NCBI RefSeq assembly: GCF_010667575.1
Contig: NZ_JAABNT010000014.1
Location: 1-64,000 of the forward strand
From: Sulfitobacter sediminilitoris
Lineage (GTDB): Bacteria; Pseudomonadota; Alphaproteobacteria; Rhodobacterales; Rhodobacteraceae
Direction of reading: 5' to 3'
Length of the DNA stretch: 64,000 nt
The notes under the pieces are model-generated. The model searched no databases and was not told where the DNA came from. It saw only the letters and a list, made by a program, of their open reading frames with translations. Shown here one piece after another: positions 1 to 64,000 of the stretch. Positions within the stretch are counted from its first letter, which is position 1, and each line of letters begins with the position of its first letter. The position numbers were made by a program, and so were the translations under genes.

Positions 1-58
1 CATCCGCGTTCTTAACGCCGTTAAGCAGCTCGTCTAAAAGTTCCTTGGAAATCGTCAT
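1..58 (-). mobile_element. IS256-family transposase, first 19 codons only (cut by window edge)
   Basis: Reading leftward from the ATG at 58 gives MTISKELLDELLNGVKNAD, which matches the usual opening of IS256-family (mutator type) transposases. A second in-frame ATG lies at 67. AAGGAG sits one base before that ATG but ten before the ATG at 58, so 58 is the better start. The DDE catalytic core lies outside the window. The element end is probably near 126, where a sequence ending in ACTCTC could be the terminal inverted repeat; the other end is not visible, so this is inference. Confidence 0.6.
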
Positions 59-134
59 TGTCGTCATGCTCCTTCGTTGGTGAAGCATCGGCCAAATTAC
101 TCATACACAGAAGATCGGACACTCTCTTAACCAA

Positions 135-599
135 ATGTCTATTCAGTGTGTGGATACATATAACAATTGTCGAACAACCAGCCTCGCCAATCTGATTGCC
201 CTGTCTGAAGACCTTGTCGGTCAAGCAATCGCGCTGCAAACCATAATTGGAGGATTTAATTCATTTGGAAATACGACCGATATGTTGCGGCAGTGGGAAC
301 AAATTCGCCTTTGCAATTCGCCGCCCCAACCCTCTTGCACCCCTCCCTCGAGTATTTCCAATCCGGTGTTCCGAAAAAACTACTACTTTCCAGCTAAACC
401 TCCATACCCTGACGGATATAGATGTTTGACCGCAGCAGAAGCCCAGGGATTGATAGGTGGCGGTGAAGGAATTTCCCTTGCAGAAGGGTATTGCGCGCCA
501 ATCTGTCCTGCCGGGTATCAGCCCCAGTACTATAATGGTGTCGAAGTTTGCCTTGTTTGCCCCGCCGGAACCTCCTATCAGGACAACTGCTGTAAATAG
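135..599 (+). CDS. Cys-rich hypothetical protein, possibly the 3' remainder of an IS-interrupted gene
   Basis: 154 codons from the ATG at 135. The C-terminal half is rich in cysteine, with two copies of a C-P-A-G-x-x-x-Q/Y pattern (CPAGYQPQYY and CPAGTSYQDNCC) resembling small secreted Cys-knot or chitin-binding-like modules. No Shine-Dalgarno precedes the ATG. The reading frame stays open upstream through the presumed IS256 end, and there is no signal peptide. Both facts suggest that the N-terminus, with its export signal, was removed by the insertion. I do not recognise a family for the first 80 residues. Function unknown. Confidence 0.5.
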   Translation: MSIQCVDTYNNCRTTSLANLIALSEDLVGQAIALQTIIGGFNSFGNTTDMLRQWEQIRLCNSPPQPSCTPPSSISNPVFRKNYYFPAKPPYPDGYRCLTAAEAQGLIGGGEGISLAEGYCAPICPAGYQPQYYNGVEVCLVCPAGTSYQDNCCK

Positions 600-665
600 C
601 GGTCGCAAAACCGGGGCGATAGCTCGCCGCTAATAAAGTGTTTCGCCTAGTTTAGATTCAAGCCT

Positions 666-854
666 TCACGATTTGTCTGGGCGGGATGGTTGTTCGTCGC
701 CCTGGTCGGAATTTGGATCGGCAGTTTTCCTTCGCTTGTGATCACTGAATTTCTCGCCTTCAGGTGATTCAGTCGGGGTGCGACCTAACTTCCATGGCTT
801 GTTCCACTTCGGCCCGCCGCGGGCGGCTTTGGGTTTTTGTTTCTTGAAGTGCAT
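666..854 (-). CDS. small basic hydrophilic protein
   Basis: 62 codons starting MHFKKQKPKAARGG. The start is chosen because GGAGGTGGAG lies six bases before this ATG, a strong ribosome binding site. The protein is very rich in Lys, Arg and Pro, then acidic near the end, with no membrane segment and no recognised fold; it is probably disordered and could bind nucleic acid. It stands alone between the Cys-rich ORF and the DMT permease. That it is expressed is inferred only from the ribosome binding site. Confidence 0.5.
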   Translation of the reverse strand: MHFKKQKPKAARGGPKWNKPWKLGRTPTESPEGEKFSDHKRRKTADPNSDQGDEQPSRPDKS

Positions 855-1092
855 CTCACTCCACCTCCATCCAGAATTCGTACCGTCTAAGCAGCCAAAC
901 ATTCAGGAGCCTGTCATTTTCCGACAACATGCTATTCGTTTGACACGATCGGGCAACATGGAAGATGCGGCAACTCCAAATGTAGAATTTGCGCCGATTC
1001 TGAATTCATAACGTCCGCTTCGCGCATTTCGCGCTCATGCATGCTTTGGGCAACAATGCTCGATTTGGGCTCGAAGCCGACATTCGCTCCCC

Positions 1093-2010
1093 TCAGATCA
1101 CCAGCACAAGCATCAGGATCGACCCCACCAGCACCGCCATGCCAGCCCACTCGCGCGCACTGATCCGCTCGCGGAAAAACAGGGTCGACGCCGCAACGCT
1201 CAGGATCAATTCCACCTGTCCCAGCGCTTTCACATATGCTGCGTTCTGCAGGGCAAAGGCGATAAACCAGCACAGCGATCCGCCCATGGACGTCAGCCCG
1301 ATCCAAAGCGCCACACGTCGTGCGCCCCAGACTGCGGTGATCTGGCCGGGCTCGCGCATCCGCAACCATACCAACATGATCACGGTCTGCATCGTCACGA
1401 CCGCACCAAGGGTCACAGCCGCGCGCAACACAGCATCATCGGTCGCCACGGCAAAGGTCGCCCCCCGATAACTGACAGCCGAGAATGCAAAGAGCACGCC
1501 AGAGGCAATACCAAGCCCCGCCGCGCGGTTGCCAAGATCAGACAGCCTGAACCCACGTGCCTCCGGCCCGCCTGACAAAAGCAGCAATCCAACGATGCCA
1601 AGCGCAATCGCAGCGAACCCCAAGACTGAGACACCTTCTCCCAGCAAAAGCCAGCCAACCAATACAGTCTGAATGACCTCGGTCTTCTTGAAGGTGATCC
1701 CGACCGCGAAGTTGCGTTGCTTGAACAAAAGAACGACGCAGACCGTCGCCATGATCTGTGCTGTTGCCCCCAGCAGGCCGAAACCCCAAAAGGATGCGCC
1801 CACCGGCGGCAGCGATCTGTCAGTTCCGGCCAGATAGAGCGCCAACAGGATCAGAATAAATGGCAGGGAATACAGAAAACGCGAAAATGTCGCGCCACCT
1901 GCCGACAGGGTCGCTGTTGCCAGATGCTTTTGCAACATAAAGCGCACCGTCTGAAATGCGGCAGCGGCAAGAGTTACAAGAATCCAAAGATCAGGAAACG
2001 GGACGTTCAT
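1093..2010 (-). CDS. EamA/DMT-superfamily inner-membrane transporter
   Basis: 305 residues with about ten hydrophobic helices in two homologous halves, the EamA (drug/metabolite transporter) pattern. The two halves are separated near residue 150 by a short polar linker (GGPEARGFRLSDLGNR). These permeases usually export amino acids or other small metabolites; the substrate cannot be read from the sequence. The gene begins 14 bases after the stop of the desaturase gene on the same strand, so the two are probably co-transcribed. Confidence 0.8.
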   Translation of the reverse strand: MNVPFPDLWILVTLAAAAFQTVRFMLQKHLATATLSAGGATFSRFLYSLPFILILLALYLAGTDRSLPPVGASFWGFGLLGATAQIMATVCVVLLFKQRNFAVGITFKKTEVIQTVLVGWLLLGEGVSVLGFAAIALGIVGLLLLSGGPEARGFRLSDLGNRAAGLGIASGVLFAFSAVSYRGATFAVATDDAVLRAAVTLGAVVTMQTVIMLVWLRMREPGQITAVWGARRVALWIGLTSMGGSLCWFIAFALQNAAYVKALGQVELILSVAASTLFFRERISAREWAGMAVLVGSILMLVLVI

Positions 2011-2024
2011 ACATCCCTAGTGGC

Positions 2025-2975
2025 TTATTTCTCGGGTCGCTGCCAGAGCGGATGGGCAACAGGATCCTTACACCTGAAAAGATGCTTTGCAAAAACCTGG
2101 CCGTAGGAGCGATAGACATACCCTTGATTCATCCGCACAAAACGCGCCTGCCGCGCCCGGTAGATCGCCGGTAACTTGTGCCACGATACGCGCGGATGCA
2201 TGTGATGCACGACGTGGTAATTGTTGTTGAGAAAAAGAAATGCCAAGGGCCCACGGTCCTCGATAATCACGCTGCGCCCCGACGCACGTTCATGTGCCTG
2301 ATGTTCAAGAAACGTGCGGATGCGCAGGACCGACAGGGCCGCGTAACATGCCAGCAGGTAGCTCCATATTGGCATCGCAGACAAGCTGACCAACCAGACC
2401 GTGAGCACAACGCCGGGCAGATGGGCAAGCCAATGCAATGCTACCTCTCGCTCTCCGCGCATGATCCGCTGTAAATCACTTGCCAGAAAAGATTTCATTC
2501 CGATGAATGGCCCGATCGTCATCCGGCCAAAAAGCGTGTTGTTGAACGTCAGTACCCGACGTTGCCACAGGGCCAGCCCCGCCCAGATCTCAGGATCAAG
2601 ATAATTCGTTTCGGGGTCATCATATGGATCCGTCAGATTGGCATCCCGGTGGTGCGCCAGATGCAGCGCTTTGAAACGCAGGTAGGGCACAAACAGACCG
2701 GGCTGCACCACACCCAGAACAGTGCTTGCCCTTTCAGAACCGAAGGGATGCCCGTGCAAAATCTCATGGCTAAGCGAGGAATGCAGCGTCAAAACCAGAA
2801 CCAACACCACCCATTGGAAGGCAGCCCAGCCCGGAGGCAGCGCAAGCATGGCCCCAAAAACGCCCAAACAGGTAGAAAATACGCAGAGCGTCGGCCAATC
2901 CCAACGTTTTAGAACAGCTGATAAATTGCGTAGAAAGGATTGTGATGGAGAGGGCGGGATACGGTCGGTATGCAT
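2025..2975 (-). CDS. membrane fatty acid desaturase
   Basis: 316 residues with the three histidine boxes of membrane di-iron desaturases: HEILH near residue 90, HLAHH near 125, and HVVHH near 255, plus hydrophobic stretches between them. The enzyme would introduce a double bond into membrane acyl chains (or hydroxylate a related lipid) using O2 and an electron donor. It is the first gene of a pair with the DMT permease and is divergent from the XRE regulator at 3079, with 103 bases between them, which makes that regulator a candidate controller. The exact substrate is not known. Confidence 0.85.
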   Translation of the reverse strand: MHTDRIPPSPSQSFLRNLSAVLKRWDWPTLCVFSTCLGVFGAMLALPPGWAAFQWVVLVLVLTLHSSLSHEILHGHPFGSERASTVLGVVQPGLFVPYLRFKALHLAHHRDANLTDPYDDPETNYLDPEIWAGLALWQRRVLTFNNTLFGRMTIGPFIGMKSFLASDLQRIMRGEREVALHWLAHLPGVVLTVWLVSLSAMPIWSYLLACYAALSVLRIRTFLEHQAHERASGRSVIIEDRGPLAFLFLNNNYHVVHHMHPRVSWHKLPAIYRARQARFVRMNQGYVYRSYGQVFAKHLFRCKDPVAHPLWQRPEK

Positions 2976-3078
2976 GGTTTTTTTTCAAAGTCTTTTGACC
3001 AAACATGACCCAGAAAGAATGAATGCCCCATTCAGATAACAGTTAACAATCCGCCCATCTGGTGATAATTATCCACGG

Positions 3079-3939
3079 ATGACGAAATTAGTCGACAAAA
3101 TCAGCCGTGCCCGTGAATTTCGCAGTCGTCTGTTTCAGGCTCTCAAAACTTCGGGTCTCAGCCAAAGTGCGCTGGCACGCGCCATCGGGGCTGACCGATC
3201 CACCTTGTCCCAAGCCCTTGGCGACTCTGGTACGCGGTTGCCCAGCGCGCATGTGATTGGGGCCTGCGCTTCGGTCCTTGGTGTCTCTACCGACTGGCTG
3301 CTGGGACTGTCAGATCGGCCCGAATCCGCTGCCGATCTTGTTTCAAACAGCTTCGTGGTATCGCAGGCCCCTCGCGCTCTGGTCGACGAACAGATATTTG
3401 CCTGGCACCGCGAGGCCGCAGGATACAAAATCCGTCACGTCCCCGCGACGTTGCCTGACATGCTAAAGACCGAAGACATGTTGGCCTGGGAATACGGGCC
3501 CCATCTGGGTCGCACTACGCAACAAGCGATTGGCGCGTCGCGCGACCGTCTCGACTGGATGCGCGAGGCAGGCTCCGAATATGAGATTGCCCTCCCGCTT
3601 TTCGAAGTCGACAGTTTCATTCGCGGAACCGGCTATTACAGGGGTTTGCCCGTCAGCTTGCGCCTTGCGCAAACCGATCATCTGATCAACCTGAGCTCTC
3701 AGCTTTACCCGCGCCTGCGCATCTATCAATTTGATGCCCGCAAGCTTTGGTCAGCGCCGGTCACAGTATTTGGCCCTCTTCTCGCTGTCTTCTATGCGGG
3801 CGGCCACTACATGGCATTCCGGGATCGCGCTCGAATAACCACATTCACCGGCGATTTCGACCGCCTCATCCGTGAAGCCTCGACTTCTGCCCGTGATTTC
3901 CCCGAGATTCTCACCAACCTCCGCACCCTGATCCGTTGA
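3079..3939 (+). CDS. XRE-type helix-turn-helix regulator with a ligand-like C-terminal domain
   Basis: 286 residues. Residues 12-75 form a Cro/CI-type helix-turn-helix (SQSALARAIGADRSTLSQAL). It is followed by about 200 residues without a catalytic motif, containing many aromatics and a segment VFGPLLAVFYAGGHYMAF that could form a sensor pocket. The divergent arrangement with the desaturase suggests control of lipid modification, but no operator could be defined in 2976-3078. The C-terminal domain is not one I can name. Confidence 0.8.
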   Translation: MTKLVDKISRAREFRSRLFQALKTSGLSQSALARAIGADRSTLSQALGDSGTRLPSAHVIGACASVLGVSTDWLLGLSDRPESAADLVSNSFVVSQAPRALVDEQIFAWHREAAGYKIRHVPATLPDMLKTEDMLAWEYGPHLGRTTQQAIGASRDRLDWMREAGSEYEIALPLFEVDSFIRGTGYYRGLPVSLRLAQTDHLINLSSQLYPRLRIYQFDARKLWSAPVTVFGPLLAVFYAGGHYMAFRDRARITTFTGDFDRLIREASTSARDFPEILTNLRTLIR

Positions 3940-4014
3940 TTTGGGCCTGTCTGACTGGTCAGCCTAATCTCTCACGAAATGAAACGAATGCGTTGCAACC
4001 GCTGAATTCGCCTC

Positions 4015-4767
4015 TCAATGCCCCACCTTGGGATCCGGGTTCTCCGTATGGCCGTCGACCGCGATCAGCTGTCCAGACACCATCCGCGCCGCGTCCGACC
4101 CAAGGAATACGGCCATTTCCGCCACATCGCGCGCTTCGACAAAAGAACGCATCGACGTCCCCGCGGCATAGCCGTTGTAAACTTGATCACGGGTCATTCC
4201 CTTGGCTGCCGCTTCTCGCGCCAGCACCCCTTCCATGCGCGGCCCCTCGACCGAGCCGGGGCAAATCGCGTTGGCCCTGATACCGAACGGCCCAAGTTCC
4301 ATCGCAAGTGTCTTCATCAACCCGATCACGGCCCATTTCGCCGCCGCGTAGGGTGCACGATTTGGATAGCCGAAGAGACCCGCAGTTGATGAGGTCAAGA
4401 TCATCGCGCCAGAGTGCGCCTGCTTCATCAGCGGGGCCGCATATTTCGCCGCAAGAAATGCCCCTTCCAGATTGACGCTCACACAGGCGCGCCAATCATC
4501 CAGCGCCACGTCCTCCACCAGCGCGGTCGGCCCGGCGATCCCTGCATTGGCACAGAGCACATCCAATCTGTCGAGTTCGCCAAAGACCCCGGCCATTGCC
4601 TGTTCATCGGCAGCGTTCGCCTCGAAACAGGTCCAATTTTCAGGACAGGTTCTGAGCGCGGCGGCGTCGACATCTGTTACCCAGACATCGAACCCCGCCG
4701 CATCAAAATGCTCGGCCATCGCGCGGCCGAGACCAGACGCGCCAGCGGTGATCAGAACCCGTTTCAC
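4015..4767 (-). CDS. short-chain dehydrogenase/reductase, last gene of the carnitine operon
   Basis: 250 residues. The N-terminal nucleotide site is a TAGASGLG variant of TGxxxGxG, with CANAG near residue 95. The catalytic Ser-Tyr-Lys set is visible as SST near 125, then YAAAK, and the C-terminal SGQLIAVDGH is typical of classical SDRs. The GTG start overlaps the TGA of the carnitine dehydrogenase gene (GTGA), so translation is coupled. Context implies oxidation or reduction of a carnitine-derived or related hydroxyacid; the substrate is unknown. Confidence 0.85.
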   Translation of the reverse strand: MKRVLITAGASGLGRAMAEHFDAAGFDVWVTDVDAAALRTCPENWTCFEANAADEQAMAGVFGELDRLDVLCANAGIAGPTALVEDVALDDWRACVSVNLEGAFLAAKYAAPLMKQAHSGAMILTSSTAGLFGYPNRAPYAAAKWAVIGLMKTLAMELGPFGIRANAICPGSVEGPRMEGVLAREAAAKGMTRDQVYNGYAAGTSMRSFVEARDVAEMAVFLGSDAARMVSGQLIAVDGHTENPDPKVGH

Positions 4768-6236
4768 CTTGGTCCGCCGATGGCACGCCCCGCCCCTTCG
4801 GGACGGCCGAGCGCCGCGTGACCCGCCGCAAACCGAACCAATGCAGCCTCAATTTCCGGTGACGGTGCCGATGGCTTGCGCGTCTCAAGCGAAACATGCA
4901 GCAAGAAATGCTCTCCTGTCGCCAACAAACGCTCCCCCTCCCGCATCTCATGGAACAAATGCATCTTTTTGCCCTCGCCCAAGATCACCTGCGTCGTGAT
5001 CTTGATCACGGCTCCGGCGTGGACCTCATCCAGATGCCGGATATGTGTTTCAGCCGTGAAATAGCTGCCGCCTGATGAGATATATTCCGCGTCACTGCCG
5101 ATGATTTCCATGAACCTGTCCGTCGCATCGGCAAAGGCATTCAAATACCGGCTTTCCGTCATGTGGCCGTTGTAATCCGTCCAATCGAGGGGCACCGTGC
5201 GCCGCGCCGTCAGCACTGGCTGATCCGCAGGCAATTCGGCTGCCCGCGCGCCCAGAGCCGTCCCGGCACGCATTTCGGATTCCTGCGCATTCAAAAGCGC
5301 GCCAGCACCCCAGTCCTGTGCTTTCAAACCGCGCATCATGGTCACCAGGTTATTGTCCCGAATGCGCTCCAGCTCTCGGATGGAATAGGCGCCTGACTGT
5401 GCATCGGACTGTCCAGCAATCAAATCGACCAGCTCATCTGTGAACTCGGGAACATCCATCAGCTTGGTCCAGGGCCACTTCAGCGCCGGGCCGAACTGCG
5501 CCATGAAGTGCTTCATGCCTGCTTCGCCGCCTGCCACGCGGTAGGTCTCGAACAACCCCATCTGTGCCCAGCGGATCCCGAACCCATACCGGATTGCGTT
5601 ATCGATCTCTTCCGTTGTCGCGATCCCGTCTTTGACCAGCCACAACGCCTCGCGCCAGACGGCTTCAAGGAACCGGTCCGCCACATGGGCGTCGATTTCT
5701 TTTTTCAGATGCAGCGGATACATCCCGAGCGAAGAAAGCGTCGTTTTGGCCTGTTCGACCAAAGCGGCCTCCCCCGCGTCACCCGGCACCAATTCGACCA
5801 GCGGCAGCAGATAAACAGGGTTAAACGGGTGCGCGACCATGATCTGGCCCGGCCGTGCCGCGCCTTGCTGCAGTTCGCTGGGCTTGAAGCCGGATGTTGA
5901 CGATCCGATCACAGCTCTTTCGGCGCAGTCCGCCTGCACCTCGGCGAAAGTCGCATGTTTGACCTCTAACCGCTCTGGAACGCTTTCCTGAATCCACTCA
6001 GCCCCTGCAACGGCTTCAGCGATGGCTGCATGAAAGCTCACCTTCCCCTCTGCAGGCAATGCCACGTCCGTTAAACCCGGCAGAGAGCGACGGGCGTTGC
6101 CCATCACTTCGCCAATCTTGCGCTTTGCCTCCGGGTCGGGGTCGTACACCCGGACATGCCAGCCGTTCAGCGCAAATCGCGCCGCCCAGCCACCGCCAAT
6201 GACACCGCCGCCAATGATCGCTGCTGTTCTGCTCAT
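4764..6236 (-). CDS. L-carnitine 3-dehydrogenase fused to a betainyl-CoA thioesterase
   Basis: 490 residues. Residues 1-320 are a 3-hydroxyacyl-CoA-dehydrogenase-type Rossmann enzyme (GGGVIGGGW near residue 8; VAHPFNPVYLLPLVELV near 135) that matches carnitine dehydrogenase, oxidising carnitine to 3-dehydrocarnitine with NAD. Residues about 345-475 are a HotDog thioesterase (DWTDYNGHM motif), which in this pathway hydrolyses betainyl-CoA to glycine betaine. The fusion of the two activities is known in alphaproteobacteria. The ATG overlaps the stop of the preceding gene (ATGA). The gene directly follows the lipoprotein gene, and the cleavage enzyme lies just upstream. Confidence 0.9.
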   Translation of the reverse strand: MSRTAAIIGGGVIGGGWAARFALNGWHVRVYDPDPEAKRKIGEVMGNARRSLPGLTDVALPAEGKVSFHAAIAEAVAGAEWIQESVPERLEVKHATFAEVQADCAERAVIGSSTSGFKPSELQQGAARPGQIMVAHPFNPVYLLPLVELVPGDAGEAALVEQAKTTLSSLGMYPLHLKKEIDAHVADRFLEAVWREALWLVKDGIATTEEIDNAIRYGFGIRWAQMGLFETYRVAGGEAGMKHFMAQFGPALKWPWTKLMDVPEFTDELVDLIAGQSDAQSGAYSIRELERIRDNNLVTMMRGLKAQDWGAGALLNAQESEMRAGTALGARAAELPADQPVLTARRTVPLDWTDYNGHMTESRYLNAFADATDRFMEIIGSDAEYISSGGSYFTAETHIRHLDEVHAGAVIKITTQVILGEGKKMHLFHEMREGERLLATGEHFLLHVSLETRKPSAPSPEIEAALVRFAAGHAALGRPEGAGRAIGGPR

Positions 6237-6775
6237 CCCTCAACCTTTCTCAGCTTGGCCACGTCCCAGCCATTGAAATCCAAGATCTCCGTCGCCGCGG
6301 TTATGCGATCCCGTGCAGCTTTACGGTTTCGGTTCAGGATTGCCGCCCAACGGCCGTCCGCGTCTCCGATTGCAGCTGTCCGAAATCCTTCATCGATCCA
6401 CATCACCACGAGTGTCTCATCACCGCCCATCTGCCGCAGAACGCCGGGCGCACTGATCAAATACGGGGTGTCCTGCCCTTCTGCCTGCCGCACGAAAACG
6501 TCATCAGTCGCCACGACATACCGCACCTCAGTGGAGCAGGTTCCCAGACAGGCCACTGTCGACCAGTCCCCAGCAAAGCGCGCTTTGTCAAAACGGCTGG
6601 TCCCGCCAATAGGTGCGGTGGGATTGCGAAAACCGATCTCAACATTTGCAGCAGGGGGGGCTGCACAGGCAGAAATCAACATGCCCAGCCCCGTTACCGC
6701 GCAGCAAAGCCTTGCACGGACGCCGCAACCTACAAGACGATTTACGCAATGTTTCCGCGTGGCGACGGCAATCAC
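6233..6775 (-). CDS. lipocalin-like lipoprotein within the carnitine operon
   Basis: 180 codons from a GTG that overlaps the cdhC stop (GTGA). A hydrophobic stretch ends in the lipobox ISAC near residue 37, so the mature protein is probably a lipoprotein of about 144 residues. The mature part resembles small Blc/lipocalin-like proteins: F.G.W near the start (FAGDWSTVACLGTC), and alternating strands ending in ILNRNRKA and DVAKLRKVEG. The role in carnitine use is unknown; it might bind a hydrophobic or quaternary ligand in the periplasm. A shorter start is possible, but the overlap supports this one. Confidence 0.65.
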   Translation of the reverse strand: MIAVATRKHCVNRLVGCGVRARLCCAVTGLGMLISACAAPPAANVEIGFRNPTAPIGGTSRFDKARFAGDWSTVACLGTCSTEVRYVVATDDVFVRQAEGQDTPYLISAPGVLRQMGGDETLVVMWIDEGFRTAAIGDADGRWAAILNRNRKAARDRITAATEILDFNGWDVAKLRKVEG

Positions 6776-7680
6776 TTCGGCGCCCGCTTGACCAATCCAA
6801 GCTTCTCGCGCACTTCCGCCGGGCCGATAACCCGCGCGCCCATGTTCTCGATGATGGTGCCTGCACGTTCGACCAACTGCCAGTTTTCCGCCTTCACCCC
6901 CTTGTCGAGCCAGAGGTTGTCTTCCAGCCCGACGCGCACGTTACCGCCAGCGAGGACTGAGGCCGCGACATAGGCCATTTGGTTGCGCCCCAGACCAAAG
7001 GCAGAGAACGTCCAGTCCGGCGGCACATTGTTCACCATCGCCATGAAGGTATTCAGATCATCCGGAGCACCCCACGGGACGCCCATGCACAACTGCACCA
7101 GCGCGGGTGCCTCCAGCACCCCATCGCTGACCAGTTGCTTGGCATACCAAAGATGGCCCGTGTCGAACGCTTCGATCTCGGGCTTGACGCCCAGCTTGGT
7201 CATCATGCCGCCCATTGCCGTCAGCATACCGGGAGTGTTGGTCATCACGTAGTCAGCTTCGGCGAAATTCATTGTGCCGCAATCCAGCGTACAAATCTCT
7301 GGGAGGCATTCCGCCACATGCGCAACCCGCTCAGTCGCGCCGATCATGTCGGTGCCTTCCTGTACCGGAAACGGGTTTTCGACATCGCCAAAAATGATGT
7401 CGCCACCCATCCCTGCGGTCAGGTTCAGCACAACGTCCGTCTCGGAATCGCGGATGCGTTCCGTTACTTCACGGTAAAGCGACAAATCGCGGCTTGGCGT
7501 TCCTGTCTCAGGGTCGCGCACGTGGCAATGTACGACGGCGGCACCAGCTTTGGCCGCTGCGATTGCACTGTCTGCAATCTGCTGAGGCGAGCGCGGCACG
7601 TGAGGCGAGCGATCTTGCGTGCCGCCTGACCCGGTGACGGCGCAGGTAATGAAAACCTCACGGTTCATGGAAAGTGGCAT
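6772..7680 (-). CDS. cdhC: 3-dehydrocarnitine cleavage enzyme (BKACE family)
   Basis: 302 residues from MPLSMNREVF; GGGAG lies about nine bases before this ATG, whereas the longer reading from 7719 lacks such a site. The protein belongs to the beta-keto acid cleavage enzyme family: zinc ligands in VVHCHVRD near residue 45, a late Glu in RVGLEDNLW, and the MTCG/CGTMN-type substrate region. In the carnitine pathway it takes 3-dehydrocarnitine plus acetyl-CoA to betainyl-CoA plus acetoacetate, feeding the thioesterase domain encoded two genes downstream. The carnitine assignment rests on this operon; BKACE proteins vary in substrate. Confidence 0.88.
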   Translation of the reverse strand: MPLSMNREVFITCAVTGSGGTQDRSPHVPRSPQQIADSAIAAAKAGAAVVHCHVRDPETGTPSRDLSLYREVTERIRDSETDVVLNLTAGMGGDIIFGDVENPFPVQEGTDMIGATERVAHVAECLPEICTLDCGTMNFAEADYVMTNTPGMLTAMGGMMTKLGVKPEIEAFDTGHLWYAKQLVSDGVLEAPALVQLCMGVPWGAPDDLNTFMAMVNNVPPDWTFSAFGLGRNQMAYVAASVLAGGNVRVGLEDNLWLDKGVKAENWQLVERAGTIIENMGARVIGPAEVREKLGLVKRAPK

Positions 7681-7699
7681 GGGTGCGCTCCCTTTTATT

Positions 7700-7763
7700 C
7701 GCATGTTTTCGCAGACCATGCGTCAGGATTCGCGTGAACGCCATGCCGAAAACGACATGGCAT
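7700..7763. promoter_or_regulatory. two short inverted repeats upstream of the carnitine operon
   Basis: CGCATG at 7700-7705 pairs with CATGCG at 7717-7722, and ATGCC at 7743-7747 pairs with GGCAT at 7759-7763. Both lie between the cdhC start and the hairpin at 7769. They could be operator half-sites for a regulator encoded elsewhere, since no regulator is adjacent. Short repeats like these can arise by chance. Confidence 0.25.
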
Positions 7764-7768
7764 TGCAT

Positions 7769-7798
7769 AGAAAGAACCCCGTGAACGCGGTCCTTTCT
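7769..7798 (-). terminator. candidate terminator after the aldo/keto reductase gene
   Basis: AGAAAG at 7769-7774 pairs with CTTTCT at 7793-7798 and ACC with GGT inside it, giving a hairpin about 40 bases beyond the stop of the reductase gene. No long T-tract follows, so it may act as an attenuating or RNA-processing structure instead. Confidence 0.4.
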
Positions 7799-7839
7799 AC
7801 CTTCGGAGTTCAGCAAGAGAACTTTGACAATTCGAGGGC

Positions 7840-8883
7840 TCAATATGGCATTGGATGCGCCTTGTTTACCTCGTCAAGTGCCGTAAGCACCTCATCAGAC
7901 AGCGTGACGTCAGCCGCGCCGATCGCTGTCTCCAATTGATCCATCCGCGTGGCCCCAAAGATTACCGAGCCCATGAAAGGCCTCTGGCAACACCATGCGA
8001 GGGCCATATGAACGGGGTCCAATTCGTGATCCCGTGCCACTTTCAGGTAGGCATCCACAGCCTCAAACGCGCGCTTGGTCTTGCGTCCGCCAAGGTCGGC
8101 GTTCAGCGAAAGTCGCGAACCCTCGGGGACTTGGCCGCCTTGATACTTGCCGGTGAGCAATCCGGTCGCCAGAGGCGAAAAGGCAAACATATCGATACGC
8201 TCGTTAATGCAAGCCTCGGCCACGTCCGTATCCGCCATCCGGCACATCAGCGAATACTCATTCTGCACCGAAATCGGGCGCGGGCCGCCGACGTTCTTTG
8301 CCACCTGCGCCCATTGGGTCAAGCCCCACGCGCTTTCGTTGCTCAGTCCGAAATGGCGGATTGTGCCGCGTTTGACCTCATCCTGAAGGGCGCCCATGGC
8401 GTCTTCCATATGAGCCATTGTTTCAGCCCGGTTTTGGTCTGACGGGTCAAATGTCCAGTTTTGGCGGAACATATAGCTGCCCCTATTTGGCCAATGAAAC
8501 TGGTAAAGATCGATGTAATCGGTCTTGAGCCTGCGCAATGATCCTTCAACGGTCTCGGCAATTGTCTTGGACGATATCGGCGCACCGTCGCGAACATGGG
8601 CCATTCCGGCCCCGGAGTGTTTCGTCGCCAGCACCACATCACCGCGCTGGGTGCCGCGCTCAAACCACAAGCCGATAATGCGTTCTGTGCGGCCCGTTGT
8701 CTCGGCGCTGACCGGGTTCACCGGATACATTTCAGCAGTATCAATGAAATTAATGCTAGCGTCCAACGCGCGGTCAATCTGCTTATGTGCCTCTTCCGCA
8801 GTGTTCTGTGTGCCCCATGTCATTGAGCCAAGACACAACTCCGATACCTCAAGATCGCTGCCGCCAAGTTTGTTCATCTTCAT
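7840..8883 (-). CDS. aldo/keto reductase, Tas-like
   Basis: 347 residues starting MKMNKLGGSDLEVSELCLG. GAGGT lies five bases before this ATG, and the open frame upstream to 9099 is not family-like. The catalytic set of aldo/keto reductases is visible: Asp and Tyr in FIDTAEMYP, Lys in LATKHSG, His in QFHWPN. Sequence and length fit the E. coli Tas subgroup (NADPH-dependent, physiological substrate poorly defined). It is divergent from the MFS permease at 9056, with 172 bases between them. A link with the carnitine operon is not implied. Confidence 0.85.
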   Translation of the reverse strand: MKMNKLGGSDLEVSELCLGSMTWGTQNTAEEAHKQIDRALDASINFIDTAEMYPVNPVSAETTGRTERIIGLWFERGTQRGDVVLATKHSGAGMAHVRDGAPISSKTIAETVEGSLRRLKTDYIDLYQFHWPNRGSYMFRQNWTFDPSDQNRAETMAHMEDAMGALQDEVKRGTIRHFGLSNESAWGLTQWAQVAKNVGGPRPISVQNEYSLMCRMADTDVAEACINERIDMFAFSPLATGLLTGKYQGGQVPEGSRLSLNADLGGRKTKRAFEAVDAYLKVARDHELDPVHMALAWCCQRPFMGSVIFGATRMDQLETAIGAADVTLSDEVLTALDEVNKAHPMPY

Positions 8884-9055
8884 TCTACACCTCGCTTCTG
8901 ACGCCACCCTAAGCGGCGAGATGTGCGCCGCAAGCCAGAAATCTTCACGTGGTCTGGCATGATTTTCTGAATAAAGTACTGGCACAAATCGGAAAACGAC
9001 GCCTTTTGTCGGCTTTCCTATTGGGAACAAGGGCCAAGCGCGTCTATGAAACGCC

Positions 9056-10279
9056 ATGCGCTTGCTCATCTCCTTTGCAGCCCTTTTCCTGTCAGTCATC
9101 CTGTTGCAACTGTCTTCGGGCGGTGTTGGGCCGATTGATGTGCTGTCCGGAACGGCGCTGGGGTTCTCGCGTCAAGAGATTGGCCTCTTGGGGTCGGCGC
9201 ATTTCCTTGGGTTCTTCATCGGGTGCTGGTGGGCTCCGCGCCTGATGGGATCCGTAGGGCACAGCCGGGCCTTCGCCGCGTTCACCGCAACCGGCGCCAT
9301 CGGCCTTATGGCGCATATGCTTGTCGTGGATGCATATGCCTGGGCGGTAATGCGGATCGCGTCCGGGCTGTGCGTTGCCGGTTGTTATACAGTGATCGAA
9401 GCATGGTTGCAGGCCAAGGTCACGAATGCCACCCGTGGCCGGACCATGGGCATTTACCGCGTCGTAGACACGACAGGCAGTCTGGGCGCACAAATGATCG
9501 TCGGCATCCTCGCCCCTGCGTCCTATGTCTCTTACAACGTTCTGGCGATAGGGTGTTGTGCCGCGCTGTTGCCGCTGACCCTAACCACGATCAAGCAGCC
9601 CGAAACGCCAGCCTCACCCCGCTTGCGCCCGCGCCTTGCATTTGAACGGTCCCCTTTGGCTGCTGCAGGTGTCGTTGTTGCGGCCCTCTCCAGCGCATCT
9701 TTCCGCATGGTCGGACCGATCTACGGCCAAGAGGTCGGCCTCTCTGCTGGCCAGATTGCGTGGTTCCTGTCTGCATTCGTGCTGGGCGGCGCGGTGGCAC
9801 AGTTTCCCGTGGGCTGGCTTGCCGATAAATACGACCGCCGCTGGGTGCTGATCTGGCTGTCAGTGGCCGCCATGCTCAGCTGCGGCGTGACCGTGATGGC
9901 CAGTGGCCTTGGTACCGCAAGTATCATGCTGACGGCGGGCCTTTTTGGGCTGACAACCTTTCCAATCTATTCGGTATCCGCCGCCCATGCGCATGACTTT
10001 GCCAGCAGCGAAGAACGCGTCGAGCTCTCTGCCGCGCTGATGTTCTGGTTTGCGACCGGAGCAATCTTTGCCCCCTACATCGCCTCGGTCCTGATCGAAG
10101 GGTACGGGCCTGCCGCATTGTTCCTGATGATATCTGTGGGGCACGGTGTGCTTGTAATTTTCGGATTGGCCCGGATGCGCGCAAGGCCCACGAAACCTGT
10201 CCGCACGCCCTATGTTTATGCACCCCGCACCTCCTTCACGATCGGTCGATTGCTGCGCAAAGAGCGTGACAAGAACTGA
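9056..10279 (+). CDS. MFS permease (YcaD-like)
   Basis: 407 residues with 12 predicted membrane helices and the MFS loop signature in the second half (GWLADKYDRRWVL). The closest recognisable group is the YcaD-type 'MFS_1' permeases common in roseobacters; the substrate is unknown. The C-terminus carries a basic cytoplasmic tail (TSFTIGRLLRKERDKN). No strong Shine-Dalgarno is seen before the ATG at 9056. Confidence 0.8.
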   Translation: MRLLISFAALFLSVILLQLSSGGVGPIDVLSGTALGFSRQEIGLLGSAHFLGFFIGCWWAPRLMGSVGHSRAFAAFTATGAIGLMAHMLVVDAYAWAVMRIASGLCVAGCYTVIEAWLQAKVTNATRGRTMGIYRVVDTTGSLGAQMIVGILAPASYVSYNVLAIGCCAALLPLTLTTIKQPETPASPRLRPRLAFERSPLAAAGVVVAALSSASFRMVGPIYGQEVGLSAGQIAWFLSAFVLGGAVAQFPVGWLADKYDRRWVLIWLSVAAMLSCGVTVMASGLGTASIMLTAGLFGLTTFPIYSVSAAHAHDFASSEERVELSAALMFWFATGAIFAPYIASVLIEGYGPAALFLMISVGHGVLVIFGLARMRARPTKPVRTPYVYAPRTSFTIGRLLRKERDKN

Positions 10280-10399
10280 ACAATGCTGACAGGCCGTGCG
10301 CAGATTCCATAAAGACCACCAGAAGCCATTGCGCCAATTGATCCTGCGGGACAGGCGGTCTATGTGATCCTCCAGCCTCCCGCGCAAAGGAAATAACCC

Positions 10400-12112
10400 A
10401 TGGCACGCCACCTGATCACCTCCGCCATTCCCTATATCAATGGCATCAAGCATCTGGGCAATCTGGTTGGCAGCCAATTGCCGGCGGACCTTTATGCGCG
10501 GTATCTGCGGGCACGTGGCCACGAGGTGCTGTTTCTCTGCGCGACGGATGAGCATGGCACACCGGCCGAACTCGCTGCAGCCAAGGCAGGCAAGCCGGTA
10601 GCGGAATACTGCGCTGAGATGCATGCGGTTCAGGCAAAAATTACAGAAGGGTTTGGGCTGTCCTTTGACTATTTTGGGCGGTCTTCCTCCCCGCAAAACC
10701 AAAAGCTGACGCAGCATTTCGCAGGTGTGCTGGCCGATCAGGGGCTGATCGAGGAAGTGACTGAACAACAGGTCTATTCCAACGCCGACGGACGGTTTCT
10801 GCCCGACCGCTATATTGAAGGCACCTGCCCCAATTGCGGGTTCGAAAGCGCGCGGGGCGATCAATGCGACAATTGCACCAAGCAACTTGATCCGGTTGAT
10901 CTGATTGACCCTCGCAGTACTATTTCAGGATCAACCGACCTTGAAATGCGCGAAACCAAGCATTTGTTCCTGCGCCAGAGCAAGATGAAAGATCAACTGG
11001 ACGCCTGGATCAACTCCAAGGCGGATTGGCCCGTGCTGACCACGTCCATCGCCAAGAAATGGCTACATGACGGCGACGGCTTGCAGGACCGGGGGATCAC
11101 CCGTGATCTGGACTGGGGTGTTCCCGTAAAACATGGTGAAAAGGACTGGCCGGGGATGGAGGGCAAGGTCTTCTACGTCTGGTTCGATGCCCCGATCGAA
11201 TATATTGCAAGCGCTCAGGAATGGGTCGATGCGGGCCAGGGAACCAACTGGGAACGCTGGTGGCGCACCGACGCTGGCGCAGATGACGTGCGCTATACCC
11301 AGTTCATGGGCAAGGACAACGTACCGTTCCATACGCTTAGCTTTCCGGCAACCATCATGGGGTCCGGAGAGCCATGGAAACTGGTCGATTATATAAAATC
11401 TTTCAATTACTTGACATATGATGGGGGCCAATTCTCAACGTCTCGGGGTCGCGGTGTTTTCATGGACCAGGCGCTTGAAATCCTGCCTGCAGACTATTGG
11501 CGCTGGTGGTTGCTGAGCCATGCGCCCGAAACATCGGACGCAGAGTTCACATGGGAGAATTTCCAGTCATCCGTGAACAAGGATTTGGCGGATGTATTGG
11601 GCAACTTCGTCAGCCGCATCACAAAGTTCTGCCGATCAAAATTCGGGGAAGCGGTGCCAGAGGCCGGCACCTATGGCGCTGCCGAAGAGGCGCTGATTGC
11701 TGATATCACCGCACGGGTCGCAAAGTATCAAGAGCATATGGATGCCATCGAAGTGCGCAAATCAGCACAGGAACTGCGCGCCATTTGGGCGGCGGGGAAT
11801 GAGTATCTTCAGGCAGAAGCACCCTGGACGACGTTCAAGACTGATGCTGACAAGGCCGCAGCGCAGGTACGCCTGGCACTGAACCTGATCCCGCTTTACG
11901 CAACGCTGTCGGCTCCATTTATCCCAACAGCCAGCCAGCAAATGCTGAAAGCGATGCGGCTGCCAGATGCGATCTGGCCAGATGACGTTCCGGCGGCATT
12001 GGGTCTGCTGTCGCCCGGCCACGCTTTCGACGTTCCAGAGGTCATGTTCGCCAAGATCAGCGACGAAGACCGTGAAGCGTGGTCAGAGCGTTTTGCCGGC
12101 ACGCGCGATTAA
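10400..12112 (+). CDS. metG: methionine-tRNA ligase
   Basis: 570 residues. The class I signature is in [15 protein letters not shown] near residue 10. The connective domain carries a zinc knuckle (CPNC...CDNC, near residues 145-160), and the KMSKS loop appears as FSTSRG near 345, as in the MetG1-type enzymes of alphaproteobacteria. It lacks the C-terminal EMAP/dimerisation domain of E. coli MetG, which is normal at this length. AAAGGAAATAACCC precedes the start. The enzyme charges initiator and elongator tRNA-Met in the cytoplasm. Confidence 0.96.
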
Positions 12113-12164
12113 GAGGGCGCGTCCCCCCAGTATCGCAGTATTCCGGTAACTGGGCCCCGCACCT

Positions 12165-14774
12165 CTAGAATTCCTCCCAGCCGTCCGTGCTGGGCTGCTG
12201 GGCGATGGCAACGGCGGCATTGCCTTGCGTCACGGCAGCGGACGCTACCGGGCGCGACGGTGCCGCTGACACCGGCGTACTACGGGCAGGCTTTTTCGGT
12301 TTGCTGACTTGCATTCCGGCCATCTTGAAACGTGACACCGCTTTCGCCAGTGCATCCGCTTCCGAGGTAAGCGCGTGACTGGCGGCTGTCGTCTCTTCGA
12401 ACATGGCTGCATTTTGCTGGGTGACGTGGTCCAGTTCGTTGACAGCTGTGTTGATTTCGGCCAGACCGCTGGATTGTTCCCGCGAAGATGTTGCGATGTT
12501 CGAAACCCGGTTCGAGATCTCCGAAATTGAGGTCACGATCGATGCCAGTGCGGTGCCAGTTTTATCCACCAATTCAACGCCCTGTTGCACCTGATCGCCG
12601 CTTGAACTGATCAAGGCGTTAATCTCGCGCGCGGCATCAGATGAACGCTGGGCCAAGGCGCGGACCTCTGTCGCCACCACTGCGAACCCGCGGCCTGCCT
12701 CGCCTGCGCGCGCTGCTTCGACGCCTGCGTTCAAAGCCAGCAGATTGGTCTGGAATGCGATATCGTCGATCACGCTGGTGATTTTGGAAATCTCTTGAGA
12801 TGACGTTTTGATACCGTCCATGGCTGCGACCGCCTCAAGCGCGACATTCCCGCCTTGCTCGGCATTTTTCTGCGCCTCGGCAGACATCTTGGAAACATCA
12901 TCCGCTCCCTCGGCCGCCGACCGGACAGAAACGGTCAATTCATCAAGTGCAGCAGCTGTTTCTTCCAAGATCGCCGCCTGTGTTTCTGTCCGGCGGGACA
13001 GATCATCCGCTGCAGAAGTGATTTCGGCTGTTTCATTGCGGATGGATTCAGAATTATGCATGACGGCGGCAATGGCCTGACGCAATGACTCAACCGTGCC
13101 ATTGAAATCCGTACGCAGTTTTTCATAGGCAGGCGGCACGGTCTCTGAAATATCGGTCTGCAAATCACCTTCAGCCAACTTGTTCATTGCTTCGCTCAGC
13201 AGCTCCACAACATGGCTCTGCTCTTCAGCAGATTTTTCACGCTCTGCCTCTGCGGCGCGAACAGCCATCTCATTCGCCGTGACATCCGTGCCCAGGAAGA
13301 TCGCCTTATCAGGTACACCTTTTTCGTCGTGAAGAACCGTGAAGCTACCTTCGAAGATAAATCCGGAAGATGCGCCGGGCATCGCCGCGCGAAAGCGACC
13401 AGGTTTCATGCGCCCGGACATGACTTGATTGGCAAATACGCGCCCATCTCGGTCGTTTTCCAGATTATCCGCAAACATCTGGGCCAGTGTTGCTTTGCCC
13501 ATTATCCCCGTACCGCTTTGTGTGGCATTCACGAAATTCTCATTCGCATCGGACAGCTTTCCATCTTTGGCAAATTCAAGGCTCAATTGTCCGTGGTTGA
13601 TGGCATCGATAAGTGCAGCATTGCGTAGGGCTTCCGTTCTGTCTGACCATTCAATCACGCAGCCGATGCTTGTGCCTGTCGCATCCCGTGCCGGATTGAT
13701 CCGGATGCTGATCATCTTTTCATCAACGCGCAGCACCAGTTCCGCCGGACCGTCATCGCCTGCCCCACCCTGCGACACGTTCAAACACCCTTCCAGTATT
13801 GAACGCAGCCGCTTCAAACTACCAAGGTTTGAGCCGACGATAGCGTCCGCCGATACGTCAGGCCAATGTTCCGACAATCGAGGTAAAAGGCCGGTTATCA
13901 ATGACGAACAGGCCGGATTGGCAAAGGTAACATTGAGGTTTTCGTCCACCATCATCATTGCAGCGGACGACCCTTCGAAGGCCGCGCCCTTGAAGGCCGC
14001 CTCTACCTGCGCAGCTTTGGCCGCCTCAAGACTTTTCCGAAACTGGTCCAGCCTGATTGCCATCTGACCAATTTCGTCCTTTCGTTCAGTATAGGGTATC
14101 TGTTGATCGTACTCCTCGGCGGCAACGCCGGCCATTGCATGCTCCAGCCGCACCAAGGGCCGCGACATGCGCGTAGACAGGTAAAATGCCACGGTGAACA
14201 TGGCCCCCAGGAAAACAGCGAAACCGATCATGATCGTGACAATCACATCACCGCGCAGCTTCACAAGAGTTGGCGCAGTTGACCACGCAGAAGCAACTGT
14301 TCCAACGACCTGTCCATCACCCCCGTAGAAAATGGGCCGTGCAATCGTCATCCGATCATCAGATAGCTGAGGTTGTCCGGTTTCCTGCGCACGTTTGGCC
14401 AGTTCCGATATTTGTGTCATATCGGCAGACGCCGGAAGGGCTTCGGTTGCGAAAAGTGCGCCGCTGTCCGCGCCATATACGGCGACGCCTAGGGCCTCCT
14501 CACCCGAGCTTTGTGTGAAATCTTGTGTCAGATCAGACAGCGCTTGCACTTTGCCGAACTTAATCGCCCCGCCCATTTGCATCGCCAGCAGTTCTGTGAC
14601 CTGCGACGCCCGTTCAACTGTGTCGGTTTCGGCCTTGTCCAAAAGCTTCTGATAATTTCGAACCTGGATGACAGTGACCACGAGCAAGACACAGATTGCC
14701 ACCATAAATGTACATTTGAAAAACTGGCTATGCAGCGGATGGACCCGCTTTGTCTGGTTATCTTGTGGCGACAT
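12165..14774 (-). CDS. methyl-accepting chemotaxis protein with PAS sensors
   Basis: 869 residues. Membrane helix 1 spans about 24-41, then a periplasmic sensor to about 175, and helix 2 about 178-203. Next come HAMP (about 204-256), PAS-like repeats (about 270-500, containing [11 protein letters not shown]-type and [11 protein letters not shown] segments), a second HAMP-like stretch near 540, and the signalling domain with the conserved hairpin region ([21 protein letters not shown]). The protein ends in GWEEF, which fits the xWxxF tether used by CheR/CheB in E. coli receptors. The ligand is unknown. No other chemotaxis genes adjoin it. It converges with metG. Confidence 0.93.
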
Positions 14775-15023
14775 TTATCTTTACCTCAGCTCTGCAAATG
14801 GTCCATCAGGACCGCCTGAGCGCTTTTTAGGCTGTCAGGTCTTACGACCAGATTAATGCCACAGAGACGGTGGAAACATCCGACCATACTGCGTCAACTG
14901 CTAACGTAAGAAGACCTAGGGTTAACGGACGAACTCTACACCGCCGCCGTGTGCATCGGTCATGATAGGATATTTGCCACAGAAAATTCGAACCGAACAT
15001 AAAAGCCGCAACTTTCGTCTGGC
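14775..15023. other. intergenic region upstream of the chemoreceptor
   Basis: About 250 bases that should hold the chemoreceptor promoter. I see no convincing gene, RNA or strong hairpin here. Short frames in this stretch look like chance. Confidence 0.4.
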
Positions 15024-15500
15024 TCAGACAGCATCCATCCGAATCCCACGGCCTTCTTTCATTCCAAGTCGCCGACACAGGCGCAGAGTGGTCCAATAGG
15101 CACGGTCCACGGAATGCTGCCAAACTGGCAACCCCTTCGTGTGAGGCAGCATGATAAGTTCATCCAATTGAACATCCGCTACACAAATTCTCACACTGTC
15201 CAAATCGAGACATTCCACGCCGTCAAGCACTACAATATGAAGCTTGCCCCACATCCACGGCAGTGTGGGCAACCGGTGAAGCCGGTCAAAGAGTGCGTCA
15301 ACCAGCGCCGCCTCTCCGGCGACAAGCGCGTTCGTTCCGGCAAAACTGCCGCCTAAACGGTAACCGATTGTGTTTCCGCTGATCTGAGCTGTCAGAACCT
15401 CGACAAATCGGCAGTCATTGCCGTTGTTCGTCGGTGCCTCGGTCTGTCGAATGATCAGTGTGAATTCTCTCAAAGCAAAGGAGGAGGATGGGGGTGCCAT
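15024..15500 (-). CDS. doubtful hypothetical ORF
   Basis: An open frame of about 158 codons from the ATG at 15500. The start overlaps the hairpin at 15482-15506, and its only SD-like run, GGAGG, abuts the ATG, which is poor spacing. The middle part (GGSFAGTNALVAGEAALVDALFDRL) reads like protein, but no family is recognised and no membrane or signal segment is present. It may be an old gene fragment. If it is not a gene, 14775-15561 is a noncoding stretch. Confidence 0.3.
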   Translation of the reverse strand: MAPPSSSFALREFTLIIRQTEAPTNNGNDCRFVEVLTAQISGNTIGYRLGGSFAGTNALVAGEAALVDALFDRLHRLPTLPWMWGKLHIVVLDGVECLDLDSVRICVADVQLDELIMLPHTKGLPVWQHSVDRAYWTTLRLCRRLGMKEGRGIRMDAV

Positions 15501-15506
15501 CCTCCT
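15482..15506 (-). terminator. hairpin downstream of the DUF481 gene
   Basis: AGGAGGATGG and CCATCCTCCT form a perfect 10-bp stem around a 5-base loop, about 55 bases after the stop of the outer-membrane protein gene. On the minus strand it is followed by CTCCTTTGCTTT, a weak T-rich stretch. It is likely a transcription terminator. Confidence 0.6.
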
Positions 15507-15561
15507 GTCAGTCAGGCTGGTCGTGGTACGAGGTAACAAACCGCAACCAGCCTGCCTTTTC

Positions 15562-16416
15562 TTAGAAGCCGAGAACCAGCGATACGCCCAAAGTGTTGTC
15601 GGTGGATTTAAGGCCCGCGACGGGGTCCGTATTATAGTCCGTCCGGTAGCTGATCCGGGTGGACAGGTTGTCGGACATCTTGAAGTTCACGCCAGCGTCG
15701 TTCGAAATGATCGTGTTGACGTCTGACCCAAGGATATCGGTATCAACGGTCAGCGCGACCGTATTGTTGAAAGCGTAGTAGTAACGCGAAGACGCGATAA
15801 AGCCGACTTCGGTTTCGGAATTACCGGTCACATCAGAGAAGTAACGCACACCGGGGCCCGCCTGAACGCGCCATGTGTGGCCTTCTTTGTTCAGCACACG
15901 GTAGCCCGGGCCAAAGCCAAGGAATGCGTCTTTCTCGTCGCCGTCGATCTCGTTGCCATTCGCGTCGGTCAGGTATCCATCGTATTGGAAGCGCGCCAAA
16001 CCAAAAGCGTATAGCTCAGGTGTAAAATAGCGGCTGCCCTCGTAGGTACCAAAGATCTTCTCTTCGCTTTGTACGCCGTTGCTCTCACCGTATTCGGCGG
16101 CAAATCCGATCAGGTGATTCCAGTCGCCGATACCATAGGTCACACGGCCTGCGGCACTCAGTTCACCACTATCGGTGTTGCCAGAGGTGCCAGAGGCAGA
16201 CAGGGCGAAAGAGCCGCGCCAGCCTTGGGCCACACCGTTCGGGCCATAGCGTTCAGCGTCGTCACCGCGGGCGATATCTTCGTTCACGTCATCGGTGATA
16301 TCGTCGATCTGATCATTCAGACCTTCGACACCAGTAATGCGGTTTTGCGCAACCACAGGGGCCGCAATCATCAGGGCCAGTGCAGATACAGTGGCCAGTT
16401 TCAGTAGGTTATTCAT
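15562..16416 (-). CDS. DUF481 outer-membrane beta-barrel protein
   Basis: 284 residues from MNNLLKLATV. AAAGGA lies nine bases upstream of this ATG, so it is preferred over the in-frame ATGs at 16425 and before. A signal peptide ends near AAPVVAQ. The mature part has an acidic spacer (DDITDDVNEDIARGDD), then regularly spaced amphipathic strands ending in GVSLVLGF, with a terminal Phe as in outer-membrane barrels. The family is DUF481 (YdiY/salt-induced type); its function is not well defined. The LysR gene upstream on the same strand is separated by 160 bases. Confidence 0.8.
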   Translation of the reverse strand: MNNLLKLATVSALALMIAAPVVAQNRITGVEGLNDQIDDITDDVNEDIARGDDAERYGPNGVAQGWRGSFALSASGTSGNTDSGELSAAGRVTYGIGDWNHLIGFAAEYGESNGVQSEEKIFGTYEGSRYFTPELYAFGLARFQYDGYLTDANGNEIDGDEKDAFLGFGPGYRVLNKEGHTWRVQAGPGVRYFSDVTGNSETEVGFIASSRYYYAFNNTVALTVDTDILGSDVNTIISNDAGVNFKMSDNLSTRISYRTDYNTDPVAGLKSTDNTLGVSLVLGF

Positions 16417-16576
16417 TAGGTTCATTCCTTTCCCAACAAGGTGACCCGTCATCCGGCGTCCATGCCGTAGAGCGGGAGCATCTCTGCTGGGAATGATATA
16501 AGCGACCCGATGTCGTGAGTGAAATTCAGATGATTTATAGATGAAACGAGTATTTAGAATTTGAACTTGAAGACCT

Positions 16577-17482
16577 TCACTCAGTCAAATAATCGTCCTT
16601 GGTCTCCGTAAGCTCGACGACTTTTTCTTGTTCTTTTTCCGCGGCCTGCACGACCGCTGCCAATGTGCGGCGCGCAAGCACGGCCACCTCGTCGTCTAAG
16701 TCATCACGCCAGACGGCCCATGACGGGTAGGGAAAGCGTGGTGCATTTGCCACAAGATGCAGGCTTCCCGCGTCTAGTCGGCGTTTTACGGCGCGTGCTG
16801 GCAAGTACGCCGCCCCTTTTCGGTGTGCGATATAGTCTGCTGCCATCGCCCCCATACCCATCGTCAGGCCTGCATTCGTCAGATGCGGCAAAGCGATGGC
16901 ATGCGCGTGAGTGAATTCCGGCCCCCAGTCCACGAAGACATAGTCGTCCTTTAGATCAAGCGTAGCGTCAGGATAGGAGGCAACAAGCACCAGTTCATCA
17001 TCCAAGGCCTTTTCAACAATCAGACCAGGCCGCAACTGAGGCGTATAAAGCAGCGCGGCCTGCACCACCCCTTCGACAAGAAAGCGTGTAATGCGGTCTG
17101 TCATGCCCAGTTCTGTGCGAATACTGAGATCAGGCATCTCGGCACGCAAGGCATCGATCCAGCGGAACCCAAGCCGGGGCCAGAGGGAATACTGCGCCCC
17201 AATGGTAAAGGCACGGGTATAGCCTTCGGGGATGGCGATTTGCTGGCGTGCTTCTTCCCAGATTTTCAGCAGGCTCAATGCGTACCGCTCAAATTGTTGG
17301 CCTGCGGGTGTCAAAACCGCGCCAGCTTTGGACCTGACAAAGAGCGGATGGCCCAAGCTGTCTTCTAAGCGCTGGATGCGTAGACTGACTGCCGATTGGG
17401 TGACAAAAAGCCTGTCGCAGGCAGCTACGAAGGATCCCGTATTGGCAACTTCGACAAATGTTTTCAGCAGAGTGATATCCAC
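16577..17482 (-). CDS. LysR-family transcriptional regulator
   Basis: 301 residues. The N-terminal winged helix (LLKTFVEVANTGSFVAACDRLFVTQSAVSLRIQRLE) is classic LysR, followed by a two-lobed effector domain from about residue 90. It has an unusual charged tail (EKEQEKVVELTETKDDYLTE). The effector is unknown. It stands on the same strand between the hydantoinase-type cluster and the DUF481 gene and could control either; its own upstream region holds the inverted repeat at 17563-17652. Confidence 0.9.
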   Translation of the reverse strand: MDITLLKTFVEVANTGSFVAACDRLFVTQSAVSLRIQRLEDSLGHPLFVRSKAGAVLTPAGQQFERYALSLLKIWEEARQQIAIPEGYTRAFTIGAQYSLWPRLGFRWIDALRAEMPDLSIRTELGMTDRITRFLVEGVVQAALLYTPQLRPGLIVEKALDDELVLVASYPDATLDLKDDYVFVDWGPEFTHAHAIALPHLTNAGLTMGMGAMAADYIAHRKGAAYLPARAVKRRLDAGSLHLVANAPRFPYPSWAVWRDDLDDEVAVLARRTLAAVVQAAEKEQEKVVELTETKDDYLTE

Positions 17483-17562
17483 CAGAGATCCATAAGAAAA
17501 GCTCGTTTCAAAGATGAACTATATTCGCTTCTCTTGGCTCTGGATAGCGCGTAAATCGGAGC

Positions 17563-17652
17563 GTGCGAAGTCAGACCGGGTGCGCGCACCTGCGGTGTGA
17601 TCTCCGGGCCGGTTCGTTCCCAACGCGAAACTGACACAAGCTGACTTCGCAC
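17563..17652. repeat. 12-bp perfect inverted repeat with a 66-base spacer
   Basis: GTGCGAAGTCAG at 17563-17574 and CTGACTTCGCAC at 17641-17652 are perfect reverse complements. They lie between the LysR start and the end of the DapA-like gene. The spacer itself contains the palindrome GTGCGCGCAC. It could be a long-stem terminator, a regulator site, or the ends of a small nonautonomous insertion. Confidence 0.5.
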
Positions 17653-17747
17653 AGGAGGACAGCCCGATTGAATAGCTGCGAAAAGCGGGCAGTTCTGACG
17701 TATATCGTTAGCACCGCCCGTGAGCCCAATGATCCTGCGTTCAAAGC

Positions 17748-18671
17748 CTAACCGAGTTCGGCCAGTCGTCTTTCCTGACGTACAATCAAGCGATCCACTT
17801 CTGCTCTGCTGGCCTCCGACAGCGCCGCACCCGGCTTTCGCAACGCATCATGCGCAATGATCCCGCGTTTGGCCAAGGTGTATTTGCGAATGGCAAGTCC
17901 CATACCAGGCTGTTGTTCGAACCGGGCCAATGGCAGGTACGCATCGAAGATGTCGCGCCCGCGCTCCATCTGGCCACTGTGATGATGCGCGACCACGCTG
18001 GCCATCATCTCTGGATAGGCAAAGCCGGTCATCGCACCATCCGCACCACGCGCCATCTCTTCTGGCAAAAACAGGCCGCCATTGCCGCACAGGATCGAGA
18101 TGCGGTTATTCATCACGCCTTCTTTGCGCAGGAAGCTGATCTTTTCCAGACCTGGCCAGTCCTCGTGTTTCAGACACACGCAGGTGGGCATGTCGTTCAT
18201 GATCCGCGCGATCACCTTTGGTGATATCTGGACGCCCGTCGCCAGCGGGAAATCCTGCAAAACAAAGGGGACGTCACCCAAAAGCTCTGCGATCTGGGTG
18301 TAATAGGTATAGATCTGATCATCCGTGCGCAGTGTTCCGGGAGGTGCAACCATAACTGCCGCCGCGCCAAGGTCCATGACCATCCGGGTCAAGGCGTCGA
18401 TCTGCGCGAAACCAGGGGCGGACACTCCAACAACCACAGGCACTCTGCCGTTCACGCGGGAAAGAATGCGCGCGACCACGTCGCGCGATTCATCCACCGT
18501 CAGTTTTGGGGCCTCTCCCATCATTCCCAACACCGTCAGCCCCGTTGCCCCGACCTCAAGATAGAAATCCACCATGCGATCACAGCTTTCCATGTCGATG
18601 CGGCAATCAGGATGAAACGGCGTCACGGCGATCACGAAAACGCCCGCAGCTTTGGTAGTCAGTCGTGCCAT
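17748..18671 (-). CDS. DapA-superfamily aldolase/lyase, not a true dihydrodipicolinate synthase
   Basis: 307 residues forming a DapA-type TIM barrel. The Schiff-base lysine is kept in VCLKHED near residue 165. The residues that define dihydrodipicolinate synthase are not: GTTGES is replaced by GMMGEA, the YNxP tyrosine by LQDFP, and the TPYY segment by VAPPGT. The enzyme therefore probably cleaves or condenses another 2-oxo acid. It follows the racemase gene with nine bases between them and is opposite the hydantoinase, so it likely acts late in the same catabolic route. The substrate is not known. Confidence 0.82.
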   Translation of the reverse strand: MARLTTKAAGVFVIAVTPFHPDCRIDMESCDRMVDFYLEVGATGLTVLGMMGEAPKLTVDESRDVVARILSRVNGRVPVVVGVSAPGFAQIDALTRMVMDLGAAAVMVAPPGTLRTDDQIYTYYTQIAELLGDVPFVLQDFPLATGVQISPKVIARIMNDMPTCVCLKHEDWPGLEKISFLRKEGVMNNRISILCGNGGLFLPEEMARGADGAMTGFAYPEMMASVVAHHHSGQMERGRDIFDAYLPLARFEQQPGMGLAIRKYTLAKRGIIAHDALRKPGAALSEASRAEVDRLIVRQERRLAELG

Positions 18672-18680
18672 ATCGAAATC

Positions 18681-19340
18681 CTATCGTGTCTGTTGAAGCG
18701 CCACGCGGCCAATCGCCATCGCGGTAGCGGCCTGACAAGGCTCAATCACTGGAACACCAAGGTGCGCTTCAAGATCATTGCGAAAGGGCGTCATGCCCGC
18801 ACAGCCCAGAATGACCACATCAGCCATTGCAGTGTCGCGCAACGCCGCCCCCACGACCTTGAGACGCTCGAACGTCCGGGTCTCATCCGCCAGTTCCTGC
18901 ACGCCCAACTCCAACGGCAAGTCCCCGGCCAACCGATCCATAACACCCATTGCGCCCACATAGCGCATGTGGCGCGGAACACTCTTTGACAGGATTGAAA
19001 CGATGCCAAATCGCTGACCAAGGGTCATCGCTGTCAGGATTGCAGCCTCTGCGATCCCCAGTATCGACCGCGCAGATTGCTCACGCAGGGCCGCAAGTCC
19101 GGGGTCGGAAAAGCAGGCGATGACAAAGGCGCTGGCCTGCTCTTCAAGTTCAGCACAATGGGCAAGCAGCGGGCCGACCACACCGTCGACATGTGCCTGT
19201 GTTTCAATGCCCGGCGGACCCTCGACAAGGGTGCGGGTCGCAATCGGCACCGGGCTGGCACCGCGCATTGGTTCTACCGCACGATCAATGCCATCGGTCA
19301 CATGCTGACTGCTGTTCGGGTTTACCACGAAAATGGTCAT
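18681..19340 (-). CDS. Asp/Glu/hydantoin racemase family protein
   Basis: 219 residues from MTIFVVNPNSS; AAGGGA precedes this ATG by about five bases, and upstream codons are not family-like. The two catalytic cysteines of the family are seen in VIACFSDPG near residue 75 and VILGCAGM near 170. Members racemise hydantoins or amino acids, or decompose related acids. It is the first gene of the minus-strand arm of the cluster, ahead of the DapA-like gene, and is divergent from the hydantoinase. Confidence 0.85.
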   Translation of the reverse strand: MTIFVVNPNSSQHVTDGIDRAVEPMRGASPVPIATRTLVEGPPGIETQAHVDGVVGPLLAHCAELEEQASAFVIACFSDPGLAALREQSARSILGIAEAAILTAMTLGQRFGIVSILSKSVPRHMRYVGAMGVMDRLAGDLPLELGVQELADETRTFERLKVVGAALRDTAMADVVILGCAGMTPFRNDLEAHLGVPVIEPCQAATAMAIGRVALQQTR

Positions 19341-19699
19341 GCTTGTCCCTTGCTGGTGTCGCGGCCTTGCCCAGGCTGGACCAAGAACCATGAATTCCGC
19401 CCAAGCTAGCGAATTGCCAACTTTTGTCCACGACCCGATAGGGAGCTCTTACGTACCAGCGCGCCACCCGTTGCCGACAGAAAGTAAGCAAGACGGTTTG
19501 CGCAGTCAGACCTTGACCGGGCAATCTTCGACGTCCTCGATGATGCAGTACTTATTACCCAACTGACCGCCTATGCGATGTCTCTTGCAGGCTTTAGTGC
19601 CATTCCTGATGTCTCAAGGTATTCCCGATTTGCCGCCGATGTCTTTTCAAAGGTATAGGTCTGGGTGGGTAAGGCGCAGAAATCCGCTGGGGATCAGGC
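19341..19699. other. divergent promoter region of the hydantoinase cluster
   Basis: 359 bases between the racemase and hydantoinase starts. It should hold promoters for both arms. No clear regulator palindrome was found. It also contains the protein-like fragment at 19488-19658. Confidence 0.4.
19488..19658 (+). pseudogene. possible gene remnant, about 56 codons without a start
   Basis: A frame opened by TAA just upstream runs to a TAG at 19656-19658 and reads like real protein (DLDRAIFDVLDDAVLITQL, then AGFSAIPDVSRYSRF). The only methionine is internal, and no ribosome binding site is present. It looks like the end of a decayed gene, but I cannot name the family, and it may be chance. Confidence 0.25.
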
Positions 19700-21091
19700 A
19701 TGAGTGAAACTGATTACGACGTGATCATAAGAGGCGGCACGGCAGTGACTGCTAAAGGCGTGCGACGCGCAGATATTGGCATCCGATCTGGCAAGATCGC
19801 GGCCATCTGCACCGGCCTATCCGGGACGGCGCCAACCGAAATCGACGCAAGCGGTAGGCTTGTTCTGCCCGGCGGTGTGGACACGCATTGCCACATCGAA
19901 CAGATATCCGGTGCCGGTTTGATGAATGCAGATACGTTCGAAAGCGCCACCCGGTCAGCTGCTTTTGGTGGCACAACGACGGTGGTCTCTTTCGCCGCAC
20001 AGCACCCAGGTCAGCGCATCCGCAAGGTGGTTGCGGACTACGCTGCGCTGGCGCGCCAAGGTGCCATGATCGATTACGCGTTTCACATGATCGTCGCCGA
20101 TACCAGTGACGGCAATCTTAGCGAAGACATCCCGGATATGATCGCTCAGGGCCACCGGTCCATCAAGGTTTTCACAACCTACGACAAGGTGCGCCAGGAC
20201 GACAAATCCATCCTCGACATTCTTGATGTGGCCAAGCGGGAACATGCGCTTGTCTGCTTTCACGCCGAAAACGACGGCATCATCCGACATATGACCGAAA
20301 AGCTTTTGGCTGCAGGCAATACAGCGCCAAAGTATCACGCCGCCTCGCACCCCCGCGAGGCAGAGATCGAAGCCATTGACCGTATGTGCCGCTTTGCTGA
20401 GTTCGCCGGTACGCGGGTTATGATTTTCCATGTTTCAACCCGCGAAGGCGCTCAGATCATCCGTGATGCCCGTGCGCGTGGGGTTTGTGTTGAGGCGGAG
20501 ACCTGTCCGCATTACCTGTTCATGACAGACAGCGTTCTTGAGCAGGACAATTCTGCCCGCTTTATGTGCTCCCCTCCGCAGCGCACGAAGGACGATCAGG
20601 AAGCGCTTTGGGCCGCGTTCGCAGATGGGACCTTGCAACTTGTGACCTCTGATCACGCCCCTTACCGCATGGATGAAACGGGTAAACTTGCCAATGGCCC
20701 GAATGCTCCCTTCAACCTGATCGCCAACGGGATGCCGGGCCTCGAGACACGGTTGCCGCTGATGTTTGATGCGATGGTCAACCAAGGTCGTGGCGGCCTT
20801 GAAGCCTTTGTTGCCCTTACCGCTACTGCCCCTGCCCACGCGTTCGGGCTGCGCGGCAAGGGTCGGATCGCGGCGGGAATGGACGCCGATATCACGATCT
20901 GGGATCCCGAAATGACCCATACCTACGGTGCGAACGATCTCAAAGACAACGTCGGCTACAATCCGTATCAAGGTACGACAGTCAAGGGCATGCCAGTGAC
21001 GGTGCTCTCCAATGGGCGTGGCATTGTCATAGACCGCCTTTTAGCCGGTGTACCCGGTCAAGGAGAATGGTTGCCGATGGAAATGCGTTAA
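19700..21091 (+). CDS. dihydropyrimidinase / hydantoinase
   Basis: 463 residues of the cyclic amidohydrolase family. Metal ligands are seen in GGVDTHCHIEQ near residue 60, the carboxylated lysine in SIKVFTTYD near 155, the His of FHAEND near 188 and VMIFHVS near 243, and the Asp of VTSDHAPYR near 320. It opens hydantoin or dihydropyrimidine rings to N-carbamoyl acids. No carbamoylase or Pyd reductase is adjacent; instead a racemase and a DapA-like enzyme are, so the natural substrate may be an unusual cyclic ureide. Confidence 0.9.
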   Translation: MSETDYDVIIRGGTAVTAKGVRRADIGIRSGKIAAICTGLSGTAPTEIDASGRLVLPGGVDTHCHIEQISGAGLMNADTFESATRSAAFGGTTTVVSFAAQHPGQRIRKVVADYAALARQGAMIDYAFHMIVADTSDGNLSEDIPDMIAQGHRSIKVFTTYDKVRQDDKSILDILDVAKREHALVCFHAENDGIIRHMTEKLLAAGNTAPKYHAASHPREAEIEAIDRMCRFAEFAGTRVMIFHVSTREGAQIIRDARARGVCVEAETCPHYLFMTDSVLEQDNSARFMCSPPQRTKDDQEALWAAFADGTLQLVTSDHAPYRMDETGKLANGPNAPFNLIANGMPGLETRLPLMFDAMVNQGRGGLEAFVALTATAPAHAFGLRGKGRIAAGMDADITIWDPEMTHTYGANDLKDNVGYNPYQGTTVKGMPVTVLSNGRGIVIDRLLAGVPGQGEWLPMEMR

Positions 21092-21146
21092 GCACATCAG
21101 TGCAAGGACACAATTCGGCGCAATAGAATTGTACTTCATTCTGTAT

Positions 21147-21226
21147 GTGGTGCGGGTGAAGGGACTCGAACCCCCACGCCATAGGCGCCAGAACCTAAAT
21201 CTGGTGCGTCTACCAATTCCGCCACA
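21147..21226 (-). repeat. left attachment repeat (attL): truncated tRNA-Leu copy
   Basis: 80 bases identical to 27966-28045. The copy covers nearly all of tRNA-Leu(UAG), but the first five bases of the 5' acceptor strand are replaced by island sequence, so the acceptor stem cannot form. It is the leftover half of the target duplicated when the element integrated. The trailer to its left is presumably the tRNA's original downstream sequence. Confidence 0.93.
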
Positions 21227-21902
21227 AACCCCAACAAAATCAAACGTTTGCTGAGTCGTGATACCTACCAACAGGAACCTACATCAATTCCTGCACGCAT
21301 CATTCACGACGATGAATCCCCTGTCAATGACCCGAAAAACACCGAATGTGTACCGAATGTGTGACAAGATGTGTGACAACAGAGACCCCTTTGCGCCTCC
21401 CTACCCCCAGAAACTGTTGGACTAGGTAAGAGACAGGGCCTGCAACCTTAGGCATGGGCCATACCCCCCTGTCCCGTATGATATATTCAGCCGCTGCCAG
21501 TGCTTAAGCCTCAGAGTTTGTTAAGTACTTTGGGCCGATCTAGGGCGGATTGGAGCTTGGAGCACTCATCATTGATTGGCGGTCTCGGGACGGTAGAGCA
21601 CTGGGAAATAGTGTTGGCAGATTTCCTTCAAAAAATCTGATATTGTCTGCCGCGACCCTCAAGTAAACCCATGACGTGACAAAACGGACCGTCCTCTTGT
21701 ACGATCAAATCAAGGGAATATCGTGGACATCAGCGCCTAAGGCCCGGGGCTGAGAATTTTGAGGCCTGTATCAGCAGTAAAGAGAAGTAGCAAAACACTA
21801 AATCGATGCAGACAATTCTAAATTATGTCATATGTCCAATTCAGCTGAACTGATCACAGAACGCGCAAATATTAGAATATTCGTCATTTCAGGATGTAAT
21901 AA
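21227..21902. other. noncoding left end of the island
   Basis: About 680 bases without a credible gene. It holds the arm-site-like repeats at 21355-21379 and a further CGTGACAAAA at 21675, then an A+T-rich run that should carry the promoter of the ATP-grasp/CapA gene. CAGGATGTAATAA just before 21903 supplies its ribosome binding site. Confidence 0.5.
21355..21379 (+). repeat. tandem candidate integrase arm sites, left end
   Basis: GAATGTGTGACAAGATG at 21355-21371 is identical to 27897-27913 near the other end of the island. A second ATGTGTGACAA follows 12 bases after the first. Direct repeats of this kind inside both att ends are what arm-type sites of tyrosine recombinases look like; binding is inferred. 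Confidence 0.5.
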
Positions 21903-24077
21903 ATGATTATCAATGAGCAGCCAAACGACTACCGGGATGTTGACCTAGAGTTCTCTGGCGTGACTGATTTGATTGCGCACGAATTTCGAATGCTTGGTTG
22001 CCAAGTTCAAGAGATTGGTCGCCTAGTTTCAATATGTTTAGAAGACAAAGAGGTCTTCACATTCGATTCGGAGACCAGTTACACTTCCCGGGTAAGCACG
22101 CGGGTTCTGAAGAATAAGGCTGTGGCGCGTCAGTTGATAAAGGAGGCAGGTCTTCGCGTTGCAAACGGTCGCTTGTTTTCAAAGAGCGAGAAAGCAAAAG
22201 CCTTCAGCTACATAGAACAAATTGGTTCTGGCGTCATCAAGCCAGTTGATGGTAGCCACGGTAGAGGCGTGAGCGTCGGTGTTTCTGTTGGAGAGTTTGA
22301 CTTAGCATGGGGCTTGGCTGCTAATCTAACTAGAAATGAAATTCTCATCGAAGAGTATTTTAGCGAGGGAACAGAAGCGCGATATCTAATCGTAGATGGA
22401 CAATGAGTTGGAGTATTAGTTCGCTTACCTCCATCCATAATCGGAGATGGAATCAGTACCGTAGATGAACTCATTCGGGCGAAGAACAAACGGAAGCGTG
22501 CTATCCCTGCGCGTCGATCTCATATCATAAAGATGGATGCTCACCGAATAGGCTTGCTTGAAAAACGGGGGCTGTTCCTATCATCGGTGTTAGACGCAGA
22601 TGAGCGTTTGATTATCGACACAAAAGCGGGTTTGTCTACAGGTGGTGATGCATATGAGATTACGGATTTAGTCCGCTCTGATCTGAAGCGGATTGCAGAG
22701 AAAGTTGCAACTATTGCTCCCGGACTGGACGTGACCGGAGTAGATATTCTCGCAAATGATCATTTCAATGCTCGCAGCGAGCTGAATTACATAATTGTCG
22801 AAGCGAACACACGCCCAAACCTATCGGGCCATATATTTCCTGACTACGGACGACCCAATTATGTGCATCGAAAGGTAGCGGAATACTGTTATAAAAAAAT
22901 GGGGCACGAAATACCGAAGCCCCAAAAGAAAATACGTCTATCTGAAGTTAGTAAGATGGTAACCGATACTTCCTCTCGGGATTTCCATAAAATGACAGAA
23001 GTTTCGCTTGTTTTTGGTGGTGATACAAGTCTTGGATATAGCTACATTCAAAAAAACGGCGATGCAAAACTCAAGAAAAGATTAATCGAAGCGCCCCTGG
23101 ATTTTTTCGATGCACTGATGCCTTTAATTTCTGAAAATGACCATTTTGTACTTAACCTTGAAACCGTTTTGGCTCAGTCTGCGAAAGATATTTGGGGAGG
23201 AAAGAAGAATTTCCTAGGGCTAGATGATCCGTGTCAAACAGTATCTGCGCTCAAAACTATTGGTGTGGACTCTGTTTCAGTGGCGAACAACCACACATTA
23301 GATTATGGCGTTGCTCCCTTTTTGGAAACACTTAATGAGCTTCAGAACTCTGGAATCAATACTTTCGGCGGCGGCCGCAACAGACAAGAATCTTTATCCC
23401 CTCTGATTTTACCTACAAATTATGGCAATATATATATTTTTGGTGGCTTCGAGTTTCGGCGGAACTATCAGGAGAATTTCAAGTTTTATTCGGAACTAAA
23501 TCGACCAGGCGTCCAACGCTTTAGTCTAACCTCAGAAAGTCGACTGTCGGAGGAAATTCGCACTGTTAGAAAAAATGACCATGATTCTTTCATCGTGGTT
23601 TTTCCTCATTGGGGCGGTGCAAAGAATTATGCTTGGGCAAATCGAAACATGCTGATAGCGAACACGTCATTTATGAAAGCTGGCGCTGACATCGTCTTGG
23701 GGCACGGAGCTCACATGCTGCAGCAGTGCTGGGTTGAGGACGGCAACACAACTGTCTTTTCATTGGGAAATTTTGTCTTCAATTCTCCAGGGCGTTATCA
23801 GAAGGTGGGCGCGCCACCTTATAGCGCCGTCGCAAGACTTAATTTAAAGAGGATTGGTGAAAAATGGGCAGCAGGCCTACGCCTTTACCCTGTCGTGTCC
23901 GACAATAAGGTTACCAACTATCAACCTCGACCAGTGTCTGAAATTGAGATGGTAGATGTCTTCAATGCATTAACTGAAAATGGGCAAAGGATTTTCCAGC
24001 AAAGCTATTCACTGGGTCAAGACAAACGCGGCTTTTTTCTGGAAAGAAGAGGACCGGTTAGTAGGAAGTGCATATAG
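21903..24077 (+). CDS. CphA-like ATP-grasp ligase fused to a CapA-type metallophosphatase, with an in-frame TGA at 22404-22406
   Basis: One frame of 724 amino-acid codons interrupted only by TGA at codon 168. Residues about 60-320 are an ATP-grasp like that of cyanophycin synthetase: VIKPVDGSHGRGVSVGV near 115-130, then after the TGA PSIIGDGISTVDELI, GLDVTGVDIL and VEANTRPNL. Residues about 360-700 are a CapA/PgsA metallophosphatase with FGGDTSLG, LNLE, VANNHTLDYG, FPHWG, GHGAHMLQ and SLGNFVF. AGGA stands eight bases before the ATG. The TGA falls inside the ATP-grasp strand YLIVDGQ-VGVLVRL. It may be a recent nonsense mutation, in which case this is a pseudogene, or a recoded codon. Likely chemistry: amino acid ligation coupled to polymer or phosphate handling; product unknown. 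Confidence 0.8.
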
Positions 24078-24300
24078 TTTGCTTATAGCACTTCTTTCGA
24101 AAAATCCTTTGCGCTCTCGTTATAGTGCAGACCTCTCAATGACCAATTTACTGCCCTTCTTGCCCTTCAGGCTACCTAACCTCCAAAACAGCGAGAAGGC
24201 CCCTAAAAGGCACCCTCAGATCGCTCTCAGGCCTATTTCTGGGGGCAGTAAGGCGTCGGGTAAGTCACCGATGTGCGATGGAAGCCACTCAAAGCTCTGA

Positions 24301-24440
24301 CCAAGGGGCGCGACTACTGGGTAATCCAATAGGTTTAGATTTCGGCTTTCAGTACCGTCTTCTTGTCTCTTGATGTGACAGGTTCCTATAGTATCTTATA
24401 GCACTTTGTCACAATAACGGCCCCCTAAGCCGAAATTTCA
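24301..24440 (+). repeat. diverged island repeat, copy A
   Basis: Four blocks in the same order as copy B (24732-24890): a CCAAGGGGCGC head, then GATTTCG...CAGTACCGT, then GTTCCTATA...TATAGCACTTTGTC (28 of 32 positions match copy B), then CTAAGCCGAAA. The last block and the CGG before it could fold as a small hairpin. Purpose unknown. Confidence 0.75.
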
Positions 24441-24540
24441 GATTGCCCTTGGTTCTTCCAAAATACTAAAGCGGCCCTATCCCGTAGTTCTTTCTTTCCT
24501 TTTATAATAATACAAGAGACAAAAGAGAAGATGATATGAA

Positions 24541-24568
24541 CCAAGGGCGCGCCTCTGGTTATTCATTA
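24541..24568 (+). repeat. diverged island repeat, partial copy C
   Basis: CCAAGGGCGCGC...CTGGTTATTCATT repeats only the head block of copies A and B, one G shorter, and is followed directly by the palindrome AAATGTACATTT. Confidence 0.6.
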
Positions 24569-24731
24569 AATGTACATTTCTCCAAGAGGGTATTACTTGT
24601 CTATGTGTACATTTTAGAGAATAGAAACTTAAAGATAGAGCCGCTCCATCATTTTAGTTGTCTCTAGTCCAAGAAAACTTTCCTTTATTACCTCTACCCT
24701 TGCTACCAGCTTTAAACCCGTAAGTTATGAT

Positions 24732-24890
24732 CCAAGGGGCGCAACCACTGGATTATTCATTGGGAGTTAGATTTCGACCTACAGTACCGTTTTATTTTGT
24801 TCTTAAGGTATCAAAACTTGGACACGTTCCTATAATATACTATAGCACTTTGTCCCATTTTCGGTCCTACATCTAAGCCGAAAACTCTGG
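24732..24890 (+). repeat. diverged island repeat, copy B
   Basis: Same block order as copy A with slightly longer spacers. It contains the imperfect inverted repeat CTATAATATACTATAG and a TTCGG...CCGAA stem around the CTAAGCCGAA block. It ends at the stop codon of the 195-residue ORF on the other strand, so it could also act as that gene's terminator region. Confidence 0.75.
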
Positions 24891-24891
24891 G

Positions 24892-25479
24892 CTACACTGG
24901 CACGTAAGTACTGACCATGAGTTCCTCAACGTTCCCTTGTCCCCAACCTGCTTCCAGATGCTCCAGAATCTCTTCGTTAGTCCAAAGTTTGAGATCAATC
25001 TCAAGCGGCTTACCCAATTTCTCTGGCCAATAGACCTTGAAGTTCTTTGGAAGAAACAGGTGTTTTTGTTTGGTCTTTTTGGCGTCTCCGGCCCGGTAGG
25101 TTGATAGGAATGCGCAAGCTCTTACAAGCTCGGGCAATGCGGAGAGCATCTTTGCGGGATTAGAAGCGTTAGACCGGGCGACCACTTTCCTTGCAGCACT
25201 CTCGTTGTAACCAAGATCAGACCGCAGCCTCACTAGGCTCTTTGCTGTAATCGGTACTTCGCCCTTGTCCAGAAGCTCCAATTCAAGTCGGTCCGGCATC
25301 AAGTCATTGAACTCAATCAGATGGTCGACAGGCATTTCCACCGGCAGGTTCGACAACAGGAACACCCTTTTCGGGTAACTCGCCCAAACCAGCCGTAGTC
25401 TCGCAAGTGCCTGAACAGTCTCTGCCTCTCGAACCTGCTTCAGTACCGCTGCTAGCCGTGGATCGCTGAAGGCTTTCAC
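24892..25479 (-). CDS. hypothetical island protein, 195 residues
   Basis: Open frame from a GTG at 25479. It overlaps the TGA that ends the integrase-like remnant (GTGTGA), suggesting translational coupling. The protein is soluble, leucine-rich and mostly helical by eye, with a Lys-rich patch (GDAKKTKQKHLFLPKNFK) near residue 135 and an acidic, Trp-containing C-terminus. No family is recognised. It could be a DNA-binding accessory factor given its position, but nothing in the sequence proves that. Confidence 0.5.
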   Translation of the reverse strand: MKAFSDPRLAAVLKQVREAETVQALARLRLVWASYPKRVFLLSNLPVEMPVDHLIEFNDLMPDRLELELLDKGEVPITAKSLVRLRSDLGYNESAARKVVARSNASNPAKMLSALPELVRACAFLSTYRAGDAKKTKQKHLFLPKNFKVYWPEKLGKPLEIDLKLWTNEEILEHLEAGWGQGNVEELMVSTYVPV

Positions 25480-25772
25480 ACCGACACCTGATGGACAGCA
25501 AGATAGCTCTCGAACACCGCCCCTACTGTCTTGCCTAAGGCTTGTTCACGCGCCTCCTCTTTCTTTCGTGACTCTACTGGGTCTTCCCCTTTCTGCATTT
25601 GCAGCAGCTTTTCCCGCGCAAGCTCTTTGGCCTCTGCTACGGTCATTGTTGGATGTTGTCCCAGAGTGATCCTTCTTGTCCTTCCGCCCCTGATCCGACC
25701 TTCGACAATGAACGAGATACGGCCCTTGAAGTACAGGTTTGAAGGGCGAGAAAAGCGCCTGTCGTTTGGAGC
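25476..25772 (-). pseudogene. remnant of a tyrosine recombinase: arm-binding domain only
   Basis: Reading leftward, an open frame without a normal start gives NLYFKGRISFIVEGRIRGG, RRITLGQHPTMTVAEAK and LLQMQKGEDPVESRKK, then GKTVGAVFESYLAVH. That is the order of an integrase N-terminal arm-binding domain running into the core-binding domain. It then stops at TGA (25476-25478), and no catalytic domain follows. The family's first 20 or so residues are missing at the right, where the frame meets the opposite-strand fragment at 25729. Confidence 0.7.
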
Positions 25773-25794
25773 TTACCCTGCCATTTCATTGGCA
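25729..25794 (+). pseudogene. fragment of a second integrase (DUF4102-type arm domain)
   Basis: The plus-strand frame reads KYRFEGREKRLSFGAYPAI followed by SLA, the most conserved part of P4-type integrase N-terminal domains. Family similarity ends at once after this. It abuts the minus-strand remnant head to head, so this point is probably a junction between two decayed elements. Confidence 0.65.
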
Positions 25795-26020
25795 TTTCCC
25801 CGCCATAACCCGACAACACCGCAGAAGAACTATAGACTGAGAATGAAGTCAGAGCACACCTTCGCCGGGAAACATGAAAAGCTTGGGGCTTGGATCCGAT
25901 TGGTTCTCATGAAAAAGCCAAAATTTGGGATGAATCGTTGGCATGCAGGCGCTTGCGCAACGGAACAGAATCGCATTCAATCCCTTCAGCGTTTTGATTG
26001 TGATACTGAGTTCGATAGAC

Positions 26021-26485
26021 ATGTCAGAAGACTTAGCTGCAGAAAGCATCTTGGAGGATATACTCTACAGAACGGGCAAGGGGGTTTTGAAGAATGATGA
26101 CGCGTTGTTTCTCTCATCCATTTCGCTCCCTCTCTTGCAGGAAACCGTAAATGGGCAGCGAGTGTTCTTGTTTGAGAAAGAAGTTTGCCATATGCTTGCC
26201 GACGTTCGGCAGTACATGCAGGAAAACGGTTACGTGGACCTTGTTAGGACGGTCGTTTCGGCTGAGTTCCTCGACTCCAAGACAATAAGTGGTACGCATG
26301 TGTCTCTGATTGTCGACAGAGATGGGAAATCAGATAGACCACCGTACCCTGTTCATTCAGTCATTCGCCTAAAGGGGTCAACTTGGAAATTATCTTCCAG
26401 TATATACGCAATTCTCGACTCTTCAGAACACAACACTGCACTACTTCCTGGATCTCTGCTTTGTGTAAGAACCAAGAAGCACTAA
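26021..26485 (+). CDS. hypothetical island protein, 154 residues
   Basis: Starts MSEDLAAESILEDILYRTGKG; the longer reading from 25943 has an unconvincing N-terminus. The first third is helical and acidic. The rest has alternating strands (VRTVVSAEFLDSKTISGTHVSLIVDRDG, VHSVIRLKGSTWKLSSSIYAI) that resemble an NTF2-like fold by pattern only. It has no catalytic motif or signal peptide. It lies alone between the integrase remnants and the small membrane protein. Function unknown. Confidence 0.6.
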   Translation: MSEDLAAESILEDILYRTGKGVLKNDDALFLSSISLPLLQETVNGQRVFLFEKEVCHMLADVRQYMQENGYVDLVRTVVSAEFLDSKTISGTHVSLIVDRDGKSDRPPYPVHSVIRLKGSTWKLSSSIYAILDSSEHNTALLPGSLLCVRTKKH

Positions 26486-26564
26486 GTGTTGAAGCTGTGC
26501 GAACGGTCAAACGCAGGCAAATCGGAGCGAACCGCGCAAGGCCCTAATATTTTTAGGTCGCAGC

Positions 26565-26801
26565 TCAATCGCCGGTTAGTTTAAGAAGACCATTGATGAA
26601 GAGTTGTGTGCAACAAAAGCCAAACACCACCGTTCCAATTGCTACCCCCTTTACTTCAAGGGTGAACAAAACTCCTTCTGCACCTACGGGTTCGGGACCC
26701 CATTCCCAGATCAATATGATAACAGCACCCGTGATCAAAAACTGAAAGCACATAAAGAGGAAATTCAACACAAATTTCAGAAACTTAAATGCTGTTTCCA
26801 A
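26565..26801 (-). CDS. small two-helix membrane protein translated from TTG behind the integrase
   Basis: 78 codons from the TTG at 26801, one base after the integrase stop. AAGGAG lies seven bases before the TTG, inside the last integrase codons. Two hydrophobic segments (KFVLNFLFMCFQFLITGAVI and GVAIGTVVFGFCCTQLF) flank a WEWGPEPVG loop. It is probably translationally coupled to the integrase. It could be an accessory or holin-like product; no family is recognised. Confidence 0.5.
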   Translation of the reverse strand: METAFKFLKFVLNFLFMCFQFLITGAVIILIWEWGPEPVGAEGVLFTLEVKGVAIGTVVFGFCCTQLFINGLLKLTGD

Positions 26802-26802
26802 C

Positions 26803-27852
26803 TCACTTCTCCTTGATGCTTGCAACCAACAGATGCTTCTTGACAATCTGAACTGGATAACCGTCACCGTAAAGTGAGCCAATGCCCATCCGGCATCGCC
26901 AACCACCAATTTGATCTATCAGCTCCAACGGGCACTCAACGGCCCTGAGACGGTCCCTCATGGTGTGCCTGAGGCAATGAGCGGTCAGTCCGTCAAAGTC
27001 CCTCTTCAACCACTTGTTCAGGGCATTGGACGCATGGGTTGCCTTGCAGGTGCCGTCCTTGATGTACCGAGGGAACAACCACTGTCCGTCTGAGCTTTGG
27101 ACTGCCCTCTCCATCGCTAGCTTGGCGTATCCCACCAGAGGGAGTGTCCGTGTCGAGTTTGGTGTCTTCAATCTTCTTGCAGAGTTTGGACGGATGTGGA
27201 TCAGGTCCTCCTGTAGGTCGATGTCTTCCAGCCTCAGTCCAACAATCTCCGCTAATCGACACCCAGTCTCACCCAGCAAGGGCATCAGAAGCTTCACCGT
27301 ACTGCCGGAGGACAGAGCCTTGTCGTATCCCTGCTTCAGTTGCTCTCTCGTGAACACCCCTCGCTTGAATGTGTCCTCTCCCTCTCCTTGGATCATCAAC
27401 CGTGTGAAGGGGTTTCTCTTGTCGAGGTCCAACTCCGAATAGGCATAGTTCAGGATAGCTGACAGGCTGTTGATCCTACGTCTGACCGTAGCTGTCTTGT
27501 TCCCTCGCAGGATCAGGTGGCGCACAAAGAGCTTGACATCCTCTCGGGTATAGTCACTAACCTCCCTGTCTCCTGCCAAGGATATGAATGTTGAGAGGGC
27601 CACCCGAGGCGGTGTCTGGTCGATCTTCCTCAGGGCTAGGTATTCCTCTGCGATCTCTGACAACAGGTAGGACCGAGGTTTGAAACTCTCTACGACAGAG
27701 ACAACATCAACAGGGGTGATCCTTGTCGTAGCGCTCCAAGACCCCTCTAAGACATTACTCAGACGTTCTGCATAGGCTTCCGCTTCATCCGGGTCTTTCG
27801 ACAGGGCCTGTCTGATGAAATCCCCATAGATTCTTACGGCATGTTTGGGCAC
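26803..27852 (-). CDS. tyrosine recombinase (island integrase)
   Basis: 349 residues from a GTG. Catalytic residues are visible: Arg in GETGCRLAEIVGL near residue 200, Lys in ARRLKT, His-x-x-Arg in AHCLRHTMRDR near 295, the second His position taken by Trp in IGGWRC, and the Tyr in SLYGDGYP near 330. It integrates or excises the element at tRNA-Leu. The frame extends upstream of the GTG with a family-like segment (RRAGTFYYNRRVP) to a TAA at 27892-27894 with no ATG, so the true start may be nonstandard (ATT at 27888) or lost. The arm-like repeat 27897-27913 lies just upstream. Confidence 0.9.
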   Translation of the reverse strand: MPKHAVRIYGDFIRQALSKDPDEAEAYAERLSNVLEGSWSATTRITPVDVVSVVESFKPRSYLLSEIAEEYLALRKIDQTPPRVALSTFISLAGDREVSDYTREDVKLFVRHLILRGNKTATVRRRINSLSAILNYAYSELDLDKRNPFTRLMIQGEGEDTFKRGVFTREQLKQGYDKALSSGSTVKLLMPLLGETGCRLAEIVGLRLEDIDLQEDLIHIRPNSARRLKTPNSTRTLPLVGYAKLAMERAVQSSDGQWLFPRYIKDGTCKATHASNALNKWLKRDFDGLTAHCLRHTMRDRLRAVECPLELIDQIGGWRCRMGIGSLYGDGYPVQIVKKHLLVASIKEK

Positions 27853-27896
27853 ACGACGGTTGTAGTAAAAGGTCCCTGCACGACGAATTGTTTACG

Positions 27897-27913
27897 GAAT
27901 GTGTGACAAGATG
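27897..27913 (+). repeat. candidate integrase arm site, right end
   Basis: GAATGTGTGACAAGATG, identical to 21355-21371. It sits between the integrase start and the tRNA, so a bound recombinase could also repress its own gene. Confidence 0.5.
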
Positions 27914-27965
27914 ACATCCTCCGATGGTTAAAGTCGAAGGAATTTCAGTAGGTTGTCTGATGGTA

Positions 27966-28045
27966 GTGGTGCGGGTGAAGGGACTCGAACCCCCACGCCA
28001 TAGGCGCCAGAACCTAAATCTGGTGCGTCTACCAATTCCGCCACA
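27966..28045 (-). repeat. right attachment repeat (attR) inside the intact tRNA-Leu
   Basis: 80 bases identical to 21147-21226, covering the tRNA from its 3' CCA plus one base to within five bases of its 5' end. The island carries this copy so that the tRNA gene remains whole after integration. Confidence 0.93.
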
Positions 28046-28050
28046 CCCGC
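27967..28050 (-). tRNA. tRNA-Leu, anticodon UAG
   Basis: 84 nucleotides including an encoded CCA. The acceptor stem GCGGGTG pairs with CACCCGC. The anticodon stem CCAGA/TCTGG encloses loop TTTAGGT with anticodon TAG, a long variable arm CGCCTATGGCG marks a class II tRNA, and GGTTCGAGTCC forms the T arm. It reads CUA and other CUN leucine codons. Transcription enters from the right, from chromosomal sequence unaffected by the island. Confidence 0.97.
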
Positions 28051-28194
28051 ACGCTGTCACCTGATGTCCGGCAACTCGCGCTGATTAGCAAAGACTTGGA
28101 CCCATGGCGAGGCCAAAAAAGGGCAAGACTTTAACAAGATGTTGTCATATAGTTTCGATAACCAGAGCAGGTTAATAATAAGAAAGTGACGCCC

Positions 28195-28716
28195 ATGGAG
28201 CCGAAAACGGTCGGGCGCGTTGACGGCCGCGACCGTCATGCGGGCCATTTTACCCCCTATGCCGTGATGGACACCGGACTGATTCACGGTTCCATGCTGC
28301 TGACCCTTGATGGGGAAATGCCAGTTGAGTTTCTGTCAGTGGGTGACAAGCTGATCACGCGGGACACTGGAATTTCCAAAGTTGAGCATATTCAACGGTC
28401 GACACGTCAAGTGCACACCATTGCCTTTGCCGCCGGATCACTGGGAGACACGCGGCCAGAGCATGACGCGCATCTCGCTGGCGACCAGATGGTTCTTATT
28501 CGTGATTGGCGCGCACGGGCGCTGTTCAATTCCGAGCGTGCCCTTGTTGCTGCGCGCGCCCTGGTAGACGGGGAATTCATTACCCATCTCGGCATTCGCG
28601 AAACGACGCTCTACCAGATCTTCTGCGACGGGCCGCACATCCTGTATTGCGACGGTCTTGAGCTTAGCACAGCCGACGGGGCGAAAGCGCGCGGCGCGGT
28701 GCTGCACGCAGCTTAA
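28195..28716 (+). CDS. Hint-domain (hedgehog/intein-like) protein
   Basis: 173 residues from the ATG at 28195; a GTG at 28186 is an alternative. The Hint core is seen in GSMLLTLDGEMPVEFLSVGDKLITRD near residue 32, continuing through PEHDAHLAGDQMVLIRD and YQIFCDGPHILYCDGL. Proteins of this kind are widespread in roseobacters, usually without known function. The expected N-terminal Cys at the splice point is Ser here. The stop interlocks with the nnrDE stop on a shared TTAA, so the two genes converge without any gap. Confidence 0.8.
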   Translation: MEPKTVGRVDGRDRHAGHFTPYAVMDTGLIHGSMLLTLDGEMPVEFLSVGDKLITRDTGISKVEHIQRSTRQVHTIAFAAGSLGDTRPEHDAHLAGDQMVLIRDWRARALFNSERALVAARALVDGEFITHLGIRETTLYQIFCDGPHILYCDGLELSTADGAKARGAVLHAA

Positions 28717-30371
28717 CAGCCCATTTCTCGAAGCGTTTGCGGCAACTGTTCCGGCAGGTCTTCGGCGATAAGGCCGGGGCCAAATCCGCGTGCTGCTTCT
28801 GCGTGCAGATAGGCTGCGATTTCAGTCATCACGAACAGATCACTGCTCAGATGCGGTGCCGCCAGCCCGGCGATCAAACCTGCCAGCACATCCCCTGCCC
28901 CCGCTGTCGCGAGCCAGGGCACCTCGCGGCCATACGTTGCGGCATGTAGCGACGCCCCGCCATCGGGTTGCGCGATCACTGTATCGGGCCCTTTCAACAG
29001 GATGGTACAACCCGCCCGCGCTGCCGCTTGCCGGGCAGCATCGACCTTGGACAGGTCTGTTCGTGCCCGTCCGCTCAGATCCTGGAACAGGCGCGCAAAT
29101 TCCCCCTCGTGCGGGGTCAGGATGGTGCGCTCATGACAATGCTTGAACAGTGCGTCAGGATCGCCTTCGAAACTCGTCAAGGCATCTGCATCCAGCACGA
29201 CCACCGGATCACGCCCAGATGATCCTGCGGCACGCCGCCCCAGAACCTCAATCACCCTGCTGCGCGTGGCATCGGACACACCCATGCCGGGGCCAAGGCA
29301 AAAACCGGTTGCCCGGCCATCCACCACATCCGCCAATAACTGGTCCTTTGCCAGTGATCGCAACATGATCGCGTCCAGATGACAGGCATTCTCAATCAAA
29401 GCGGAGGGTGGACACAGTACTGTCACCAAACCAGCGCCGGACCGCAAAGCTGCACGCGCCGCCATCCGTGCCGCGCCGCCACGCCCTACACCACCTGCGA
29501 AGACAATCACGTGACCATGGTCGTACTTATGACCCATGGCGTAATTCTTGCTCAGCGCGGTTTTCGGCCAGATGCGTTTTGAAAGAGGTCGGCCGAGGAA
29601 ACGCGGCTCCACCAGCCGCACACGCGAGGGGTCAGGCGGCATGCCCAGCATCGCGCGTTCCGCTTGGAGGTCCTCAAGCCCAATATCGACGATACTCAGC
29701 TTGCGGCACAGCGCTGGCCCCATCCCCAGATAATGCCCAATTTTCGGCGCATGAAATGTCACCGTCAGATCGGCCATGTTCAGTGTTTTGGGCCAAGGAT
29801 GCGCATCCTCATCTTCATAGTCAAAATCCGTCAGTACGTGGCCCCGGTCCAGATCCAGACCAGAAGGACAATCTACGGCTACGGTCTTGATATCCGTGGC
29901 ACGTTTCCACACCGTCTTGGCTTTCGAATTCAGCGCAAGGGCAATATGCTCTGGCAGTGGTCGCGTCAGACCGATGCCAAAAACCGCATCAATGATGACG
30001 TCCGGCCTTGGACCGGAGTAGATATCATCCGCCGACAAGGACAGAACCGCGTGTTTTTCGGCCCATCTGTCATGGTTGGTCTTTGCATCTGGCGGCAGCT
30101 TTGAAGGATCGCCGAAAAGGTGTGCGCGGACCTCCCACCCCATCTCATCCAGGAGACGCGCAATGACAAAACCGTCCCCACCGTTGTTGCCCGGCCCACA
30201 CAGGATGACAGCAGCACGGTCGCCATCCTTCAGCTTGGGCCACTCACTAAAAATGGCGTCAACGACGCCCTGCCCCGCGCGCTCCATCAACTCAAGACCG
30301 GTGACCGCGCCGCTGCCTATGGCAGCCTGTTCAATCTCGCGCATTTGCGTCGAAGTCAGCAGTTCGGTCAT
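28713..30371 (-). CDS. nnrDE: bifunctional NAD(P)H-hydrate epimerase / ADP-dependent NAD(P)H-hydrate dehydratase
   Basis: 552 residues. The N-terminal YjeF epimerase domain (about 1-215) has CGPGNNGGDGFVIAR near residue 55. The C-terminal ribokinase-like dehydratase (about 260-545) has AGGVGRGGAARMAARAAL, LTPHEGEFARL and the catalytic GAGDVLAGLIAG near 510. The enzyme repairs damaged, hydrated NADH and NADPH. It is divergent from glnB, with 175 bases between the two starts. Confidence 0.95.
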   Translation of the reverse strand: MTELLTSTQMREIEQAAIGSGAVTGLELMERAGQGVVDAIFSEWPKLKDGDRAAVILCGPGNNGGDGFVIARLLDEMGWEVRAHLFGDPSKLPPDAKTNHDRWAEKHAVLSLSADDIYSGPRPDVIIDAVFGIGLTRPLPEHIALALNSKAKTVWKRATDIKTVAVDCPSGLDLDRGHVLTDFDYEDEDAHPWPKTLNMADLTVTFHAPKIGHYLGMGPALCRKLSIVDIGLEDLQAERAMLGMPPDPSRVRLVEPRFLGRPLSKRIWPKTALSKNYAMGHKYDHGHVIVFAGGVGRGGAARMAARAALRSGAGLVTVLCPPSALIENACHLDAIMLRSLAKDQLLADVVDGRATGFCLGPGMGVSDATRSRVIEVLGRRAAGSSGRDPVVVLDADALTSFEGDPDALFKHCHERTILTPHEGEFARLFQDLSGRARTDLSKVDAARQAAARAGCTILLKGPDTVIAQPDGGASLHAATYGREVPWLATAGAGDVLAGLIAGLAAPHLSSDLFVMTEIAAYLHAEAARGFGPGLIAEDLPEQLPQTLREMGC

Positions 30372-30510
30372 GCGTAGCGCACTCCTCGATTCAATTTCGC
30401 CTAACTTTTAATCGCTTCGCATAAAATAGCGGCACTCCGCGATGAATCAGTCTGATCCTTGGCGTCAGATTAACGGCCATTATGGATTCCCAACATTCGA
30501 AATGAAATGA

Positions 30511-30885
<375 letters not shown>

Positions 30886-30926
30886 ACCCACTCTCTACCA
30901 TCTCAAGGAAAAAAGGACTCTCCCTG

Positions 30927-32333
30927 ATGAGCACCAAGGATTTTCTGAAGCAAATCAAAGATGAAGATATCGAGTATGTCGACATCCGTTTTACCGACCC
31001 ACGTGGCAAGCTGCAGCACGTGACCGTCTGTGCCGATCAGGTAGACGAAGACTTTCTTGACGAAGGTTTCATGTTTGATGGCTCCTCAATCGCGGGCTGG
31101 AAGTCCATTGAAGCTTCCGACATGAAGCTGATGCCAGACACGACAAGTGGCTATGTCGACCCATTCTATGCGGAAAAAACGATGTGCGTACACTGCTCCG
31201 TCGTTGAACCTGACACCGGCGAGGCTTATGACCGCGACCCCCGCGGCACTGCCGAGAAGGCCGAGGCGTATCTCAAGTCATCCGGCATCGGTGATGTGGC
31301 CTACATGGGTCCAGAAGCGGAATTCTTCCTGTTTGACGACGTCCGTTTCTCCAACAGCATCAACAAGGTATCTTATGAGGTCGACGCAACCGACGCGTCA
31401 TGGAACACTGACACCGAGTACGAGATGGGCAACATGGGCCATCGTCCTGGCGTCAAGGGTGGCTACTTCCCCGTGAACCCAACGGACGAAGCGCAGGACC
31501 TGCGGTCCGAGATGCTTTCAACCATGAAGCGCCTTGGCATGAAGGTCGACAAGCACCACCACGAGGTAGCCTCTTGTCAGCACGAGCTGGGCCTGATCTT
31601 TGACAGCCTCACCAAGCAGGCTGACGAGCTTCAGAAATACAAGTACGTGATCCACAACGTGGCACATGCATACGGCAAATCGGCAACCTTCATGCCCAAG
31701 CCCATCGCAGGCGACAACGGCACCGGCATGCACGTCAACATGTCTATCTGGAAAGACGGCAAGCCGCTTTTCGCAGGCGACAAATACGCTGACCTGTCTC
31801 AGGAAGCGCTGTGGTACATCGGCGGCATCCTGCACCACGCCAAGGCTCTGAACGCCTTTACCAACCCGGCGACAAACTCCTACAAGCGTCTGATTCCGGG
31901 CTTTGAAGCTCCCGTTCTGCGCGCCTACTCCGCGCGCAACCGGTCTGGCTGTGTCCGGATCCCATGGACAGAAAGCCCAAAGGCCAAGCGTGTTGAGGCG
32001 CGTTTCCCTGATCCGGCATCCAACCCTTACCTCGCCTTCGCAGCGCTGCTGATGGCTGGCCTTGACGGTATCAAGAACAAGATCGATCCGGGCGAAGCCA
32101 TGGACAAGAACCTCTATGACCTGCCCGCAGAAGAACTGGCTGGTATCCCGACGGTTTGCGGTTCTCTGCGCGAGGCACTGGAAGAACTGCAGGCGGATAT
32201 GGACTTCCTGCTGGCCGGTGACGTGTTCACCCGTGACCAGATCGAAGGCTACATTGAGCTGAAGATGGAAGAGGTGCACGCCTATGAGCACACGCCTCAC
32301 CCGGTAGAATTCCAGATGTACTACAGCTGCTAA
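30927..32333 (+). CDS. glnA: glutamine synthetase, type I
   Basis: 468 residues, the GSI length. Motifs include FDGSSIAGW near residue 52, the ATP region [16 protein letters not shown] near 258, and the adenylylated tyrosine in KNLYDLP, which counts to position 397 as in E. coli. It forms glutamine from glutamate and ammonia, regulated by GlnB and GlnE. AAGGAAAAAAGGA precedes the start, and a strong hairpin ends the operon at 32354. Confidence 0.98.
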
Positions 32334-32353
32334 TCTGTTGAAATTAAATTAGG

Positions 32354-32388
32354 AAAGGGCGCTCCTCGACGGGCGCCCTTTGCATTTT
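32354..32388 (+). terminator. rho-independent terminator of glnBA
   Basis: AAAGGGCGC and GCGCCCTTT form a perfect 9-bp stem at 32354-32381 around a 10-base loop, followed by TGCATTTTT. It lies 20 bases after the glnA stop. Confidence 0.85.
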
Positions 32389-32514
32389 TCCGCCATATTC
32401 CGGCATTCTGCTTCACGTTCTCGACCCGATGTTACCCAACGATTGCCCATGCTGTGCCCCATTTTGGCCTCGAATCTTAAGCAGAAAGTTAAGCAAGGAA
32501 GCGAGGAGACAGAC

Positions 32515-32763
32515 ATGGCGATTTCAAAGACAACGTTTGAAGAGCGGCTCGCACGCATCAACAAAGGTCAAACTGTAGATCAGGCCGCAATCGTTGGTCG
32601 ATCAAAGAAGCGCCGCTCCATCCGCGCCCGCTGTTTCACATTTCCTTTCATGGTCGGCGTCGGCATTCTGACGGGTGGTACAGCCTATGCATGGGCAGCG
32701 ACACAGCCAGAACTGAACCTTGCGCTCTCTGAAATTCAGTGGGTTCTTGCACTGGCAAGTTAA
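32515..32763 (+). CDS. small single-helix membrane protein
   Basis: 82 residues from MAISKTTFEERL, with GAGGAG nine bases before the ATG. The N-terminal half is basic (GRSKKRRSIRARC), followed by one hydrophobic helix (TFPFMVGVGILTGGTAYAW) near residues 42-62. The basic side suggests an N-in topology. It has its own position after the glnA terminator. Function unknown; this type of protein is common in roseobacters. Confidence 0.7.
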   Translation: MAISKTTFEERLARINKGQTVDQAAIVGRSKKRRSIRARCFTFPFMVGVGILTGGTAYAWAATQPELNLALSEIQWVLALAS

Positions 32764-32862
32764 CGCCGCTTCGCACTTTTGCGAAATACCACGCGTGGTT
32801 CCCCGTTGAACCCCACACAAACCTCGGTAATCTGAATATCTCAGATTTGTCAGAGGTTATTC

Positions 32863-33687
32863 ATGAACCGTTTTCATTCCTTCATAGTTTCAGCCGCCAC
32901 GTGCGTTACGCTTGCGGGGTCCGCATTCGCCGCAGAGTGCATCACATCCAAGGGCAATTTCGGCGCTTATAAACAGACGCTGGCGAAACAGGCTGCCGCT
33001 GCCGGTATCGGCCAGCGCGGATTACAGGCGCTCAATGCGGCGACATTGTCAGATATCACCTGGCGATTTGAATCCAATCCATCCAGCCAATCCGGCGTCT
33101 CACAAGGCGACCCAGCCCGCTTTCTTGCCAAACGGTCTGGCAGTTCTGCGCAGAACTTTGTCAATCAGACCCGCAAGAAGATTGCCCGCAATCCCAATAC
33201 CTTTGCCTCGATCGAACGCGCCTACGGTGTTCCTGCAAGTATTCTGGCCACCATCTGGGGGCTTGAGACCAGCTGGGGCGGGTATCTGGGCAAGACACCA
33301 ATCGTCAACGGCGCTGTAACGTTGTCGTCGTACTGCCGCCGTCACCCAAAGTTTGAAAGCCACGCCATCGCGGCACTGACCATGGCTGACCGCGGGGTCA
33401 TCACATCCGGGACGCGTGGCGGGCCATCCGGGGAACTGGGTCATATGCAATTTTTGGCGGGCAACTGGCTGCGGTACGGGGTAGATGGCAACGGCGACGG
33501 GCGGGCAGACCCTTATAATGCCGTGGATGCGCTGGCGACGGCAGCGAATATGTTGCGTCAGAACGGATGGAAAGCGGGCCAGCCTTTCGGTCAGGGAACG
33601 CCGAACTTCAAAGTGTTGTCGGCATGGAACGACAGCGGCAACTATCAGCGCGCGATTGCCTACGCTGCTGGACTGGTCGATGGGTAG
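32863..33687 (+). CDS. periplasmic lytic murein transglycosylase (MltB type)
   Basis: 274 residues with a signal peptide ending in GSAFA. The catalytic Glu is in IWGLETSWGG near residue 130, and GELGHMQFLAGNW and DPYNAVDALATAANML follow, as in SLT family 3 (MltB) enzymes. It cleaves peptidoglycan glycan chains, leaving 1,6-anhydromuramyl ends. It has no lipobox, so it is probably soluble in the periplasm. It lacks the peptidoglycan-binding C-terminal domain of longer members. Confidence 0.88.
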   Translation: MNRFHSFIVSAATCVTLAGSAFAAECITSKGNFGAYKQTLAKQAAAAGIGQRGLQALNAATLSDITWRFESNPSSQSGVSQGDPARFLAKRSGSSAQNFVNQTRKKIARNPNTFASIERAYGVPASILATIWGLETSWGGYLGKTPIVNGAVTLSSYCRRHPKFESHAIAALTMADRGVITSGTRGGPSGELGHMQFLAGNWLRYGVDGNGDGRADPYNAVDALATAANMLRQNGWKAGQPFGQGTPNFKVLSAWNDSGNYQRAIAYAAGLVDG

Positions 33688-33936
33688 CGACTGACGACAA
33701 GCTGTCCGTATCCGCTTGATTGTCGAAATCATTACGAGAATGCCGCAGCTGTAGCTGCTGTCGCACTGATAGGCTTGCGCCACATAACAACTCTGCCTAT
33801 ATCCGCCGTCCTAGGGTCAGGCCCCTGCCGTCCGCAATCCGGTGAAGTCCTGTATTGATAGACACACCTTCAATCTCGCCGATTGACGGGCAACGCGGAC
33901 CCCCTCTTTCACTTCGAGCGAGAAGGAGTGTTTGAC

Positions 33937-34365
33937 ATGACGACATTACAAATCCCATCCCGCGATGTGCTCAAGGCGCAGGCAAAGCGCTTGCGCGGCG
34001 ATCTGGCCGAGCGTGGCCAGACCATCAGCCATGCACAGGCGCTAGAGACCATCGCGCATCAGTGGGGCGCGCGCGATTGGAACACGCTCGCCGCGCTTGC
34101 GACAACCGCGCACGCGGGCGGATACGCCTCGGGCCAACATGTCTCGGGGCGGTATCTGGGCCATGTCTTTGACGGAGAGGTCAAGGCTGCACGCCAATCT
34201 GCCAACGGCTATTGGTCGCTCACCTTGCGCTTCGACGCACCCATCGACGTGGTGGCATCCACGCTCTTCAGCAGCTTTCGCCGTCAGGTGAATGTGACTG
34301 TCACGCCCAAAGGCGTGTCACCGCAAAAGACTTCGGACGGGCAGCCGCATCTGGTCCTGACATAA
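33937..34365 (+). CDS. glyoxalase-related protein
   Basis: 142 residues from MTTLQIPSRDVLKAQAKRLR, with AAGGAG ten bases ahead of the ATG. Residues 1-55 (LRGDLAERGQTISHAQALETIAHQWGARDWNTLAAL) are the helical domain that precedes or accompanies glyoxalase-superfamily proteins in proteobacteria. The second half is a beta-rich domain (DGEVKAARQSANGYWSLTLRF). Its function is not established. A shared bidirectional hairpin ends it. Confidence 0.75.
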   Translation: MTTLQIPSRDVLKAQAKRLRGDLAERGQTISHAQALETIAHQWGARDWNTLAALATTAHAGGYASGQHVSGRYLGHVFDGEVKAARQSANGYWSLTLRFDAPIDVVASTLFSSFRRQVNVTVTPKGVSPQKTSDGQPHLVLT

Positions 34366-34376
34366 AAATGACCTGT

Positions 34377-34405
34377 GATTGAGCCGCCGTGCAGGCGGCT
34401 CAATC
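34377..34405. terminator. bidirectional terminator between convergent genes
   Basis: GATTGAGCCGCC and GGCGGCTCAATC form a perfect 12-bp stem with a GTGCA loop. The TGA of the DUF3445 gene (34400-34402) lies inside the right arm. An A-run on the left serves as the T-tract for leftward transcripts. Confidence 0.8.
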
Positions 34406-35164
34406 TGCCGTGTTGGGGACGGTCCAGGTGTGAATGGTGAATATGACGGCCTGCGTCTGAGGCATCCGAATTATGCACTGGCGCTCGGACCGGATGAACG
34501 AAGGGATCCCGTGTTCACGTTTCTTGCGCGGCTGGTGCAGATCGGCCTCGACATAGGCAAGTCGATTAAACCGCCAAAGCGGCCTGCCCACCTGAACACC
34601 ATCAAACAGTCGCTGCACACGACGGGCGATATCCGTGTCGTATTCCGGCACCGGCACGTGAATGTCAGTCAGCGGCCTGCCCGCTTTCTCTGCCAAGCGC
34701 CAATTTGCTGGAAAACACAGGAAAGCGCCGGTCAGCACATGTTCGTCATTGCGTTTCTCTAGAATGCAAATGTCCTCCTGAACCAAGGCGCCCAAAGTTC
34801 GCAACGGATCATCAGGCATAATCTTAACCCGCCGACCATCCGGGCAGCGAACCTCATCGTCTGACACTACAAAACCCTTGCCGGGCAATATCTTGAGCGC
34901 CTCCTGCAGAACCTCTTGCGCCGCTGGCAGTGCCGCTGGATCAAGCCACAGAACAGCCTCCTCGCGCTGCTCAAGCAACTCAAGCCGATAAGACATCTGT
35001 GCCGCGTATGCGTCATCAACCCGCAGCCAGTCATCGGGAGCGCAGGGCGCAACACCCGGCAGCGATTTCTGTCCCCGCATCTCATCCGGCAGGAAACGTT
35101 GAAGGATCGTTTTCATCCGGCGAAAATACGGAGGGCGACGGGGAATGTCTTGCAAAAACGACAT
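34400..35164 (-). CDS. DUF3445 protein (heme-dependent oxidative N-demethylase-like)
   Basis: About 254 residues from the ATG at 35164; a TTG at 35191 or the ATG at 35116 are alternatives, none with a strong ribosome binding site. Family features are PGVAPCAPDDWLRVDDAYAAQM near the start, CILEKRNDEHVLTGAFLCFPANWRLAEKAGRPLTDIH in the middle, and RSERQCIIRMPQTQAVIFTIHTW at the end. Relatives include the dimethylamine monooxygenase subunit system and heme-dependent N-demethylases of methylated amine use. No partner dmm genes are adjacent. It is divergent from dddP by 77 bases. Confidence 0.8.
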   Translation of the reverse strand: MSFLQDIPRRPPYFRRMKTILQRFLPDEMRGQKSLPGVAPCAPDDWLRVDDAYAAQMSYRLELLEQREEAVLWLDPAALPAAQEVLQEALKILPGKGFVVSDDEVRCPDGRRVKIMPDDPLRTLGALVQEDICILEKRNDEHVLTGAFLCFPANWRLAEKAGRPLTDIHVPVPEYDTDIARRVQRLFDGVQVGRPLWRFNRLAYVEADLHQPRKKREHGIPSFIRSERQCIIRMPQTQAVIFTIHTWTVPNTAD

Positions 35165-35241
35165 GCGAAAGCGTCGGTTTACCACATCCAACTGCCTGAA
35201 AAATGGGCAAGCATGAGATGAATAGCCACGAGAGCCGCGCC

Positions 35242-36582
35242 ATGAACCAGCACTACAGCACCACCCGTAAGATTGACCCGAACCGGGGCGCTTTTCTGGG
35301 GGATGGTACGCCCAATGACGCCAACCGGGTTGAGATCGGCCCGACGGGGTTGGCGTTTCGCGAATGGGAGGCGGCAGGGCTCACGCTCCCAAACTTGCCG
35401 GCAATGCGCGAATACCGCTGGAAGCGGCTGACACGGCACATCGTGGATCGCGGCTATGGCGGGCTTTTGATGTTTGACCCGCTCAACATCCGTTACGCCA
35501 CTGACAGCACCAATATGCAGCTCTGGAATACCCACAATCCGTTCCGCGCCGTACTGCTTTGTGCCGATGGATACATGGTGATGTGGGACTACAAGAACTC
35601 ACCTTTTCTGAGCGAATTCAATCCATTGGTGCGCGAACAGCGATCCGGTGCCGATCTGTTTTATTTTGACCGGGGCGACAAGGTAGACGTTGCGGCCGAC
35701 GTGCTGTCGAACGAGGTGCGTGAATTGATCCGAGAGCATGGCGGCGGGGAAAGGCGCATCGCCGTGGACAAGATCATGCTGCACGGATTGCGCGCACTTG
35801 AGGCGCAGGGGTTCGAGGTGATGGACGGAGAAGAAGTCACCGAGAAGAGCCGCTCGGTCAAAGGTCCGGACGAGATCCTGGCAATGCGCTGCGCATCGCA
35901 TGCCTGCGAGACGGCCGTGCGCGAGATGGAGAATTTCGCACGCGAGATGGTCCCAAAGGGCGCGACCTCGGAGGATGAAATCTGGGCCGTGCTGCACGCT
36001 GAGAATATCAAGCGTGGTGGGGAATGGATCGAGACACGGCTGCTGACCTCAGGACCACGCACAAACCCGTGGTTTCAGGAATGTGGCGGGCGGATTGTTC
36101 AAAACAATGAAATCGTGGCATTCGATACCGATCTTGTCGGCAGCTACGGCATTTGTGTGGACATCTCCCGCACCTGGTGGATTGGCGATCAAAAGCCAAG
36201 ACCTGACATGATCTACGCCATGCAGCACGGGGTGGAGCACATCCAGACCAACATGCAAATGCTCAAGCCTGGCGTGATGATCCCGGAGCTATCGGCAGGC
36301 ACTCATGTTCTGGATGCCCAATTTCAGGCGGGCAAGTACGGCTGTCTCATGCACGGCGTGGGATTGTGTGACGAGTGGCCGTTGGTTGCCTATCCTGACC
36401 ATGCCGTTGAAGGGGCTTATGATTATCCGTTGGAGGCCGGCATGGTCCTTTGCGTCGAAGCGCTGGTTCAGCCGGACGGCGGAGACTTTGCCATCAAGCT
36501 GGAAGATCAGGTGCTGGTGACCGAAGAGGGTTTCGAGAATCTCACGACATATCCGTTCGATCCAGCCTTGATGGGACGATAG
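35242..36582 (+). CDS. dddP: dimethylsulfoniopropionate lyase DddP
   Basis: 446 residues starting MNQHYSTTRKIDPNRGA, the start conserved in known DddP. The fold is M24 aminopeptidase-like, but the sequence follows DddP closely through long stretches (LMFDPLNIRYATDSTNMQLW near 75). Metal ligands are visible as FDTD, VDIS, MHGVG, CVEAL and KLEDQ. It cleaves DMSP to dimethyl sulfide and acrylate in the cytoplasm. No acrylate-use genes or DMSP transporter adjoin it in this window, so the gene appears to stand alone. Confidence 0.94.
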   Translation: MNQHYSTTRKIDPNRGAFLGDGTPNDANRVEIGPTGLAFREWEAAGLTLPNLPAMREYRWKRLTRHIVDRGYGGLLMFDPLNIRYATDSTNMQLWNTHNPFRAVLLCADGYMVMWDYKNSPFLSEFNPLVREQRSGADLFYFDRGDKVDVAADVLSNEVRELIREHGGGERRIAVDKIMLHGLRALEAQGFEVMDGEEVTEKSRSVKGPDEILAMRCASHACETAVREMENFAREMVPKGATSEDEIWAVLHAENIKRGGEWIETRLLTSGPRTNPWFQECGGRIVQNNEIVAFDTDLVGSYGICVDISRTWWIGDQKPRPDMIYAMQHGVEHIQTNMQMLKPGVMIPELSAGTHVLDAQFQAGKYGCLMHGVGLCDEWPLVAYPDHAVEGAYDYPLEAGMVLCVEALVQPDGGDFAIKLEDQVLVTEEGFENLTTYPFDPALMGR

Positions 36583-36654
36583 ACGCAGGGGGCCGACAAC
36601 GCACGTGCCGCTGTCCCCTGTTCATCAGTTCCGTTTCAGCGCAATCAGCACCAT

Positions 36655-37083
36655 TCACTCAACAGTGATGGTAATGACATCGCTCATCACAGGTGGATCA
36701 TGAGGCACATGGTTCAGATCCCCCAAAAGCAGTTGCAGCGTATGTGTTCCAGACGGCAGGTCCTTGATCACCTGTGTTTGTCCGCCACCGAAATGCACGA
36801 CCTGATCCGTGGCTGGCAGACTGGTATCAAGGTCCAGAGTGCCGGGGTCGGTGTTGATCAGCAAATGATGGTGTCCTGTGTTGTCGGCTTCGGTGCCTGC
36901 CGGAGCCACGCCCATGCCAGTCAGTCCGAATACGACCGTCACCGGATTGCTGACCGTCGCACCGTCGCTCGGTGAGATAATATAGGCCTGCGCGCCCTCC
37001 GGTGCCGCGTTGCGATGCCCATCGGCGATGGCTGTACTTGCAAGCAAAATTCCTGCGGTCAGTGTTGTGAAAAAGTGCTTCAT
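36655..37083 (-). CDS. DUF4399 secreted protein
   Basis: 142 residues with a signal peptide ending in STAIA. The DUF4399 signature is seen in YIISPSDGATVSNPVTVVFGLTGMGVAPAG followed by TGHHHLLIN and PSGTHTLQLLLGDLNHVPHDPP. The beta-rich, His-containing domain is found in many marine proteobacteria, and its function is unknown. It converges with dddP with 72 bases between the stops. Confidence 0.85.
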   Translation of the reverse strand: MKHFFTTLTAGILLASTAIADGHRNAAPEGAQAYIISPSDGATVSNPVTVVFGLTGMGVAPAGTEADNTGHHHLLINTDPGTLDLDTSLPATDQVVHFGGGQTQVIKDLPSGTHTLQLLLGDLNHVPHDPPVMSDVITITVE

Positions 37084-37229
37084 CGTGGCCTCCCTGGCAA
37101 ATGGTCCTGCGGACCGACATTGCTAAGGTAGCGCTGAATGTCTCCGTGCAACAGAATATTGAAGCGTTTGGCGTCGGCCAACCCGGTGCACATTCCCAAT
37201 CTGGCCAGCAACTCAGTTTCAGGCTGGGA

Positions 37230-38384
37230 TTACTGTCCCAATGCCTGCCCCAGATCCCCCTTCAAATCCTCGACATCCTCGATCCCCACGGACAGGCGCA
37301 GCAACCCTTCGGGTATCCCCGTATGCGGCTCAATCGTATGGCGATGCTCCACAAGGCTCTCCACGCCGCCCAAAGAGGTTGCCCGGTGGAACAACTGCAT
37401 GCGTCCGACGGCCCGCAATGCTGCCTCCGCGCCGCCCTTTACGACAAAGGACAGCAGACCACCAAAACCCCCGGTCATCTGGCGCGCGGCAATCTCGTGT
37501 CCGGCATGGTCCGGCAGCCCAGGATAGAGCACATCTTCCACCGCGGGATGGTCCAGCAGGTATCCCGCCAAAGACTGCGCATTGCGCGACATTTCTCGCA
37601 TGCGCAAGGGCAAGGTGCGCATGCCGCGTGTCAGCAGCCAGGCCTCCATCGGTCCCAACACGGCGCCCGCCATATCGCGATCCGCAAGGATCATGTGCGA
37701 GATCGGATCATCAGCAGCGGCCATAGACAGCGATCCGGCCAGAACATCTGAATGCCCGTTAATCCCCTTGGTCGCTGAATGCATCACGATGTCCGCGCCA
37801 TGGCTCAAAGGCTGGCTTAACACCGGAGAGGCCGCTGTGCTGTCCACGACCAGTTTGGCCCCGACGCCATGCGCCATATGAGCAGCTTGGGCGATATCAG
37901 TGATGCGCAGCCACGGGTTTGAGGGCGTCTCAATCCAGACAATCGCCGGAGAGTGGGTCTTGCAAGCTGCGTCCAGCGCTGCCGGGTCAGAGGCTTCAAC
38001 CTCGTGCAACGCAATGTCGCGGCGGGTACAGAAATCCCTGATCCAGGCGGTCGTTCCCCAATATATCTGGCTTTGCACCACAACGCTGGATCCGTTGGAA
38101 ACCGTTCGGAACACGGCAGCGACTGCGGCCATACCGGAAGGAAACAAGAGCGTCTCAGCAGCACCTTCAAGCTGAGACAAGAGCCGCTCGGCCACGCGGG
38201 CGTTTTCGTTGTGAGAGCGCAGATAGACATTCTGCGCATTTAGCGGCGCATAGTTTTCATCCCGCGCGAAGGTTGTCGCCATATGAACCGCAGGTACGAC
38301 GCCGCCTGTCTCAGCGTCTGTCGCTCCTGCAGCCTGTGCTGCAATGGTGGCAGAAGATAGATTTGATTTTGGTGGGTTCGCCAC
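37230..38384 (-). CDS. Cys/Met-metabolism PLP-dependent enzyme (cystathionine gamma-synthase/lyase type)
   Basis: 384 residues. The PLP lysine is in MHSATKGINGHSDVLAG near residue 205, with YLRSHNENARVAERLLSQLEG near 55 and a Ser-rich C-terminal LLRLSVGIEDVEDL. The usual YSR motif is LRSHN here, so the exact reaction (gamma-elimination, gamma-replacement or beta-lyase) cannot be fixed. It could feed cysteine, methionine or homocysteine turnover. It is divergent from the alpha/beta hydrolase-OsmC gene by 175 bases. Confidence 0.85.
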   Translation of the reverse strand: MANPPKSNLSSATIAAQAAGATDAETGGVVPAVHMATTFARDENYAPLNAQNVYLRSHNENARVAERLLSQLEGAAETLLFPSGMAAVAAVFRTVSNGSSVVVQSQIYWGTTAWIRDFCTRRDIALHEVEASDPAALDAACKTHSPAIVWIETPSNPWLRITDIAQAAHMAHGVGAKLVVDSTAASPVLSQPLSHGADIVMHSATKGINGHSDVLAGSLSMAAADDPISHMILADRDMAGAVLGPMEAWLLTRGMRTLPLRMREMSRNAQSLAGYLLDHPAVEDVLYPGLPDHAGHEIAARQMTGGFGGLLSFVVKGGAEAALRAVGRMQLFHRATSLGGVESLVEHRHTIEPHTGIPEGLLRLSVGIEDVEDLKGDLGQALGQ

Positions 38385-38559
38385 GGCAGGTCTCGCGTTT
38401 TTTGGGACTGTAGCGCCTTGCTACACGCAGCATTCAGGACAGGCAATCGCCCAGAGGCCCATGGTCTTGTGCGTCACGTGGGCGTGAGGGCCGTGACACA
38501 GACCTTGCATGCCATCTGCGCGTCCCCCACCCTTAGACAACCTTCAACGGAGAGCACCC

Positions 38560-39774
38560 ATGGCCACAAAACGCATCACCTTCCCCGGCCACAATGGCGA
38601 TACGCTGGCCGCCCGCCTTGACATGCCCGATGGCCCGCATCTGGCCACAGCGCTCTTTGCGCACTGCTTTACCTGCGGCAAGGATATTCCTGCGGCGCGG
38701 CGCATTGCTGCACGGCTGGCAGGAATGGGCATAGCCGTCTTGCGGTTTGATTTTACTGGACTTGGGCATTCCGAAGGGGAGTTTTCGAACACCTCGTTCA
38801 CGTCCAACGTCGAAGATCTTATCGCGGCCTGCGCCTATCTCGACAGTGAAGGGCTGCCGCCTGCGTTGCTGATAGGCCATTCGCTGGGGGGCGCTGCCGT
38901 ACTAAAGGCCGCCGCACAAATGGATGAGATCAAGGCAGTTGCCACTATTGGCGCTCCTTTCGACCCGGAGCATGTCACCCACAATTTCGCCGATGCTTTG
39001 CCCGAGATCATTTCCAAAGGTGTAGCAGAGGTGTCGCTTGGCGGTCGCCCGTTCAAAATCGGAAAAAGCTTTATCGAAGACGTCGCTGCGGGAGAGCTGG
39101 CGCCAGCCATCGGCAATCTCAGGGCTGCGCTGCTGGTCCTGCACGCGCCGCAGGACGCGATTGTCAGCATCGACAACGCCAGCCAGATATTCCTTGCTGC
39201 TAAACATCCAAAAAGCTTTGTCACACTGGATAATGCCGACCACCTCGTTACACGTGCAGCAGATTCCGAATATGCCGCCGACGTGATCGCCACTTGGGCC
39301 AGCCTGTACCTGCCCTTGAAACAGCCCGCCCCACCGCCGGGTGCACCAGAAGGCATCGTGCGCGTCGCCGAAGCTGATCCAAACGGCTTTCTGCAGGACG
39401 TCAATGCAGGTCCCACCCATCATACGCTGGCGGATGAACCACTGGCCTACGGCGGCACTAACCGGGGTATGTCGCCGTACGGCTTCTTGTCTGCTGGCCT
39501 TGGGGCCTGCACTTCGATGACGATCCGCATGTACGCCCGCCGAAAGGGTTGGCCATTAGAGCACGTCAGCGTCGATGTGTGCCACGACAAGGTCCACGCG
39601 CAGGACGCCGAAACCGGCAGCGGTGATAAGATCGACACCTGGCGCAGACGGATCAAGCTGACCGGGGATCTGAGTGACGACCAGCGCGACCGCCTGCTTG
39701 AGATCGCGGACAGGTGCCCCGTTCACCGCACCTTTGAGCGGTCCTCGGAAGTGCTCACCGAACTTCTGCCATAA
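38560..39774 (+). CDS. fusion of alpha/beta hydrolase and OsmC-like peroxiredoxin
   Basis: 404 residues from MATKRITFPGHNGD, with GGAGAG seven bases ahead of the ATG. Residues 1-255 are an alpha/beta hydrolase with the nucleophile elbow GHSLGG near 110, the acid in HAPQDAI and the His in LDNADHLV. Residues about 275-404 are OsmC-like, with the two redox cysteines in GLGACTSMTIRMYARRKG and DRCPVHRTF. The fusion is a known architecture, presumably detoxifying organic peroxides or acyl thioesters. Confidence 0.92.
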   Translation: MATKRITFPGHNGDTLAARLDMPDGPHLATALFAHCFTCGKDIPAARRIAARLAGMGIAVLRFDFTGLGHSEGEFSNTSFTSNVEDLIAACAYLDSEGLPPALLIGHSLGGAAVLKAAAQMDEIKAVATIGAPFDPEHVTHNFADALPEIISKGVAEVSLGGRPFKIGKSFIEDVAAGELAPAIGNLRAALLVLHAPQDAIVSIDNASQIFLAAKHPKSFVTLDNADHLVTRAADSEYAADVIATWASLYLPLKQPAPPPGAPEGIVRVAEADPNGFLQDVNAGPTHHTLADEPLAYGGTNRGMSPYGFLSAGLGACTSMTIRMYARRKGWPLEHVSVDVCHDKVHAQDAETGSGDKIDTWRRRIKLTGDLSDDQRDRLLEIADRCPVHRTFERSSEVLTELLP

Positions 39775-40073
39775 GTGCCTCTTGTTCCGGACCTCACTTC
39801 TGTTCGAAAGCCACTCTGAACGGCAGGGAAACAGCCGCTCCGGCGCTGTGGCCTCGGTAGAGCTAACGCTTGGAAATTCACCCCAAGCAGGTCCCGCACC
39901 GAAAATGGACTTGTGTTGGTACGTCCGCCCCCATGAAATCTGCCCTCCTCCGTGCGCCCAACGACTGAGGCACATGAAATACTGCGAGCGTTCGGCTCCT
40001 GACTTGTTCTTCACGCGCCCGCGGTCTATGCCGCGCATGAGCCTGAAAACTGTCATCACAAGGTGTGCTTCAC

Positions 40074-41381
40074 ATGATCCCCCGCTATTCCCGCCCCGAT
40101 ATGGTCGCCATCTGGTCGCCCGAGACCAAGTTTCGCATCTGGTACGAAATCGAAGCCCACGCCTGCGACGCCATGGCCGATCTGGGTGTTATTCCACGCG
40201 AAAATGCGGAAGCGGTCTGGAAGGCCAAGGATATCGAATTCGATGTCGCGCGCATTGATGAGATCGAAGCGGTGACCAAGCATGACGTGATCGCCTTCCT
40301 GACACATCTGGCCGAACATGTCGGCAGCGACGAGGCACGTTTCGTGCATCAGGGCATGACCTCATCCGACGTTCTGGACACCTGTTTCAACGTGCAATTG
40401 ACCCGTGCCGCAGACATCCTGATCGCGGATGTTGAAGGGCTGCTTGCCGCTCTCAAGCGCCGGGCGATGGAGCACAAGATGACCGTGCGGATTGGCCGGT
40501 CACACGGCATTCACGCCGAACCCACAACGATGGGTCTCACCTTTGCGCGGTTCTACGCCGAAATGGACCGCAACCTTGCGCGTCTGCGCACCGCCCGCGA
40601 TGAGATCGCAACAGGTGCCATCTCGGGTGCGGTCGGAACATTCGCCAATATCGATCCACGGATCGAAGAGCATGTCTGCGAGAAACTGGGGCTGAAGCCC
40701 GAGCCGATCTCGACCCAGGTGATACCGCGTGACCGACATGCTGCCTTTTTCGCAGCGTTGGGCGTGGTCGGATCTTCCATCGAAAACATCGCGACGGAAA
40801 TTCGCCACATGCAGCGCACCGAAGTGCTGGAAGCGGAGGAGTTCTTTTCTGCCGGTCAGAAGGGTTCATCCGCGATGCCGCACAAGCGCAATCCGGTCTT
40901 GACCGAGAACCTCACCGGCCTTGCGCGTCTGGTCCGCATGGCGGTGGTCCCAGCGATGGAAAACGTAGCACTTTGGCACGAGCGTGATATCTCGCACAGT
41001 TCCGTTGAGCGCAACATCGGGCCAGATACCACAGTCACACTGGACTTCGCGCTCGCGCGGCTGACGTCCGTGGTGGACCAGCTGGTTATCTATCCTGACA
41101 ACATGCTGGCCAACATGAATAAATTCCGGGGATTGGTGATGTCGCAGCGTGTCTTGCTGGCATTGACACAGGCTGGGGTAAGCCGGGAAGACGCCTACAA
41201 ACTTGTCCAGCGCAACGCAATGAAGGTTTGGGAACAGGGCAAAGACTTCAAAACTGAATTGCTGGCGGACGCGGACGTGCTGAATTCCCTGAGCGCGGAA
41301 GAGATCGAAGAGAAGTTTGATCTGGGCTATCACACCAAACATGTCGATACGATCTTTGCGCGGGTCTTTGGTGCAGCGTGA
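40074..41381 (+). CDS. purB: adenylosuccinate lyase
   Basis: 435 residues from MIPRYSRPDMVAIW; AAGGTG lies eight bases before this ATG. The fumarase/aspartase-superfamily signature GSSAMPHKRNP appears near residue 265, with SSDVLDTC near 97 and GRSHGIHAEPTT near 142. It catalyses the fumarate-releasing steps that form AICAR and AMP in purine synthesis. The 299 bases upstream contain no other gene. Confidence 0.97.
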   Translation: MIPRYSRPDMVAIWSPETKFRIWYEIEAHACDAMADLGVIPRENAEAVWKAKDIEFDVARIDEIEAVTKHDVIAFLTHLAEHVGSDEARFVHQGMTSSDVLDTCFNVQLTRAADILIADVEGLLAALKRRAMEHKMTVRIGRSHGIHAEPTTMGLTFARFYAEMDRNLARLRTARDEIATGAISGAVGTFANIDPRIEEHVCEKLGLKPEPISTQVIPRDRHAAFFAALGVVGSSIENIATEIRHMQRTEVLEAEEFFSAGQKGSSAMPHKRNPVLTENLTGLARLVRMAVVPAMENVALWHERDISHSSVERNIGPDTTVTLDFALARLTSVVDQLVIYPDNMLANMNKFRGLVMSQRVLLALTQAGVSREDAYKLVQRNAMKVWEQGKDFKTELLADADVLNSLSAEEIEEKFDLGYHTKHVDTIFARVFGAA

Positions 41382-41570
41382 CGCCAGTTTCTGCTGACCG
41401 TTAGCTTAAACGGTACGCACTGTAGCTGTGAGGTTTTGCTTCGGTCTGCGTCTGATTTTTGGGCGCAGGGCGTGCTGCGCTGAGGCGCAAGTTGTCGCAG
41501 CGTCATCGGAATATTTGAAATGTTGTGAAAACCGTGTAACTTTCAAATAACAACCAAAAGGAGACGGACC

Positions 41571-41732
41571 ATGAAGATCAAGACCCTTGCGATTGCGCTG
41601 GCCCTGACAGCCGCCCCCGCTTTGGCATACGCAGAAGGCTGTAGCTACAGCAAACAGAAGCAGGCCATGTCCTGTGCGGCCGGTACGGCCTACGACAGTG
41701 CGACAAATAGCTGTCTGCCCGTCAGCACCTGA
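41571..41732 (+). CDS. small secreted Cys-motif protein, 53 residues
   Basis: AAAGGAGACGGACC precedes the ATG. A signal peptide (TLAIALALTAAPALAYA) is followed by a mature chain of about 31 residues with three cysteines, including CAAGTAYDSATNSC. The same C-x-x-G-x-x-Y-D-x-x-T-x-x-C pattern recurs in the gene at 41909. It is probably periplasmic or secreted and may bind glycan or form a disulfide; function unknown. A terminator follows. Confidence 0.75.
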   Translation: MKIKTLAIALALTAAPALAYAEGCSYSKQKQAMSCAAGTAYDSATNSCLPVST

Positions 41733-41759
41733 GCGTTCTTTCTCAGCGACAAAAAGCCT

Positions 41760-41790
41760 GCGCAGCCCGTTCAGCGGTCTGCGCTTTTTT
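41760..41790 (+). terminator. terminator after the small Cys-motif gene
   Basis: GCGCAG and CTGCGC flank a 13-base loop at 41760-41784 and are followed by six T residues (41785-41790). It lies 28 bases after the stop of the 53-residue gene. Confidence 0.75.
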
Positions 41791-41908
41791 CGGCGGGTCG
41801 ATGCTGAATATACTTGGGTCACTTATGCGTGTAAGTTTGCCCATCCCGCTTGGCATGTTTTGGCTTTAGACTAATTTACGGCCAACAGCCCACTTCAGGA
41901 GACATCAA

Positions 41909-42436
41909 ATGAAACATATCGTTCTGGCGTCCGCCCTTGCCATTCCCTTCGGTGCAACTTCTGCTATTGCCGCCGGTGGTGGTGATGAGCAAGCCCCATC
42001 CAAGCCCAAGTGCAAGACGGGCCAGGTATACGACAAAAAAACCAAGGCCTGTGTCGTGGCGCAGGAAAGCAACCTTGACGTTGACAGCCTGTATGAGAAT
42101 GTCCGCGAATTGGCTTATGCCGGGCGGTACGATGATGCGCAGGTGGTTTTGGCCCAGATGCCACAGGACGATGACCGGACGCTGACCTACCTTGGCTTTA
42201 CCAACCGAAAGATGGGTAACGTGGACGCTGCAATGTCTTACTATGCCCAGGCTTTGCGGGTGAACCCGGCCAATGTCTTGGCGCGGTCTTACATGGGTCA
42301 GGGCTTGGTTGAGCAGGGCAAGATCGCCGATGCGCTGGTGCAACTGCGTGAAATTCGTGCCCATGGCGGTACGGGTACATGGGCAGAGGCCTCCTTGCGG
42401 ACGGCCATCGCAACCGGTCAGACCTTCAACTACTGA
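41909..42436 (+). CDS. secreted TPR protein with the same Cys motif
   Basis: 175 residues. A signal peptide ends in TSAIA. The next segment carries CKTGQVYDKKTKAC, matching the motif of the upstream small protein. Residues 55-170 are about three tetratricopeptide repeats (YENVRELAYAGRYDDAQVVLAQMP, YLGFTNRKMGNVDAAMSYYAQALRVNP, ARSYMGQGLVEQGKIADALVQLREI). It is probably a periplasmic scaffold. Neighbour relation and the shared motif suggest a common partner or origin with the 53-residue protein. Confidence 0.82.
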   Translation: MKHIVLASALAIPFGATSAIAAGGGDEQAPSKPKCKTGQVYDKKTKACVVAQESNLDVDSLYENVRELAYAGRYDDAQVVLAQMPQDDDRTLTYLGFTNRKMGNVDAAMSYYAQALRVNPANVLARSYMGQGLVEQGKIADALVQLREIRAHGGTGTWAEASLRTAIATGQTFNY

Positions 42437-42496
42437 TTTCAACGTTTCTTCATCTTTGAACGGCATAACCCACACACTTGTGAGGGATTGCCTGTG

Positions 42497-43567
42497 ATGA
42501 ACGATATGGTTCCAATGAACGCAATTGCGCCGCTCCCTGACATGACCGGGGGCGGCGTTTCCAAATCTCTCAGTCGCCGGGCGAAAGCTGCCATCGTTGT
42601 GCGTTTGTTGCTGAACGAAGGCGCGGATATCCCGCTTGAGGAACTGCCGGATGAATTGCAGGTCACACCGACCCAACAAATGGGTGAGATGCGTCTGGTC
42701 GATCGCGACACGCTGAGCGCAGTTGTGGATGAGTTCGCGACCGAGTTGGAGAAAATTGGTCTGTCTTTTCCGCCAGGCATTGCTGGTGCGCTGGACGCAC
42801 TGGAGGGCAAGATCAGCCATCAGACCGCAGCACGACTGCGCAAGGAGGCCGGTGTCCGGCAATTCGGCGACCCCTGGGGACGAATTCGTGAACTGGGTCC
42901 GGAAAAACTGCTCCCGGTTCTGGAAAACGAAAGTGTGGAAATCGCTGCGGTGATGCTGTCGAAATTGCCGGTGTCCCTCGCCGCTGAACTGCTGGGGCGC
43001 TTGCCGGGGCCACAGGCCCGCAGAGTTACCTATGCGGTGTCGCTGACCAACGCAGTAACGCCCGAAGCGGTGGACCGGATTGGCCTGTCGCTGGCGACCC
43101 AACTTGATGCACAACCCAAACAGGCCTTTGATGATGGACCGGTCGAACGCGTAGGCGCAATCCTGAATTCATCGACCTCCGTCACCCGCGACGATGTGCT
43201 GACCGGATTGGACGAGACGGATCAAGGCTTTGCCGACGCTGTGCGCAAGGCAATCTTCACCTTTGGCAATATACCTGCACGCATCGCGCCCCGCGATATT
43301 CCGCGCATCCTGCGTGAAGTCGAACAGCCCTCCTTGGTTGTGGCACTGGCCGGTGCGGAAGCAGCGGGATTTGCTGCCTCACGCGACTTTGTTCTTGAGA
43401 ACATGTCAGGCCGCATGGCCGATCAACTCCGCGAGGAGATCGATGCATCAGGCAAGGTCAAACCTGCCGATGCGGAGGCCGCAATGTCAGATGTTGTTGC
43501 AGTGATCCGTCAAATGGAACAATCTGGCGATCTGTTGCTGGTGGTCGAAGACGAACCAGAGGACTAA
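42497..43567 (+). CDS. FliG-like flagellar motor switch protein
   Basis: 356 residues from MNDMVPMNAIAPLP, with GAGGGA about ten bases before the ATG. The middle domain has AAVMLSKLPVSLAAELLGRLPGPQARRV near 150 and the C-terminal domain IPRILREVEQPSLVVALAGAE, VLENMSGRMADQLREEI and a terminal VVAVIRQMEQSGDLLLV, which match FliG. FliG couples the rotor to the stator. No other flagellar gene lies nearby, so this is either a dispersed fliG, as in some roseobacters, or a paralog. Confidence 0.8.
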   Translation: MNDMVPMNAIAPLPDMTGGGVSKSLSRRAKAAIVVRLLLNEGADIPLEELPDELQVTPTQQMGEMRLVDRDTLSAVVDEFATELEKIGLSFPPGIAGALDALEGKISHQTAARLRKEAGVRQFGDPWGRIRELGPEKLLPVLENESVEIAAVMLSKLPVSLAAELLGRLPGPQARRVTYAVSLTNAVTPEAVDRIGLSLATQLDAQPKQAFDDGPVERVGAILNSSTSVTRDDVLTGLDETDQGFADAVRKAIFTFGNIPARIAPRDIPRILREVEQPSLVVALAGAEAAGFAASRDFVLENMSGRMADQLREEIDASGKVKPADAEAAMSDVVAVIRQMEQSGDLLLVVEDEPED

Positions 43568-43647
43568 CTCCTGCATGACAAAGCTGACTTGTTGCCCCTG
43601 AACCCACGGGCTATGTCTGGCGCACTTGTCGCAAATGACCGGAACCG

Positions 43648-44556
43648 ATGTCAGAACAAACAGCCTTGGATGATCCCCACGCACAACCGGCGCGCAAGCT
43701 GGGGGATTATCTGACAAATGCTTTGATCGTGGGAATCATTCGGTTGGCGCTGGCCCTGCCCTATACCGCACGCGTTCGGTTCGTTGGCTGGATTGTGGAA
43801 CGCGTTATCGGCCCTATCGCGGGATATCGCAGGCGGGCGTTGCGCAATCTGGCGATGATCTGGCCGGAACTTTCTGCCACGCGCCGGGCCGAGATTGCCA
43901 GCAAATGCCTCAACAACGTCGGGCGCACCTTTATCGAGAATTACTCAGCCAAGGACTTTCCCGCACGGATGGAAAAAGTGACGCCAACGGGCCCCGGATC
44001 AGAAGCGCTGCAAAAGGCTGTGGACGAAGGACGTCCCGTCATTCTGGTGACCGGTCATTTTGGAAATTATGAGGCAACCCGTGCGGCACTGGTGGCCAAG
44101 GGCTATGACATTGGCGGGCTCTACCGCGATATGAAAAACCCATATTTTAATGCGCATTACGTCAAGACGATGGAGGCCTTCGGCGGACCTGTTTTTCCGC
44201 AGGGCCGCAAAGGAACAGCAGGCTTCGTGCGCCATCTCAAGGGTGGCGGCCAGTTGGTTTTGCTATTCGATCAGCATGTGCAATACGCGCCCATCCTTGA
44301 TTTTCTGGGAGAACCTGCACGCACTGCCGTATCTGCGGCAGAGTTGGCAATTCGCTACGATGCATTGCTGATTCCCTTCTACGGCATCCGGCAGGACGAC
44401 GGGCTTAGTTTTGAATGTGTTTTGGAAGCGCCCGTTCCCCACTCTGACCCGTTGACAATGACCCAAGCCCTGAACGACAGCCTTGCCGCCCGTGTCAGGG
44501 CAGCACCCGAGCAATGGTTCTGGGTGCATCGCCGGTGGCGGGCCGACCAACCCTAG
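43648..44556 (+). CDS. lysophospholipid/lipid A acyltransferase (LpxL/HtrB family)
   Basis: 302 residues. The acyltransferase box appears as VTGHFGNYEATR near residue 132 (H-x4-E form), with GLYRDMKNPYFN and LFDQHV following and the terminal APEQWFWVHRRWR that marks LpxL-type late acyltransferases. An N-terminal hydrophobic segment near 25-45 anchors it to the inner membrane. It likely adds a secondary acyl chain to lipid A or a related lipid. Confidence 0.88.
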   Translation: MSEQTALDDPHAQPARKLGDYLTNALIVGIIRLALALPYTARVRFVGWIVERVIGPIAGYRRRALRNLAMIWPELSATRRAEIASKCLNNVGRTFIENYSAKDFPARMEKVTPTGPGSEALQKAVDEGRPVILVTGHFGNYEATRAALVAKGYDIGGLYRDMKNPYFNAHYVKTMEAFGGPVFPQGRKGTAGFVRHLKGGGQLVLLFDQHVQYAPILDFLGEPARTAVSAAELAIRYDALLIPFYGIRQDDGLSFECVLEAPVPHSDPLTMTQALNDSLAARVRAAPEQWFWVHRRWRADQP

Positions 44557-44608
44557 TCAAAGGTGTGGCTTTGGTGACGTGATGAAACATCCGCGCTGAG
44601 AAAAAGCC

Positions 44609-45307
44609 CTACCGCATCCGAGCGGCGGCCAGAATGGGGCCCGCATTCTTTTTCTGGATGATCACGACGGCTGGCTTGTCCCCCTCAATCGGGGCTGAGA
44701 TGCTCAGCGGTTCGGCTCCATCCCACTCGCCCAAGACCGTCCAGCCTTCAACAATGTTTGTATATTCCAGCGTCTTTCCCGCGTTCTCGCCACGTTTGAT
44801 CTTGGTCGATTGGCGGGGGGTGTAGCGCAGCATGTGGACTGTCATCTTGCCATCCACATCTGCCACCCGCTTTGCCGCGATGTTCAGCGTGTCACCGTCC
44901 CGCGCCAGATCAAGGGTGACTTTCACGGGCTTGCGCGCGTGCTCTGCTATGGCCTTGGAAAGCGCCATCGGCTTGGCCCCAACGATATCCGTCACACCGC
45001 CAACGATCATTTCGGGCGTATAGACAGACCGTCGGTTGCCCGCCGCAGCGTAGGTGCGCTGGCGCTCGGCATGCGCGGGGTGGCCGAACGGATCTTTCCA
45101 GCCAATATAGTCCCAATAATCCACATGAAGCGCCAACGCGATCACGTCCTCCCGGCCCGAAAGTTCAAGCAACATCGCATCCGCAGGGGGGCAGCTTGAA
45201 CACCCTTGCGATGTATAAAGCTCGACAACGACCGGGTTCTGCTGTGCCATCAAAGGCGAGGCAAGGCTGACGACGACAGCTATAAGCGCAAAGGTGAGGT
45301 GTTTCAT
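44609..45307 (-). CDS. DUF1223 secreted thioredoxin-fold protein
   Basis: 232 residues with a signal peptide ending in ASPLMA. VVELYTSQGCSSCPPADAML holds a C-S-S-C motif in a thioredoxin-like start, and HVDYWDYIGWKDPFGHP is highly characteristic of DUF1223. It is exported and may take part in disulfide or metal chemistry, but no function is established. It converges with the acyltransferase gene with 52 bases between the stops. Confidence 0.85.
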   Translation of the reverse strand: MKHLTFALIAVVVSLASPLMAQQNPVVVELYTSQGCSSCPPADAMLLELSGREDVIALALHVDYWDYIGWKDPFGHPAHAERQRTYAAAGNRRSVYTPEMIVGGVTDIVGAKPMALSKAIAEHARKPVKVTLDLARDGDTLNIAAKRVADVDGKMTVHMLRYTPRQSTKIKRGENAGKTLEYTNIVEGWTVLGEWDGAEPLSISAPIEGDKPAVVIIQKKNAGPILAAARMR

Positions 45308-45420
45308 GTGATTCCGGTGACTGGCGGCATGCGAGCCTCAGGTTTAGCCTTTGTGATCTGAAATAACCAATCAAGGTTTCTTGAAAGCTGCGTCAGATTG
45401 CTGTGTTGGGCTACACTTTC

Positions 45421-45438
45421 TGTACACCATGGTATACA
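45421..45438. promoter_or_regulatory. palindrome upstream of acnA
   Basis: TGTACACCATGGTATACA is 16/18 self-complementary and lies about 100 bases before the acnA start in the shared divergent region. It has the form of a dimeric regulator's operator. No regulator is named. Confidence 0.3.
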
Positions 45439-45538
45439 AAAGTGCTGAAGAGCCACGAATAGTGGTTGATCCGCACAGGCGTCAGTGGCATTGAAGCCTC
45501 AAGTTCCGCCAGCCAACAGACCAGAAAGGGAGTCTTTT

Positions 45539-48328
<2,790 letters not shown>

Positions 48329-48355
48329 GTCACCGCTTGCATGACATTAGAAAGG

Positions 48356-48387
48356 CCCCCGTTGCACATTGCAGCGGGGGTCTTTTT
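48356..48387 (+). terminator. terminator of acnA
   Basis: CCCCCGTTGCA and TGCAGCGGGGG form an 11-bp stem with one T-G wobble around a short loop, followed by TCTTTTT. It lies 28 bases after the acnA stop. Confidence 0.9.
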
Positions 48388-48440
48388 CTTTACGCTGAAG
48401 ACAAGAGGCCAAGAATTCAGTTCGAGGTGAGGATGAGACG

Positions 48441-49127
48441 ATGAAACCAGTTGCACTTATCACCGGCGGCGCGCGCGGCATTGGCCGTGGGATTGCAGAA
48501 AACCTCGCTCAGGATCACGAAGTGGCGGTGACCTACAATTCGACGGCCCCCGATGCCTTGCTTGACAGTTTGCCAGATATCCTCGCGATCAAAGCGGACC
48601 TGTCAGACAGGTCTCAGGCCGCTGACATTATCCCTCAGGTCATCAACCGGTTTGGCAGGCTGGATGTAATTGTAAACAACGCTGGCTCACTCTTGGCGGA
48701 CGACGAGGATAACGGTCAGAACAATGCGATCAACGTCGCGGCGCCCATGGCATTGCTGAATGTTGCCCTGCCCCATCTGAAGGTGGGGGCAAGCATCATC
48801 AATATCTCATCGGTCAATGCATTCCTTCCAGCGATGGGCGCTGTGTCCTACTCAGCCAGCAAAGCAGCGCTTGATACATGGACGCGCGGCATGGCCAAGA
48901 CGCTGGGTCCGCAGGGTATCCGCGTCAATGGTATCGCACCGGGCGCCATTGATAGGGCCGAAAGCCCCCGTCCGCCTGAGCTTGTTAAGGCCTTCGTCGA
49001 TATGACGGCGCTTGGGCGATCAGGAGTACCGGAAGATATTGCGAAGGTTGTTCGGTTTCTGGCGTCGGATGCGGCGGGCTTCATCACCGGAGAGACAATC
49101 ACAGTGTCGGGCGGCTACCGGCTTTAG
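48441..49127 (+). CDS. short-chain dehydrogenase/reductase
   Basis: 228 residues. The nucleotide motif is TGGARGIGRG near residue 8, with NNAGS near 85, the catalytic Ser in ISSVNAF near 120, and YSASK for Tyr and Lys near 135. The C-terminus SGGYRL is typical of FabG-like members. The substrate is unknown. It converges with ccmG, with only 12 bases between the two stops. Confidence 0.9.
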   Translation: MKPVALITGGARGIGRGIAENLAQDHEVAVTYNSTAPDALLDSLPDILAIKADLSDRSQAADIIPQVINRFGRLDVIVNNAGSLLADDEDNGQNNAINVAAPMALLNVALPHLKVGASIINISSVNAFLPAMGAVSYSASKAALDTWTRGMAKTLGPQGIRVNGIAPGAIDRAESPRPPELVKAFVDMTALGRSGVPEDIAKVVRFLASDAAGFITGETITVSGGYRL

Positions 49128-49139
49128 GGGCCTTTTGAC

Positions 49140-49679
49140 TTACTGGCCCATTGCCTTGTTGAACGCAGGCAGGAACCGCTGTTCATAATCGCTGCCCACC
49201 AACGGGCCAGCGAAACGAAACAGAACCGTACCATCGCCATCCAGAATGAATGTCTCGGGTGGCGCGGTAACACCCCAGTCAATTGCGGTGCGGCCCTGCG
49301 GGTCGAACGACACACCGACAAAAGGATTGTCGTCTTCTGTGAGGTATTTGAAGGCGTTCGCCTGCGTATCCTTGAAATTGATGCCGATGATCGGAATACC
49401 TTCTGCTTCCATCTCCAAAAGCATGGGATGCTCCGCGCGACAGGGCGGACACCAGCTTGCCCAGAAATTGACGAGGGTAACCTTGCCACTGGCCAGCATT
49501 TCAGGCGTGGCCGCTGGGAACCCCTCCAGCGTTCCTTCGGGCAGGCCCGGCGCGGGTTGACCGACAAGTGTTGATGGCAGACCTTCAGGATCTTCGCGAA
49601 ACATGCCGACAACAGCCAGAAGAACGAAAGCCGCAAAGATCAGTGGCGGCGCGATCATCAGAGGCGAGACTTTAGCCAT
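49140..49679 (-). CDS. ccmG: cytochrome c biogenesis thiol-disulfide protein CcmG/DsbE
   Basis: 179 residues from MAKVSPLM; the ATG overlaps the end of ccmD, supporting this start. It has an N-terminal membrane anchor (LIFAAFVLLAVVGMF), then a thioredoxin fold with WASWCPPCRAEHP near residue 70, and the GVTAPPETFILD loop with the cis-Pro region. It reduces apocytochrome c (via CcmH) in the periplasm. It corresponds to HelX of Rhodobacter. Confidence 0.94.
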   Translation of the reverse strand: MAKVSPLMIAPPLIFAAFVLLAVVGMFREDPEGLPSTLVGQPAPGLPEGTLEGFPAATPEMLASGKVTLVNFWASWCPPCRAEHPMLLEMEAEGIPIIGINFKDTQANAFKYLTEDDNPFVGVSFDPQGRTAIDWGVTAPPETFILDGDGTVLFRFAGPLVGSDYEQRFLPAFNKAMGQ

Positions 49680-49830
49680 CTTTCTTGACCTTCGCTTCAA
49701 TCTCTTTCAGGGCGGCGCGTGCAGCGCGGCCCCGTCGCAGGCTGAGCATCACCAACGCTGCCAGCAAAACAAGAGATGCGGCGTAGGCCGACAGCACTTC
49801 AACCGCGTATTTTCCAAGATCAGGCATCAT
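49672..49830 (-). CDS. ccmD: heme exporter subunit CcmD
   Basis: 52 residues: MMPDLGKYAVEVLSAYAASL, one membrane helix (SLVLLAALVMLSL), then a basic tail (RRGRAARAALKEIEAKVKKDG). Size, topology and position between ccmC and ccmG identify CcmD. Its ATG overlaps the ccmC stop (ATGA), and its end overlaps the ccmG start by eight bases. It helps release holo-CcmE from the CcmABCD complex. It is easily missed because of its length. Confidence 0.92.
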   Translation of the reverse strand: MMPDLGKYAVEVLSAYAASLVLLAALVMLSLRRGRAARAALKEIEAKVKKDG

Positions 49831-50561
49831 AGCTCCCGCCCTGCCCGGACACGCAGCGCTTGTGCACGACGCAGGCGAATTTCAGTACCGGTGCGGTACA
49901 GCACCAGCGCGAGAAACAGCAGGCCAAAACCCACCATGCTGGTCAACAGCGGGTACCAGAAAACATCCGAGACAGAGCGTTCTCCGGTAGCTACCGGGAT
50001 AGAGGTGCCTTGGTGCAGGCCCTGATTCCAGAACTGAACCGCGTAGCGTGACAGCACCGCAAAGACGGAGCCGACAAGACACAGGATTGATGTCAGATCG
50101 GCAGCTGTGTCTGGATCCTCAATGGCTTCCCAGAGGGCGATATAGCCCAGATAAAAAAGAAACAGGATCAGAAATGACGTCAGGCGCGGGTCCCACGCCC
50201 ACCACGTGCCCCACATCGGCTGGCCCCAGATGGCACCGGTGACCAAGGCGATCAGCGTCATGACAAGGCCGACAGGTGCTGCGGCTTTGGCGGCCAGCGC
50301 ACTCACATGGTGGCGACGGATGAGCCAGATCAGGGACGTGATCAGCATCATGAACCATGCGTTGATTGCCATCAGCGCGGAGGGCACATGCAGGTAAATT
50401 ATCTTAACGGTTGAGCCTTGGCGGAAATCGTCGGGCGTGCCGAAAAACCCCCAGATCAGACCGACGATCACGCATCCAGCGGCTGCCACCCAGAGAAAGG
50501 GTTGCACCTTGGTGCTGAGGGCCAAGAATTTGACCGGATTTGCATAGGACCAAATGGACAT
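49827..50561 (-). CDS. ccmC: heme exporter permease CcmC
   Basis: 244 residues from MSIWSYANPVKF; codons upstream to 50711 are not family-like. It has six membrane helices and the periplasmic tryptophan-rich heme motif WGTWWAWDPRLT near residue 120. Histidine ligands are in YLHVPSA near 60 and GLHQGTS near 185. It loads heme onto CcmE. A gap of 88 bases separates it from ccmB, longer than elsewhere in the operon. Confidence 0.94.
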   Translation of the reverse strand: MSIWSYANPVKFLALSTKVQPFLWVAAAGCVIVGLIWGFFGTPDDFRQGSTVKIIYLHVPSALMAINAWFMMLITSLIWLIRRHHVSALAAKAAAPVGLVMTLIALVTGAIWGQPMWGTWWAWDPRLTSFLILFLFYLGYIALWEAIEDPDTAADLTSILCLVGSVFAVLSRYAVQFWNQGLHQGTSIPVATGERSVSDVFWYPLLTSMVGFGLLFLALVLYRTGTEIRLRRAQALRVRAGREL

Positions 50562-50649
50562 AGCGCCTATGTAATGTGCCCTTCGCAAGGCCTCAATGGG
50601 CAAAGCGCCGCAATGGCAAACGGGTATTACGAATGCACCATCAGACGTT

Positions 50650-51306
50650 CTACCGCAATCCCATGCGCAGCACGGCCGCGCTGGCGAAAGGCATAAGCGC
50701 GATGGTGGCAAGGGTAATGCCCGCCAGCATCAAGAGTGGCGTTGCCGGATCAAGGCCTGCCGCGCCACGTCGCGCAGCTTCTGCCCCGAAAATCAATGTC
50801 GGGACATAAAGCGGCAAAACCAGCAGTGACAGCAAAAGACCGCCGCGTTTGATGCCGACCGTAAGCGCCGCGCCAAAGGTGCCGATGACAGAAAGCGCGG
50901 GTGTGCCGATGGCCAGGGAGATCACCAACCAGCCATATCCAGCCCCCGGCAGATTCAACAGCACGCCCAGCACCGGGGCTGCCAAGACAAGCGGCAAGCC
51001 TGTTGTAATCCAATGGGCCAGCGCCTTGACGCTGACAGCGGCCTCAAGTGGCAGCGGCGCCGTGAGCAAAAGGTCAAGCGTGCCGTCTTCGTAATCCAGT
51101 GCCAGCAGCCGGTCGAGGGACAGCAGACAGGCAAGGAGCGCGCCCAACCACAGAACGCCCGCTGCAATCGTTGAGAGCAAGGCAGGCTGGGGGCCAACGC
51201 TGAAAGGCACAAGCGTCGTGACAATCAGAAAGAATGCAAGGCCAAGGCCAAAACCGCCACCAGCGCGGAAGGCCAGCCGCAAGTCACGCATCAGCAGCGC
51301 AATCAC
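50650..51306 (-). CDS. ccmB: heme exporter permease CcmB
   Basis: 218 residues with six membrane helices. It opens [26 protein letters not shown] and carries [20 protein letters not shown] near residue 65, a CcmB hallmark. It partners the CcmA ATPase. The GTG start overlaps the ccmA stop (GTGA), so the two are translationally coupled. Confidence 0.94.
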
Positions 51307-51920
51307 AAGAACGCCTCGTCGCTGGCACCCACGCGCAGGGTTGTCATGGCCCGATACGGCGTAATATCGATCACGTCAGCCTCAAGCCCAAGGTCGATAT
51401 GTGTCGCCATCAACGCCGAACCGCCCTGCGCCAGATGCGCCCGTACCGCAGCGGCGAACATGGCAACGGCATCAGTGTCAAGCGACACAGTGGGTTCATC
51501 CAGCACCCAGATGGGGCACCCCGTCACAAGCAACCGCGAAAGCCCAAGACGCCGTTTCTGCCCTGCCGAAAGCGTTCCGGCAAGCCGGTCTGCCAATGGA
51601 TGCAACGCGTAGGCATCAAGCGCCGGTGTGATGTCATGGCGGCCGAAAACCTGCGCCCAAAACATCAGATTTTCGCGGACCGTCAGCATCGCTTTCAAGC
51701 CGTCGGCATGTCCCGCATAGGCGATCTGGTCAGCAGCCCCCGAAATTTCGCCTTCGACGGCCGGTTGCAGCCCCGCAATCGTGCGCAGCAGCGTTGTCTT
51801 GCCCGCCCCGTTCGGACCACGCAGGATCAGTGCTGCCCTGGGTTCCAGCACAAAGCTGAGCCCAGTCAGAACAGGGACGCCCCCCCGGGCAAGCGTCAGA
51901 TTGGAAGCCTTCAGCGTCAT
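51303..51920 (-). CDS. ccmA: heme exporter ABC ATPase CcmA
   Basis: 205 residues. Walker A is [12 protein letters not shown] near residue 35, the signature [15 protein letters not shown] near 118, and Walker [12 protein letters not shown] near 140. With CcmB it drives release of holo-CcmE during cytochrome c maturation. It corresponds to HelA of Rhodobacter. Confidence 0.95.
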
Positions 51921-51929
51921 CGCGTCAGA

Positions 51930-52283
51930 TCACACCGGAATCAACGCGAGGGCCACGCGGCGTCCCTCGCTCAGTAGTACGTTGTAGGTGCGGCAGGCGG
52001 CAGGAGAAGCCATCGCCTCAACCCCGATCCCGGCCTCCTGAAGCGGGTTCAGCAGATCATCAGGCAGATGGGCCACATCCGCACCGGTGCCGATGAACAA
52101 AACGTCGATCTGCTCTTTCAACTCAAGCAATGTACCTGCATCTTCGAACCCTGCCCATGTCTGGGTGCCAGCAGGCCCCGTTATGACGGCGCCTTCGATC
52201 ACCTGCCCCCCGATACGAAAGAACCCCGGCCCATAGCCTTCGATGGGCTGGGCATCGGTGAAGACAATCTCATTGAGGCGCAT
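51930..52283 (-). CDS. Mth938-like (DUF498) domain protein
   Basis: 117 residues. The core reads GFFRIGGQVIEGAVITGP, then LLELKEQIDVLFIGTGADVAHLP and ACRTYNVLLSEGRRVALALIPV, as in Mth938-like proteins. It is soluble, with no known activity. It lies 9 bases ahead of ccmA and 3 bases after the TauE-like gene, so all belong to one transcript. Confidence 0.85.
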   Translation of the reverse strand: MRLNEIVFTDAQPIEGYGPGFFRIGGQVIEGAVITGPAGTQTWAGFEDAGTLLELKEQIDVLFIGTGADVAHLPDDLLNPLQEAGIGVEAMASPAACRTYNVLLSEGRRVALALIPV

Positions 52284-52286
52284 TGG

Positions 52287-53042
52287 TTATCCTTTCCAAA
52301 TCGGCAAGCTGACAATAGCCGATGCTGCGATGACGATATAGGCCACACGTCGAAAAAGCGCCTCTGCCTGCGGGTCAAAAAGCAACGCCCCAATCATGTT
52401 CGCAACAAGGTTGGGTATGCCGATAAGCAGCCCCAGGAAAAAGACCTGCCAGACCATCAGACCGCTCAGCCAGAGAAAGGGAAACAGGATCAGGTCCACC
52501 GCCAACAGGTAGAGCAGAAAATTGGCGCGGATCACCGATATGGGCAAGCTGCTTGCCATGTAGAGCATGATTACAGGTGGCCCCGGAATTCCGGCAAAGC
52601 CGGTCATGAACCCACCTAGCGCGCCGGTCGCAACAGTCAGGCGACGGGTCAGTTCCCCCTTATATCGCCAACCGTTCACAAGCAGAACGAGCAGCGCCAG
52701 AACCACAGCCGAAATCAACCACCCAAATACATTTGGATCAATGATGCTAAGAAACGCGGTCCCAATGGGCATAGCCACCAGCGCGCCTATCATCAGGACA
52801 CCTACGTCTTTCGGCGCGCCATCACTCAGCGCTGCGGGCAGGTTCGGGAGTGGCCCAAGCATTTCTCCAGCGACCAGAAAAATCACCGCCTTGATCGGCG
52901 GCAGAACGGAAGAGGCTACCGGCATGATGATCATCGCGGAGCCGAAGCCCGAAAAACCCCGGACAAGTCCTGCCACGCAAACCGCCCCGATCAGCCAGAT
53001 CAAACCCTTGGTCTGAAAAGCCGATGCAAGTGCTTCAGGCAT
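52287..53042 (-). CDS. TauE/SafE-family permease
   Basis: 251 residues with about eight membrane helices and the paired motifs VRGFSGFGSAMIIMPV near residue 27 and GFMTGFAGIPGPPVIMLYM near 145 that mark TauE/SafE permeases. These export or import sulfite, sulfoacetate or other organic anions; the substrate is unknown. Its ATG overlaps the secF stop by eight bases, placing it in the sec-ccm transcript. Confidence 0.88.
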   Translation of the reverse strand: MPEALASAFQTKGLIWLIGAVCVAGLVRGFSGFGSAMIIMPVASSVLPPIKAVIFLVAGEMLGPLPNLPAALSDGAPKDVGVLMIGALVAMPIGTAFLSIIDPNVFGWLISAVVLALLVLLVNGWRYKGELTRRLTVATGALGGFMTGFAGIPGPPVIMLYMASSLPISVIRANFLLYLLAVDLILFPFLWLSGLMVWQVFFLGLLIGIPNLVANMIGALLFDPQAEALFRRVAYIVIAASAIVSLPIWKG

Positions 53043-54003
53043 CTATGTTGGCGTATTGATTTCCAGCGTTGGCATCGGGTTTGGACCAGTCACGCTTTAC
53101 ACCCAGATACAACAAAATCGCGGATGCCACGAAAATTGAGGAATAGGTACCAACGATCACGCCCCAGATCATCGCAAAGACAAAGCCTCTGATCACGTCT
53201 CCGCCCAACACAAACAGCGCAATCAAGGCAATAAGCGTTGTGAAGGAGGTCATGAAAGTCCGCGACATTGTCTCATTGATCGACAGGTTCAAAACCTCTT
53301 TCAGGTCCCGCTTCTTGTACTTGCGCAGGTTTTCGCGGACCCGGTCAAAGACGACGACGGTATCGTTCAGCGAATATCCCACGATGGTCAGCAAGGCCGC
53401 GATGATGGCAAGGTCAAAGCGGATTTGGAGTTCCGAGAACACACCGATTGTCAGCAGAACGTCATGCACCAGCGCCAACACGGCACCAGCCGCAAATTGC
53501 CATTCAAACCGCAGCCAGATGTAGATCAGTACCGCACCGATCGCCAGTACGACGGCGATGGCAGCAGTCTGGATCAATTCACCAGATACCTTAGGGCCGA
53601 CAGATTCAACAGAAGTGAACTTGATATCAGGCCGTGCTTCTTTAAGCGCCGCTTCAACCGCACTGATGGTTTCGACAGATACTGCCTCCTGATCGTCCTG
53701 CGCCTGTATCCGGATCATTGCGACATTCTGGTCATCGCGGAAGGAGGGATCAAAAACCTCAGTGATGGAAATGTCACCCAGTTCCAGCACATCCAGTGCT
53801 GCGCGGTATTCCGCGACATCCACAACACGGGGGCTTTCTGTCCGAACCGTCGTGCCTCCGCGAAAGTCGATGCCGTAATTCAGGCCTTGCAGCATGAAAG
53901 AGGCAAACGCCACGATCATCATCAAACCCGAAATGCCCAGCCACAGCTTCCAGCGGCTGAAATAGTCGAAATTCGGCGCTTCTTTGAACAGACGCAGACG
54001 CAT
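53035..54003 (-). CDS. secF: protein translocase subunit SecF
   Basis: 322 residues, six membrane helices. It opens MRLRLFKEAPNFDYFSRWKLW and has GIDFRGGTTV near residue 45, VGPKVSGEL near 142 and YSLNDTVVVFDRVREN near 213, the family's most conserved parts. With SecD it uses proton motive force to help proteins leave SecYEG on the periplasmic side. It lies three bases after secD. Confidence 0.97.
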   Translation of the reverse strand: MRLRLFKEAPNFDYFSRWKLWLGISGLMMIVAFASFMLQGLNYGIDFRGGTTVRTESPRVVDVAEYRAALDVLELGDISITEVFDPSFRDDQNVAMIRIQAQDDQEAVSVETISAVEAALKEARPDIKFTSVESVGPKVSGELIQTAAIAVVLAIGAVLIYIWLRFEWQFAAGAVLALVHDVLLTIGVFSELQIRFDLAIIAALLTIVGYSLNDTVVVFDRVRENLRKYKKRDLKEVLNLSINETMSRTFMTSFTTLIALIALFVLGGDVIRGFVFAMIWGVIVGTYSSIFVASAILLYLGVKRDWSKPDANAGNQYANIDA

Positions 54004-54006
54004 GTC

Positions 54007-55656
54007 TCAGACCTCGATCGTTTTGGGACGTGCCCGTTCAAACCAGATCACCACCATCAGACGGGTGACGAAAATGGCCGTGAAGACGGATGTGATGATG
54101 CCAAAGCCCAGCGTGATCGCGAAACCACGCACCGGGCCGGAGCCCATCACGAAAAGGATTACTGCGGTGATCAGCGTGGTAATGTTGGCGTCGATGATAG
54201 CCGAGAGCGCTTTCTCATAGCCAAGCGAGATCGCGCGGGCTGGACCCTTGGCGGTTCGCAATTCCTCGCGGATACGTTCGAAAACCAACACGTTGGCATC
54301 CACGGCCATGCCGACGGTCAGAACAATACCCGCGATGCCCGGTAGGGTCAGGGTGGCCCCGACGAGGCTCAGTAGACCAAAGATCATAGCGACGTTGATG
54401 ATCAAAGCGATGTTTGCGAAAATACCGAAGAGCCCGTAGCTGACAAACATGAAGAACAGAACCGCTACAAAGGCAACGACGGTCGCGACCTTGCCCGCGT
54501 CAATGCTGTCCTGCCCCAATTCGGGGCCGATTGTGCGCTCTTCGAGGAAGTCGAGACCGGCAGGCAGCGCACCCGCGCGCAACAAGATGGCTAAGTTGGT
54601 GGATTCCTCCACATCGAAATTGCCGGTAATGATACCCGAGCCGCCTGGTATGTGGCTTTGAATTGTGGGCGCGCTGATCACCTCATCGTCCAGCACGATG
54701 GCGAAGGGTGAACCGATGTTTTCTGCGGTGTAGTCACCGAATTTCCGCGCACCAGACGTGTTGAACCGGAACGTCACTGCGGGCCGTCCATTTTGGTCAA
54801 AGGACGGTTGCGCGTCGACCAGTTCTTCTCCAGTCACCACCGGGGCGGATTCCAAAGTGTAGAAGGCGCCGGGTTCATCAATGGACGGTACGATCTTGTT
54901 GCCGATGCCGGGGTTCGCGTTTTCATCGGTTCCACGGCTGACCACAGGGTTAAAGGTCAGTTGCGCGGTGGTACCGATGATTGCCTTCAGCTCCGCAGCA
55001 GAACCGATGCCGGGCACCTGGATCAGGATACGGTCCGACCCCTGACGCTGGATCGTGGGCTCGCGCGTGCCAACCTCATCGATCCGGCGGCGGATGATTT
55101 CCAGCGACTGCTGCATGGTGCGTTCGTTCGTGGCCTGCTTTTCGGGCTCGGACAGGGTGACGATAATAACGCCCGCATCGCCGCGCACATCAATGTCCGT
55201 TGCCCCCGCCCCGGTCAAAGTTGGCACTGGCCGCGCAAGACCGCGCACGATCTCCAAAGCTTCCGCCATCTTTTCGGGATCATTGAGACGCACCCTCAGT
55301 TCATCTTCGGGTGATTGCTGTCGGCGCACAGGCGTCAGGCTGCGAAGTGCATCACGGACTTCGGGCCATTGGGCCTCCATCCGGGTGGCGTAAACGTCCT
55401 GAACCCGCACCTCGGCCAGCAAGTGTGCGCCGCCGCGCAGGTCAAGGCCCAGGTTTACGAGGCCAGAGGGCAACCAATCCGGCCAAAGCGCACGCTGCGC
55501 CTCAAGTTCCGGCGTTGCACCCTGCAACTCGATCGCGTTGACCGCATCATTGTGCTGCTCAACCGGACCGTAGAACGCATTGGGCAGCGCCAGCCACAGG
55601 CCAACAGCACAGGTCAGCGCGATCATAATCCGTTTCCACAGATCAATCTGAAGCAT
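54007..55656 (-). CDS. secD: protein translocase subunit SecD
   Basis: 549 residues. It has membrane helix 1 near residue 15, a large periplasmic part with LGLDLRGGAHLLAEV near 68 and IQVPGIGSAAELK near 212, then five more helices in a block with GMAVDANVLVFERIREEL near 455. The length is usual for alphaproteobacteria with separate SecD and SecF. It forms the accessory translocase with SecF and YajC. Confidence 0.97.
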   Translation of the reverse strand: MLQIDLWKRIMIALTCAVGLWLALPNAFYGPVEQHNDAVNAIELQGATPELEAQRALWPDWLPSGLVNLGLDLRGGAHLLAEVRVQDVYATRMEAQWPEVRDALRSLTPVRRQQSPEDELRVRLNDPEKMAEALEIVRGLARPVPTLTGAGATDIDVRGDAGVIIVTLSEPEKQATNERTMQQSLEIIRRRIDEVGTREPTIQRQGSDRILIQVPGIGSAAELKAIIGTTAQLTFNPVVSRGTDENANPGIGNKIVPSIDEPGAFYTLESAPVVTGEELVDAQPSFDQNGRPAVTFRFNTSGARKFGDYTAENIGSPFAIVLDDEVISAPTIQSHIPGGSGIITGNFDVEESTNLAILLRAGALPAGLDFLEERTIGPELGQDSIDAGKVATVVAFVAVLFFMFVSYGLFGIFANIALIINVAMIFGLLSLVGATLTLPGIAGIVLTVGMAVDANVLVFERIREELRTAKGPARAISLGYEKALSAIIDANITTLITAVILFVMGSGPVRGFAITLGFGIITSVFTAIFVTRLMVVIWFERARPKTIEV

Positions 55657-55689
55657 ATCTGCGCCCTCTTTTCGGCTTGGTCTGCGAGG

Positions 55690-55968
55690 TTATTTGGCGG
55701 GTTCAGTCTTGGAGACAACTGTTGCGATGGTGGATTGCACCACGCGCACTTTCACGCCGTCGGCGATCTCTACTTCAACTTCACCATCGTCCTTGACCTT
55801 GACGACCTTGCCGATCACGCCGCCCTGAGTGACCACCTGATCGCCACGGCGCAGTGCCGAAACCATCGCCTGATGTTCCTTGACCTTTTTCTGCTGCGGA
55901 CGGATCAGCAGGAAGTACATGATCGCAAAGATCAGAATGAGGGGGATGAACTGTTCAATACCGGCCAT
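55690..55968 (-). CDS. yajC: preprotein translocase subunit YajC
   Basis: 92 residues from MAGIEQFIPLILIFAIMYFLLIRPQ. One membrane helix is followed by the conserved RPQQKKVKEHQAMV and GDQVVTQGGVIGKV segments. It is first of the yajC-secD-secF series; 33 bases separate it from secD. It is divergent from serS, with 201 bases for the two promoters. Confidence 0.95.
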   Translation of the reverse strand: MAGIEQFIPLILIFAIMYFLLIRPQQKKVKEHQAMVSALRRGDQVVTQGGVIGKVVKVKDDGEVEVEIADGVKVRVVQSTIATVVSKTEPAK

Positions 55969-56169
55969 CGTATGCGTCCTTTTCGGTGGGCTTTCGGGCG
56001 CTTCATGGCCCTGTCGCTGAGTTTGGCAGAACCTATGTGCGCCCGCCGGTGGGCGCAAGGTGGAAAGGGTCAAATCGGGCCGACAATCAAAGGCTGCGAC
56101 AACTCTACCCCCTTGGCAAAGTTTGAGGCATAACCGCCCGCAAACGATTCATCAGTAAGGACCGGACCC

Positions 56170-57462
56170 ATGCATGACATCCGCGCCATCCGCGAGAACC
56201 CCGAAGCCTTTGACGCTGCGCTTGCCCGGCGGGGGGATGCGCCGATGTCATCCGAAGTGTTGAAGCTGGACGAGGCGCGAAGGGCGAAGATCGCCGCTGC
56301 CGAGAACGCGCAGGCCGAACAGAACAAGGCCAGCAAGGAAGTGGGCGCGGCCAAGGCCAAGGGCGACGAAGCCGAGTTCGAGCGGTTGCGCGCGCTGGTG
56401 GGGCAAAAAAAGGAAGAGGTCGCAGCAATGCGGGCCGAAGCCAATGAACTTGATGCGCAGCTGACCGACATGCTTGCCCGTTTGCCAAACCGGCCTGCGG
56501 ATGATGTGCCTGACGGTGCGGATGAGAACGACAACGTCGAAGTGAATCGCTGGGGCGACATCCCGACATTCGATTTCGAGCCGAAAGAGCATTACGAGAT
56601 CGCGGGCGTGGCCGCATCGATGGATTTTGAGACGGCGGCGAAAATCTCCGGCAGCCGTTTCGTGCTGTTGTCGGGTGCCGTGGCACGCATTCACCGGGCG
56701 CTGGCGCAGTTAATGGTGGACACCCACGTGGACGAAAACGGACTGACCGAGGTGAACCCTCCGGTTCTAGTCAAGGACGAGGCCATGTACGGCACCGACA
56801 AACTGCCAAAGTTTGGTGAGGACAGCTATCGCACGGAAGAAGGCATGTGGCTGGTGCCAACCTCCGAGGTGCCTCTGACCTATATCATGGCCGATCACGT
56901 CGTCGATGCCGATTACCTGCCGCGCCGCTACACCGCACACACCCTTTGCTTCCGCTCAGAAGCGGGCAGCGCGGGGCGCGATACCGCAGGCATGCTGCGC
57001 CAACACCAGTTCGAGAAAGTCGAGATGGTGAGCGTCACCCACCCCGATAACAGCGATGCCGAACAAAAGCGCATGTTGCGCTGTGCCGAGGATATTCTCG
57101 AGCGGCTGGGCATCCCTTACCGGACGGTGATCCTGTGCACCGGCGATATGGGCTTTGGCGCCCGCCGGACCTTCGACATTGAGGCTTGGGTGCCGGGACA
57201 AAAAACATATCGCGAGATTTCAAGCGTCTCGACTACGGGCGACTTTCAGGCTCGGCGCATGAACGCGCGCTTCAAGCCAAAGGATGGCGGCAAGCCGCAG
57301 TTCGTGCACACGCTGAATGGCTCCGGTCTGGCCGTGGGGCGCTGCCTGATCGCGGTACTTGAGAACGGTCAGCAAGCGGACGGGTCAGTGAAGCTGCCTG
57401 AGGTCCTCGCCCCCTATCTTGGTGGCAAGACTGCCCTGACGGCAGACGGGACACTGGCGTAA
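56170..57462 (+). CDS. serS: serine-tRNA ligase
   Basis: 430 residues. The N-terminal coiled coil (about 28-105) holds tRNA-Ser. Class II motifs follow: TSEVPLT near 233, [21 protein letters not shown] near 262, and [18 protein letters not shown] near 380. It charges tRNA-Ser and tRNA-Sec with serine. Confidence 0.97.
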
Positions 57463-57558
57463 GTCGTCAAATCTAAACAATTTCATTGGCACAGGACAAT
57501 TGAAAGGCACGGCGATTGTGCTAGCGTGCTGACAGGAATGAACGGAAAGGGACCCGAC

Positions 57559-58272
57559 ATGCCTGCCTCTCGTACCATCGTTGCTGCCCTATGCTTGTTG
57601 CTGAGCCTGGCCTTCGCTGCTTCGCCATTTTTTGTCGAAGGTTTCGCGGGCTTTGACCCTAACCAATTCCCGGTCCCACAGAATAATCCGCCGGTTCAGC
57701 CTGCGGGATACGCATTTGCGATCTGGGGGGTGATCTACGGCTGGTTGATATTGGGACTGACTTGGGGTTTGTTCAAAGCCCCCAAGGACGGTCAATGGCA
57801 TGACATGCGAAAACCGCTTTGCGCATCGCTCGCAGTTGGCGCGGCATGGCTTGCTGTCGCGGTTGCCAGCCCGATGTGGGCCAGCGTTCTGATCTGGATC
57901 ATGCTGCTCAGCGCGCTTGCGGCACTTTTCGTGGCCCCCGTTTCGGATCAGCCGTGGGCAGCTTGGCCCGTTGGTCTTTATGCCGGGTGGCTGTCGGCGG
58001 CGTCCTGCGTGTCGCTGGGTCTGCTTGCGGCAGGGTATGGCTGGCTGGATGAAACGACCGCCGCGCTCGCCTTTGTCGGCCTCGCCATCGTGATCGGTGG
58101 GTTTGTGCAAGGTGCGCTGGGGCGCGCACCAACTTACGGGATCGCCGTGATCTGGGCGCTGGTGGCGGTTGTAGTCGCCAATTACGAGACCACGCCGATC
58201 GTCGCATATGTCGCCGGCGGCGGGGCGTTGGCGTTGATCTTTCCCACGCTCAAGGCATTTCGGGCCGTTTAA
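57559..58272 (+). CDS. TspO/MBR-like membrane protein
   Basis: 237 residues from MPASRTIVAAL; AAAGGG lies eight bases before the ATG. Seven or so hydrophobic helices are seen, with NNPPVQPAGYAFAIWGVIYGW near residue 42, which resembles the tryptophan-rich TspO/MBR family, but the protein is longer than the 160-residue bacterial TspO. Possible roles are tetrapyrrole binding or stress sensing; not certain. Confidence 0.65.
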   Translation: MPASRTIVAALCLLLSLAFAASPFFVEGFAGFDPNQFPVPQNNPPVQPAGYAFAIWGVIYGWLILGLTWGLFKAPKDGQWHDMRKPLCASLAVGAAWLAVAVASPMWASVLIWIMLLSALAALFVAPVSDQPWAAWPVGLYAGWLSAASCVSLGLLAAGYGWLDETTAALAFVGLAIVIGGFVQGALGRAPTYGIAVIWALVAVVVANYETTPIVAYVAGGGALALIFPTLKAFRAV

Positions 58273-58287
58273 TTCCCGTCTGGAAAA

Positions 58288-58326
58288 TTTAAGGGGTCGG
58301 GACCTTTCGCAGATCTCGACCCTAAA
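58288..58326. terminator. bidirectional terminator between the TspO-like gene and der
   Basis: TTAAGGGGTCG pairs with CGACCCTAA with one bulged G. Flanking A and T runs on each side suit termination in both directions. Confidence 0.55.
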
Positions 58327-58327
58327 A

Positions 58328-59791
58328 TTAATCCTTGCGTCGGCCTTCGGTATGTTTGCGCAGCTTCGACGGTCCGGCTTTCTTGCGTCCCTTATAAGGG
58401 TTCGCATCGTTCTGCCCCCGCATCCACAGCCGGATCGGCGTTCCGGGCATGTCAAAGTCGATCCGCAGGTTGTTCACCAGATACCGGCTGTAGCTTTCGG
58501 GCACCTTGTCGGGATGGCTGCACATGACCACGAAGCCCGGCGGGCGCGTCTTGGCCTGTGTCATGTAGCGCAGCTTGATCCGCTTGCCTTGCGGTGCGGG
58601 CGGCGGGTGCGCCTCCATCATGCCAGAGAGCCAGCGATTAAGCTGGGCGGTGCTGACCCGACGGTTCCAAACCTCGTAGGCGCGCATGATCGCATCATGA
58701 AGGCGGTCAAGCCCCCTGCCCGTTTTCGCGGAAACCGTGATCAGGGGTGCGCCGCGCAGTTGGGGCAACAGACGCTCAAAACTTTCCTTGAGCGCTTTGA
58801 GCTTGGCCTGACGGTCTTCCTCTATGTCCCATTTGTTCACCGCGATGACAACGGCCCGTCCCTCGCGTTCCGCCAGGTCGGCAATCCGCAGATCCTGCTG
58901 TTCAAAGGGGATCTCAGCATCCAGCAGCACAACCACCACTTCGGCAAATTTCACTGCGCGCAGGCCATCAGAGACGCTCAGCTTTTCCAGCTTTTCCTGA
59001 ACCTTCGCCTTTTTGCGCATGCCCGCAGTGTCGAAAATGCGCATCGGCACGCCATTCCAATCGATCCGCAGCGAGATCGCGTCACGGGTGATCCCGGCTT
59101 CGGGGCCGGTCAGCAACCGGTCTTCACCAAGGATCTGATTGATCAGCGTGGATTTGCCGGCGTTCGGGCGGCCTACAACCGCGACTTGCAATGGCTTTGT
59201 CTTGGTGGGCATCGGAATGGCGTCTGGATCTTCGGCCTCTTCCTCGCTCAGATCCACGTCTGTCTCTGGCGCGTCCTCTTCGGCGCGTTCCGCAAACTGA
59301 TCGGCCAGTGGCAACAGCGCGGTATAAAGGTCATGCAACCCTTCGCCGTGTTCCGCCGACATGCTGATCGGCTCGCCCAACCCCAGCGAATAGGCCTCAA
59401 GCACGCCCGCTTCGCCTGCTTTTCCCTCAGCCTTGTTGGCGGCAAGGATCACATTGGCAGAGCGCTTGCGCAGGATATCGGCAAAGACCAGATCGGACGG
59501 AGTCACACCGACTCGCGCATCAATCATGAACAGGCAGATGTCGGCCATGTCCACAGCACGCTCCGTCAGGCGGCGCATGCGTCCCTGAAGGCTATCGTCC
59601 GTTATCTCTTCCAGACCGGCAGTGTCGATCACCGTAAAGCGCAGATCGGCCAGCTTGGCCGCACCCTCACGCAGATCGCGCGTCACCCCGGGCTGGTCAT
59701 CGACCAATGCCAGACGTTTGCCTACAAGGCGGTTGAACAGCGTGGATTTGCCCACGTTCGGGCGGCCCACGATGGCGAGGGTAAAGGACAT
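58328..59791 (-). CDS. der: ribosome-associated GTPase Der (EngA)
   Basis: 487 residues from [17 protein letters not shown]; upstream codons to 59827 are not conserved. Two G domains in tandem are seen ([14 protein letters not shown] near 9 and [13 protein letters not shown] near 195, with NKAEGK and NKWD), separated by an acidic linker ([18 protein letters not shown]), then the KH-like C-terminus with [20 protein letters not shown]. It acts in 50S subunit assembly. Confidence 0.97.
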
Positions 59792-59852
59792 TTCAAGGCT
59801 CCAAAGCCCCAATTGGGGCAAAATCAAACATGGGCCTTAGACCATTTCTCGC

Positions 59853-61208
59853 TCAACGGAAAGCGAGCAATTGGCCCTTGCGTGAAACAACGTAAAGCGT
59901 GCTGCCTGCAACGACAGGGGCTGTGGTCGCCCCGCCGGGGATTTCGACAACACCCGCAAGCGTCCCGTCCGTGGGATCAAAGCTGCGCAAAACGCCGTCG
60001 CCAGATGCCACCCAAACGCGCCCGCCAGCGACGACCGGCCCATGATGGGTATAGACTTCGGATTGGCGCCGCGGCTTGTCTTTGACGAAGTTTGGCAATG
60101 GCACGCCCCAGATACGCGCGCCGTCCGAGGCATCAAGGCGGAGCACTTCATTCAGGTCACTGATGACAAAAACAGAACCGCCCGCGGGCCAGACTGGCCC
60201 TACGGCACCGTCGCGTGCAGTCCATATCCGCTTGCCGCTCCCCAGGCTGAGTGCGGCAAGGCGCCCGGACTGGTTACCGACGAAAACCCTGTCACCAGAG
60301 ATCACCGGCGCGCTTGTGACATCAGATATTGAGGATAATGCCCGACCGGGCCGTTTCCCCACGACGGAGGCATTCCAGCGGTCCAGCCCCCCACGGCGGA
60401 ACACAGCCTGCACTTCGCCAGCCCCATAAGCAAACAGAGCGAGTTCGTTTGTCACCGACGGGGCCGGCGCACCAAGCACATTGTTAACACTGGTGCTGCC
60501 ACCGGTTTGCCATGCGACGCGACCACTGGCCTTTTCAACCGCCCAAGCGGTGTCATCCCCCGCAGTAAGATAGACAAGATCACCAAACACAGTCGGCGTT
60601 CCTGAACCAGAGGCGTCCAGGTCTTGCGTCCAGCGCACACCGCCCGTCGCCACGTCCACTGCTGCAAGGACGCCGTACCCGACAGAGACGTAAAGCGTGT
60701 CGCCTTCAACGGCCAATCCGCCGCCAGAGCCCTGTCCCTGCCTGTCACTTGCCGGGGTCAGATCGCGGGTCCAAAGGGTCTGTCCAGAAGTCGAGGTCGC
60801 CACGACCTGCGCACCTGCATCGAGCGTGAAAACCCGGCCATCGGACACAACAGGATCGGCAGTAATTCTGTAGCGACGACTGTCACCGTCGCCGATGTCA
60901 GCCGACCAAGCCAGCTGGGGAGCGTTCCGCAGGGCAGGATGGGTAACGCGGTAGGTGGGCGTTCCGATCGCATGGGTCCAATTGGCGTTATTGGTTGCAA
61001 CACCCAAGGATATCGGACGGCTTGTATTCTCGGGCGTGACTTCGCCTTCAATTGGGGCGGCAAGTTCGGGTGTTTGCAGAACCGACCTTATGTCTTCACG
61101 TGGTCCGGGCAGATACACCTGACGTTCGTTACATGCACTGAGCAATAAAGCAGCTGACAAAAGCCCGACCCCCCACGCCTTTGTCCCGAAATACGCTGGA
61201 TGGTTCAT
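59853..61208 (-). CDS. bamB: outer membrane assembly lipoprotein BamB
   Basis: 451 residues from MNHPAYFGTKAW; a GTG four codons earlier is an alternative. The lipobox LLSAC near residue 29 marks a lipoprotein. The rest is a PQQ-type beta-propeller: LWTRDLTPASD, VRWTQDLDASG, VAWQTGGST, KRIWTARDGAVGPVWPAGGSVFVISDLNEVLRLDASDG. It is a scaffold in the BAM complex in the periplasm. The order upstream of der matches other proteobacteria. Confidence 0.92.
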   Translation of the reverse strand: MNHPAYFGTKAWGVGLLSAALLLSACNERQVYLPGPREDIRSVLQTPELAAPIEGEVTPENTSRPISLGVATNNANWTHAIGTPTYRVTHPALRNAPQLAWSADIGDGDSRRYRITADPVVSDGRVFTLDAGAQVVATSTSGQTLWTRDLTPASDRQGQGSGGGLAVEGDTLYVSVGYGVLAAVDVATGGVRWTQDLDASGSGTPTVFGDLVYLTAGDDTAWAVEKASGRVAWQTGGSTSVNNVLGAPAPSVTNELALFAYGAGEVQAVFRRGGLDRWNASVVGKRPGRALSSISDVTSAPVISGDRVFVGNQSGRLAALSLGSGKRIWTARDGAVGPVWPAGGSVFVISDLNEVLRLDASDGARIWGVPLPNFVKDKPRRQSEVYTHHGPVVAGGRVWVASGDGVLRSFDPTDGTLAGVVEIPGGATTAPVVAGSTLYVVSRKGQLLAFR

Positions 61209-61257
61209 GGCCCTGCTCACTTCTTTTTATCGCTCTCGTTGCCCGCCGGGGCATGGA

Positions 61258-61959
61258 TCAATTATCTTGGGCCGCTGCGCTTCCACCACCCAGACCAACC
61301 ACGTCAGACAGTTCCGGCTCGCCACCCAGTGCCACAATCACCTGAAGGGCGCGTTGTTGCAAGTCTGCGCTGACTTCCGCATCCGACAGGATCGCCTGAT
61401 AGCGGTTGATGGCAGCGTCGGTGTCACTGGTTTCGATGTCGATCAGCGCGAGTTGTTCGCTGGCCAGCAGACGAAAGGCATTGCCCGGCTGCGCCATGGC
61501 CTCAAGCGCCTGACGGCGGTCTGCGACAGGCGCATCAGCCCCCTGCAGGGTAATTGCCTTGAACTGTGCCAACTGCCGGTAGACCGGCGGTACATCACCA
61601 TCAACAGCCACTGCGCTCAGTGTTGCCACAGCCATGTCAGTATCACCGGCATTGGCCTGTTCAGCGGCAGTCATCATGCGAAGTACGGCAGCTGCGGTCG
61701 GCTTTGCAGGCTCAATACTACCAAGTGCTTCGGCTCGTTCTGCGCTTGTATTCACAGCCAAGGCAGCAAGCATCGCATCGCCCAGCGCCTCGGCCTGCGC
61801 GCGCGCCTGTGCCCTGCGGTATTCGGAATAGGCCGCCCCACCAACAATCAGCAGGATCGCCAGCACGGCAATCCAGCCATAGCGGCGCAGATAGCCATAA
61901 AGCCGGTCGCGGCGGACCTCTTCATTGACCTCTTCGATAAAGCTGTCTGTGTTGCTCAT
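61258..61959 (-). CDS. YfgM-like periplasmic TPR membrane protein
   Basis: 233 residues from MSNTDSFIEEVNEEVRRDRL. A single membrane helix (WIAVLAILLIVGGAAYSEY) near residue 30 is followed by a helical, Ala-rich periplasmic domain in which ALEAMAQPGNAFRLLASEQLALIDI fits the YfgM/TPR_21 pattern. It probably assists SecYEG or envelope chaperones. It lies directly before bamB and der, the same order as in E. coli. Confidence 0.85.
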   Translation of the reverse strand: MSNTDSFIEEVNEEVRRDRLYGYLRRYGWIAVLAILLIVGGAAYSEYRRAQARAQAEALGDAMLAALAVNTSAERAEALGSIEPAKPTAAAVLRMMTAAEQANAGDTDMAVATLSAVAVDGDVPPVYRQLAQFKAITLQGADAPVADRRQALEAMAQPGNAFRLLASEQLALIDIETSDTDAAINRYQAILSDAEVSADLQQRALQVIVALGGEPELSDVVGLGGGSAAAQDN

Positions 61960-62175
61960 CTGATCTGCCTCTGGCGGTACGGTTTTGACCCTCTTACCCC
62001 GCAGAACGGGGCAAGCCAAGACCCCGTTCCATCAGGTCTTTGCCCGAGAATTGGGCAGCAAAGCCACCTCTATTAAAAAACATGCCATCTAAACTAGTCA
62101 GTTCAGTTATCATGCACTACATAAAGCGCAACCAACCGGGCAGGTGTCCCGGCATTTCCGGCGCGAGGTATCGCA

Positions 62176-63423
62176 ATGCGTATTTTCTCCATTCTGGCCG
62201 CACTGGCGGTAACCCTTTTGCTGGCGATGTCGATCCTCGCGCGTCCGCAGCTTGTGGCATTGCTCGGCGGTGACGAAACACGGACAGAGCAAGAGACCAC
62301 CGAACAGGTGTCCGAGACACCTTCCGTTGTGGAACAAGACCCGGACACATTGGTCAAGGTACAGGTGCGCAAGCTGACCGGACAGCAGGTTGACAGTGCG
62401 GTCATCCTGCGCGGCGAAACGGAAGCCGCGCGTCAGGTGGACGTAAAGTCCGAGACATCTGCCGTGATCGTGTCCGATCCGTTGCGCAAGGGCGCGCACG
62501 TTGAGGAAGGTGACGCACTCTGCGTGCTCGACCCCGGCACTCGGCAGGCCGCATTGGACGAGGCGCGCGCACGGTTGTCAGAAGCTGAATCGCGCGTACC
62601 GGAGGGGGAGGCACGGCTGGCAGAAGCCAAAGCCCGTCTGGATGAGGCAGAAATCAATCAAAACGCAGCGGCCCGATTGAGTGAAGATGGTTTTGCCTCT
62701 CAGACAAGGCTTGCCGCGACGGATGCCGCGGTGGCCGCCGCCAAGGCGGGTGTAAGCTCCGCCACATCAGGTTTGCGCGCGGCACGTTCCGGCATTGAAG
62801 CGGCCACCGCCGCCGTTGCTGCCGCGGAAACGGAAATTGCACGTCTGACGATCTCAGCGCCCTTCAGCGGACTGCTGGAAAGCGACACTGCGGAATTGGG
62901 CAGTCTTTTGCAGCCGGGCGCATTGTGCGCCACAATCATTCAACTTGATCCGATCAAACTGGTGGGATTTGTACCCGAGACCGAGGTGAACCGGGTCATG
63001 CTTGGCGCGCAGGCAGGTGCACGGCTGGCAGCTGGCGGCGAGCAGGTCATCGGCAACGTGACGTTCCTTTCACGCTCTGCCGATCCTCAGACGCGAACGT
63101 TCCGCGTCGAGATTGAAGTGCCTAACGATGATCTGCGCATCCGCGACGGTCAGACCGCCGAAATCGCGATTTCCTCGGCAGGTGTCAAAGCCCATCTCGT
63201 CCCGCAGTCCGCGCTGACGTTGAACGATGACGGCACATTGGGCGTGCGGTTAGTCGATGAAAATGCGGTCGTATCATTTGCCCCCGTCGAAATCATGCGC
63301 GACACCAGCCGGGGCATCTGGGTCACCGGTTTGCCAGAGGTCGCGGACGTGATCGTTGTCGGACAAGAATACGTCACGGCAGGTGTCAGAGTGGCCCCCA
63401 CCTGGGTGGAGGTCACGCAATGA
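62176..63423 (+). CDS. RND efflux periplasmic adaptor (HlyD/AcrA type)
   Basis: 415 residues. An N-terminal helix (RIFSILAALAVTLLLAMSI) with no lipobox anchors it in the inner membrane. The barrel-hybrid reads VDVKSETSAVIVSDPLRKGAHVEEGDALCVLD near 95, then a long Ala/Glu coiled coil (about 120-220), then ISAPFSGLLESDTAELGSLLQPGA near 225. Its TGA overlaps the permease ATG, so the two are coupled. The substrate is unknown; no regulator adjoins. Confidence 0.92.
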   Translation: MRIFSILAALAVTLLLAMSILARPQLVALLGGDETRTEQETTEQVSETPSVVEQDPDTLVKVQVRKLTGQQVDSAVILRGETEAARQVDVKSETSAVIVSDPLRKGAHVEEGDALCVLDPGTRQAALDEARARLSEAESRVPEGEARLAEAKARLDEAEINQNAAARLSEDGFASQTRLAATDAAVAAAKAGVSSATSGLRAARSGIEAATAAVAAAETEIARLTISAPFSGLLESDTAELGSLLQPGALCATIIQLDPIKLVGFVPETEVNRVMLGAQAGARLAAGGEQVIGNVTFLSRSADPQTRTFRVEIEVPNDDLRIRDGQTAEIAISSAGVKAHLVPQSALTLNDDGTLGVRLVDENAVVSFAPVEIMRDTSRGIWVTGLPEVADVIVVGQEYVTAGVRVAPTWVEVTQ

Positions 63424-64000
63424 CCGGCGTCGTCGATTGGGCCGCAGGCCGTGCACGCATGGTGCTGGCCTTTATCCTGCTCAGCCTCGTGGTCGGCGGC
63501 TATTCTTATTCCACCCTGCCAAAAGAGGGTGAGCCGGACATTGAAATTCCGGCATTGTTCGTCTCTGTTCAATTCCCCGGCATTTCTGCCGCTGACAGTG
63601 AGACGCTCCTCGTCAAGCCGATGGAAACAGAGCTTGCCGATCTGGACGGCTTGAAACAGATGACCGGCACGGCGGCGGAAAACTACGCCGGCGTAGTGCT
63701 GGAGTTCGAATTCGGCTGGGACAAAAGCCGTGTGATGGCCGATGTACGCGACGCGATGTCAACGGCCGAGGCGCAGTTCCCTGACGGCTATGAGAAATAC
63801 TCCATCAACGAATTCAACTTTTCCGAATTTCCGATCATCATCGTGAACCTGACCGGCCCGGTCCCTGAACGCACGATGGCCCGCGTGGCGCGAGACTTGC
63901 AGGATGAGCTGGAGGCACTCGATTCCGTGCTGGAGGCAGGCCTTGCGGGAGACCGTGACGAGATGCTGGAGGTGCTGATCGATCCGCTTCGTCTGGAGGC
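63420..64000 (+). CDS. RND efflux permease, N-terminal 193 residues (runs off the window)
   Basis: Partial. After the first helix (MVLAFILLSLVVGGYSYSTL) it reads LPKEGEPDIEIPALFVSVQFPGISAADSETLLVKPMETEL, the start of the AcrB/HAE-type porter domain. The ATG overlaps the adaptor stop (ATGA). It is the proton-driven pump of the adaptor-permease pair. The tripartite outer-membrane channel is not in the window. Confidence 0.93.
   Translation, partial: MTGVVDWAAGRARMVLAFILLSLVVGGYSYSTLPKEGEPDIEIPALFVSVQFPGISAADSETLLVKPMETELADLDGLKQMTGTAAENYAGVVLEFEFGWDKSRVMADVRDAMSTAEAQFPDGYEKYSINEFNFSEFPIIIVNLTGPVPERTMARVARDLQDELEALDSVLEAGLAGDRDEMLEVLIDPLRLE

Follow-up and report, generated by a model that had tools for sequence, protein, structure and literature searches.

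A tRNA-Leu island of Sulfitobacter sediminilitoris carries a putative ligase-epimerase fusion gene with an in-frame TGA at a conserved cysteine codon

Results and discussion

The window analysed here, a stretch of 64,000 nucleotides from Sulfitobacter sediminilitoris, contains a gene in which an ATP-grasp domain of the cyanophycin synthetase type is fused to a CapA-family domain, and whose frame is interrupted by one TGA at a position where the close homologs have cysteine. On balance, and with considerable reservation, we favour the view that this is one island-borne ligase-epimerase gene which was cut at an invariant cysteine by a recent nonsense change or by an error in the sequence. The fusion family, which constitutes a new variant of known enzymes, is in our opinion more interesting than the TGA itself. 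The features of the gene are as follows:

21903..24077, + strand: ATP-grasp/CapA fusion gene, whole frame, 724 codons and a TAG stop, with one internal TGA
21963..22901, + strand: cyanophycin-synthetase-like ATP-grasp (G) domain, about residues 21-333
22404..22406, + strand: in-frame TGA, codon 168, Cys (TGC/TGT) in close homologs
22998..24074, + strand: CapA-family domain with a predicted MslH-like peptide-epimerase fold, about residues 366-724

One gene with a single internal stop

The first-pass annotation, made from the sequence alone, had placed two open reading frames at 21903-22406 (167 aa) and 22533-24077 (514 aa) and had taken them for one gene, and both statements are exact: the two share one frame, and the 724 codons of 21903-24074 contain no other stop than TGA 22404-22406, downstream of which 556 codons are open. 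It had also claimed that both halves keep their motifs. Indeed, when the two pieces were scanned apart, profile positions 200-307 of the cyanophycin synthetase model TIGR02068 were matched before the TGA and 313-480 after it, in register, and a PGA_cap domain is present in the second half. Full-length relatives were found in Litoreibacter (L040, query residues 1-723, 49% identity in the best segment) and in Rhodobacterales 52_120_T64 (L041, query residues 23-715, 44%). These nearest relatives are intact proteins of 744 and 753 aa with the same domains in the same order, and they carry a Cys codon where the window gene has TGA.

A look at codon 168 in homologs, as had been proposed, gave Cys in all eight close homologs, which makes it one of the 36 positions that are invariant in the eight homologs aligned with the window. 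The codons used there are TGC or TGT. Among 65 tblastn matches spanning the site, a few of which stem from loci that duplicate each other, Cys is present in the nine best and in 12 overall, the others having V (26), I (7), F (7), A (6), L (5), M (1) or T (1). A profile-based count gave Cys in 13 of 156 matches including the ten best, with scores that favour the nine loci from which, together with the window, the profile was built. Cys at this site is thus limited to the close subfamily. No second copy with TGA was found among the matches listed from samples of 394 genomes of the family, 390 of the order and 398 of the phylum; one of these lists, limited to E 1e-40, includes a single distant match whose frame is interrupted by TAA.

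Apart from the TGA the gene is well preserved. Of the residues that are invariant in all others, the window keeps 34/36 in the ATP-grasp half (alignment of eight homologs and the window), where it deviates only by V163I and by the stop itself, and 48/51 in the CapA half (set without L056 and L062); the corresponding values among its peers are 34 of 34-46 and 48 of 48-66. By a looser measure, which allows at most one other sequence to deviate, the values are 64/71 and 74/84 for the window and range from 54/70 to 66/70 (first half) and from 59/92 to 77/79 (CapA half) for the peers. Just two of nine peers fall below the window in the CapA half, and the gene may be under slightly relaxed constraint. 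General decay of the gene finds no support, as residues invariant across homologs are nearly all kept. The conserved remainder, together with the perfect attachment repeats described below, fits one recent event or else an error. If transitions are weighted two to one and codon 168 itself is excluded, Cys codons account for 6 of the 312 weighted one-base paths to a stop (about 2%), or for 6 of the 83 that lead to TGA (7%), so that a TGA falling on a Cys codon by chance is mildly surprising, though not decisive.

Selenocysteine and readthrough

According to the accessible text of PMC1088965, the pairing of TGA with Cys in homologs is a usual criterion for new selenoproteins, singletons being candidates only, as a sequencing error is possible. 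The window gene shows just such a pair. A search for selB and selC, as suggested in the first-pass annotation, yielded nothing over cut-off in the host genome, which is 99.95% complete: the best score for SelB was 191 bits (cut-off 242) and that for tRNA-Sec 46.4 bits (cut-off 47), the latter being a tRNA-Leu per ARAGORN. No tRNA with a UCA anticodon was among those surveyed (41 tRNA matches, of which one is the attachment-site copy, and 42 pattern matches; ARAGORN anticodons for 40 tRNA genes), and this survey is incomplete in that tRNA-Tyr is missing as well, probably overlooked by the first-look filter or lacking in the assembly.

A simplified search with contiguous stems found no hairpin after TGA 22404 that satisfies the constraints published for bacterial SECIS elements (model as given in the accessible text of PMC13188914). 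The same test was passed by 23 of 182 TGAs in 20001-30000 and by 2 of 9 Cys homologs and is therefore permissive, and TGA 22404 fails it even so; some genuine elements, however, also miss the model (PMC13188914, accessible text). The hairpin 3' of the TGA that the first-pass annotation had noted does not exceed its shuffled versions in stability (z 0.35), 126 of 200 of which are equally stable or more so. Selenocysteine at codon 168 is unlikely.

The ligase half

The closest known system for the ligase half is the G domain of cyanophycin synthetase CphA1 (7wae, 7lg5), and an ATP-grasp domain of this kind is present in the window gene. CphA1 additionally has an N domain and a Mur-ligase M domain, whereas a family scan found neither family in the fusion protein, and the ortholog aligned to CphA1 residues 163-484 only. 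The curated NCBIfam cut-off of TIGR02068 (850 bits) is not reached by the two pieces scanned apart, which score 50 and 102 bits. CphA1 has Val or Leu where the subfamily of the window gene has Cys. Counted on the alignment, codon 168 corresponds to Val317 of T. erythraeum CphA1 and lies between Arg309, assigned to the C-terminal carboxylate of the primer, and Arg323, assigned to the incoming aspartate (PMC9427784, accessible text). Arg458 of the same enzyme, which holds the incoming Asp, is unmatched, being Ser in the window gene, so the amino acid that is added may differ from Asp.

The CapA-like half

The PGA_cap family (CapA, PF09587) is found at residues 369-627 with 152.7 bits, far over the Pfam gathering cut-off of 27. 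The second half had been called a CapA metallophosphatase. The family assignment stands and the metallophosphatase label calls for revision, since the fold and the active-site residues match those of MslH, a Ca(II)-dependent lasso peptide epimerase (8gq9; PMC10406935, accessible text). The predicted model of the ortholog L041 has an MslH-type fold and matches 322 of MslH's 437 residues. Both catalytic pairs of MslH, His88/Asp91 and His295/Asp11, and the ligands Glu44 and Asn87 are present (17/17 identical), Asp11 being placed by motif position only and the other five by profile alignment; His88/Asp91 align with His68/Asp71 of YmdB. The Ca ligands His259/His261 are outside the sequence alignment, and the conserved His569 is a candidate counterpart. 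Signature residues of MslH are in part common to calcineurin-like phosphoesterases in general, so that fold and residues are no proof of epimerase chemistry. NF038314, the NCBIfam model for MslH, gave 34.9 bits (cut-off 700). Furthermore, MslH is unfused, whereas its counterpart in the window gene is joined to a ligase, and no neighbours of a lasso cluster as around MslH were seen on the island.

The island

The fusion gene is cargo of a 6.8-kb island at a tRNA-Leu gene, with an integrase and perfect 80-nt repeats:

21147..21226, - strand: left attachment repeat, a copy of 80 nt of the tRNA-Leu gene, 100% identical to 27966-28045
24892..25479, - strand: island ORF, 195 aa, no family above cut-off
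25943..26485, + strand: island ORF, 180 aa, no family found
26803..27852, - strand: tyrosine integrase, 349 aa (PF00589, 57.1 bits; PHROG integrase, 1.2e-39)
27967..28050, - strand: tRNA-Leu (TAG), the integration target; the right attachment repeat is 27966-28045

The region of the left repeat (21153-21231) scores as a partial tRNA with 38.4 bits. In 1-kb windows the GC content is about 43-53% within the island, against 54-63% for the flanking windows shown. The host genome has 4.86 Mb in 99 contigs and 0.08 contamination. Matches to the fusion gene occur in 14 of 62 genomes of the genus, its own included, and no full-length relative was found in the other 61. The island interior is without a match in eleven tRNA-Leu loci of the genus, which reach no more than about 1.4 kb past the tRNA, L256 stopping at the tRNA itself. 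Judged from sequence, the element is a tRNA-targeting integrative island, as indicated by the integrase, the tRNA target, the direct attachment repeats and the absence from relatives, the latter judged in part from short flanks. The earlier description as single-gene island cargo is accurate as to the cargo, but the gene is not alone, as two more ORFs of no known family are present besides the integrase.

No PADLOC family was found for the fusion gene or the two small ORFs and no PHROG for the latter, and a scan of viral contigs returned only five distant CapA-like loci. Among 178 plasmid records found with the protein, one (Microvirga) covers at least 80% of the query; of 197 records found with the island DNA, the 20 listed match 2-3% of the island, at the tRNA ends.

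Some minor observations concern the same region. A 25-nt direct repeat (92%) lies just within both island ends (21347-21371 and 27889-27913) and possibly represents arm sites of the integrase. Past the end of the fusion gene, ahead of the next ORF of the island, lies a 47-nt direct repeat (81%; 24377-24423 and 24821-24867). The tRNA is adjoined, outside the island, by a Hint-domain (PF13403) protein of 176 aa (28186-28716).

Competing explanations

Under the reading that we favour, the single gene was delivered to Sulfitobacter by an integrase-driven island at tRNA-Leu, as its sequence shows. According to the alignment and the predicted model of the ortholog, the family enzyme unites a CphA-type ATP-grasp ligase with a CapA domain of MslH fold and active site. 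The ligase would turn the C-terminal carboxylate of a short peptide into an acyl phosphate and then add an amino acid, the second domain would epimerise the new C-terminal residue at C-alpha, and D residues could thereby enter a peptide-like product without free D-amino acids. The TGA at codon 168 would stop translation within the ligase domain. The conserved remainder and the lack of selenocysteine machinery over cut-off in the host argue for a recent nonsense change or an error. The first-pass annotation had left the choice between a recent nonsense mutation and recoding; the former (or an error) is favoured, while recoding is not borne out by the selenocysteine tests. That the TGA is nothing but a sequencing or assembly error, with the gene intact and in use, we regard as rather unlikely, although it would fit the well-conserved rest of the gene, an island that looks recent by its identical 80-nt repeats, and a TGA one base away from both Cys codons of the homologs; the assembly is otherwise good and nothing specific suggests an error. 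Readthrough, either as selenocysteine or as Cys/Trp by a suppressor tRNA or leaky UGA, would yield the full protein, and the Sec/Cys pair (PMC1088965, accessible text), the conserved flanks on either side and a donor that may have had other machinery speak for it. This reading was nevertheless rejected as highly improbable on the grounds of machinery below cut-off, the missing hairpin, the incomplete but negative survey for UCA anticodons and the lack of a TGA-bearing relative among the matches listed; moreover, the Cys sits in a strand of the predicted ortholog model, where no redox site was recognised. Translation might also now give a truncated first polypeptide and, from a restart at or near 22533, a separate CapA-like protein; an ATG there opens the 514-aa ORF with the whole CapA domain, and CapA-like genes without an ATP-grasp match do occur in 12 of 47 loci. 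We consider this improbable, as the TGA falls within the core of the ATP-grasp domain, flanked by the counterparts of two substrate arginines, so that the ligase would be lost, and the ATG lies 126 nt beyond the TGA, within the ligase domain.

A separate question is the function of the second domain, which could be a hydrolase, a phosphatase or an export or anchoring factor, as presumed for the CapA proteins of capsules. We lean against this but take it as a serious possibility, given the Pfam class (capsule synthesis protein PGA_cap) and the type I secretion-type genes beside some relatives (annotated for Microvirga L034; HlyD in L046). Against it stands the structural agreement with MslH, which covers 322 of its 437 residues, with six mapped active-site residues identical. 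For the family as a whole we tentatively propose a bifunctional enzyme, in which the ligase may add a C-terminal amino acid that the fused MslH-type domain would epimerise, leading to D residues in a growing non-ribosomal peptide or polymer. This proposal would span a Halomonas form with a Mur ligase, both domain orders and at least one island-borne copy. Of the self-contained pathway for a peptide-like polymer that had been suggested, the peptide-like product is plausible, whereas neither the polymer nor the self-contained pathway found support.

If the proposal is true, a cyanophycin-like ligase is paired with a different second active site, and CapA-family proteins gain a chemical role that can be tested, namely epimerisation at the growing C-terminus. 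To our knowledge their role in capsule and peptide synthesis has been described only loosely. The case also suggests that the Sec/Cys criterion alone can flag a probable plain nonsense change where no selenocysteine machinery is found.

Relatives of the fusion

The first-pass annotation had asked whether the two domains are fused elsewhere, and the fusion proved to be real and recurrent. One scan of 84,980 species genomes, seeded with motifs of fusion proteins and hence no unbiased census, gave 47 loci. The two domains share one open frame in 14 of them, with the ATP-grasp first in eleven and the CapA domain first in three, and they occupy separate frames of one locus in 12; a further 12 are CapA-like only and nine ATP-grasp only, as classified by domain models whose scores favour the sequences used to build them. 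No description of the fusion was found by title in a literature search covering mostly non-subscription papers, and the accessible part of PMC12013277 contained nothing contrary.

The Halomonas fusions (L042, L043) resemble the window gene in having the ATP-grasp domain before the CapA domain and Cys at the site, but in L042 these are followed by the middle and C-terminal domains of a Mur ligase, unlike in the window gene. The long fusions of Microvirga, Palleronia and Paracoccus (L034, L060, L061, L067, L068, L072) have the same order at about 1000 aa, with additional N-terminal and linker regions and F, L or M at the Cys site. Amphibacillus L050 has a CapA domain joined to an ATP-grasp domain of the TupA-like kind. 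This locus belongs to a group from Natribacillus, Amphibacillus, Alkalicoccus, Salipaludibacillus and Shouchella (L049-L053) with 3-4 ATP-grasp ORFs and 1-2 CapA proteins per locus, of which only the CapA protein of L050 was tested.

Several neighbourhoods deserve mention. The long fusion of G066 is preceded by two ORFs (L035:1325-4458) that look by eye like type I secretion ABC and HlyD proteins, and genes of this type are likewise annotated beside Microvirga L034. Enolase-superfamily (MR_MLE_C) genes lie near two fusions (L040:2762-3925 and L042:2304-3689, the latter below the Pfam cut-off). The L041 fusion has a phage-type integrase (L041:1781-2842) some 4 kb upstream, so that this copy may be mobile too. 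A 9-kb stretch of L037, bounded by 93% direct repeats (1507-1595 and 10694-10782), looks like another insertion; it holds, towards one of its ends, a free-standing ATP-grasp gene of the Cys type (L037:8927-10009), and its right repeat is situated at the end of an ORF read as rimO-like. Finally, the host genome itself has a second, free-standing CapA-like gene (L038:8021-9136, contig C4), 35% identical, which lies near a contig end beside an ORF resembling a transposase by eye.
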